From positions 1 through 32,320 of IMG/VR virus record IMGVR_UViG_3300049216_000116: a stretch of DNA of 32,320 nt. One strand, 5' to 3'. The stretch is from a virus. Positions 1 through 32,320 of this stretch are shown one piece after another. The translations under genes were made by a program, and so were the position numbers. Below the pieces are notes generated by a model. It was not told where the DNA came from. It saw only the letters and a program-made list of their open reading frames with translations, and searched no databases. Position 1 is the stretch's first letter. Every line of letters starts with the position of its first letter.

Positions 1-594
1 GGGGGGGGGTTGCGACCCGCTTGGGGGGGCGGCCACGCAGGCCTCACGCGCGCAGCTACGCGCGCGCGCACATGGCGCGCGAGGAATTCACCCCCCCTCC
101 CCACCCCCCCCCCACCCGGGGGTCTCGAAGGTCGCTCGAACGGATTGGCTGACGGGCACGGCAGAACGCGGAGCCCACGGCAAAGCCCAGAACGGGCCTC
201 GACCTGGCAGCGACCCTACGCCGCGGCCGAGACCACCGTCAAGCCTCGTCCGCCCCACCCCCGCGTACGGGCGCGCAGGAGCCCCGCAGGCCCCCAGAGG
301 GCACCTAGACCCCCACCCAAGGCCCGATCGGCCCTCCTGCGCCTCCTCCGGCGGTTCTACGGCGGCCTATTTTGTTTTTTGGGGGCGGGAAAGGGGGCAT
401 CCACGCCGCCGGCCAGGGTCGCGTCCCAAGCGCCCGCGCGCGCCGGAGCCGGGGCGCGGCTTCGAGCAGGCGCGGCGCGCCGGGCGGGCTGGTTCGGCAC
501 GCGATCGCCGGCAGCTCGGGGAGGGGTGCGCGCTCGCTGGCCGCCCGCCGGGACGCTCGGACCCATCGGCCCGGCTTGGTTCCACGCTGCGGTC

Positions 595-611
595 GTTCAA
601 CGCCTCGAAGG
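595..611 (+). repeat. Leader-like 17-bp repeat, copy 1
   Basis: GTTCAACGCCTCGAAGG matches 16 of 17 bases at 1021-1037, where the same element is the ribosome-binding leader of the gene starting at 1046. Here it precedes only a four-codon ORF, ATG at 619 to TAA at 633. It could be a decayed leader or a conserved regulatory box. Confidence 0.6.
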
Positions 612-614
612 TCG

Positions 615-630
615 CATAATGACCATTATG
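615..630. promoter_or_regulatory. Small palindrome CATAAT-GACC-ATTATG
   Basis: Perfect 6-bp inverted repeat with a 4-base centre, in AT-rich DNA directly after the leader-like repeat. It is the right size for a dimeric repressor site, but no function is shown. Confidence 0.35.
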
Positions 631-650
631 TAAAATCGCGATTCGTTCAC

Positions 651-665
651 AATCAATGACTTACG
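651..665 (+). repeat. 15-bp direct repeat AATCAATGACTTACG, copy 1
   Basis: Identical 15-mer occurs again at 899-913. Both copies lie in the gene-free left region, and no other copy was noticed. A binding site for a phage regulator or replication protein is possible. Confidence 0.6.
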
Positions 666-860
666 ACGATTTTGCGCCGGAGTAGGTAGATGGTCGCTGG
701 TGTTGAACGGCGGTTATGGTTCTACGGCGCGCGCCAGGCGGGCTCGGGGCGAGTTCAGGAGGCGCTCAATAGAGACCCCAGACGGGTGCCTCGGCGCGCG
801 GTCGGCGGCTTGGTGGCGGGCGCGGGCGGCGAGAGGCGCGGGCGGGCACACAGAGAAGTT

Positions 861-878
861 ATTCAGCAACCGCTGAAT
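861..878. promoter_or_regulatory. Inverted repeat ATTCAGC-AACC-GCTGAAT
   Basis: Seven-base perfect arms around AACC. It is followed at once by TTATCCCCA (878-886), one base from the DnaA box TTATCCACA. The location in an AT-richer island fits an operator or a replication-initiation site; neither is proved. Confidence 0.4.
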
Positions 879-898
879 TATCCCCATGATCCCAACAA

Positions 899-913
899 AA
901 TCAATGACTTACG
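899..913 (+). repeat. 15-bp direct repeat AATCAATGACTTACG, copy 2
   Basis: Second identical copy of the element at 651-665. Relative to the leader-like repeat the order is reversed here: this element comes first and the leader at 1021 second. Confidence 0.6.
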
Positions 914-1010
914 CTATCGCACGCCTATTCTGCGATCTTACAAGCCCTGCGAGTGCAGAGATTTGCAAAGCCTATTGCCACTGTCAGCTGGATATATACA
1001 CTGTCCGCGC

Positions 1011-1029
1011 GCGTTGAATGGTTCAACGC
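1011..1029. promoter_or_regulatory. Inverted repeat GCGTTGAA-TGG-TTCAACGC upstream of the first gene
   Basis: Perfect 8-bp arms with a 3-base centre. The right arm overlaps the leader-like 17-bp repeat whose GAAGGAG is the Shine-Dalgarno for the ATG at 1046. The element could act as an operator or as an mRNA hairpin close to the ribosome site. An AT-rich GATATATACA at 991-1000 may be the -10 region, but I see no well-spaced -35. Confidence 0.45.
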
Positions 1030-1037
1030 CTTGAAGG
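1021..1037 (+). repeat. Leader-like 17-bp repeat, copy 2
   Basis: GTTCAACGCCTTGAAGG, with one base differing from 595-611. Its end runs into GAAGGAG, the ribosome-binding site of the gene at 1046. Confidence 0.6.
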
Positions 1038-1045
1038 AGACAGAC

Positions 1046-1357
1046 ATGCCCTACGATACCGAGCGCGTCAAGGCGGCCGCTTGGGCCGAGTACGCGCGCG
1101 CCACGGCGCCCGCACTGGCCGACTACGAGCGCGTCAAGGCGGCCGCTTGGGCCGAGTACGCGCGCGCCACGGCGCCCAATTTGGCCGAGTACGAGCGCGT
1201 CGCGGCGTCCGCACTGGACGAGTACGTGTGCGTCACGGCGGCCGCTTGGGCCGAGTACGCGCGCGCCTTGTCTAACCGCATCGCCGGCGGCCAGATACCC
1301 GATGACGGGCAGGTAGCCGCATTCGCCGACTGGATCGACCAGGGTCCACAGTGCTAG
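1046..1357 (+). CDS. Small protein built of 11-residue repeats
   Basis: 103 residues, with ATG at 1046 preceded by GAAGGAG. Residues 6 to about 75 are consecutive 11-residue units of two alternating types, ERVKAAAWAEY and ARATAPALADY. Six full units are followed by a partial one. In DNA two 66-bp units (1061-1126, 1127-1192) differ at only 5 positions. Eleven residues correspond to three helical turns, so a long hendecad coiled coil or helical rod is the natural model. A non-repeat tail (about 30 residues) ends in ADWIDQGPQC. I know similar Ala-Trp-Ala-Glu-Tyr repeat proteins from phages, but no function is established. The repeats may expand or shrink by recombination. This is the first plus-strand gene after the left control region. 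Confidence 0.75.
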   Translation: MPYDTERVKAAAWAEYARATAPALADYERVKAAAWAEYARATAPNLAEYERVAASALDEYVCVTAAAWAEYARALSNRIAGGQIPDDGQVAAFADWIDQGPQC

Positions 1358-1395
1358 GCCATCTCACGATGGTCTAGCGCCGTGCATCCTGCACG
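1353..1395 (+). terminator. Two tandem hairpins after the first gene
   Basis: Hairpin 1 pairs 1353-1362 with 1369-1378 (ten pairs including one G-U, loop CTCACG) and contains the stop codon of the preceding gene. Hairpin 2 pairs 1381-1386 with 1390-1395 (CGTGCA/TGCACG). No U run follows, so this may be attenuation or mRNA protection rather than a standard terminator. The next gene's AGGAG lies only a few bases downstream. Confidence 0.4.
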
Positions 1396-1412
1396 CATAG
1401 GAGTAAATGACC

Positions 1413-1523
1413 ATGGATACTTTCGGCAAAGTCTACGATTATCCGGAATGGGGTGACGACCGTGATCCGATCCCGCAGGACGGCGATTGCTGGCTGATTC
1501 CGCTCACGGAGCGCGCGCCATGA
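1413..1523 (+). CDS. Tiny acidic protein (36 aa)
   Basis: ATG at 1413 follows TAGGAGTAAATGACC, a clear ribosome site. The 36 codons encode a Asp- and Pro-rich peptide beginning MDTFGKVYDYPEWGDD and ending LTERAP, with a single Cys in GDCWL. The stop TGA overlaps the ATGATG of the following gene, which argues that it is translated as part of the operon. No family is recognised. The short Trp/Asp-rich composition resembles many phage early peptides that act on host enzymes, but that is only analogy. Confidence 0.5.
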   Translation: MDTFGKVYDYPEWGDDRDPIPQDGDCWLIPLTERAP

Positions 1524-1738
1524 TGCCTGCTATCTGCAATCGCGCGCCTAAGACGCGCGCCGGGGCGGAGCGCCAATACGATGCCGTTATCCGCGCTTAC
1601 AAGCGCGCTTTCGACAAGCACGCTTTCGACGGTGGCGGAATGTTCGGCTGGGACTGGCGCACGTTCCAAATCAATTGGCAGGAAGGCTACGCGAAGGCTC
1701 AAAGGCTCGCGCACCTAGCTAACACGTTGGAGCGATAG
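1520..1738 (+). CDS. Small basic/aromatic phage protein (72 aa)
   Basis: Starts at ATG 1520 (or the adjacent ATG at 1523), overlapping the stop of the preceding 36-codon gene. An in-frame TTG 33 bases upstream is less likely. The protein has a basic N-terminus (NRAPKTRAG), a helical centre with aromatic residues (RQYDAVIRAYKRAFDKHAF) and a Trp-rich patch FGWDWRTFQINWQEGY before a helical tail. No catalytic motif is seen. It appears to be a soluble small early protein of unknown role. Confidence 0.65.
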   Translation: MMPAICNRAPKTRAGAERQYDAVIRAYKRAFDKHAFDGGGMFGWDWRTFQINWQEGYAKAQRLAHLANTLER

Positions 1739-1741
1739 GCC

Positions 1742-1894
1742 ATGACCGGGAAAGTTGAACGCACTCACGCCTACGTGCGCCGCGTCGCGGCCGAGGCGAC
1801 CGCCCGAGAGATGCGCCGCCAGTTGATCGTCGCCGGCCAGTACATCGTGCTCATGCTGATTGCGGCAACCGTGGCCGTGGTGTGGATGGCATGA
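1742..1894 (+). CDS. Single-pass small membrane protein (50 aa)
   Basis: ATG at 1742, three bases after the preceding stop. Residues 1-28 are highly charged with many Arg (VRRVAAEATAREMRRQ), and residues 29-49 form one hydrophobic segment (LIVAGQYIVLMLIAATVAVV) that ends the protein. This is a tail-anchored, inner-membrane type topology with a cytoplasmic positive N-terminus. Its stop overlaps an ATG that opens an 11-codon ORF (1891-1926), whose own stop overlaps the next gene. Possible roles include superinfection exclusion or a membrane-active early peptide; nothing in the sequence decides this. Confidence 0.6.
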   Translation: MTGKVERTHAYVRRVAAEATAREMRRQLIVAGQYIVLMLIAATVAVVWMA

Positions 1895-1922
1895 ACGCCG
1901 CGCTCGCGAAATGGGGTGCGGT

Positions 1923-2177
1923 ATGACCCTTCGCCCGACCGTCGAGGGACTCGTGCACGACCTCACCGACGTCTTCGCCGAGAACGCGCCCAACATCGCT
2001 TGGCAGCACGCCAGCGCCTTCGGCGACGAAGCCGAGGCGCTTTACTGCGAGGCCGCGCGTCTGCGGGCGCTAGCGCTCGCTCAGCAGATGCGGGCGGACC
2101 TCGCGCGCGAGACGGCCGAACTCTACGCCGAGGCCGCGCGGCAGCTCGAGGCCCGCCCGGTGGCGCGCGCGCGATGA
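1923..2177 (+). CDS. Small Ala-rich helical protein (84 aa)
   Basis: Start taken at ATG 1923, which overlaps the stop of the 11-codon ORF MNAALAKWGAV; an in-frame ATG at 1911 would add MGCG. The protein is almost entirely helical and rich in Ala, Glu and Arg, with GLVHDLTDVFAENAPNIAW near the N-terminus followed by long Ala-rich helices (EAARLRALALAQQMRADL). No Cys or metal motif except one isolated Cys. Its stop overlaps the ATG of the sulfotransferase gene, so the two are probably co-translated. No function is recognised. Confidence 0.65.
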   Translation: MTLRPTVEGLVHDLTDVFAENAPNIAWQHASAFGDEAEALYCEAARLRALALAQQMRADLARETAELYAEAARQLEARPVARAR

Positions 2178-3412
2178 CCCTCGACACCGACGCGCTCAGC
2201 GTTCCTCGGGCGTTGCAGCGCGCCGGCCGCTGGGAGGAGGCGCTCGCGTGGTATGACGCGGCGGCCGAGCGCGAGCGATTCGCCACGTGGCCGCGCCTCG
2301 AGGCCGGCCACGCGTTGCGGACGCTCGGGCGGACGGAGGAGGCGATCGAGTGCTTCCGGCACGCGCTCGCGCTCCGCCCCCACTCGGGCGCCGCCTGGTG
2401 GGCGCTCGCGAACTTGAAAACCTACCGCCTGACCGCCCGTGACGCCGATACCCTGGCCGATGCCGTCGCCGACCCGCGCGAGTCGCCGGGGTCCCAGGCC
2501 CTCGCGTGGTTTGCGCTTGGGAAGTACCATGAGGATGCGCGCGAGTGGAACCTAAGCGCCCGCGCCTATTCGGCCGCGAATGCGCTCTATGCCAATCGGC
2601 TACCCTGGGAGCCCGACGCGCACAGCGCGGAAGTCGCGCGCGCGCGCGAGACCTACACCCGCGCGTGGTTTGAGGCCCGCTCGGCTGCATTCGGGGACCC
2701 GTCCCCGGCGCCGATCTTCATTCTCGGGCTACCGCGCTCCGGCTCGACCCTCCTCGAGCAGATGTTGGGATCGCACAGCGCGATCGAGGCGACCATCGAG
2801 CACCCCGACTTATGGACGATCGGGCGGCGCCTGACCACCCAGCACCCGCAGGTCGTAAGCGAACTCGAGCCCGACGACGCGCGCGCGCTCGGCGGGCATT
2901 ACCTGCGCCAGATCGCCCCGCACCGGCGCACCGACAAGCCCTATTTCATCGACAAGCTGCCCGACAACTGGCTCTATGTCGCCTTGATTCACGTCCTGCT
3001 GCCGAACGCGCGGATCATCGACATGCGCCGCGAGCGCCGGGCGGCCGGGTTTGCCAACTGGAAGCAGTGCTTCGGCCACCGCGGCTATCGCTGGACCTAC
3101 GAGCAGCTCGCGCTCGGGCGGTACGTGCGCGACTACGAGACCCTGATGGCGCATTTCGATCAGGTGGCGCCGTGGCGCGTCACGAAGATGAGCTACGAGC
3201 GCCTGGTGGCGCAGCCGGAACTTGAGCTCCGGGCGCTCTGCGCCGAGCTCGGGCTGCCCTTTGAGGCGCGCATGCTCGAATACTGGCGCCTTGAGCGCCC
3301 GATGCGTACCGCGAGCAGCGAGCAGGTCAAGCGGCCGATTTACACCGACGCGCTCGAGGTGTGGCGGCATTACGCGCCGTCGCTTCAAGTGCTGCTCGGG
3401 GTGCTCGAGTGA
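2174..3412 (+). CDS. TPR-repeat sulfotransferase
   Basis: 412 residues. Residues 8-82 form tetratricopeptide-like helices (RAGRWEEALAWYDAA; LGRTEEAIECFRHALALRP). Residues 180-410 match the PAPS-dependent sulfotransferase fold common in bacterial TPR-sulfotransferases: IFILGLPRSGSTLLEQML (about 182-199) is the 5'-phosphosulfate loop; YFIDKLPDNWLYVALI and LPNARIID follow; DMRRERRAAGFANWKQCF takes the place of the 3'-phosphate motif; VTKMSYERLV and a C-terminal SSEQVKRPIY..W..Y complete the family pattern. The domain looks full length. One oddity is that the usual Cys-Leu-Ser of the 3'-phosphate motif reads Gly-Phe-Ala here. Transfer of sulfate to a host glycan, peptide or small molecule is inferred; the substrate is unknown. 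It sits between small coupled early genes, so this is probably a phage accessory gene. Confidence 0.85.
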   Translation: MTLDTDALSVPRALQRAGRWEEALAWYDAAAERERFATWPRLEAGHALRTLGRTEEAIECFRHALALRPHSGAAWWALANLKTYRLTARDADTLADAVADPRESPGSQALAWFALGKYHEDAREWNLSARAYSAANALYANRLPWEPDAHSAEVARARETYTRAWFEARSAAFGDPSPAPIFILGLPRSGSTLLEQMLGSHSAIEATIEHPDLWTIGRRLTTQHPQVVSELEPDDARALGGHYLRQIAPHRRTDKPYFIDKLPDNWLYVALIHVLLPNARIIDMRRERRAAGFANWKQCFGHRGYRWTYEQLALGRYVRDYETLMAHFDQVAPWRVTKMSYERLVAQPELELRALCAELGLPFEARMLEYWRLERPMRTASSEQVKRPIYTDALEVWRHYAPSLQVLLGVLE

Positions 3413-3639
3413 GGCCGCCGTCGCCGACCGCGCTGATTGATGCGTCGCAGACCTTTCGGACGCTACGCACCTCGCTCGGGCTCACCCAGGGCGCCGCCGC
3501 GCGCCGGGCGGGCGTGAGTCTCGAGGTGTGGGGCGCTTGGGAGCGCGGCCGGCGCCGCTGCCCGGCCGCCGTGTATCGGGAAATTCTGGCTAACGTCACC
3601 TTAGGAGTCGCTCATGAACCTGATCCCCCAACCGGATGA
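3409..3639 (+). CDS. XRE/Cro-type helix-turn-helix protein
   Basis: GTG start at 3409 overlapping the sulfotransferase stop (GTGA). 76 residues. Residues about 17-60 have the lambda-repressor-like pattern FRTLRTSLGLTQGAAARRAG then VSLEVWGAWERGRRRCPAAV: helix 2 LTQGAAARRAG and recognition helix VSLEVWGAWERGRR, as in plasmid and phage Xre/antitoxin-type regulators. A DNA-binding role is likely. The C-terminus overlaps the next gene by 26 bases. It is too small to hold a cleavable CI-type domain, so a Cro-like or control-protein role is more likely than a LexA-type repressor. Confidence 0.75.
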   Translation: MRPPSPTALIDASQTFRTLRTSLGLTQGAAARRAGVSLEVWGAWERGRRRCPAAVYREILANVTLGVAHEPDPPTG

Positions 3640-3808
3640 CACCCTGGCCGAGCGCCTCGCGAAACTGCGCGCGGCGTGGGTCTACAAGCGGGAAATCGAC
3701 TATGTCGGCCGCGATCCGCTGACGCCGGGGGAGCGCGTGCGGACGCAGACGGCCGAGCGGATCACGTCGGCGTTGGCCGTGGCCTACACGCTCGGGGCGC
3801 TGCAATGA
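3614..3808 (+). CDS. Small phage protein, paralogue of the gene at 3990
   Basis: 64 residues; the ATG at 3614 follows TTAGGAG. The core ERLAKLRAAWVYKR then DPLTPGERVR aligns with ERLARLLAEYTYKR then DAMTPAERIR in the gene at 3990-4229, so the two are recent or divergent duplicates with one gene between them. The pattern is helix, Tyr-Lys-Arg, short linker, Thr-Pro-x-Glu-Arg cap, helix. No known domain is recognised. A compact nucleic-acid- or protein-binding helical module is possible from the basic residues. Confidence 0.65.
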   Translation: MNLIPQPDDTLAERLAKLRAAWVYKREIDYVGRDPLTPGERVRTQTAERITSALAVAYTLGALQ

Positions 3809-3993
3809 ACGCTGACGAGGTCGCGCCCGATGATTTCGAGGCGCGATACGCCGCTGCGATCCCGACGTGCTGCGGGTATCAGACACTTCGGGAACACGTC
3901 GATGCACTATTGCTGTGCTGGGGGTTGGTTGCCGCGCTCCGGGTCGGGAAGCCCATGGATTGCACGGGTTGCTATTTGAGGCGGGTGCCATGA
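3805..3993 (+). CDS. Small Cys-rich protein (62 aa)
   Basis: ATGA overlap with the preceding gene (ATG at 3805). The protein is acidic at its N-terminus and contains five cysteines: PTCCGYQT near residue 21, one in LLLCWGL, and CTGC near residue 54. The CC plus CxxC arrangement could bind one zinc ion or form a metal-stabilised fold. A hydrophobic helix (ALLLCWGLVAALRV) lies between the two Cys groups. No family recognised. Its stop overlaps the ATG of the next gene. Confidence 0.6.
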   Translation: MNADEVAPDDFEARYAAAIPTCCGYQTLREHVDALLLCWGLVAALRVGKPMDCTGCYLRRVP

Positions 3994-4229
3994 CCGCGCA
4001 CGGCGAGACCGAGCGCGAGCGGCTCGCTCGGCTGCTCGCCGAGTACACGTACAAGCGCGCGCTCGGCTGGAGCTGTCCGGACGCAATGACGCCGGCCGAG
4101 CGCATCCGCTGGCGGACGCGATTTCTGCCGCGCGCGCAGGCCGCGAAATTGTGGCTGCTGCCGAAACCCCGGCCGCTGCCGCCGAATGTCGTGCGCTGGC
4201 CCGGGCGGCGGACCAAAGTGGATCGCTGA
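3990..4229 (+). CDS. Small basic phage protein, paralogue of the gene at 3614
   Basis: 79 residues, ATG at 3990 overlapping the previous stop. Residues about 9-42 repeat the helical core of the protein encoded at 3614 (ERLARLL..YTYKR, MTPAERIRWRT). A strongly basic, Pro-rich tail follows (LPKPRPLPPNVVRWPGRR), which the paralogue lacks. The tail suggests RNA, DNA or membrane contact, but no defined motif is present. The duplicated pair probably shares a partner. Confidence 0.65.
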   Translation: MTAHGETERERLARLLAEYTYKRALGWSCPDAMTPAERIRWRTRFLPRAQAAKLWLLPKPRPLPPNVVRWPGRRTKVDR

Positions 4230-4260
4230 ACGTTGAGCTAACTACGAGGAAGGAATTCGA

Positions 4261-4434
4261 ATGAGTTGCCAGCACGATCGCACGTTGCCACGCCCAAGCA
4301 TCAAGCCGATGTATCCCCAATCGAGCCCGCTGACCGGCGAGCCCGTCATGCTTTACTGGTGCCCGCGTTGTGGGGGAAGGTTTTTCTTTCCCGTGACTAC
4401 GGCAGGTTCGGCGTCTAGTGCGTCGAGGCGTTGA
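4261..4434 (+). CDS. Small zinc-ribbon-like protein (57 aa)
   Basis: ATG at 4261 is preceded by GAGGAAGGAATTCGA, a good ribosome site, and this is the first start in this stretch not overlapping an upstream gene. Possible ligands are Cys3-x-His5 at the N-terminus and Cys34-Pro-Arg-Cys37 in YWCPRCGGRFFF, the knuckle typical of zinc ribbons. Only about 30 residues separate the two groups, which fits a single-zinc ribbon. Role unknown; such mini-ribbons in phages often bind nucleic acid or host polymerase. Confidence 0.65.
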   Translation: MSCQHDRTLPRPSIKPMYPQSSPLTGEPVMLYWCPRCGGRFFFPVTTAGSASSASRR

Positions 4435-4470
4435 GCGATGACGCGGGCTAAGACTCAGCAAAAGGAGAAA

Positions 4471-5202
4471 ATGACCATGCTAACTATGGAACAACGTCAA
4501 CAGATCACTGACACGCTTGCGCGCATGCATCTGCCGTCCGGGCTCGGCACACCCGAAAACGCATGTTCGATCGCGGCGATCAATCTTGCGCTCACCGGTA
4601 AACTCACAGACAGCATTCCAGCGTGCATGTCCGAGGTCGTCGGGAACTGCATCATCGTGATGCAAGATTCTATGCCTGACGCATTGCGCAATTCGACTCG
4701 CTGGAAAAGCCTACTGCCGCTCGCGGCCGGCACGGGACGCAGTCATGAGCCAGAACGGCTGCAAATTCTGATGGATCACATGTGGACGGTGGCGCTGCCG
4801 ATAGTGCAACCGCTCGCGGATGCGCACGGCTTTGGCGGTGCGTGGCGGGAAATGATCGTTGAGCGCAGCGCGGAATTAGCGTGGAGCGCGGCGTGGAGCG
4901 CGGCGAGGAGCGCGGCGAGGAGCGCGGCGTGGAGCGCGGAGAGCGCGGCGAGGAGCGCGGCGTGGAGCGCGGAGAGCGCGGAGAGGAGCGCGGCGGAGAG
5001 CGCGGAGAGCGCGGCGAGCGCGGCGGAGAGCGCGGCGAGGAGCGCGGCGTGGAGCGCGGCGAGCGCGGAGAGCGCGGCGAGGAGCGCGGCGTGGAGCGCG
5101 GCGAGCGCGGAGAGCGCGGAGAGCGCGGAGAGCGCGGCGTGGGACATTCTGGACCCCTGCGGTCTGCTGGAGCGGCTGATTGCGGTCACGGAGGCGCAAT
5201 GA
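4471..5202 (+). CDS. Phage protein with Ser-Ala-x repeat domain
   Basis: Up to 243 residues. AAAGGAG at 4461-4467 favours ATG 4471 or, with better spacing, ATG 4477. An upstream in-frame ATG at 4438 lacks a ribosome site. Residues 1-135 form a conserved-looking domain (LPSGLGTPENACSIAAINL; TRWKSLLPLAAGTGR) that I recall from many uncharacterised phage proteins. Residues about 137-224 consist only of Ser, Ala, Trp, Arg and Glu in Ser-Ala-Ala/Glu/Trp steps. A short leucine-rich end (DPCGLLERLIAV) closes the protein. The same layout, with a different N-domain, occurs in the gene at 6143. Function unknown; the repeat may be a helical rod or solenoid. Confidence 0.75.
   Translation: MTMLTMEQRQQITDTLARMHLPSGLGTPENACSIAAINLALTGKLTDSIPACMSEVVGNCIIVMQDSMPDALRNSTRWKSLLPLAAGTGRSHEPERLQILMDHMWTVALPIVQPLADAHGFGGAWREMIVERSAELAWSAAWSAARSAARSAAWSAESAARSAAWSAESAERSAAESAESAASAAESAARSAAWSAASAESAARSAAWSAASAESAESAESAAWDILDPCGLLERLIAVTEAQ
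4879..5141 (+). repeat. Ser-Ala-x coding repeat tract, copy 1
   Basis: About 260 bases made of AGCGCG-based units; T appears only within TGG. In the coding frame only five codons are used: AGC, GCG, TGG, AGG and GAG. All three forward frames stay open. Near-identical DNA recurs at 6572-6840, so unequal recombination within or between the tracts is likely, and assembly length here is uncertain. Confidence 0.9.
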
Positions 5203-5317
5203 GCGCCCCAGGCCGACGGCCGCGCGACTCGCCTGGGACTTGCCGGAGCAGGAGTTCGCGAACGCCTACTCGGCGGCTCACGAGGCGCGGTTCGGCGAGA
5301 CTTGGGTGGTGCCGTGA
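5199..5317 (+). pseudogene. Probably frameshifted small phage gene
   Basis: An ATG at 5199 overlaps the preceding stop in the usual coupled manner, but its frame soon turns into Arg/Ser-rich nonsense. Another frame, open to a TGA at 5315-5317, reads ARLAWDLPEQEFANAYSAAH and then EARFGETWVVP, which looks like real protein, yet it has no ATG or GTG. The interval is 119 bases, one short of 40 codons, so a single missing base between about 5205 and 5225 would join the ATG to the good frame and give a protein of about 39 residues. Either sequence error or a decayed gene. A TTG start at 5240 is the alternative. Confidence 0.5.
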
Positions 5318-5490
5318 GCGACGCCCCACCCAAGCGCGGCAGAGGCCGCCCCAGCCTGTCCGGCGAGACCGGCGAGCGGTACAAGTCACGATCCCGCCGA
5401 CCGTTGCAGACAAGCTGCGGCGGTTTGGCGAGGGGTCGCTTTGCGCAGGGGATCATCAAAGCGGCGAGGCGTGTGAAGGAGAGCCAGTGA
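5314..5490 (+). pseudogene. Small phage gene with two compensating frameshifts
   Basis: A GTG at 5314 overlaps the previous stop. The frame opens PPKRGRGRPSLSGETGERYK, a typical basic start. At about 5385 the sensible reading jumps one frame to VTIPPTVADKLRRFGEGS, and at about 5439 it returns to FAQGIIKAARRVKESQ and the TGA at 5488. One missing base near 5385 and one extra near 5439 reconcile these parts into a coherent small protein of about 58 residues resembling phage proteins with a Arg-Gly-Arg-Pro start and a ribbon-helix-helix-like second half. In the sequence as given, the uninterrupted GTG frame encodes a less plausible middle. Confidence 0.55.
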
Positions 5491-5690
5491 CTACTGAACC
5501 GATGGCCTTCAGCGACGAGACTGACGACGTGGTATGCGAGATTTGCGGCGGTCATTCCGACGTTGCCATTCGGCGCGTGATGTTCGACGGCTTCTGCTGC
5601 CAGCATTGCTTCTATGTCTGGTACAACAACGCGGGTACGGATTCGGACATCGTGCGCAAGCGTTCGCTTGAGAGGCAGGCATCGCTATGA
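5487..5690 (+). CDS. Small zinc-finger-like protein (67 aa)
   Basis: GTG at 5487, with GAAGGAG a few bases upstream and overlapping the preceding stop. CEICGGH (about residues 17-23) and CCQHC (about 39-43) provide two pairs of ligands separated by a beta-hairpin-like segment, as in treble-clef or zinc-ribbon folds. The C-terminal part is charged (SDIVRKRSLERQ). The opening VTTEPM resembles the MTTEP near the start of the next gene, suggesting a shared N-terminal tag or local duplication. A nucleic-acid or protein-binding role is inferred. Confidence 0.65.
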   Translation: MTTEPMAFSDETDDVVCEICGGHSDVAIRRVMFDGFCCQHCFYVWYNNAGTDSDIVRKRSLERQASL

Positions 5691-5842
5691 CAGAGCCAAT
5701 GACTACTGAACCACAAGACCCGCCGTTCGACGGGAATCCGTGCCCGTGCTGCCCGATCCATGCTTATAACGAATGGCAATGCCTTCTACGCTCCGCTCCG
5801 AGTGACCCATCAGCTTTGAACCGGGAAGGTGAGCCTACGTGA
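5687..5842 (+). CDS. Small Cys-rich protein (51 aa)
   Basis: ATG at 5687 overlaps the preceding stop (ATGA); an in-frame ATG at 5699 gives MTTEPQDPPF and is an alternative. A cluster CPCCPIHAYNEWQC provides four cysteines and a histidine in fourteen residues, enough for one metal site. The rest is short and polar (SAPSDPSALNREGEPT). No family is recognised. The stop overlaps the GTG of the following gene. Confidence 0.55.
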   Translation: MTEPMTTEPQDPPFDGNPCPCCPIHAYNEWQCLLRSAPSDPSALNREGEPT

Positions 5843-6141
5843 CCGACAAAGACAATGAACTGGTCCGACGGCTGCGAGGCGAATGGATCGACGGCTCCGA
5901 TTGGCGCGCTTTTCAACCCAGTACTTTTCCTCTGGGAGCACAAGCCGCCGACGAGATCGAGCGGCTGCTCGCCGATAACGAGCGGCTGCGGGATGCGCTG
6001 GCAATCATAGATAGCGGTGCAAGGCGGTATTGGCGCGAGGGCGAGGATGCGTATCAGTTCGCCATTATCGCCCGCGCCGCACTGGAGGGCGATCGCATTG
6101 CGAAGCTGGTCGAATTCCTCAACCCCAACAAGGACCCCTGA
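5839..6141 (+). CDS. Small helical phage protein (100 aa)
   Basis: GTG at 5839 overlapping the preceding stop, with GGGAAGGTGAG upstream. It opens with TDKDNELVRRLRGEW, followed by a Trp/Phe segment and the heptad-like helix AADEIERLLADNERLRDAL, a pattern I recognise from many small uncharacterised phage proteins. The C-terminal part is helical (FAIIARAALEGDRIAKLVEF). A dimeric coiled coil is likely. No catalytic or ligand motif. It ends one base before the next gene's leader, with its TGA at 6139-6141. Confidence 0.7.
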   Translation: MTDKDNELVRRLRGEWIDGSDWRAFQPSTFPLGAQAADEIERLLADNERLRDALAIIDSGARRYWREGEDAYQFAIIARAALEGDRIAKLVEFLNPNKDP

Positions 6142-6142
6142 C

Positions 6143-6892
6143 ATGCCCGCATTTCACAATGACGCCGCCATCAAAAATACCTACGTCGCCCGCATCCAGT
6201 CACACGCCGACGCGGACGAGATCATCCACGGAAAATACTGGGAGAATGGCAAGGGCTGCGCGATCGGCTGCCTGATTCACGGGTCCGACCACGCCAAGCT
6301 AGCGGACGTGCTCGGCGTGCCGCTCGCAATTTGCCGATTGGTCGATCAGCTGTTCGAGGGGCTGCCCAACGAGAAGAGCAAGCGATTCGCAGTCGAATGG
6401 CTCAGCGTAATTCCCGTGGGCGTGGATTTGTCGAGGGTGCAGTGGAAATTCCTGCACTGGCTGCTGACGGAAGAACTGGCCGGGCGGGAGCACCCGCTCA
6501 TGCGCGATGTCGTGCGGCAATGCGCGGACGTGCTGGTGCCGCTGACGAAGGGGGAGCTTGTAGATATCCAAGCGGCGGCGAGCGCGGCGAGGAGCGCGGC
6601 GTGGAGCGCGGCGAGCGCGAGGAGCGCGGCGTGGAGCGCGGCGAGCGCGAGGAGCGCGGCGGCGAGCGCGGCGGAGAGCGCGGCGGCGAGCGCGGCGGCG
6701 AGCGCGGCGGAGAGCGCGGCGTGGAGCGCGAGGAGCGCGGCGTGGAGCGCGGCGAGGAGCGCGGCGAGGAGCGCGGCGTGGAGCGCGGCGAGCGCGGCGA
6801 GCGCGGAGAGCGCGGAGAGCGCGGAGAGCGCGGCGAGCGCTATCTACACCCGCATGGCCGACCAGCTTGTCAAACTACTGGCGGCGGCCTGA
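6143..6892 (+). CDS. Second phage protein with Ser-Ala-x repeat domain
   Basis: 249 residues, ATG at 6143. Residues 1-140 form a folded-looking domain with KYWENGKGCAIGCLIHGSDH (about 31-50), LFEGLPNEKSKRFAVEWL and VQWKFLHWLL, a set I recall from uncharacterised phage proteins; it is unlike the N-domain of the gene at 4471. Residues about 144-233 consist of Ser-Ala-x repeats with the same restricted codons as that gene. A short leucine-containing helix (MADQLVKLLAAA) ends it. The shared repeat with a different head domain suggests domain exchange. It ends three bases before the stop of a converging minus-strand gene. Confidence 0.75.
   Translation: MPAFHNDAAIKNTYVARIQSHADADEIIHGKYWENGKGCAIGCLIHGSDHAKLADVLGVPLAICRLVDQLFEGLPNEKSKRFAVEWLSVIPVGVDLSRVQWKFLHWLLTEELAGREHPLMRDVVRQCADVLVPLTKGELVDIQAAASAARSAAWSAASARSAAWSAASARSAAASAAESAAASAAASAAESAAWSARSAAWSAARSAARSAAWSAASAASAESAESAESAASAIYTRMADQLVKLLAAA
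6572..6840 (+). repeat. Ser-Ala-x coding repeat tract, copy 2
   Basis: About 270 bases of AGCGCG-based units, with the same five-codon vocabulary as 4879-5141 and again nearly without T except in TGG. It is open in all forward frames. The long blocks of shared sequence make it a substrate for homologous recombination with copy 1, which would delete or invert nothing essential except the genes between 5142 and 6571. Confidence 0.9.
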
Positions 6893-6895
6893 CCC

Positions 6896-7135
6896 CTAAT
6901 CCCCCCAATTCCCCCGGTGCGCGCGATTCGCGGCGGGCGAACCCCTGGGACGGTAGTCGTTGGGTTGGATCGAGAGCTTGTGGAGCCACTTGTAGAAATG
7001 CGAGCGGTTCATCTGCGCCACGAGCCGCGCCTGGTTGACGCTGCCGTTTGTGAATTCGAGCATTCGGATGAAATACCCGCGCCGAAACTCTCGCATCGCC
7101 TCGCGAAACGGCAACAAGCGCGGAGCGGCGTCCAC
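6896..7135 (-). CDS. Fis-type helix-turn-helix protein (79 aa)
   Basis: GTG start at 7135, six bases after the stop of the lipoprotein gene; an in-frame ATG at 7096 is an alternative. Residues about 10-55 (FREAMREFRRGYFIRMLEFT then NGSVNQARLVAQMNRSHFYK) match the C-terminal DNA-binding domain of NtrC-type activators and Fis: a helix ending in a Gly/Asn turn, a helix ARLVAQMN, and a recognition helix RSHFYKWLHKL. The AAA+ and receiver domains of NtrC are absent, so this is a free-standing HTH. The tail is basic and disordered. It probably regulates phage or host promoters. Confidence 0.75.
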   Translation of the reverse strand: MDAAPRLLPFREAMREFRRGYFIRMLEFTNGSVNQARLVAQMNRSHFYKWLHKLSIQPNDYRPRGSPAANRAHRGNWGD

Positions 7136-7141
7136 GGCGGT

Positions 7142-7561
7142 TCAACTCGACGGCAGGATGAGGTTGGCCTGCACGTACACGCTCTGTTCCGTGAGATCCG
7201 GCATCGAGAAATCGACCTCGAACTGGTAGGTGCCGGGCGGCAATTTTTTGATGACCGTGAACGCGGGCGTGCCGTTCGCTCCGTTATTGCCATTGGTCAG
7301 CGGGTAGTTCTGCTGGAACGACAAATCGAAGCTGACGAGGAGCCCGACGCCCTGGAGCGCGGCCGGGCCGATCACGCCGAGGATGAGTTCGCCGGTTTGC
7401 CCGGCCGGCACCGTGAACGAGAAGGCCGAGCGCAGGCCGGTCGGCACGCGCAGTGTCTGGTTGAATACCCCGTAGGTGCCGGGGGCGAGGGATTGGGCGG
7501 GGGTGACGCGCGGGCACGAAGCGAGGAGGAGCAGGGCGAAGGCGGCGCAGCGTTTAAGCAC
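7142..7561 (-). CDS. Secreted lipoprotein of unknown function
   Basis: 139 residues; GTG start at 7561 with GGGAG upstream. The N-terminus is a signal peptide (LKRCAAFALLLLAS) followed by a Cys in a lipobox-like LASC, so lipid anchoring is likely; cleavage after PAQ is the alternative. The mature part is beta-rich with Gly/Pro turns (GTYGVFNQTLRV; VPAGQTGELILGVIG; GTYQFEVDFSMPD), like a small jelly-roll or Ig-like domain. It has no catalytic motif. An envelope lipoprotein between regulators in a minus-strand phage cassette fits a lysogenic-conversion or superinfection-exclusion role, but this is inference. Confidence 0.7.
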   Translation of the reverse strand: MLKRCAAFALLLLASCPRVTPAQSLAPGTYGVFNQTLRVPTGLRSAFSFTVPAGQTGELILGVIGPAALQGVGLLVSFDLSFQQNYPLTNGNNGANGTPAFTVIKKLPPGTYQFEVDFSMPDLTEQSVYVQANLILPSS

Positions 7562-7598
7562 GGGACACTCCCATTCCAGAGCGCCCGTGCGGGGGAGT

Positions 7599-7811
7599 CT
7601 AGCAGGCGGCGCGCGCCCGTTTGTGACGCCAGCGTTTCGCCCAGGTGCGAACGCGCTCGAGGCGTTCCTCGGGGATGACGGTGAGCTCGGCCGTCCACCG
7701 GCGGGCGGTCTGGGTGCGCCGGCCGGTGAGCGCGGCGACCTTGGCGCACGTGATCCCGGTTTCCTGCATGATCGCCCGCAGCTCGACGGTGCGCGGGTCC
7801 GAGACGCTCAT
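7599..7811 (-). CDS. Small helix-turn-helix protein (70 aa)
   Basis: ATG at 7811 overlaps the stop of the nuclease-like gene. Residues about 8-46 read TVELRAIMQETGITCAKVAA then LTGRRTQTARRWTAE, a tri-helical HTH with a turn at TGR and a basic recognition helix. A basic tail (AKRWRHKRARAA) follows. This resembles small phage HTH proteins rather than full XRE repressors. Its position between a nuclease-like protein and a lipoprotein suggests control of this minus-strand cassette or of the divergent recombination operon. Confidence 0.7.
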   Translation of the reverse strand: MSVSDPRTVELRAIMQETGITCAKVAALTGRRTQTARRWTAELTVIPEERLERVRTWAKRWRHKRARAAC

Positions 7812-8110
7812 CCTTTCGGCCTCGTGGGGTCATTGAGATCGCGGAACACATCCTCCCGCGTGCGCCATACCGACACCGGGACGTTCCGCAGGTAGCACTG
7901 CGCGAGTATCTCGGTTTGCGGAGGCGTGTACTCGTTTTTCCAGCCTTCCTTGTTCGCGCGCTTGATTTCGACGAGCCGCCACGCGCCGCGCCAGCCGCAC
8001 CAGTAGTCGAACGGCCCGTAGCGCAGGAGCAAAGCGCCCAAGCGCCGGGCGAGGCGCGCGAGTTCCGGGTCGTTTTCGTCGCGCCGCGACGCGTACTTCG
8101 GCATGCCCAC
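7808..8110 (-). CDS. PD-(D/E)XK / VRR-NUC-like nuclease
   Basis: 100 residues. AGGAG six bases before GTG 8110 selects that start over ATG 8104. RRDENDPELARLARRLGALL is followed by FDYWCGWRGAWRLVEIKR: an Asp, a Gly-rich turn and Glu-Ile-Lys, which correspond to the Asp and ExK of the small phage VRR-NUC/PD-(D/E)XK proteins whose core reads PDLLVG...EVK. The following YTPPQTEILAQC matches the conserved Thr-Pro-x-Gln helix, and VSVWRTREDVF matches the final strand and helix. Endonuclease or Holliday-junction-resolvase-like activity is likely, and it suits the neighbouring recombination operon. In this member the Pro of the PD motif is Phe. Confidence 0.7.
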   Translation of the reverse strand: MGMPKYASRRDENDPELARLARRLGALLLRYGPFDYWCGWRGAWRLVEIKRANKEGWKNEYTPPQTEILAQCYLRNVPVSVWRTREDVFRDLNDPTRPKG

Positions 8111-8125
8111 GGCAGACTCCTAGAC

Positions 8126-8140
8126 GTTGAAATAATCAAC
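8126..8140. promoter_or_regulatory. Palindrome GTTGA-AATAA-TCAAC
   Basis: Inverted repeat 16 bases upstream of the minus-strand start at 8110, in the only AT-rich spot of the divergent intergenic region. It overlaps where a -10/ribosome leader for the minus cassette should lie, so it is a good candidate operator for one of the two HTH proteins. Confidence 0.45.
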
Positions 8141-8175
8141 CGATACACTGGCTCGTCGGAATCATCCGGCGCGCG

Positions 8176-8215
8176 CCCTGCGGTCTCGTTGGCTGTCTCC
8201 GGCGAGGCCGCAGGG
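8176..8215. promoter_or_regulatory. 13-bp hairpin in the divergent control region
   Basis: CCCTGCGGTCTCG at 8176-8188 pairs with CGAGGCCGCAGGG at 8203-8215 (one G-U pair when read as plus-strand RNA), around a 14-base loop. It lies between the divergent starts at 8110 and 8241. No U tract follows on either strand; it may be an operator or a leader hairpin. Confidence 0.5.
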
Positions 8216-8240
8216 TAGCGCATTTCACGGGGCGCATTCC

Positions 8241-9197
8241 ATGGGCAAGCTGATCCTTCCGAAGTCGGTCGACGACTGGCGCGCGCTGCGTCACCGCTAT
8301 GTCTCAAGCACCGAATCCGCGGCGCTCTTTGGGTATTCCGCGTACTCCACCCCGTTCCAGCTCGCGGTCGAGAAGCAGGCCCCCGAGCCGCCCGCGTGGG
8401 CGGGCAACGAGCGCGCGACCTGGGGGCTGCGGCTGCAGGAGGCGATCGCCAAGGGCATCTCAGCCGACTACGGCGTGAAAGTACGGCGGGTCAACAGCTT
8501 CGCCGCCGTGGACGAGGTACGCATGGGGGCGAGTTTCGATTACGAGGTGGTCGGCCACCGCGACGACTCCGAGGCGCCGGCCGGGCCGCTGCTGCGCGAC
8601 ATGTATTCGGACCTGGGCGCCGGGATTCTCGAAATCAAGACCGTTGACCGGCTCATTTACCGTGACCAGTGGCGCCACGAGGAGGGCGACGAGGCGCCGG
8701 TGCACATCGAGCTCCAGGTGCAGCAGCAGCTCGACTGCATCGACCGCCCGTGGAGCGCGATCGGCGTGCTGATTGGCGGCAACGAGATCAAAGTCATGAT
8801 CCGCGAGGTAGACCGCGAGGTGTGCTACGCGATTCGCGCCAAGGTCGCCGAATTCTGGGCCACCCTCGAGCGCGGCGAGATGCCGCCGGTCACCTTGCCG
8901 CAGGACGTCGACCTGATCCGGCGCCTGTATCTCAACAGCGACCCCGCGGGCGTGTTTCAGTCCGAGGACCCCGAGGTGGTCAAGCTCTGCCAGGCGTATG
9001 TCGACGCCAAGGCGCAGCGCGACTACCACGAGGACCTTCGCAAGACCTACGGTGCGCGGCTCCTCACCGTGCTCGGCGACGCCGCGAAAGGGGCGGTGCC
9101 CGGGTTCACCATCCAGGCGAACACGGTCAAGGAGACGCTGGTGCCGGCGACCGTGCGCAAGCCGTACCGCAACCTCATCGTTCGGGAGAAGAAATGA
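8241..9197 (+). CDS. YqaJ-type recombination exonuclease
   Basis: 318 residues, about the usual size for the YqaJ/lambda-exo-like family. YVSSTESAALFGYSAYSTPF (about 20-39) is the N-terminal Gly/Ser-Ser-Glu motif; LQEAIAKG holds the next conserved Glu; ASFDYEV (Asp about 100) and ILEIKTVD (Glu131-x-Lys133) give the PD-(D/E)XK catalytic residues; HIELQVQQQLDC carries the conserved Gln. The enzyme degrades one strand of double-stranded DNA ends to expose ssDNA for annealing. It overlaps the RecT gene by ATGA, the standard two-gene arrangement. ATG 8241 has only a weak Shine-Dalgarno. Confidence 0.9.
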   Translation: MGKLILPKSVDDWRALRHRYVSSTESAALFGYSAYSTPFQLAVEKQAPEPPAWAGNERATWGLRLQEAIAKGISADYGVKVRRVNSFAAVDEVRMGASFDYEVVGHRDDSEAPAGPLLRDMYSDLGAGILEIKTVDRLIYRDQWRHEEGDEAPVHIELQVQQQLDCIDRPWSAIGVLIGGNEIKVMIREVDREVCYAIRAKVAEFWATLERGEMPPVTLPQDVDLIRRLYLNSDPAGVFQSEDPEVVKLCQAYVDAKAQRDYHEDLRKTYGARLLTVLGDAAKGAVPGFTIQANTVKETLVPATVRKPYRNLIVREKK

Positions 9198-10117
9198 ACA
9201 CGGCCGTGAAACCGACGGAACTGCAAATCGTCAAGGACACCGTGCAAGCGCCCGCGTTTCAGGAGTCGGTGCGCCGGCTGCTGCCGAAGCCGGCGCTGAT
9301 TGCCCGTTTCAACGACGTGGTGCTGACCGCGATCGAGAGCGACCCCGGTCTCCTGAAAGCCGATCGCAACAGCCTGTTCCGGGCCTGCCTGCAGGCGGCG
9401 AAGCGCGGGTTGCTGCCGGACAAGCAGGAAGGCGCGTTCGTGACGTTCCGCTTCAACCGCGCGAGCCGGGGGCAACCGGACGACTGGGTGAACCTGGTGC
9501 AGTTCCTGCCGATGGTGCAGGGCATCATCAAGGAAATGGGCGCGGCCGGGTTTCCCGCGTATGTCAATTCGGTCTACGAGCACGACACGGTCGAACTCTG
9601 GAGCGACGACACGGGGCAACACGTCCGGCACACCTCGGCGATCTTCAAGGGCCGGGGCCAGCTGCTCGGCGTTTACGCGGTGGCGTCGTCCGGCGGGCGC
9701 ACCTGGGTCGAGGCGATGAACCTCGAGGACGTGGACCGGATCGCCGCGAAGTCGAAGCAGAAGGACAAGGACGGCAATCTCACCGGGCCGTGGAAAAGCG
9801 ACTGGGACCGGATGGCGCAGAAGTCGGTGCTGCATCGCCTGCGGCGGCGCTTGCCGATCGCTCAGCCCGATCCCGGCGACGACCCCGACACCGCGGCGCT
9901 CGAGGGCGTCGACCCGACCACGGGCGAGCTGCTCGCGGCGCCACCGGCCGCCGAGCCTGCGGCGCTTGAGCACGACACCACCCCCTCGATGTTCGAGACC
10001 GGGCCTAAAGCGCCGCAGGAGGCCCAGCAAGCCCTTTCGCCGCGGGCCGGGGCTCGGCCGCGGGGGTTGCAGAAAGTGCTTGAGCAGGCCGCTCCGGAGC
10101 CGCCGGACGGTGCCTGA
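9194..10117 (+). CDS. recT: RecT-family ssDNA-annealing protein
   Basis: 307 residues. The core (about 20-235) has the RecT pattern: LTAIESDPGLL..RNSLFRACLQAAKRGLLPD near the N-terminus, then VNLVQFLPMVQGIIKEM, YAVASSGGRTWVEAMNLEDV, WKSDWDRMAQKSVLHRLRR. It binds ssDNA and pairs complementary strands with the partner exonuclease encoded just upstream. Residues after about 240 form an acidic, Pro/Ala-rich tail that is longer than the core needs and probably disordered; such tails often bind SSB or other partners. Overlaps the J-domain gene by 8 bases. Confidence 0.9.
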   Translation: MNTAVKPTELQIVKDTVQAPAFQESVRRLLPKPALIARFNDVVLTAIESDPGLLKADRNSLFRACLQAAKRGLLPDKQEGAFVTFRFNRASRGQPDDWVNLVQFLPMVQGIIKEMGAAGFPAYVNSVYEHDTVELWSDDTGQHVRHTSAIFKGRGQLLGVYAVASSGGRTWVEAMNLEDVDRIAAKSKQKDKDGNLTGPWKSDWDRMAQKSVLHRLRRRLPIAQPDPGDDPDTAALEGVDPTTGELLAAPPAAEPAALEHDTTPSMFETGPKAPQEAQQALSPRAGARPRGLQKVLEQAAPEPPDGA

Positions 10118-10733
10118 GCAGGACCCGTGGGACGTGCTCGGGGTGCCGAAGGGGGCGGACGCCGCGACGCTCAAGCGCGCCAAGCGGGCGAGACAGCGGG
10201 CGCTGCACCCGGATCGGGTGGGGGGCGACGGCGCCGCGATGGCGGCCGTCAACCAGGCCTACGACATCCTGACCGACCCGGCGCGGCTCCTGCGCTACGA
10301 GCGCGAGGGCCACGACGTTCCGCATGTGCCGCCGGCCGAGCAGGCCGCCCGTCAGGTCATTCTGGTTGCGGTGCAGCAGATTCTGTCGCGTCCGGAGCTC
10401 CCGCGCGGCGGGATTCTGCGCGAGGTGCACACGGCGCTTGTGCGCGAGCGCGGGGTGGTCGCCCAGGCGGCGCCGGCCATTCAGGGGATGCTCGCCGCGG
10501 CGCGTCGGGCGCAGAAGCGGCTCAAGTTCAAGGGCGAATCGCCTGAGAAGGATTTCCTCGCCGGGCTCTTTGACGAGCGCATTCAGGGCCTTGAGCGTCT
10601 GCTCGAGCAGCAGGGCGTCGACTTGGTGAAGCTCAACCGGGCGCTCGAGCTCCTGCGCGATTACGAGGAAACGACGGACCCGGCGGACGGCGCCGACGCA
10701 ATTCAATGGAAATTCCTGGAGGTTCCCCGATGA
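10110..10733 (+). CDS. J-domain (DnaJ-like) protein
   Basis: 207 residues from GTG 10110, overlapping the RecT end. Residues 5-65 form a J-domain: DPWDVLGVPKGADAATLKRA, a basic helix II, LHPDRVGGD with the essential His-Pro-Asp at about 33-35, and VNQAYDILTDPARLLRYE. J-domains stimulate the ATPase of DnaK. The remaining 140 residues are helical and lack the Gly/Phe and zinc domains of DnaJ, so the target-binding part is phage specific. Its place directly after RecT suggests recruitment of host DnaK for replication or recombination complexes, as known for phages that use DnaJ/DnaK; here that is inference. Confidence 0.85.
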   Translation: MPEQDPWDVLGVPKGADAATLKRAKRARQRALHPDRVGGDGAAMAAVNQAYDILTDPARLLRYEREGHDVPHVPPAEQAARQVILVAVQQILSRPELPRGGILREVHTALVRERGVVAQAAPAIQGMLAAARRAQKRLKFKGESPEKDFLAGLFDERIQGLERLLEQQGVDLVKLNRALELLRDYEETTDPADGADAIQWKFLEVPR

Positions 10734-11086
10734 GCGAATCCGTGCCGCCGAATGAACCCGTGTTGCTCGCCTCCGAAGCGCTTGCGAAGAAGTGCGCCGG
10801 CGAGGCGCTTGATTCTGCGGTGCAGGCGCAAGTCGAATGCCTGCGCGTCGCGGGCGGGCAGGTGGACGCCGGAAACCTCGTGGTGCGGCTCATGGTGCAG
10901 GAGATTCACCTGAACGCGCTGCAGGACCTGATGCTCTTGCCGGCGCCCGAAGGGGAGACCCGAAGCCTTGCCGAGCGGTTTTTCGCCGACATCGAGAAGA
11001 AGTCGCACCAGTTCGAAGGTCAGATGCGGCGGGCGCTGCTCGCGAGCGGGGCGACGGTGCGGGACATTATTCGCAAGCCGAGTTAG
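10730..11086 (+). CDS. Small helical protein ending the recombination operon
   Basis: 118 residues; ATG 10730 overlaps the J-domain stop (ATGA). An in-frame ATG 24 bases upstream is possible, but the overlap favours 10730. The sequence is helical throughout: EALAKKCAGEALDSAVQAQV, VVRLMVQEIHLNALQDLMLL, LAERFFADIEKKSHQFEGQM, with two cysteines and no catalytic motif. Its stop overlaps that of the converging minus-strand gene by four bases. Function unknown; it may bind the recombination proteins, given the tight coupling. Confidence 0.65.
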   Translation: MSESVPPNEPVLLASEALAKKCAGEALDSAVQAQVECLRVAGGQVDAGNLVVRLMVQEIHLNALQDLMLLPAPEGETRSLAERFFADIEKKSHQFEGQMRRALLASGATVRDIIRKPS

Positions 11087-12354
11087 TTGCTACGCAGGGC
11101 CAGCGTGCCCGCTTTAATCAGCGTAGGGCCGAGCAGCTTGTTGGAATTGAGCGGCACGCGCGTTGACTTGTACGGGCGATAAAGCGGATCGCCGAGTACC
11201 GTCAGGTGCCCTGAGTAGACGGCTTGCACCGCGCCGTCGAGCGGAGACGCTTGGGCGACCAAGTGCATCACGCTGCCCATCGCGCAAGTCTGGCTGAGCA
11301 GTGCTTGGGCCATCTGCAGGGGATCGTAGAGCCCGTTGGCGTTCGGTTCGTTCATCGTCGAAAAACACGCGGAAGCGCCGTTGTATAGCATGTCGTAGGC
11401 CCAATTGTAGTTATAACTCGTCCACACGTACCCCCAAGCGCCGGGAGACACGCTGTAGTTAAGCGAATAAGGTTCGAGTCCAGGGCCGTAGCTGTAGCTG
11501 TTGAAATCGTTGTCGCCGAGACAGAAGGCAAAAGCCGGTACGAGGGTCGTTACGGTCTGGGTAGGGACTCCAGGAGTAAAGCTTGACGGGATGAATCCGT
11601 TGGTGCCGCTGTAAGCGACGTTCGCGGCGGTTCCGGTGACCCCGCCGAGGTCGACCGTATTGATGTTCTGCCCGGACCAGTAGCTCAAAATCGAGGCATT
11701 GTAGGCGGCGGTAATGTGGCCAGCGTACTGTTCGACCGACGTGCCCCAGTGATTGAGCGTGGCATTGTTCGCCGCTTCGGCCACCACCGCGTTGGTCACG
11801 CATTGATAGACCATGCTCGAGACGCTAACGGCGGCACCGCCCACCGGGTAAGTCGTGGCTTGGGTCGCCCCCGATAGACCCTTGGGTATTAGCTCCGCGC
11901 TGGCACCCGGGCAGCCCAAGCGTCCATTGGGAATCGGGAGCGTGGCTTGAGAGAGGTCAATCCCGATGTATCCGGGAAGTGTCGTCCCTTGGCCGGTTGA
12001 GTCCGCAAACAGCTGCACTGGGGTGAACGTGCTGCACACGACGGCATCTATGGTCGGCTGCGCGGCGTACAGGGCGGTCAGCGCGGCGTGGGGCGACTGG
12101 CCGGTGTAGGTCGAGGTGACATTGGTCCCGCCGTAGTACGCGGCGCCACAGGGCCATACGACAGGTCCGGTGGCGGCGTAATACGAAAAGTTTGTCTCTC
12201 CGTAACCTTGATAGGTCGTGCCAAAGGCAAACCCGATCAGGTTGTAGTTCGTATTGCCGAAGCGTTTTTGCCAGTACCACTGGGCGTCGGTGAGCGATTG
12301 AGCGACCGACGAGTTATAGACGATCAACGGATTGACCGGGATCGTGAAGCTCAT
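11083..12354 (-). CDS. TIGR03790-like (caspase/gingipain-fold type) protein in the tail module
   Basis: 423 residues from ATG 12354, which overlaps the fibre stop; a GTG at 12372 is less likely. The N-terminal LIVYNSSVAQSLTDAQWYWQ (about 10-29) and NYNLIGF resemble the opening of TIGR03790 proteins. The C-terminal third follows their pattern: VSPGAWGYVWTSY, then YNGASACFSTMNEP (about 324-337), an ALLSQTCAMGSVMHL helix, and HLTVLGDPLYRPY (about 383-395). This ending is shared with gingipain-like peptidase relatives. I do not identify the catalytic His-Cys pair; several Cys and His are available. As last gene of the late block, immediately after a fibre, it could be a virion-associated or secreted factor. 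GC is lower than in the head genes, a sign of transfer. Confidence 0.5.
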   Translation of the reverse strand: MSFTIPVNPLIVYNSSVAQSLTDAQWYWQKRFGNTNYNLIGFAFGTTYQGYGETNFSYYAATGPVVWPCGAAYYGGTNVTSTYTGQSPHAALTALYAAQPTIDAVVCSTFTPVQLFADSTGQGTTLPGYIGIDLSQATLPIPNGRLGCPGASAELIPKGLSGATQATTYPVGGAAVSVSSMVYQCVTNAVVAEAANNATLNHWGTSVEQYAGHITAAYNASILSYWSGQNINTVDLGGVTGTAANVAYSGTNGFIPSSFTPGVPTQTVTTLVPAFAFCLGDNDFNSYSYGPGLEPYSLNYSVSPGAWGYVWTSYNYNWAYDMLYNGASACFSTMNEPNANGLYDPLQMAQALLSQTCAMGSVMHLVAQASPLDGAVQAVYSGHLTVLGDPLYRPYKSTRVPLNSNKLLGPTLIKAGTLALRSN

Positions 12355-13808
12355 CAGTAGCGTCGCATCCACTTGCCCAAGGTGGTTGAAAACTTCCAGC
12401 CGAATCCGGAGTTAGCGGCGGCGGTCGTCGGGGCGCCGAGGACATTGGCCGCTGTGCCGGAGCCGTCCTGCAGGGTCAAAGCGGTGATGGCGAAGTTCAC
12501 GACGGATAGATCAAACCACTGGCCGTCAATGGGTGAAGGGGGGAGCTTGATCGTCATGGTCGCGACGGTGCCGGCAGGTACAAACACGAGAGAACTGGTC
12601 GCTTGGGGGACGGTGATCGGGCTCGTGGACGACGTGACGTAATCGTAGCCTTGATCGGCGAAGGCGCCTTGGGCTCCCGTTGCTTCGGCATAGCCTAAGA
12701 GGACATCTCCGTAGGCATCAATTGTGATGCCTCCCAGTGGTCCCCAAAATTGAATTTGGCCATTGAGTGCATTGGTTGATCCTTGTGCAGCAGTAAAATT
12801 AATGCTTCCAGCCGCATTCGCGCTATTTGGAGAACTTCCACCAGTAAAACTGATTCCACCTCCGGTTCCGCCTACACCAGTTGCAGACCCTGCAGTAAAC
12901 GCGATCGAACCTGCTTGGGCCGTCGTTGTGCTTCCACCCGTGACAAAAATACCTCCATTAGCAGTGGCCCCGCTATTCGCAGTGGACAATTCTAAAAACG
13001 CAGTTCCGGTAGCCTGTATGTTGAAATTGAAACTCGAGGTGATTGCGGGTGCAGTTCCCGCAAAACTGAGCACGCCGGTCGTTGCATTAAACTCAAGGTT
13101 CGCGCTCCCCCCAAACGCGCCGCCGTTGTTGTATTGAACTGCGGTAGAAGGACCTGCAGGCGTTCCTCCTCCCCCGCTGCCCGCGACGCCGTTCCAGTTG
13201 GTCGCAGTCGTGTCAATCGTGATTGTGCCCGTGGTGCTTAGGTAGTAGTTATACCCAGCGTGGGCGGTTCCTTGCAGAATGAATTCTGAAACGCCGGCGT
13301 AAGCCTGCGAGGTGGAGCCGGAGGAATACCAGGTGGGCCGGGTCCAGGCGCCAGAGTTGATATTCCAGGGGCCGTTCTGAGACCCCGTAGCCTGAGCCGT
13401 GAGCAGCACCACCTGCCCGGCGGCGAGCGTCACACCATCAATCGCCGTGGTTCCCGCCGTGCCGCCCAGGGAAATCGTGGTGCCCGAAGGCGGGAACGTG
13501 CCGCCCGTGTTGTTGAGCACCGCCGCCGTCGCGACCATCGTGGCAGCCGGCTTGACGGCGGCCATTCCAAGGAGCTGGCCGATTTGCAGCTGATCGGTCT
13601 GGGCGTTGGCGACCGACTCGACCGGCAGGACGTCGGTCTGCAACAGCGAAAGGGCGTACGTCGTGGGCAGCGAGGCAATCGGCGTAGAATTGGTTTCAAG
13701 ATCAACCGTACTGCCCGACACGTTGACCGAAATAGTGCCGCCGGTCGAGGTGATCGTGGAGATGCCGCCGCCGCCGCCGGAGCCGCCGGCCACGCCCCGC
13801 ACGGACAC
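12354..13808 (-). CDS. Tail fibre or receptor-binding protein
   Basis: 484 residues from GTG 13808. The N-terminus has a Gly run (GGSGGGGG), then Ser/Thr-rich beta structure. Residues about 91-160 carry a common phage fibre module (GVTLAAGQVVLLTAQATG, NGPWNINSGAWTRPTW). AVQYNNGGAFGG begins a second common fibre motif at about 223. The C-terminal half is Gly/Ser/Thr/Ala repeat-like beta-helix sequence, ending in a compact WKFSTTLGKWMRRY. The stretch 12700-13100 is clearly lower in GC than its surroundings, which suggests acquisition of the distal part by recombination. Likely binds the host surface. Confidence 0.75.
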   Translation of the reverse strand: MSVRGVAGGSGGGGGISTITSTGGTISVNVSGSTVDLETNSTPIASLPTTYALSLLQTDVLPVESVANAQTDQLQIGQLLGMAAVKPAATMVATAAVLNNTGGTFPPSGTTISLGGTAGTTAIDGVTLAAGQVVLLTAQATGSQNGPWNINSGAWTRPTWYSSGSTSQAYAGVSEFILQGTAHAGYNYYLSTTGTITIDTTATNWNGVAGSGGGGTPAGPSTAVQYNNGGAFGGSANLEFNATTGVLSFAGTAPAITSSFNFNIQATGTAFLELSTANSGATANGGIFVTGGSTTTAQAGSIAFTAGSATGVGGTGGGISFTGGSSPNSANAAGSINFTAAQGSTNALNGQIQFWGPLGGITIDAYGDVLLGYAEATGAQGAFADQGYDYVTSSTSPITVPQATSSLVFVPAGTVATMTIKLPPSPIDGQWFDLSVVNFAITALTLQDGSGTAANVLGAPTTAAANSGFGWKFSTTLGKWMRRY

Positions 13809-13809
13809 G

Positions 13810-14202
13810 TTACGCCCCTTCGCCGAAGGTGAGGGTGAACCCCTGCGAGGAGCCCGCGGAGATCGAATTCACCCACAGGCCCCCGAGCCCCGCCGACGCA
13901 TTCGGGAAGAACGTGATCGTGTACACCTCGACGATCAGCGGGTAGATCGGGATGACCGCCTGCGGCGTGCCCGGGGTCGTCGTGCCCTGCGTGGGAACGA
14001 CGGCGGTCGCGGACGCGGGGGTGAACGAAAGCCAGATGAGCGAGGTGCCGAGATTCAGAATCCGCACGTTCCGGGGCGACGGACCGCCGCCGGCACCGAA
14101 TACGTCGTTCGTCGTGATCGGGCAGGAGAGCGAGGTGCTCGCCGTGCCGTTGGTGGCGAGGTAGACCGTGTTGCCGGTGACCCGCAGTGGAGAGAGGATC
14201 AT
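13810..14202 (-). CDS. Small beta-rich tail-associated protein (130 aa)
   Basis: ATG 14202 with GGAGG upstream. The protein is made of alternating hydrophobic strands (NTVYLATNGTASTSLSCP; NVRILNLGTSLIWLSF; YPLIVEVYTITFFPNASAG), like a single jelly-roll or Ig-type domain. One Cys, no catalytic motif. It ends one base before the fibre's GTG, so it is probably a fibre-base or capsid/tail decoration component. No named family is recognised. Confidence 0.65.
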   Translation of the reverse strand: MILSPLRVTGNTVYLATNGTASTSLSCPITTNDVFGAGGGPSPRNVRILNLGTSLIWLSFTPASATAVVPTQGTTTPGTPQAVIPIYPLIVEVYTITFFPNASAGLGGLWVNSISAGSSQGFTLTFGEGA

Positions 14203-14205
14203 GGC

Positions 14206-14457
14206 TCAATCCTCCGGAATCGTTCGGGTGGACAGGCGCAGGGTGCCCCACCATTTCTTGTGGCGCGGGATCGGGATACCGCCCTCCTGGCCGGGTTTGA
14301 TGGTCGAGGCATTCATCGGGTCCGTGCCCGGGCCGCGATAGTTCTGCTGTTGCTTCGTGATCCGGTTCGCGAGCGGTCGCGGGCTCGGGTCCTCGGAGAT
14401 GAACTTCACCGCGTCAACTTGCTGGCTGGAAGGGCGATTGCCCCGGCGCTTAGGCAT
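14206..14457 (-). CDS. Small basic protein (83 aa)
   Basis: ATG 14457 is preceded by AAAGGAT and overlaps the end of the two-helix membrane protein gene. The chain is basic and Pro/Gln-rich (PKRRGNRPSSQQVDAV; RITKQQQNYRGPG) with a Trp-Trp pair (HKKWWGTLRL) near the C-terminus. No domain is recognised. The disordered look suggests a linker or minor virion component. Confidence 0.6.
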   Translation of the reverse strand: MPKRRGNRPSSQQVDAVKFISEDPSPRPLANRITKQQQNYRGPGTDPMNASTIKPGQEGGIPIPRHKKWWGTLRLSTRTIPED

Positions 14458-14674
14458 GGTCCGATCCTTTTCGCCCGGTCCAGAGGACGGGCAGGAAACA
14501 ACACAGCGCCCAGATAGCCGCGATGATAACCCGAAGCGTGGACGGATCGTACATCGCCCAGGCAAACAGCCCGGCCGTCAGCACTAACGCCACCAGGGTA
14601 ATCAGCCGCACCGAGATCAGTTTGAGCACGACATGCGCGCCCTGCAGAATCTCGGCGAGATTCATTTCACTCAT
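14450..14674 (-). CDS. Two-helix small membrane protein, holin-like
   Basis: 74 residues; ATG 14674 overlaps the upstream gene by eight bases. Residues about 18-36 and 44-66 are two hydrophobic helices (VVLKLISVRLITLVALVLT; LRVIIAAIWALCCFLPVL) joined by a short YDPST turn, and the end is basic (TGRKGSDHA). This is a class II holin-like or small virion membrane protein topology. The apparent lysis enzymes lie 7 kb upstream, so an ejection or membrane-channel role is equally possible. Confidence 0.6.
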   Translation of the reverse strand: MSEMNLAEILQGAHVVLKLISVRLITLVALVLTAGLFAWAMYDPSTLRVIIAAIWALCCFLPVLWTGRKGSDHA

Positions 14675-14861
14675 CGTTGTCGCCTCCAAAAGCCGCCCCG
14701 AATTCGCCCTCATCCATCTTCATTTCGATGGCCTCGAGCTTCGCGTAACTGTTCACGAGCTTGGTAATCTCCTCGACGACTTCGGTGCGGTCGATCGCGG
14801 CCACGATTTTCTTCTTCACGCGCGCGAGCGTCTGCTTGCGATCCTTGTCCGGGTTCTTCAT
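14667..14861 (-). CDS. Small charged helical protein (64 aa)
   Basis: ATG 14861 overlaps the stop of the polyvalent protein gene. The protein has a Lys-rich start (MKNPDKDRKQTLARVKKK), a helix VEEITKLVNSYAKLEAIEM and an acidic tail (DEGEFGAAFGGDNDE). No domain known. The strict ATGA coupling on both sides supports it as a real gene. Role unknown. Confidence 0.6.
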   Translation of the reverse strand: MKNPDKDRKQTLARVKKKIVAAIDRTEVVEEITKLVNSYAKLEAIEMKMDEGEFGAAFGGDNDE

Positions 14862-17800
14862 CGCAGGCCCTCCTGCTCCTCGCGCAGCTTCCGCTTGTGC
14901 GCGAGCCGATCCTCGAGCCGCGGCGGCCGGGGCGTGCCGTCGGAGGTGATCGCCCGCGGCGCGCGCACCACGCCGGCGAACTGCGCCCACTTCGGAATCT
15001 TCGAGTCGGGCGGCGCTTTCTGGACGTTGCGGATCGGAAACGGAATCCACTGCTCGGCGAAATACTTCGCGACATCCTTCTGCCGCTCAAGCCACGGGTC
15101 CTGCGGGTCGTAGATTTCCGCGCCGTAGTAGTCGCGGTTACGCGAGAGGTCGTAGGCAAACGACACCCACGGCGCTAGCTTGTTGGTGACGGTCGTGGTC
15201 GGATCGGTCGCGTACTCCACCACGTCTTTCGCATAGGTCGGCAGCGACAGGCGCTCGGGCGTCCCGTCGGGATTGGTGCCGCCAGTCTGCGGAAAGAAGT
15301 AGTCAATCGGCTGCTCGGGCTTCTTGCCGGTCATGAGGTACCCCGTCACCGCGCCGAGCACCGCGGCGGTCGACGAAAACCCCGCCGTGTATGCCATGCG
15401 GTGCGTCATTTCTGGATTGCCGCCCTGCAGGAACTCGTTGGTCGCGTTCACCCAGTCCCACGCACCGCCGCCGAGTTCGCGCACCGTACCCAAGTTCCAA
15501 CCGACCGAACGGATGGCAATGTGCGAGGCATCGCGCAAGGTCTTGTTCCAAAAGAGGTTGTCGTAGTTGAGCTCGCCCATGCGGTTGTCGACTGAATCCC
15601 AGGCCTTCTGCATGCGCTCGACGAGCTCGTGCACCGGCATGTTGGGCTTGGCGCGCAGCTCGTGCGCGGCCATGTCGGCGAACACGCCGAGCTTCTGGCG
15701 CGGGACGATGTACTCCATGAGCCACGCGGAGGAGGATTGCACCGCCCGGCCGGCGGTGCGCGCGATGCCTGCAAACACTTCGGGTCCCGCACCGGCGCGC
15801 TCACTCTCGAAGTTGCGCGCAAGGTCGTTCCACAAATGCTTGAGCGCGCCGCCGCGGGTGCCGGCGCTCTCGGACCCCCAGAGCGACTTGATCGCCCGGG
15901 AGGCAGCCGGGACGTAGCTGCCGGCACCCGTCACGCCGTAGTACCGCGGCATGGCGACGCGGCCGCCCGCGAGCTCGAACGCCTGGACGATCTTCTGCAG
16001 CTCGGGGCTCGCGTTGCCCGGGTTCAAGATCGCGTCCCGCAGTTTCGCGCCGCGGAGGAGCGTCGTGGCGGGGGCTGCGGGCGCGCTCAGGAACTTCGAC
16101 GCCGCGCCTTTCAGGTTGCCCTTGGAGGCCTCTTTCACCGCCAACGCGACATGCGAGCTCATGGCGTCGATCGCGGTCATGCCGGCGTGGAAGGCGGACA
16201 TCGACAGCTGCACCATGTTCATCGCGGTGGCCGTCGAGCGCGCGTAATCGAGCGCCCCGCCGAGCGCGCCGCGCAGCGCCGAGCGCGAGAGGTGATTGTT
16301 GAGCACGCGGGCCGTGTTCTCAGGCGCCGCGTAAGCGCCCGTTTTCATGTAGCCCAGGGGCTTACGCGGCCCCTCGTAACTCCCGCCGTGCTCCCAAGGC
16401 GGTTCCTCGGCGCCCGCGGGGGGTTTGACCGCGCGCTGCGGCCCCGCGGCCTGGCGGTCGAGCACTTCGGTGCTCGCGTCGATCGCCTGCTCAAGCAACC
16501 GGGCCTCGTTCGGGTCCTTCACCCCGAAGATGTTCTTCACCAGGTCCTTGAGGCGCTGCAGGATATTGCCCGGCTGCCCGCCGCGCTTGCCCTCGAGGCC
16601 CGCGAGGTATTCCTGAAACTTCGGGTTGGATAACGCTTCGGCGATGAATTCGACGGCATCGTTGGCGTGGTTCGGTTGCAGGCCGTACCACTGGTGCATG
16701 TCGTTGCCCGCGAGGGTGCGCGCTTCTTGGAGCAAAGCGTCGAGCTTCTGCGCCGTCGGATGCGCGCGGTTGGCGCGATACCAGTCCACGGTGCCCGCGT
16801 GCACCGTCTCATGCAGGAGGGTGTGCGTGAGGTTCGGGTTGTTCGATCGAATACCGATCTGATGCGCGGACCGCGAGTACACCCCGAGAATGCCGGATTC
16901 GCCGTCAATCTTCTCCTGCACGTGCACCGCAATGTTTCCGACCGCGCCACGGAGCCGCATGGCGAGCGTTTTCACGTGCGGGTCTCGGGTCGCGCCGAGG
17001 AGGTCATCGAGGGCGTCGTGCAAGCGCAGCGGCGTCTTGCTCGCTTTGGCCTGCTCCATCTTCTTCTCAAGCGCGCCGAGCTGCTGATTGGTGTCCTCCA
17101 TGCCGGCCATGACGCCCGAATTCTTCTCGAGCTTGCCGACCATCGGCGTCACCTGGTCCTGGTAGACCATGCGCCAGGTCTCAAACGCCGGATCGTCGAT
17201 GAACTTCCAGCCATCCGGCAAATCGTCGCCCTGTTTGAAATGCTTGACGAGCCCGGATTTTTTCAGCGTTTCCGAGAGCTTGACCCCGCGGTAGTAGCGG
17301 TTCATTTCCGAGAGCTTGAGGAGCGAAAGGTCGATCGGGTTGGTCGTGATCGGCTCGTACCCCGCCGCGATGCCCTCGGCCGTGGTCGGGAACACGCGCT
17401 GCTTTTTGAACCCCTGCGAGCCTTTCAGCGGCCGCTTGCCCTGGGTCTGGCGGATGTTGACGTCGGACGACTCTTTCCAGTAGTGCGGGAAGTAGTTCTG
17501 CCGGTAGGCGGCTTGGTGATCGGGGCCGAGGTTGGCGACTTTCTGCCAGCCCTCATCGAGTTTCTCGCGCAGCATCTTCGCGATGTCATCGAGGTACGGG
17601 TGCGCCTGCGACTCGCCGGTTTCCATCTTGTGGATGAACTCGAGCTGCTCCTCCTTGCCCATCTTGTCGGTGACCTGGCGCGCGCTCTCGAGGTACGCCT
17701 CGTCGCGGGCGATGTCCGCCTGCAGATGCCCGTTCGACGCGCGCGTGATGCGACCGACCGCCGCGGCGCCCGCGTCGACGCCCGCGGGGTCGAGGTGCTT

Positions 17801-18465
17801 TTGAATTTCCTCGATCACCTTCATGTTCGGCAAGCCGGTCACCGCGCGGTCGATGGTGTTGAGCGCCATCTTCGCGACCTGCCCTTCGCCTGCGAACGGG
17901 ATCGCGGCCTGCACAAGCTCGTTCACCGAATCGGGCGAGGTGAGCGGGCGCGCGGGCTCGCCCGTGACCGGGTTCGTGGTGCCGTTGACCGCTTCGTCGG
18001 CCTTGTTGAGGAGCATCGACACGGGTTTCCCGATGACTTCCTTCGTCGCCTGGGTGAACGGCTCGAAGGCCATGCCGGCGGCGTCCACCCCGGCGAGCAG
18101 CGCATTGCCGAGGGCCGGGATGCCCGCCTGCACTTCGTCGACGCGCTGCCACTGGCGTTTGAGGCCTTGCCAGCCTTGCTTTTCCGCTTCTCCGAGGTCG
18201 TTCAAATACTCCCCGAGCACGGGGATTTTCGAGGTGACGCTGGACACCGCCGCATCCGCCGCGTCGTAGGCCGAGAGGGCCATCTGCCCGAACGTCGGTT
18301 GGGTGGTGCGCGACGCGGCTTGCCCCGCGGGCTTGCGGTCGACGACGGTCCACTCGCCGCCTGGGGCGGCCGCTGGGGCCGGCGCGGGCGCCGCCGAGGG
18401 GTCGGGGGCGGGGGGGGGGGGGGGCGCCCCGCGCGGCTGACGACGGCCCAGGGGTCGTCGGCCAT
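14858..18465 (-). CDS. Large polyvalent-type internal virion protein with zinc-peptidase motif (frame broken at a G tract)
   Basis: About 1200 residues. ATG 18465 opens MADDPWAVVSRAGRP but runs out of frame at a 15-base tract (18410-18424); one further base in that tract joins it to the frame that reads EWTVVDRKPAGQ and continues to the TGA at 14858. A peptidase-like segment has THTLLHETVHAG (HExxH at 16799-16813, about residue 552) and, some 45-50 residues on, AVEFIAEALSNPKFQEYL, supplying a Glu that could be the third zinc ligand. Long helical regions, an amphipathic DUF-like C-terminal part and a late hydrophobic stretch (FSSTAAVLGAVTGYLMTG) follow. This fits the virion-packaged polyvalent proteins injected with the genome. 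Neighbours are internal virion proteins. Confidence 0.7.
18410..18424. repeat. G15 homopolymer inside the polyvalent gene
   Basis: Fifteen consecutive Gs (proline codons on the minus strand). The natural ATG frame and the long downstream frame differ by exactly one base across it. Sixteen or thirteen Gs would restore one frame. It is either a homopolymer sequencing error or a slippage tract. Confidence 0.9.
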
Positions 18466-19709
18466 TACTGCACCGACACCTGGACCGGCTGACCGTTCTG
18501 CAACGTCCAGCTGGTGCCGTTGGCGAAGCGGGCGACTTCACCCTCTTTCAACGCATTGATGGGCGGCGTGTTCGCGGCCGGGGTCGGCGCGGCCCCCTGC
18601 GGCCGGGTCAGCGTGTCGACGCCACCGGCGGCGACAGCCTCGATCTGGTCCGCGATCTGCGTCATGCGCCCCTGCAGGTCCGCGATCTTGGCGTCAAAGT
18701 TGGCGATCGTCGGGCCTTTGTCGCCCTTCACGCTGAGGTCCGAGCGGAACTGCCCCTCCGCTTTCTGAATCTGCGCGATCTGGGCCTTGTAGTTGTCCCA
18801 CTGCGCTTTGAGGCCCTGCATCCTCTGTTTCTGCTGCGGCGAGCCGTTCTGCTGTACCTGGCGGGCTTTCTCCTCGAGGCGCCCTTCCCGCATCTGGAAC
18901 TCCTGCCACTGCTGGTGGAGCTGCTGCAGTTTGAGATTCTGCGTCTCGAGCTTCTCGCGCGCGCTCTCCATCGTCTTGAAGGCGTCGAGCGATTGCATGA
19001 TCTTCTGCTTCTTCTGGTCGAGGTCGTCACCCGCCATACGCCGGGCCGCCGCGGCGGCCTTCTGGTAGGCATCGGCGCGACCGGCATAGGCCTCCTGCAT
19101 GAGCTTGTTGTAGTTCATGATTTCGTTGAGCTTTTGCTTCATCTGCTCATTGGCGGCCTGGTACTTCTTCCATTGCTCCTCGACCGTCGAGGCGGCGCCG
19201 GCGTTCATGCCCTTCACGAACCCGGTCAGCGCGCCGAGCATCATGCCGCCGGTGAGCCCCATGGAGCGGCCACCGAGCGCCATCAGGGTCGCGATCGGCG
19301 CCGCGGCGTGCATGGACTGCTGGTAGATCGCGGCCTGGTCGGGCACCGCGGCGGCGGTCTGCTGGGCGCTGGTTTCGGCGTCCTGCAGCTGCTTCGCCGC
19401 GGCCTCGGCCTGGTCGGCCGCCTTGAGGTCGTACTCGCTCGCGCGCGCCTGGGCGTCGCGCGCCGCCTTGCGGTCCGCCTCGTACTCGGCATCCTCCTTT
19501 GAGGTGTCGGGCGGGGTCCAGGTCGCGTACGGGCTCGGCGCGGGCGGTGCCGGGGGCGCAAGGGCGGGCGGCGTCGGCGCGCTGGAATCGGGCGTCGCGG
19601 CGGGCGCCGGCGGCGCGGCGGGGGTGACTGCCGCCGGATCCACCGGGCCGCCGAGGCCGCCGTCAACGGCGCTCGGGTCGCTCAAATCAGGGAAAGAACT
19701 CGCGGTCAT
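18465..19709 (-). CDS. Coiled-coil internal virion protein (414 aa)
   Basis: ATG 19709 overlaps the preceding stop; its TAA shares a base with the ATG of the polyvalent gene. Residues 1-65 are Pro/Ala-rich and disordered. Residues 70-115 and about 175-330 are strongly charged helices of coiled-coil type (KYQAANEQMKQKLNEIMNYN; QQLHQQWQEF; QKQRMQGLKAQWDNYKAQIA). A Gly/Met-rich hydrophobic segment (ATLMALGGRSMGLTGGMMLG, about 139-158) may contact membrane. The C-terminus ends in a small strand-rich WTLQNGQPVQV. The pattern fits ejected internal proteins; no enzyme motif is visible. Confidence 0.65.
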   Translation of the reverse strand: MTASSFPDLSDPSAVDGGLGGPVDPAAVTPAAPPAPAATPDSSAPTPPALAPPAPPAPSPYATWTPPDTSKEDAEYEADRKAARDAQARASEYDLKAADQAEAAAKQLQDAETSAQQTAAAVPDQAAIYQQSMHAAAPIATLMALGGRSMGLTGGMMLGALTGFVKGMNAGAASTVEEQWKKYQAANEQMKQKLNEIMNYNKLMQEAYAGRADAYQKAAAAARRMAGDDLDQKKQKIMQSLDAFKTMESAREKLETQNLKLQQLHQQWQEFQMREGRLEEKARQVQQNGSPQQKQRMQGLKAQWDNYKAQIAQIQKAEGQFRSDLSVKGDKGPTIANFDAKIADLQGRMTQIADQIEAVAAGGVDTLTRPQGAAPTPAANTPPINALKEGEVARFANGTSWTLQNGQPVQVSVQ

Positions 19710-20923
19710 GAGCCCGCCGTCCCGAAGTCAAAATACGGCATGTCAGGAATTTCAATGCTGCCGGTGCCGATGTCCTCCAACCCGGTGCCGATGTCCTTCA
19801 ACCCGCCGTCGGTCCCGGCGCCACTCGTCCCTGACGTGCCGGATCCACTGCCGCCGCCCCCGCTGCCCGAGCCTTTGCTGCCGCCGCCGCTGTTGCCACT
19901 GCCGGAACCCCCGCCGCTGCCGGAACTGCCCGAGCTCTTGGCGGGCGAGCTCGAGGTCGTGCCGCCGCCGACGGCTTTGCCGTACCCCTCGCCGAGCGCG
20001 CCGAAAAACTGCTCGAGGCTCTGGGCGATCTGCGCGTCCCCGGTAATCAGCGTCTGAATCGCCGATTCGATCGGTTGCACGCCGGCGGTGATCTCCGAGA
20101 GCGACTGCGACAGGATCGTGCCGAACGTCGTCTGCGCCTGGCTCTGGGCGCTTTGCGCGGTCGAGAAGTCCGAGTTGAGATAGGTCTGTTTCTGGGCGAG
20201 CGCGTTGTTGTCGACCTGCTGCAGCGCCGAGGCCTCGGCCGCGGAGCCGGTCGCACCCTGGGAGGCGAACTGCTGCGCGATCGCCTGCTTCTGCTGCTGG
20301 GTCTGCTGGTCGAGCGCCGCCTGCTGGGAAGGCGTCAGCCGGCCGGTTTGGTACGCATTCAGGTTCTGGGCCGCGATGCCGAGCTCGGCGCCCGCATTAT
20401 CAATCAGCCCCGTGTTGACGGCCGGCGCCGCCGCGCCCACGGTACCGAGTTGGCTGACGCCGGCGGTGTACTGCGGCACGCCGAGGCTCGCGAGCTGCGC
20501 GGCGTTGCTGTTGAGCGTGCTCTGCTGCGAAGCCGCTTCCGACTCGCCCAAGGCCGCGAGCCCTGCATATTCCGCCGTGGTTCCCGCGGAACTGCCCAAC
20601 GCCGAGGTCACACCGCTCAGGAGATTACCGAGCGTCGATTTGCCAGAGTTGCCGGAGGTGCCGGTGGTGTTGCCCGAGGTGCCGACGGCGCCCGTGGTCG
20701 GGTTGATGTTGCCGATGTTGCCGGCATCGGAGCTCGTGAGCGCCGGCGCGGTGAAGTCGGTGAGTCCGCTGTCGATGGGTGTGGGGCCGCTGGTGCCGCT
20801 GGTGCCGGTGGTGCCCGACGTGCCGGTGCCGGTCGTGCCAACGCCCGCGCCGCTCACGCCCGGGTTCACCTGCTGGGTGGTCGCGAGCGGCGTGATGCGT
20901 GAACCCGTCGAATCGGTCGCCAC
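19706..20923 (-). CDS. Gly/Ser-rich internal or tail-hub protein (405 aa)
   Basis: GTG 20923 begins one base after the preceding stop. Low-complexity Gly-Thr-Ser segments bracket the protein (about 25-120 and 315-385). The centre (about 130-305) is helical and Gln/Ala-rich (NLNAYQTGRLTPSQQAALDQ; QQQKQAIAQQFASQGATGSA), a pattern seen in internal virion proteins and in phage DNA-ejection proteins of podoviruses. Residues near the end (IEIPDMPYFDFGTAGS) are distinct. No catalytic motif seen. Its order before the coiled-coil and polyvalent proteins fits a set of three ejected proteins. Confidence 0.6.
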   Translation of the reverse strand: MATDSTGSRITPLATTQQVNPGVSGAGVGTTGTGTSGTTGTSGTSGPTPIDSGLTDFTAPALTSSDAGNIGNINPTTGAVGTSGNTTGTSGNSGKSTLGNLLSGVTSALGSSAGTTAEYAGLAALGESEAASQQSTLNSNAAQLASLGVPQYTAGVSQLGTVGAAAPAVNTGLIDNAGAELGIAAQNLNAYQTGRLTPSQQAALDQQTQQQKQAIAQQFASQGATGSAAEASALQQVDNNALAQKQTYLNSDFSTAQSAQSQAQTTFGTILSQSLSEITAGVQPIESAIQTLITGDAQIAQSLEQFFGALGEGYGKAVGGGTTSSSPAKSSGSSGSGGGSGSGNSGGGSKGSGSGGGGSGSGTSGTSGAGTDGGLKDIGTGLEDIGTGSIEIPDMPYFDFGTAGS

Positions 20924-20924
20924 G

Positions 20925-21266
20925 TCAGACTCCGAGCGCCTGGTCGGCTTGGGCGTGTGCCAGGTTGTGCGCCCGAATCCAGTTGCGAAAGGTGCGCGGC
21001 TCGTGCAGCCCGCCCACATCGAGCTGCAGCGTGGAGCCCGCCACCGGAGTGGCCACCAGCGTCGCTAATACCTTGTGGGCGTTGAGATTACGCTGGAACC
21101 AGTCGGCCGTCATCTGGCCCGTGAGATTCGGCACCGGGATGGTCTGCGGGGTCGCGCGGGCGGCGAGCGCACCGACGTAGCTCAAATGACGCCGCTGATG
21201 CAGGTCGATCCAGACGGCGACCGAATTGGGGTCGTCCGGGTCGAAGGTCTCAAGCTGCGGCAGCAT
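20925..21266 (-). CDS. Small phage protein with His-rich helices (113 aa)
   Basis: ATG 21266 lies inside the end of the upstream 62-residue gene (17-base overlap). Sequence includes VWIDLHQRRHLSYVGA near residue 18 and a C-terminal helix NWIRAHNLAHAQADQALGV. The four histidines in Leu-His-x-x-x-His-type spacing could bind metal but do not form an HExxH motif. No family recognised. Operon position fits a minor tail or internal protein. Confidence 0.6.
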   Translation of the reverse strand: MLPQLETFDPDDPNSVAVWIDLHQRRHLSYVGALAARATPQTIPVPNLTGQMTADWFQRNLNAHKVLATLVATPVAGSTLQLDVGGLHEPRTFRNWIRAHNLAHAQADQALGV

Positions 21267-21438
21267 CCGCAGGCGGCTCAGTGGACCCGCGCCCCGGCCG
21301 GGCGTCGGGGATTACAGTGGCCTGATGCATACCGCGCGCGATGGTCTCAATGAGCACGGCGGAATCGCGGTACTTCTGCTCGACGAGCAACCGGATCAGA
21401 TAGTCCCATTGGTCTTTGGCGAGCGGAATCGAAATCAT
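21250..21438 (-). CDS. Very small phage protein (62 aa)
   Basis: ATG 21438 overlaps the stop of the NlpC/P60-like gene. The first 40 residues form one helix-turn-helix-like segment (AKDQWDYLIRLLVEQKYRDS; AVLIETIARGMHQA), then a Pro/Ala-rich tail. The overlap with the following gene (17 bases) is larger than usual here. No function recognised. Confidence 0.55.
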   Translation of the reverse strand: MISIPLAKDQWDYLIRLLVEQKYRDSAVLIETIARGMHQATVIPDARPGRGSTEPPADAAAA

Positions 21439-21968
21439 GGCTCCACTTTCACAGCGCGCAACATGCTGAAACCGATGTAGAGGTCATTCGGAGTGATCTT
21501 GTTGGTCGGCAACGCGAACGACACCGACAGCGCTTGCTCGAGGCCCGCCGCGTCGACCTCGGCGCAGAACCACGCCGACGGGTCGCGCCAGTCCCGGCCC
21601 GCGGCAAAGCCTAGAATCGCCCGTTCGTCATAGGGTTTGTGCAGCTGCGCGGTGAGGAAATCGTAGAACGCCGCTTGCTGCTCGGCCGTCACTTTGAGGC
21701 GCCACACTTCCACGTCCGCCCAGCGCAGGTACCCGGGCGGTCGAATCTCGACCCCGGCGGGGTAAGTCACACCGTCAATGGTGATCGGCTCGTCGCGCGC
21801 GCCGAGCAGGCGTCCGGATCCGTCCTGCAAGCGCGCGTCGACGTGCGACCAGCGCCCGCCGCCGAAGTAGGCAATCAGGTCCGAGGACCAATCGGGCGCG
21901 CGGCTGAACTGCAGCTCGATCGCACCGAAGGTGCACGGGGCGGGCGACGGGGCGGGTTTCTTCGCCAT
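21435..21968 (-). CDS. NlpC/P60-like (YiiX-type) cysteine hydrolase
   Basis: 177 residues, ATG 21968. GGGRWSHVDARL (His about 42) and DPSAWFCAEVDAAGLE (Cys about 135) are the His-before-Cys order of circularly permuted NlpC/P60 amidases, with VWRLKVTAEQQAAFYDFL and LHKPYDERAILGF between, both typical of the family. Such enzymes cut peptide or amide bonds in peptidoglycan or lipid substrates. It is one of two apparent wall enzymes in this block, the other being the lysozyme-like gene at 22225. It may act at infection, as part of the virion, or in lysis. Confidence 0.75.
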   Translation of the reverse strand: MAKKPAPSPAPCTFGAIELQFSRAPDWSSDLIAYFGGGRWSHVDARLQDGSGRLLGARDEPITIDGVTYPAGVEIRPPGYLRWADVEVWRLKVTAEQQAAFYDFLTAQLHKPYDERAILGFAAGRDWRDPSAWFCAEVDAAGLEQALSVSFALPTNKITPNDLYIGFSMLRAVKVEP

Positions 21969-22228
21969 CAGGTCGTCGGCGGTTGCAGCTTCGTGATGAG
22001 CGCGCTGATCTTGCTGTTGAGCTCGGTCTGCACCGCGCCGATCTCCGCGCTCGCGAGCGCAGGGACCTGCAGCTGCAGGGTGCCGAGCAGGACCTGAGCG
22101 GCGCCCGGGAACGTCAAGGCGAGCTTGGTCGGGTCGGTGCCGAGGTTCGTGAGAAAGGTCTGCAGCGCCTTCAAGGCGATAATGAGCTCGGGGGCGGCGG
22201 CGGACAGAAACGGACTCGGGGTGCTCAT
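21968..22228 (-). CDS. Small helical protein in lysis block (86 aa)
   Basis: ATG 22228 overlaps the end of the lysozyme-like gene; its stop shares a base with the NlpC/P60-like start. Hydrophobic helix AAAPELIIALKALQTFL near the N-terminus, then LALTFPGAAQVLLGTLQL and a coil-like tail (VQTELNSKISALITKL). It has no convincing transmembrane helix. Position between two wall enzymes suggests a lysis or hub accessory, but no family is recognised. Confidence 0.55.
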   Translation of the reverse strand: MSTPSPFLSAAAPELIIALKALQTFLTNLGTDPTKLALTFPGAAQVLLGTLQLQVPALASAEIGAVQTELNSKISALITKLQPPTT

Positions 22229-22968
22229 GCAGCGGTTCCTTGCGTGTGAATGGCTCGGCCCCCCTTGGCGAAATAGCCCGCCAGGGTGGAAATCACGACC
22301 CCAGCGGCCATTGCCTGCTCGGGGTCCATATGCAGGTGGAACTGGTCGAGGACCCACACGAGGAGCACCGACGCCGCCGCGCCCAGCCCCAAACTCGAGG
22401 TGGTCGACTGCGAGGGCACGAACGGGTTGGGCGCGTCGACCGGGGGAGGGGTGGGGGCGGGAAGGGCAACCACGGGGGGATCCTCAAAGGGCTCGGGAGT
22501 CTCCGCGGGGGGCAAGTCTACCGGAGCGGGCACAGGGATTGCTACCGGCGGCGGCGCTTCGGCGGGGTGCGGTTCGACGCCATCGAGCGTCAAGCCTTCC
22601 AGAATCACGGCGTCGTCGTAAGGGCAATACCCCTGTTCTTGCCGGGTCATCGCGTGGAACAGCTCCGGCAACTGGGCCGGGAGATCGAGCGGCCCACGGT
22701 GTCCCATCCACTGCTCCACGTTCGCGACGTAGGCGGCAACCGGGTTTCCGGCCTTCGCGGGCGACCACGCGGCGACGACGTTCTGGACCAGCGTCTTTCC
22801 CGGCTGGTAGTGGCGCATCACGATGCGCGCCGCCGCCCGGTAGCAATACTGAGGGCTTACGAAGTTGACGAAGGTCGCGTCCGGCTGCTCGTAGGTCTGC
22901 CCGATCCACGTCTGACCGGCGACCCGCTCGATGTTGAGCGGGTTGTTGAGCTTCAAGCCTCGGGTCAT
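22225..22968 (-). CDS. Lysozyme-like virion/lysis protein with C-terminal membrane anchor
   Basis: 247 residues from ATG 22968, overlapping the XhlA-like stop. Residues 1-90 (RGLKLNNPLNIER, FVSPQYCYRAAARIV, NVVAAWSPAKAGNPVAAYV) match the P5-type structural/lytic domain, whose members begin with Gly-x-x-x-Asn-Asn-Pro-x-Asn-Ile. A Pro-rich linker (about 134-190) follows, then a hydrophobic region (LGLGAAASVLLVWVLDQF and MAAGVVISTLAGYF) that can span the membrane twice or once. No catalytic Glu is assigned with certainty. A peptidoglycan-cleaving role is likely. The anchor would hold it at the inner membrane. Confidence 0.7.
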   Translation of the reverse strand: MTRGLKLNNPLNIERVAGQTWIGQTYEQPDATFVNFVSPQYCYRAAARIVMRHYQPGKTLVQNVVAAWSPAKAGNPVAAYVANVEQWMGHRGPLDLPAQLPELFHAMTRQEQGYCPYDDAVILEGLTLDGVEPHPAEAPPPVAIPVPAPVDLPPAETPEPFEDPPVVALPAPTPPPVDAPNPFVPSQSTTSSLGLGAAASVLLVWVLDQFHLHMDPEQAMAAGVVISTLAGYFAKGGRAIHTQGTAA

Positions 22969-23228
22969 CGTTTGGTCTCCCAGAAGAAATCAATCAGCCG
23001 GTGGGCAATCTCGGTCAACAGGATGCCGATGCCGCCCATGACCCAGAGCGCCCCTTTGGCGCGCGCGAGTTGTTCGGAGAACTGCTCGAGCTGTTCCCCA
23101 AGCTTGTCGAACTGCGCGAACAGCTGCTCAATGCGCTCGGAGAGGTGTTCAACTTCCGCCGAAACCCGGGCTCCGTCCACGCGCAGTTGATTTACTTGCT
23201 TTTCCATTTCGTGCAGGCGTTCTTCCAT
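22965..23228 (-). CDS. XhlA-like coiled-coil membrane protein (holin accessory)
   Basis: 87 residues, ATG 23228. Residues 1-58 are heptad coil (MEKQVNQLRVDGARVSAEVE; IEQLFAQFDKLGEQLEQF); residues about 60-80 form a single membrane helix (ALWVMGGIGILLTEI), ended by FFWETKR. This is the size and topology of XhlA-type haemolysin/holin accessory proteins. It is coupled by ATGA to the lysozyme-like gene, which supports a lysis role. Confidence 0.7.
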   Translation of the reverse strand: MEERLHEMEKQVNQLRVDGARVSAEVEHLSERIEQLFAQFDKLGEQLEQFSEQLARAKGALWVMGGIGILLTEIAHRLIDFFWETKR

Positions 23229-23235
23229 GAAACCC

Positions 23236-23601
23236 TCATACGATGGTCACGGCATAAACGCCGCCGTTCGTCATCCCGAACGTGGAACTCCACGTCCAGG
23301 TCGACGCCCCGCCCGTGTTGGTAAAAGACGCGGAGGCCGACGTTTTTGATCCGAGTCCCGCCAACTTCAAGGTGTTGAAGTAGTTTTGCGAGAGCCCGGC
23401 TTGCGCGATGCTGAATACGGAATTCAGCCCGTTGTTGTCATAGAGCGAGTTGATCGTGATGCCGCGAAAGGTCCCGGGAGTCAAAGTGCCGAGCGTACTC
23501 ACAAGGAAGCCCGTGAACTGAGTAAAGGAGTTGTACCCAGCGGTGAGGCGTCCCGAGTAGCCGCTTTGCCCGACCCCGATGTTTCGGACCATGAACGTCA
23601 T
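23236..23601 (-). CDS. Small beta-rich tail protein (121 aa)
   Basis: ATG 23601 overlaps the fibre stop (ATGA). The protein is rich in Gly, Ser, Thr and Asn, with strands such as FTQFTGFLVSTLGTLTPG and RGITINSLYDNNGLNSVF, and a C-terminal ASTWTWSSTFGMTNGG. Sequence of this kind suits a small fibre-tip, collar or baseplate piece. No catalytic features. No named family recognised. Confidence 0.6.
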   Translation of the reverse strand: MTFMVRNIGVGQSGYSGRLTAGYNSFTQFTGFLVSTLGTLTPGTFRGITINSLYDNNGLNSVFSIAQAGLSQNYFNTLKLAGLGSKTSASASFTNTGGASTWTWSSTFGMTNGGVYAVTIV

Positions 23602-25223
23602 GCGAACGCGGCGGACTGCGCGGCGTAGTAGTTGGTACCGTCGTAGAAGATGGTCCAGAGGTCGGTCCCGCTCGAAGTAGCCGTCCCGGCCGTGCCCCCC
23701 GCCCATTTCGGCGTCGGTGAAAATCCGATGGTGTACGCCCCCGATGTCGTCGTCCGCAGGTTGATCGTCTGGCCGGAGGCCATGTTAGAAATCGTGACCG
23801 TGGCGTTCGAGGTGACCGATGCGGTAAACACGTTGCCGCGCGAAGCGTCGAGGGCAATTGAGCCGCCTGCCGAGAGGGCGATGGTCGGAGTTGCGGCACC
23901 GCCGTTTACTTGCAAGGCTTGGGTGTTGGCCGGGGGCGCGGCGATGACCAGTTCGCCATTCGACAAGGTCGCGACCACGGAGCCCGAGGAATTGTAGAAG
24001 TTGTAAACGCCGTTGTTCGTGTTCTTGAAAAACACGTTCCCGGACGCGTCCACCCCCATACCGTAAGCGGCCGAATTCAGGTTGAGCTGCGGCGTGGCAT
24101 ACGAGCCGGTGAACGTCGCCGAGGGTCCCGCGATCGTGGCTCCATCGACGGCGAGCGCGTAGCCGGACGCGGGGGCTCGAATCTCCACACCCCGCGTGCT
24201 CAGTACGCGAAAAATCTGGTTCCACCCGCCGTTGTACTGCCACAGTTCCGTCTGCCCGCCCGACTGCTGCAACAGAGACGTGCCCCCGCCACCCGAGTCG
24301 TAGAGTTCAATGTTGGGACCGGTGGCGACCGAATTGGCGGTCGAGTTCGTCCTCACTACCTTGTAGTCGCCGGCCGCTCCGGTGCCGTTGCTCGAGTTCA
24401 GGATCACCTGATCCTGTCCCGTACCCACCCCGGATATCTGCAACGCGGCCCCGGAAGCGGGCGCGTTAATGACCACGCCGCGGGAGGTCAGGAACTTCAT
24501 TACCTGGTTCCACCCGCCGTTGTACTGCCACAGTTCCGTCTGCCCGCCCGACTGCTGCAACAGAGACGTGCCCCCGTTCACGGTGTCATTCAGGAAGACG
24601 CACGGGCCAGCGGCAAAGTTGTTTATCGTGCTGCCAGCGCGATTAACGAGTAAATCCGCGTACCCTCCCGAGGAGCCGCTGTTGCTAACCGCTGTGATGA
24701 CTGCGGAGCCTGCGTATCCGTCCACCGTGAGCGCGACGCCACTCGCGGGGGCTCCGATGGTGACATTGCCGGTGAGCGTGGACGTACCGCTGACCGTGAG
24801 GGTCGAGAACGACCCCGACGTGCCACCGGTGAGCGCAGTCTGAATCTGGAAATACGTGCCGTCGTACACCAGCGTGAGAATCATTCCGGAAAGAATCGTC
24901 CCGACCGACGGCGCTGCGAGCGTCGGCAATCGGAGCGCGACGGCGGTCGCGGAATTCACCTGCAATGTGACCGTGGTCGAGGTGTTGGTATTGCCGACCT
25001 TGACCTGAAACTCAAGGCCGGCGGTGAAGGCATACGCGAGCCCCGAGGGTACCGTGATCGACAGCGCGTTCGCGGACCCCGTATCGGCGTAGAAATTGTT
25101 GGCCTGGTTGAGGTTGTTCGCCTGCGACGCGAGCGCCGAGTAATCCTGATCGAGGAGCACGGTTTGCACCGTGCCCGACGCATTGGCAAACGTGTTCGGA
25201 ATGACGACGGCGGTATTGGCCAT
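23598..25223 (-). CDS. Tail fibre protein with duplicated module
   Basis: 541 residues, ATG 25223. Residues 1-130 resemble fibre N-terminal modules (ANTAVVIPNTFANASGTVQT; FQVKVGNTNTSTTVTLQV). Two copies of a module including SLLQQSGGQTELWQYNGGWN followed by a RGV-x-I-x-APASG step occur about 96 residues apart, encoded by a perfect 73-bp repeat. A C-terminal beta region (TLSNGELVIAAPPANTQALQ; TINLRTTTSGAYTIGFSP) ends the protein. A trimeric beta-helical shaft is the expected fold. It probably recognises the host surface and lies between the beta-rich tail protein and the lysis block. Confidence 0.75.
   Translation of the reverse strand: MANTAVVIPNTFANASGTVQTVLLDQDYSALASQANNLNQANNFYADTGSANALSITVPSGLAYAFTAGLEFQVKVGNTNTSTTVTLQVNSATAVALRLPTLAAPSVGTILSGMILTLVYDGTYFQIQTALTGGTSGSFSTLTVSGTSTLTGNVTIGAPASGVALTVDGYAGSAVITAVSNSGSSGGYADLLVNRAGSTINNFAAGPCVFLNDTVNGGTSLLQQSGGQTELWQYNGGWNQVMKFLTSRGVVINAPASGAALQISGVGTGQDQVILNSSNGTGAAGDYKVVRTNSTANSVATGPNIELYDSGGGGTSLLQQSGGQTELWQYNGGWNQIFRVLSTRGVEIRAPASGYALAVDGATIAGPSATFTGSYATPQLNLNSAAYGMGVDASGNVFFKNTNNGVYNFYNSSGSVVATLSNGELVIAAPPANTQALQVNGGAATPTIALSAGGSIALDASRGNVFTASVTSNATVTISNMASGQTINLRTTTSGAYTIGFSPTPKWAGGTAGTATSSGTDLWTIFYDGTNYYAAQSAAFA
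24216..24288. repeat. 73-bp perfect direct repeat, copy 1 (fibre gene)
   Basis: Identical to 24504-24576, 288 bp apart. Both are in the same reading frame and encode the same 24-residue fibre module. Recent intragenic duplication, able to shorten the fibre by recombination. Confidence 0.9.
24504..24576. repeat. 73-bp perfect direct repeat, copy 2 (fibre gene)
   Basis: Second copy of the fibre-gene repeat. Bases beyond both ends diverge, so conservation is limited to this module. Confidence 0.9.
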
Positions 25224-25224
25224 G

Positions 25225-26859
25225 TTAGGAGTCCCAACGAGCGCCGAATTTCCAGTCGACCAGAATGGAATTCAGCTGGTAAATGGAGCCGGTGTTCGAG
25301 AGGGTAAGGCCGACGTATTTGTCAAACCCGCCCGGCGATTGCGCCTGGTAAGTGAGATACGCGGAGCCCACCCAAGTCACGATCGCGAGCGAGTTGTTCT
25401 CCCAACTGACGGTCGCGCCGGCGTTGTTCACCCAGTCGACGGCGCCCGTGATACTCGAGATATTCGCGACCGCGGTGGAGCCCGTCGTCGTGTCCACGGT
25501 CATGGTGAACATCCCGCCGCCGACTGTGAGCTGCGAGAGATTGAACCCCACCGTGATGAACTGCTTGTCTGAGATCGGGTCGCCCATGTCCCAGAGCGGC
25601 GTCGAGAGCGTCGACGGCGGCGCGGTCGTCGTGTCCGAAAAGAGCTGGTAGAGCTTGTTGTTGATGTACCCGTAGAGCGTCGGCACGTTGCTCTGTACGC
25701 CCTGGGTGACCCTTTTTAAGGTGTTGCCCGCCGAATCGCTGTACTGGGCAAACCACCATTTAACAAGCCCCGAGCGGTTGCGTTGCATCATCGCGAGGTA
25801 GGTTTGGCTGCCCCACACCGGGTCGTTCAACTGCTTGAACAGGAACGCGCCGCAGAAGATGTTGCCGACGGTCGCGAGGCCCGCGGAGATGGGGAGGGAC
25901 GGGTCGAGGTACTGCCACGTGCCATCGAGCGTCGAATCGACGGCCACCGTGTCATCGGGGCCGGAGAGCTTGGTCACGTTCACGCCGTCGAGTTCGTAGA
26001 TACCGTACCGCGTCGCAAACAGGATCGAGCGATTGAACGCGACGATGGAGTACGGCTGATCGGTGCCGATGATCGACTGCAGCGGCAATTCGGTGAACGC
26101 GGGCTGCGTGGACCCCGAGGGGATGTACAGGTCCGAAATCCCGGCAATAGCCGTTGGCGAGAAAAAATACAGATACCCGTTCAACGCGACCATGCGCGTG
26201 ATCGCGCCGAGGATGATCGGGTCGATGAAGAAGTAATACCCGGAGCCGTCGGCATTGGTCCAATCGGTCGACGCATTGCCGTAGCCCGTGGTCGCGCCGC
26301 CCGCGACCGAGTATTGCAGCAGCCGTCCATTCAGCACCCACACGCGCCCTTGCCACACCGCGATGTCGGTGCCGGTCGTCGGGAACCCGGTGCCCGTGAG
26401 CGCGGTGATATTGCCGCTGCCGTTCCACGAGAAATACCCGCCGCTTGAATCAATGCCGAGGGCGACGCTCGTCTGCCATTGAGTGAGGCGCGTGCCTGTG
26501 CCAGAGAGCGTGATCGAGCCGTTGATCTGGCCGACGTAAGTGTTGGTCGAGAGATTGAACGCGAACAGTTTGCCGGTCGTCGAGGCTTGCAGGAGGTACA
26601 GCGTGCCGCCGATATTGACCTGCTGATCGTAGTAGATCGTGTCCGAGCCGTAGTCGTGCAGCACCGCGGACTTGTTCGGGATCGTGTGCAGATTCGAGTA
26701 CCCGACGGGCTGCAGGTTGACCAAGTGCGCGAACGTCTGCTGCGGAATCGCGTTCCTCGAGTTGGTCGTGTTGAGCGCCGCCCAATCTCGGAACACGAGC
26801 TGCTCGAGGTGGCGCTCGCCTTTTTCCCTGTATTTTCCCGGGCCGGGGGTCTGGGCCAC
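25225..26859 (-). CDS. Large beta-rich tail/hub protein (beta-propeller-like)
   Basis: 544 residues from GTG 26859, four bases after the adaptor stop. After a short basic lead it consists of repeating strands with Trp/Tyr/Gly turns, for example TDIAVWQGRVWVLNGRLLQY, YSIVAFNRSILFATRYGIYE and ISAGLATVGNIFCGAFLF. This resembles P22 gp10-like packaged-DNA-stabilising and podovirus tail-hub proteins with propeller folds. It follows the adaptor-like gene in the usual head-to-tail order. I call it a tail tube/hub component; the exact homologue is not established. Confidence 0.65.
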   Translation of the reverse strand: MAQTPGPGKYREKGERHLEQLVFRDWAALNTTNSRNAIPQQTFAHLVNLQPVGYSNLHTIPNKSAVLHDYGSDTIYYDQQVNIGGTLYLLQASTTGKLFAFNLSTNTYVGQINGSITLSGTGTRLTQWQTSVALGIDSSGGYFSWNGSGNITALTGTGFPTTGTDIAVWQGRVWVLNGRLLQYSVAGGATTGYGNASTDWTNADGSGYYFFIDPIILGAITRMVALNGYLYFFSPTAIAGISDLYIPSGSTQPAFTELPLQSIIGTDQPYSIVAFNRSILFATRYGIYELDGVNVTKLSGPDDTVAVDSTLDGTWQYLDPSLPISAGLATVGNIFCGAFLFKQLNDPVWGSQTYLAMMQRNRSGLVKWWFAQYSDSAGNTLKRVTQGVQSNVPTLYGYINNKLYQLFSDTTTAPPSTLSTPLWDMGDPISDKQFITVGFNLSQLTVGGGMFTMTVDTTTGSTAVANISSITGAVDWVNNAGATVSWENNSLAIVTWVGSAYLTYQAQSPGGFDKYVGLTLSNTGSIYQLNSILVDWKFGARWDS

Positions 26860-26862
26860 GGG

Positions 26863-27537
26863 TCAGCGCCGGTAGAAGTCGCGGGTGCGGGTCGAGGTCA
26901 CGGCCCAGGCCGCGGCCTGCAGTTCCGTCCAGTATTTCTTGTAAAAGAGGTCCGCCTCGTCATAGGACTGCTCGTTGTACTTCGCGACGTGCGCGGCGTA
27001 GTACGGCACGGGAACCTGCATGATCGCCGGCAGCACTTCGGGCTGCGTGTCGAGCGTGAGCGGCGTCGGCGTAATCACGCAATCCCAGTCAGACTGGTAG
27101 TTCTGATCGGGCACCGGATTGACGTAGAGGTAGTTCGTGCCCATGCGCGCGATTGATCCGGGGCGAGTCTGGTAGTTCACATAAGAGCGCAGCTTCGCAT
27201 TCTGTTCGGAGAACGGTCGATTCTGGCAGACGATGCGCGTGTTGCTCGCCCAGTAGATCGTGACCGAAATCACTTCGGTGACGTTCAAACCGTTGGTGAA
27301 CGTGGTGCCGGTCGTGGGATCGGTGCCGGTGTTGAGCACCGCGGGGACGTTGTAGAGCTCCTGAGCGGCGGTCAGCGTGACGCCCGTGACGAGCTGGCGC
27401 AGGCATTTGGTGTCCGCCGCGACGCGCGTGCGCGCCGCGTTGATGTCGTCGGTCAGTTCCGGGTTCTGCCAGAACTGGGCGGTCGCATCATGCAACAGGC
27501 GGCGCGTGAGGGTGAGGTAGGTGTCAAGCGCACCCAT
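26863..27537 (-). CDS. Head-tail adaptor-like protein (224 aa)
   Basis: ATG 27537. Begins with a helical segment (YLTLTRRLLHDATAQFWQNP, LTDDINAARTRVAADTKCLR), then a beta-rich centre (TEVISVTIYWASNTRIVCQN; YVNPVPDQNYQSDWDCVITP) and a final helical part (AAHVAKYNEQSYDEADLFYK). This helix-beta-helix layout and its position after the capsid and before the hub match podovirus adaptor/tail-tube A proteins such as T7 gp11 or P22 gp4. Assignment is by layout and order, not by a defining motif. Confidence 0.6.
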   Translation of the reverse strand: MGALDTYLTLTRRLLHDATAQFWQNPELTDDINAARTRVAADTKCLRQLVTGVTLTAAQELYNVPAVLNTGTDPTTGTTFTNGLNVTEVISVTIYWASNTRIVCQNRPFSEQNAKLRSYVNYQTRPGSIARMGTNYLYVNPVPDQNYQSDWDCVITPTPLTLDTQPEVLPAIMQVPVPYYAAHVAKYNEQSYDEADLFYKKYWTELQAAAWAVTSTRTRDFYRR

Positions 27538-27546
27538 TCATCCTCG

Positions 27547-27942
27547 CTATCGGGGCAACGAATTCGCGGGCATCCGACCCGGGGTTATGGGGGAGGCGGG
27601 CTTGCGCGTCGCCTCCCCTTCCCCACCGAGGTTGACGCGGGCGCGACCGTTCTCGGTCTGGGGTTCTTCCGGCTCGTCCTCGAACACGACGCGGCCCTCG
27701 AGGAACTTGATCTTGGTGAGGAGTTTCACCGCTTCCTTGAAGTTGTCGAGGGGACCGAGGAGGCCTAATCCGTTGAGCGCGCGCGTCTTGTCGGCATTGG
27801 CCGACTGCCCGAAGGCGAAAATATGACGCGCCGCGTCCGGCGGGATGTCGACGGGCTTGCCGGGCGGAAAGGTGTAATCCACCGCGGCGTACCGGCCGGT
27901 CAGGGGTCGGTCGAGGCCGTTGACGACGCGAATGGTGTCCAT
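27547..27942 (-). CDS. Small head protein (131 aa)
   Basis: ATG 27942. The N-terminal third is beta-rich (MDTIRVVNGLDRPLTGRYAA, VDYTFPPGKPVDIPP), followed by helices (DAARHIFAFGQSANADKTRA; FKEAVKLLTKIKFLEGRVVF) and an acidic Pro-rich, disordered tail (EDEPEEPQTENGRARV). It resembles phage minor head or head-completion proteins with a short beta domain. No named family. Confidence 0.6.
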   Translation of the reverse strand: MDTIRVVNGLDRPLTGRYAAVDYTFPPGKPVDIPPDAARHIFAFGQSANADKTRALNGLGLLGPLDNFKEAVKLLTKIKFLEGRVVFEDEPEEPQTENGRARVNLGGEGEATRKPASPITPGRMPANSLPR

Positions 27943-27955
27943 GCGCCCGGGGCTC

Positions 27956-28582
27956 CTAGCGCGGCAGGTTCGACCAGCGGGTGGTGCCCGCCGAGCCGCT
28001 CGCGAGGATGATCGTCTGGCCGACGCCATCGAATTCGATCTGGCCGGCCGAGCTCGCTGCGAGCAGCGTGCGGAAGGTCGCGCCGGTCTGCGTCGAGAAA
28101 TTCACCGACGAATTGCCGTAGGGGACCTGCGGCGCGCCGTTGTTGTCCGGGTTGTACTGCACCGTGCAGTTCGCGCCGGTGACCAGGTTGTAGTTGCCGG
28201 CGGTCGGCACCCACACCGGGACGAACGTCGCGCTCGTGAGCGTCGGCGTGCCGGTGAGCGTGCAGTAGAACGTCATGGTCGTAGTCGTCGGAATCGACGC
28301 GATCGCGAAGGTAACGCCGCTGAGGGCGACGACGGTGACGCCCGTCAACTGGAAGTAGGTCAGGTTGGCGTAGGACGGGCCGTGGCCGGTCGACGACTTC
28401 GCGAAGGTCGTGGTGCCGTTCGTGAGCGTGGTCGCGGTGTAACCGTGCGCGGACCCGAAAGTGACCGTGGCGACGTTGGTCGCCGACTGCAGCGTGATCC
28501 CTGAGATCGAAATGGGCACCGCGGTGACGCTGTTCTCCGGCTGCAGGAACACATTGCCGGGAAGTAGGATTTGGTTCGGCAT
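27956..28582 (-). CDS. Beta-rich structural protein, probable capsid decoration (208 aa)
   Basis: ATG 28582, thirteen bases after the capsid gene. Thr/Ser/Gly-rich strands throughout (SGITLQSATNVATVTFGSAH; YANLTYFQLTGVTVVALSG; TSATFVPVWVPTAGNYNLVT), with GQTIILASGSAGTTRWS at the end. Composition and place right after the capsid fit a decoration or cement protein; a collar or tail-spike fragment is less likely. No catalytic residues apparent. Confidence 0.6.
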   Translation of the reverse strand: MPNQILLPGNVFLQPENSVTAVPISISGITLQSATNVATVTFGSAHGYTATTLTNGTTTFAKSSTGHGPSYANLTYFQLTGVTVVALSGVTFAIASIPTTTTMTFYCTLTGTPTLTSATFVPVWVPTAGNYNLVTGANCTVQYNPDNNGAPQVPYGNSSVNFSTQTGATFRTLLAASSAGQIEFDGVGQTIILASGSAGTTRWSNLPR

Positions 28583-28594
28583 GGGGCGCTCCGG

Positions 28595-29638
28595 TTAGAT
28601 CGAGAGAACGGCCCAGCCGGGGAGCCGGGCCTGCGCCTTCGGTTTCACGCACACGAGCTGCAGCGCGTTGATCACGACGCCGACATAGCCCACCTGGAAG
28701 TTCGAGAGCGTCGACTCGAAGCCGGAGAAGTTGAACATCCCCTGCTCGTGGAAGTACGCATTGAAGTAGTTGGAATTGCACAAGTAAATCGTGCCGCCCG
28801 TCACCGAGCTGTTGACATCGTTGACCGGGCAATACGGGTCGGCGTAGATCGGCACGCCGGCGACATCGAGCGCTTTCAGCATCGAGCGCGGCCGGTTGGC
28901 CTCCGTGTCGAACGCGGCGCCGGGAGTGACGTAGTACGTCTCCTTGCCGAGGTAGTCCTGCGCGAGGTTCGCCCAGGTCCCGAAGTCGGTGACGCCGAAG
29001 GTCGGGTGTTCGCCCGAGTAGTTGTTGAGCCCGGCGATGTACTGCAGCAGGTTCGCGCGGGTCGGCGCGACGGTGCCGGAGCCGATGTTCTTGTAGTACG
29101 AGCTCCACCACGGGTTGCTCGCCCGGTTGATGTTGCCGTAGGTCGTGAGGTTGGTGCCGTTGTCGAACGCGCCGTCGAGGCCGGTGATCGCGTTGTTGGT
29201 GGTCGAGATGTTGGTGTACGCGGCCGACGCGATGAGGTCCATCGTGGTGTTGGTCGCGTCGTTCATGCGCGCCTGGATCAGCGGAATGACCGCGTGATCA
29301 AGCTGCACGAGGCCTTCCATGCCGAGGAAGGGGATCGGGGTGAGCGCGAGCGCGAGATTGAACTCGGCGTCGGTCACGCCGGTGAGCGGCTCGGGCTCGG
29401 GGAAGGTGCCGTCGTAACCCGCCCAGGCCGCCGCCGTCATCGGCGAGCCCTGTACGGGCACGGTCACCGAACTCGCACCACCGCCCGCGCTCTGCGCGTT
29501 CGCGAGCAGCGCGCCCAAGAGCGGGCTCGTGTTGTAGATCTGGACGTAGAGCTGCGGGATGAACGCACGGCGCGTGATCGCGGCGAGCTCCGCGTATTGC
29601 GCGCTCTGTGCCGGAAGTAAACCACCAGGTACGGGCAT
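28595..29638 (-). CDS. Major capsid protein
   Basis: 347 residues, ATG 29638, with AGGA upstream. It begins with AELAAITRRAFIPQLYVQIY and TSPLLGALLANAQSAGGGAS, a typical capsid N-terminal arm and first helix, followed by VTVPVQGSPMTAAAWAGYDG, the long spine helix region AVIPLIQARMNDATNTTMDL and a beta-rich C-terminal half (GVPIYADPYCPVNDVNSSV; FSGFESTLSNFQVGYVGVV). Size and gene order (after scaffold, before head-tail genes) support an HK97-fold capsid subunit. It should form the icosahedral shell with the scaffold encoded just upstream. Confidence 0.85.
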   Translation of the reverse strand: MPVPGGLLPAQSAQYAELAAITRRAFIPQLYVQIYNTSPLLGALLANAQSAGGGASSVTVPVQGSPMTAAAWAGYDGTFPEPEPLTGVTDAEFNLALALTPIPFLGMEGLVQLDHAVIPLIQARMNDATNTTMDLIASAAYTNISTTNNAITGLDGAFDNGTNLTTYGNINRASNPWWSSYYKNIGSGTVAPTRANLLQYIAGLNNYSGEHPTFGVTDFGTWANLAQDYLGKETYYVTPGAAFDTEANRPRSMLKALDVAGVPIYADPYCPVNDVNSSVTGGTIYLCNSNYFNAYFHEQGMFNFSGFESTLSNFQVGYVGVVINALQLVCVKPKAQARLPGWAVLSI

Positions 29639-29678
29639 GAAAGTGTCCTGTTACCGAATCAAAGCGCCCGGAAAGCGG

Positions 29679-30233
29679 TCATCCGCGGGCGCGCGCGGGC
29701 GCGCCCTTGCGAAACTGGTCGATCATGGCGTGGGCTTCCTCGGCCGACTTCTTCATGAGGCCCGCCTTGTCGAGCTTCATCCAGTCGGCGGTCGCGCCGA
29801 GATTCTCGGGCGGCGCGCCCGAGCGCACCGCGGCGGCCGAGGAATCCGCGGCGCGCTGCTCGAGCGCGTACAGCCGCTCGGCCTTGGCGAACGCATCTTC
29901 CTTGTCGTCGCCGGCGATGCCGTAGTCGACGACGATCTGCTCGAGGCGCGCGGGATCGAGCCCGCGCCGCTCCCAGTCCGCCCGCTGCTCGGCCCGCCGG
30001 CGCTCGACGCGCTCGCGCATGAGCTCGATCTGCATCTTCTCCTCGGATTTGCGGCGCGCGGCGCGTTCCTCCTCGAGCAGTTCGTGGGTCGTGAGCTCGG
30101 GCGACCGCCAGGTGGGGTCGGCCTTCTTCACGAGTTTCAGCGCGTCGAGGCGGGTCTCGGAATTGCCAAACAGGCGCTGCGCGGCCTGAAACACCGAGCG
30201 CTCCTGCGGGGTCATGCTTTCGAGGTCAGCCAT
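29679..30233 (-). CDS. Scaffold-like coiled-coil protein (184 aa)
   Basis: ATG 30233 with GAGGT upstream. Helical throughout and very charged: MTPQERSVFQAAQRLFG, then a long Arg/Glu helix (EEERAARRKSEEKMQIELMR; RVERRRAEQRADWERRGLDP) and a C-terminal Lys-rich helix (MKLDKAGLMKKSAEEAHAMI). Capsid scaffolds of tailed phages have this appearance and this place, upstream of the capsid gene in transcription order. No protease domain is fused to it. Confidence 0.7.
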   Translation of the reverse strand: MADLESMTPQERSVFQAAQRLFGNSETRLDALKLVKKADPTWRSPELTTHELLEEERAARRKSEEKMQIELMRERVERRRAEQRADWERRGLDPARLEQIVVDYGIAGDDKEDAFAKAERLYALEQRAADSSAAAVRSGAPPENLGATADWMKLDKAGLMKKSAEEAHAMIDQFRKGAPARARG

Positions 30234-30236
30234 ACC

Positions 30237-30434
30237 TCAATTCGCCGAGGTCACGTCGCCCGGCTTGCCGAGCTTGGCGTTGTTCTTGAACACCGCCTTC
30301 GACTTCGAGGTGAGGCCGCCGAACTGCGCGAACCGCGGCGGGTTTTTCACCCGGCCGTTGTCCATGCCATCGAGGGGGTCCCGCAGCGGGAAAGACGCGG
30401 GCGCAAGCCAACGGTTCGAGAAAGACTGGGCCAT
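30237..30434 (-). CDS. Small basic head protein (65 aa)
   Basis: ATG 30434. Starts MAQSFSNRWLAPASFPLRDP and carries a Lys/Asn-rich C-terminal half (TSKSKAVFKNNAKLGKPGD). No domain recognised. Its position between the Pro-rich protein gene and the scaffold suggests a minor head or assembly protein. Confidence 0.6.
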   Translation of the reverse strand: MAQSFSNRWLAPASFPLRDPLDGMDNGRVKNPPRFAQFGGLTSKSKAVFKNNAKLGKPGDVTSAN

Positions 30435-30444
30435 GATCTGTTCC

Positions 30445-30870
30445 TCACATCGGGGGGGGAGGCATTCCGCCGCCCTGCGCGGGCGCGGGCTTCGGAGACG
30501 GTGGGGCCGCCGACGGCGCGCCGCTGGGGCCGCGCTGCAGCAACGCATTCTTGAGCTCCGCGGGCACGAGCTCGCCGGCGCTCTCCTCGGATTTCGAGAA
30601 GGCGGCGGTGAGCGCCGTCAGCGCTTTCATGCACGCCTTGCCCTCTTTGGAATCCGAACCGAAAGCCACCAGCGCCTGCTCGAGCAGCTTGCGGATGACC
30701 TGGACCTTCGACGCCGCAGACGCCTGATCGCCTTTCGGCTGCTGGGGCGTGGTCATGCCCGCCGCGCCGGGTGGGGGGGCGGCCGCGGGAGACGGCGGGG
30801 CCGGCGGCGCACCGTCCGGCATTCCGGACGCCGGGTTGCCCCCAGGCATTTCGTCTGAATCGACGGCCAT
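30445..30870 (-). CDS. Pro/Ala-rich assembly protein (141 aa)
   Basis: ATG 30870. N-terminal 50 and C-terminal 40 residues are Pro/Gly/Ala-rich and disordered (MPDGAPPAPPSPAAAPPPGA; PSPKPAPAQGGGMPPPPM). Between them lies one helical domain (SKVQVIRKLLEQALVAFGSD; CMKALTALTAAFSKSEESAG). Similar small helical modules with disordered flanks occur in phage portal-proximal genes. Function unknown. Confidence 0.65.
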   Translation of the reverse strand: MAVDSDEMPGGNPASGMPDGAPPAPPSPAAAPPPGAAGMTTPQQPKGDQASAASKVQVIRKLLEQALVAFGSDSKEGKACMKALTALTAAFSKSEESAGELVPAELKNALLQRGPSGAPSAAPPSPKPAPAQGGGMPPPPM

Positions 30871-30903
30871 TCATGTGTCGCAGAATGAGCACCCGGCTGT
30901 GCC

Positions 30904-30938
30904 GGGACGGGAGCGCAAAGGGGGAACGCTCCCGTCCC
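30904..30938. terminator. 12-bp perfect hairpin between small head gene and micro-ORF
   Basis: GGGACGGGAGCG (30904-30915) pairs perfectly with CGCTCCCGTCCC (30927-30938) around an 11-base loop. On the minus strand it lies downstream of the 14-codon ORF and upstream of the ATG at 30870. No T run follows, so it may be an RNA-processing or partial terminator element rather than a classical terminator. Confidence 0.55.
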
Positions 30939-30950
30939 TGCCCTCGAAGC

Positions 30951-30995
30951 TCAGCGCTTGCCGCGCTTGCTCTTACGCTTGCCGCGTTTGCTCAT
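30951..30995 (-). CDS. 14-residue Lys/Arg micro-ORF
   Basis: ATG at 30995, preceded by GGAGAGCCACA, a usable Shine-Dalgarno; stop at 30951. It encodes MSKRGKRKSKRGKR, with ten of fourteen residues Lys or Arg. Lies between portal and head genes and is flanked by hairpins. Very short basic peptides here are known informally from other phage genomes, but I cannot name one with a function. It could neutralise DNA, act as an antimicrobial or RNA-binding peptide, or only couple translation. Confidence 0.5.
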   Translation of the reverse strand: MSKRGKRKSKRGKR

Positions 30996-31025
30996 TGTGG
31001 CTCTCCATCAAGCGGCGTCCTTGCA

Positions 31026-31060
31026 GACTCCGCGAGCGCCCGAATGCTCGCGGTGGAGTC
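31026..31060. other. Hairpin downstream of portal
   Basis: GACTCCGCGAGC (31026-31037) pairs with 31046-31060 (GCTCGC, a 3-base bulge, GGAGTC) around an 8-base loop. It sits between the portal stop and the micro-ORF on the minus strand. A smaller hairpin, GCCTGA-AAAAA-TCAGGC (31094-31110), overlaps the portal stop codon. They may separate portal from head-protein expression. Confidence 0.4.
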
Positions 31061-31104
31061 TCGCACGGCGCGCGCGCGGCGCGCAAGTATCGTGCCTGAA
31101 AAAA

Positions 31105-32320
31105 TCAGGCCGCCTTCATCCCCTTGCCGCCGACCGCCTTCGGTTTCTTGCCGGTCGCCATCTCGAGTTCCTGCTGTTTCTTCGCCGCGGCCTGCTCCTG
31201 CGGCTGGATGATCTCTTTCAGCCGCTGCAGCAGGAGCTGCTTGTGCGGAATGGTGAGCTGATCGAGGAGACTCTCGCGGTCGATCGCTTTCACCTTGAGG
31301 AGATCGAACAGCAGCTTCTGCGTGTCGTCGTTGAAAATCGGGCTCGAGGTGTGCGCGTCGACCTTCACGATGCAGCCCTCGAGAAACTGAGCTGGCACAA
31401 AGAGCTCGCCTTTCTCATCCTTCATCCGCTTGTCGTCGTAGCGCTGCGCGATCTTCAAATAGAGCGTCGCGCAATCCTCGAGTTGATCCTCGATGATGAG
31501 CGCGCGCTGCTTCGGGCGCGAGGAGCCGATCTTCGCGAGCTGGTTCGCGTGGCTGTTCGAGCGCACGCCGGACTCCCCCTTGCCCTGGGTGATGTTCGTG
31601 AGCCCGCTCATTTCATCGAACATCGCGTCGATCTTCTCGACTTCAAGCCACAGGTTCTCGGGCAGTTCGATCTTGATGCGCGTCGCCTGCGCTTTCTGCG
31701 CGTCCTGATCGGGCTGGTTCAAGAGCCCGTTCGGCGTGTCGAGCACGTACTGCAATTCCTGCAGGTCGGACGGAAAGCCCTGGATCGTCGACGGCGGATG
31801 CGCCTGCATGTCGAGGAGGTGCAGGATTTGCGCCATGCGCTGATTGCGGAACGTCTGCAGCGGTTTCAGGCGCTCGACTTCCGACACGCCCCACCAATAG
31901 TCGGGGTGCGGGGTCGGGCAAATCTGGATGTACGGTTCCTGATTTGCGAGGAACATCCTCGAGATCGGGCGATCGTAGAGCGGGATGTCGGGGTCCACCA
32001 TCGTGAACACGTGGTAGTCGTTCGCGTCGGTGTCCCAGACGTAGAGCTCATAGAGCTCCACGATGTCCTCGCGCACCCGCGGCAGGTACGCCTGGCTCGC
32101 GCCGCTCATCCAGTCGATGACCCCGGAGCCCGAACCCGCGTTCAAAGGGTCGATCGCGCTCATGACGATGCGATCCATGCTCGAGGTCTGCAGCGGGCTT
32201 GGCACCCCGGTGGTGACGTTCACCTGGTCGAGGATGCGCTTGCGGTACGGGTGGTCGACGAGTTCCGATTCGAGCTGCGATTTCGTCATGCAATAGCATT
32301 CGACGAACGCTTCCTGGCGC
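31105..32320 (-). CDS. Portal protein, C-terminal part (runs off the right edge)
   Basis: The frame stays open past an internal ATG at 32289 to the window edge (RQEAFVECYC before MTKSQL), so at least 404 residues of a longer portal are present. Features: YVWDTDANDYHVFTMVDPD, RMFLANQEPYIQICPTPHPD then WWGVSEVERLKPLQTFRNQR (a clear portal motif), a central helical region (FDEMSGLTNITQGKGESGVR and SNSHANQLAKIGSSRPKQRA), and a C-terminal helical, Gln/Lys-rich end (LLQRLKEIIQPQEQAAAKKQ). The 12-subunit ring at the vertex through which DNA is packaged; the terminase presumably lies beyond the window. Confidence 0.85.
   Translation of the reverse strand, partial: RQEAFVECYCMTKSQLESELVDHPYRKRILDQVNVTTGVPSPLQTSSMDRIVMSAIDPLNAGSGSGVIDWMSGASQAYLPRVREDIVELYELYVWDTDANDYHVFTMVDPDIPLYDRPISRMFLANQEPYIQICPTPHPDYWWGVSEVERLKPLQTFRNQRMAQILHLLDMQAHPPSTIQGFPSDLQELQYVLDTPNGLLNQPDQDAQKAQATRIKIELPENLWLEVEKIDAMFDEMSGLTNITQGKGESGVRSNSHANQLAKIGSSRPKQRALIIEDQLEDCATLYLKIAQRYDDKRMKDEKGELFVPAQFLEGCIVKVDAHTSSPIFNDDTQKLLFDLLKVKAIDRESLLDQLTIPHKQLLLQRLKEIIQPQEQAAAKKQQELEMATGKKPKAVGGKGMKAA

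Follow-up and report, generated by a model that had tools for sequence, protein, structure and literature searches.

Profile searches and a tree show that P0001, the 423-residue product of the last gene in a phage late operon, belongs to the TIGR03790 superfamily, within a branch specific to phages. Its predicted structure is a two-part alpha/beta fold like that of the gingipains (clan CD), an assignment that is well supported by model comparison. The role that we favour, with somewhat better than even confidence, is that of a phage-specific clan CD-fold virion protein of the fibre/decoration cassette, which would act in binding or as a structural part and is probably non-proteolytic. Phage virion cassettes thereby gain a previously unrecognised protein family. 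To our knowledge, no gingipain-type fold had previously been linked to the structural modules of tailed phages.

The P0001 gene and its operon

The window, that is the whole stretch of 32,320 nucleotides that was analysed, is a 32-kb virus record (a fragment) from IMG/VR. The features referred to below are these:

11083..12354, minus strand: P0001, phage TIGR03790-like protein of predicted gingipain fold, 423 aa, ATG start, stop at 11083-11085; assigned from homology, fold and start/stop context
11170..11193, minus strand: C-terminal signature GDPLYRPY, residues 388-395
11416..11418, minus strand: codon of Ser313, invariant in 98/98 phage and bacterial proteins, at the putative position of the gingipain catalytic Cys
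12313..12315, minus strand: codon of the superfamily-invariant Asn14, which closes strand 1 (LIVYN) (11/11 phage and 57/57 bacterial proteins; 30/30 in the unbiased set)
12354..13808, minus strand: upstream virion/fibre-like gene, TGATG-coupled to P0001; matches PHROG virion structural protein (1e-11) and head decoration (3e-10)
13810..14202, minus strand: small protein without an assigned family, just upstream of the fibre-like gene
14858..18541, minus strand: large late-operon protein of 1227 aa, perhaps an internal or ejection protein, judging from its size and place
28595..29638, minus strand: major capsid protein (phrog_9953, 2.6e-27), in the same late operon as P0001

A preliminary description of this DNA had placed a reading frame at 11083-12354 and left its strand unstated. 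The frame is real and intact on the minus strand, and the plus frame across the same positions is riddled with stops. Two starts are possible, a GTG at 12372 that would give 429 aa and the better-placed ATG at 12354. The three peptides on which the description was built, SPGAWGYVWTS, NGASACFSTMNEP and GDPLYRPY, are all found in the translation. As it had also stated, the gene lies directly behind the fibre-like gene and is coupled to it: the fibre-like gene ends in TAC TGA and the ATG of P0001 lies within 'TACTGATGAGC', a one-base overlap of stop and start. A stretch of the fibre-like protein matches known phage virion and head-decoration proteins in PHROGs.

The late operon upstream of P0001 includes portal, capsid and tail genes together with the 1227-aa protein. 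P0001 is its final minus-strand gene, the stop overlapping a convergent plus-strand ORF (10706-11086) by 4 nt. To this extent the gene may be said to end the late transcript. Nevertheless, a scan near the stop detected no excess of terminators, so the transcript end is deduced from gene order.

Several plus-strand genes of the window were noted in passing. A YqaJ-type exonuclease, a RecT-like protein and a J-domain protein are predicted in a row at 8241-10733. At about 2170-3412, TPR-like repeats and a putative sulfotransferase-type PAPS motif (GLPRSGSTLLEQML) stand beside phage genes; a TPR/sulfotransferase-type protein is unusual phage cargo. Three ORFs (953-1357, 4438-5202 and 6017-6892) carry Ala-rich tandem repeats with units of 33 nt (AWAEYARATAP...) or of 33 and 24 nt (AWSAARSAAESA...), a repeat style that is common to these separate genes of one phage.

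Membership of the TIGR03790 superfamily

Used alone, P0001 had no match in NCBIfam, Pfam, PHROGs or PDB sequences, and scans for close relatives in viral and genome contigs were likewise without a match. The family was found by searching viral contigs with a degenerate DNA pattern that encodes the C-terminal GDPLYRP[FY]. The pattern gave nine loci, seven with full or partial homologues; the remaining two (L006 and L011) were rejected as chance matches. Together with later scans, this search placed the gene in 12 IMG/VR contigs besides the window. The closest homologue, on a 38-kb viral contig, is 32% identical to P0001 over its full length.

Three of the phage relatives match the TIGR03790 model at 9e-6, 2e-10 and 5e-13, with scores of 25-49 bits that are below the curated cut-off of 67 bits; P0001 does not reach the cut-off and gives no match to this model at all. 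The phage profile, in turn, matches bacterial TIGR03790 proteins down to 6e-27, and when genome contigs were scanned with the phage alignment, 287 bacterial relatives were identified. The best 80 of the 287 are nearly all from Verrucomicrobiota, Kiritimatiellae and Lentisphaerae. TIGR03790 is matched by 61 of the 68 aligned sequences, phages included (best 3e-102). Two-ended matches and the alignment indicate that the homology of P0001 to curated members spans its length.

Because selection by motif could bias the bacterial set, a control profile was built from 30 bacterial proteins chosen by the NCBIfam TIGR03790 model only, and the motif was masked in a further search. Against 1145 ORFs of the phage loci, the top matches of this profile were exactly the 12 phage rows, including P0001 at E = 4.4e-8; the weakest member scored 0.003 and the best non-member 0.12, so the likeness of P0001 to TIGR03790 is not due to chance. 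With GDPLYRP masked, eight members were retained at ≤0.001, while P0001 fell to E = 0.016 and its sister (L109, 250-1533) kept 6e-6. On the strength of these two results, membership is secure for the family as a whole and adequately supported for P0001 itself. The kinship to TIGR03790 that had been proposed from the C-terminal pattern is thus upheld by the profile of bacterial proteins, although the direct TIGR03790 and C25 models gave no match to P0001.

TIGR03790 is a little-studied bacterial family to which P0001 is distantly related. It shares with P0001 an xVxYNS strand with an invariant Asn, an S...Y...R helix, a GR(L/I) motif, a PGA strand, an invariant Ser, a GA...EP element and the GDPLYRP end, and these marks occur in the same order along the whole length. 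Lost in the phages are HxHS (with the Ser kept), RxD, VDSEL and the signal peptide. Hydrophobic leaders precede 44 of 57 bacterial members and one of 11 phage members, the latter an artefact of an over-extended start; in P0001 only eight residues, MSFTIPVN, precede strand 1. The suggestion of a secreted protein therefore finds no support, neither P0001 nor the phage members having a signal peptide. The absence of leaders from the phage sequences agrees with cytoplasmic assembly.

A maximum-likelihood tree was built from 98 proteins. All 11 phage sequences fall on one side of a branch (100/97), apart from the 87 bacterial ones. Branches among the phage sequences are long and their inner joins are unsure. 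This tree bears on the origin of the gene, for which acquisition had been proposed from its lower GC. The lower GC is real: 0.600 (GC3 0.75) compared with 0.655 for the window, and with a GC3 of 0.81-0.91 for the other late genes. As the fibre-like gene has a similarly low GC (0.602, GC3 0.66), however, the composition marks a two-gene cassette, not P0001 alone. A bacterial TIGR03790 gene captured recently, or a contig contaminated by host DNA, would agree with a GC below the window average, but is very improbable given the separate phage branch, the low GC common to the fibre-like gene, the phage genes that flank P0001, and its lack of the bacterial leader and motifs. Recent capture was rejected on the separate branch in the tree, which places the phage TIGR03790-like proteins as an old phage lineage.

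As judged from these searches, the family is so far known only from metagenomic phage contigs. The nearest deposited phages by capsid (MW202825 and MW202753) have no homologue, six family queries gave no tblastn match in 50,697 deposited phage records, and PHROGs has no family that corresponds to the phage proteins. In the open-access literature searched, TIGR03790 is nowhere mentioned by name, and the literature on gingipain/C25 or caspase-like phage virion proteins provided no obvious precedent. The statement that this is not a recorded gene of phage tail modules agrees with these results.

Predicted fold and positions of the gingipain catalytic residues

Prediction with AlphaFold2 from the single sequence of P0001 was useless (pLDDT 30). 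With an alignment of 68 sequences, the model had a pTM of 0.75 and a mean pLDDT of 64, with 60 residues at ≥90. Confidence is good for the core strands and helices but low for the middle loops; the poorly predicted parts are residues 50-69, 115-140, 230-241 and 248-293. Foldseek alone gave no significant match to the PDB (E of 0.14 or higher) or to BFVD, and the fold assignment is based on VIA-align comparison of Foldseek's candidates together with sequence homology. The top match was gingipain K (Z 18.6, 293 residues, 3.9 Å), followed by RgpB (gingipain R, Z 18.0) and two further gingipain entries. Separases (Z about 11) and the TPR-CHAT protein of Craspase (about 10) came next, and caspases scored 4-5. 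These share the clan CD core with the model, but their match is far weaker than that of the gingipains, and P0001 is without their dyad. The first row from outside clan CD was 8rw5 at Z 9.1, after which only separase and CHAT entries appeared until Z 4.8; most unrelated proteins scored lower than 4.8.

Sequence comparison with the C25 gingipains (PF01364, clan CD) gave a fainter signal. No PF01364 match was found for any of the 68 aligned sequences, and an HMM search with a purpose-built C25 profile gave weak E-values of 0.26 or higher. Nevertheless, hhalign comparison with a profile of 16 environmental C25 domains, although weak (E 0.03), was collinear over 284 columns and brought the GR and E marks and the terminal GDP into register. 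These results favour the caspase-fold, gingipain-like claim of the preliminary description. The model alternates alpha and beta elements along its length, so that the beta-helix or triple-stranded fibre fold, set beforehand as the outcome that would speak against the claim, did not occur and was rejected. It also differs from the beta-helix, trimeric coiled coil or beta-sandwich of fibre-associated phage proteins, although P0001 resembles spikes, decoration proteins and fibre caps in its genomic place and in being translationally coupled to fibre or decoration genes.

In C25 sequences the catalytic dyad pairs the His of GHG with a Cys that ends the following strand. The place of the His is occupied by GWY in the bacterial proteins and by G280 followed by D281 in P0001, with no His in the column. 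By the strand and elbow pattern, the place of the Cys corresponds to the Ser of bacterial HLHSFSA and thus to Ser313 of P0001 (VWTS); the weak hhalign alignment puts it three residues on, at Tyr316, which is also not Cys. The mapping of Ser313 to the Cys was derived from sequence pattern and alignment. No Cys is conserved in the phage rows. A His-Cys pair at the usual strand ends, which the caspase-type reading called for, was looked for in the alignment and not found: an invariant Ser stands at the putative Cys position and no His at the His position. As the gingipain dyad is missing, P0001 would not be a canonical cysteine peptidase, and that reading was rejected. On the alignment we infer that it is not a caspase- or gingipain-type cysteine protease; it also differs from C25 in having no export signal.

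Other polar residues divide the family. Glu336 is present in 96 of the 98 aligned phage and bacterial proteins and Arg145 is near-invariant, whereas H310 occurs in 86 of 87 bacterial sequences and in one of 11 phages. The phages have also lost H312 and D147, position 147 being Gly in all 11. Where bacteria have H-x-[HT]-S, P0001 has V-W-T-S, keeping the Ser and losing H310; S20, R31 and R145 are retained. The phage counterpart of TIGR03790 has lost most of the conserved polar residues. TIGR03790 itself gains a predicted fold, a phage counterpart for comparison and, in the invariant Ser/Glu pair, residues to test; together these make its function directly testable.

Place in other phages and proposed role

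Following the proposal that other phages be surveyed for the gene, homologues were located in phages that otherwise differ from one another. They lie in virion modules, and most have fibre, decoration or capsid genes as neighbours; overall they stand behind a capsid, connector, spike, fibre or decoration gene, or between two such genes. In four contigs (L015, L017, L021 and L026) the gene comes after a capsid gene and is followed at some distance by a connector or tail gene. In the 322-kb phage L016 it lies between two fibre/spike genes, one of which encodes a spike with a PA14 domain. Elsewhere it follows a 1171-aa protein and a tail fibre (L024, at whose other contig end it lies ahead of the terminase), a large tail protein and a fibre-connector-like protein (L028) or a tail fibre-related piece (L109). 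It is found between a virion protein and tail proteins in L013 and shortly ahead of a lysis-like gene in L023. Where starts are clear, they overlap or nearly touch the upstream gene; examples are the window, L015 and L109, with 1 nt, and L017, L164 and L167, with 8 nt. L016 and L017 have the genes on both sides of the TIGR03790-like gene in common, which indicates that the cassette is exchanged among phages that differ greatly in size.

This context in unrelated phages suggests that P0001 is incorporated into the virion. The missing dyad and the loss of most polar residues conserved in bacteria, in turn, point to a binding or structural role. P0001 would be made late and translated in tandem with the fibre-like protein, and then assembled into the virion within an exchangeable host-recognition/decoration cassette. 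Its folded clan CD body would be mounted on or beside the fibre or decoration protein, facing the host surface. The old catalytic cleft may be retained, either to bind a ligand or as a structural site built around Ser313 and Glu336.

A late-expressed moron outside the virion that acts within the cell, where it might for instance bind a caspase-like (CHAT-type) host defence protein or serve as its decoy, seems distinctly improbable. The end of the operon is a typical place for a moron, and the lower GC3, the lack of a signal peptide and the relation of the fold to TPR-CHAT of Craspase would all fit. In other phages, however, the gene is part of the structural module: it stands between fibres, or between the capsid and head-tail connector genes, with virion genes packed closely against it.

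Against a pure scaffold, the conservation of Ser313, Glu336 and Arg145 exceeds what such a function needs, and could reflect retained catalysis. P0001 might accordingly be pictured as a non-classical virion-borne hydrolase, with Ser313 in a nucleophile elbow and Glu336, Arg145 or the phage-specific His202 assisting, that cleaves a host surface or matrix polymer at adsorption. Ser313 stands at the putative place of the catalytic Cys, a His aligns with H202 in at least seven of the 11 phage rows, and the PA14-domain spike neighbours the gene in the 322-kb phage. Virion depolymerases are commonly found in such fibre/spike cassettes. Nevertheless, the canonical dyad is missing, 10 of the 11 phages have lost the His three residues before the Ser, Asp147 has become Gly, and Ser313 was placed on the Cys by sequence pattern only. 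We consider this hydrolase unlikely, though the most plausible of the alternatives. The wider proposition, that tailed phages bear a clan CD-fold hydrolase in which an invariant Ser replaces the Cys nucleophile and which is used on the host surface, is more doubtful still. We know of no description of this catalytic type for the clan CD fold. If a Ser hydrolase is indeed carried on the particles, the bacterial TIGR03790 family would share Ser-based chemistry.

Two further observations concern the contigs with homologues. Around the TIGR03790-like gene, L016 (3610-13248) and L017 (3258-6637) have several genes of fibre, spike and beta-sandwich-like types in common. L022 (220-1545) and L024 (6953-7576) are the two ends of IMGVR_UViG_3300037483_000078, and both carry the gene, with several amino-acid differences; this record was probably joined from strain variants, or else holds two copies of the gene.
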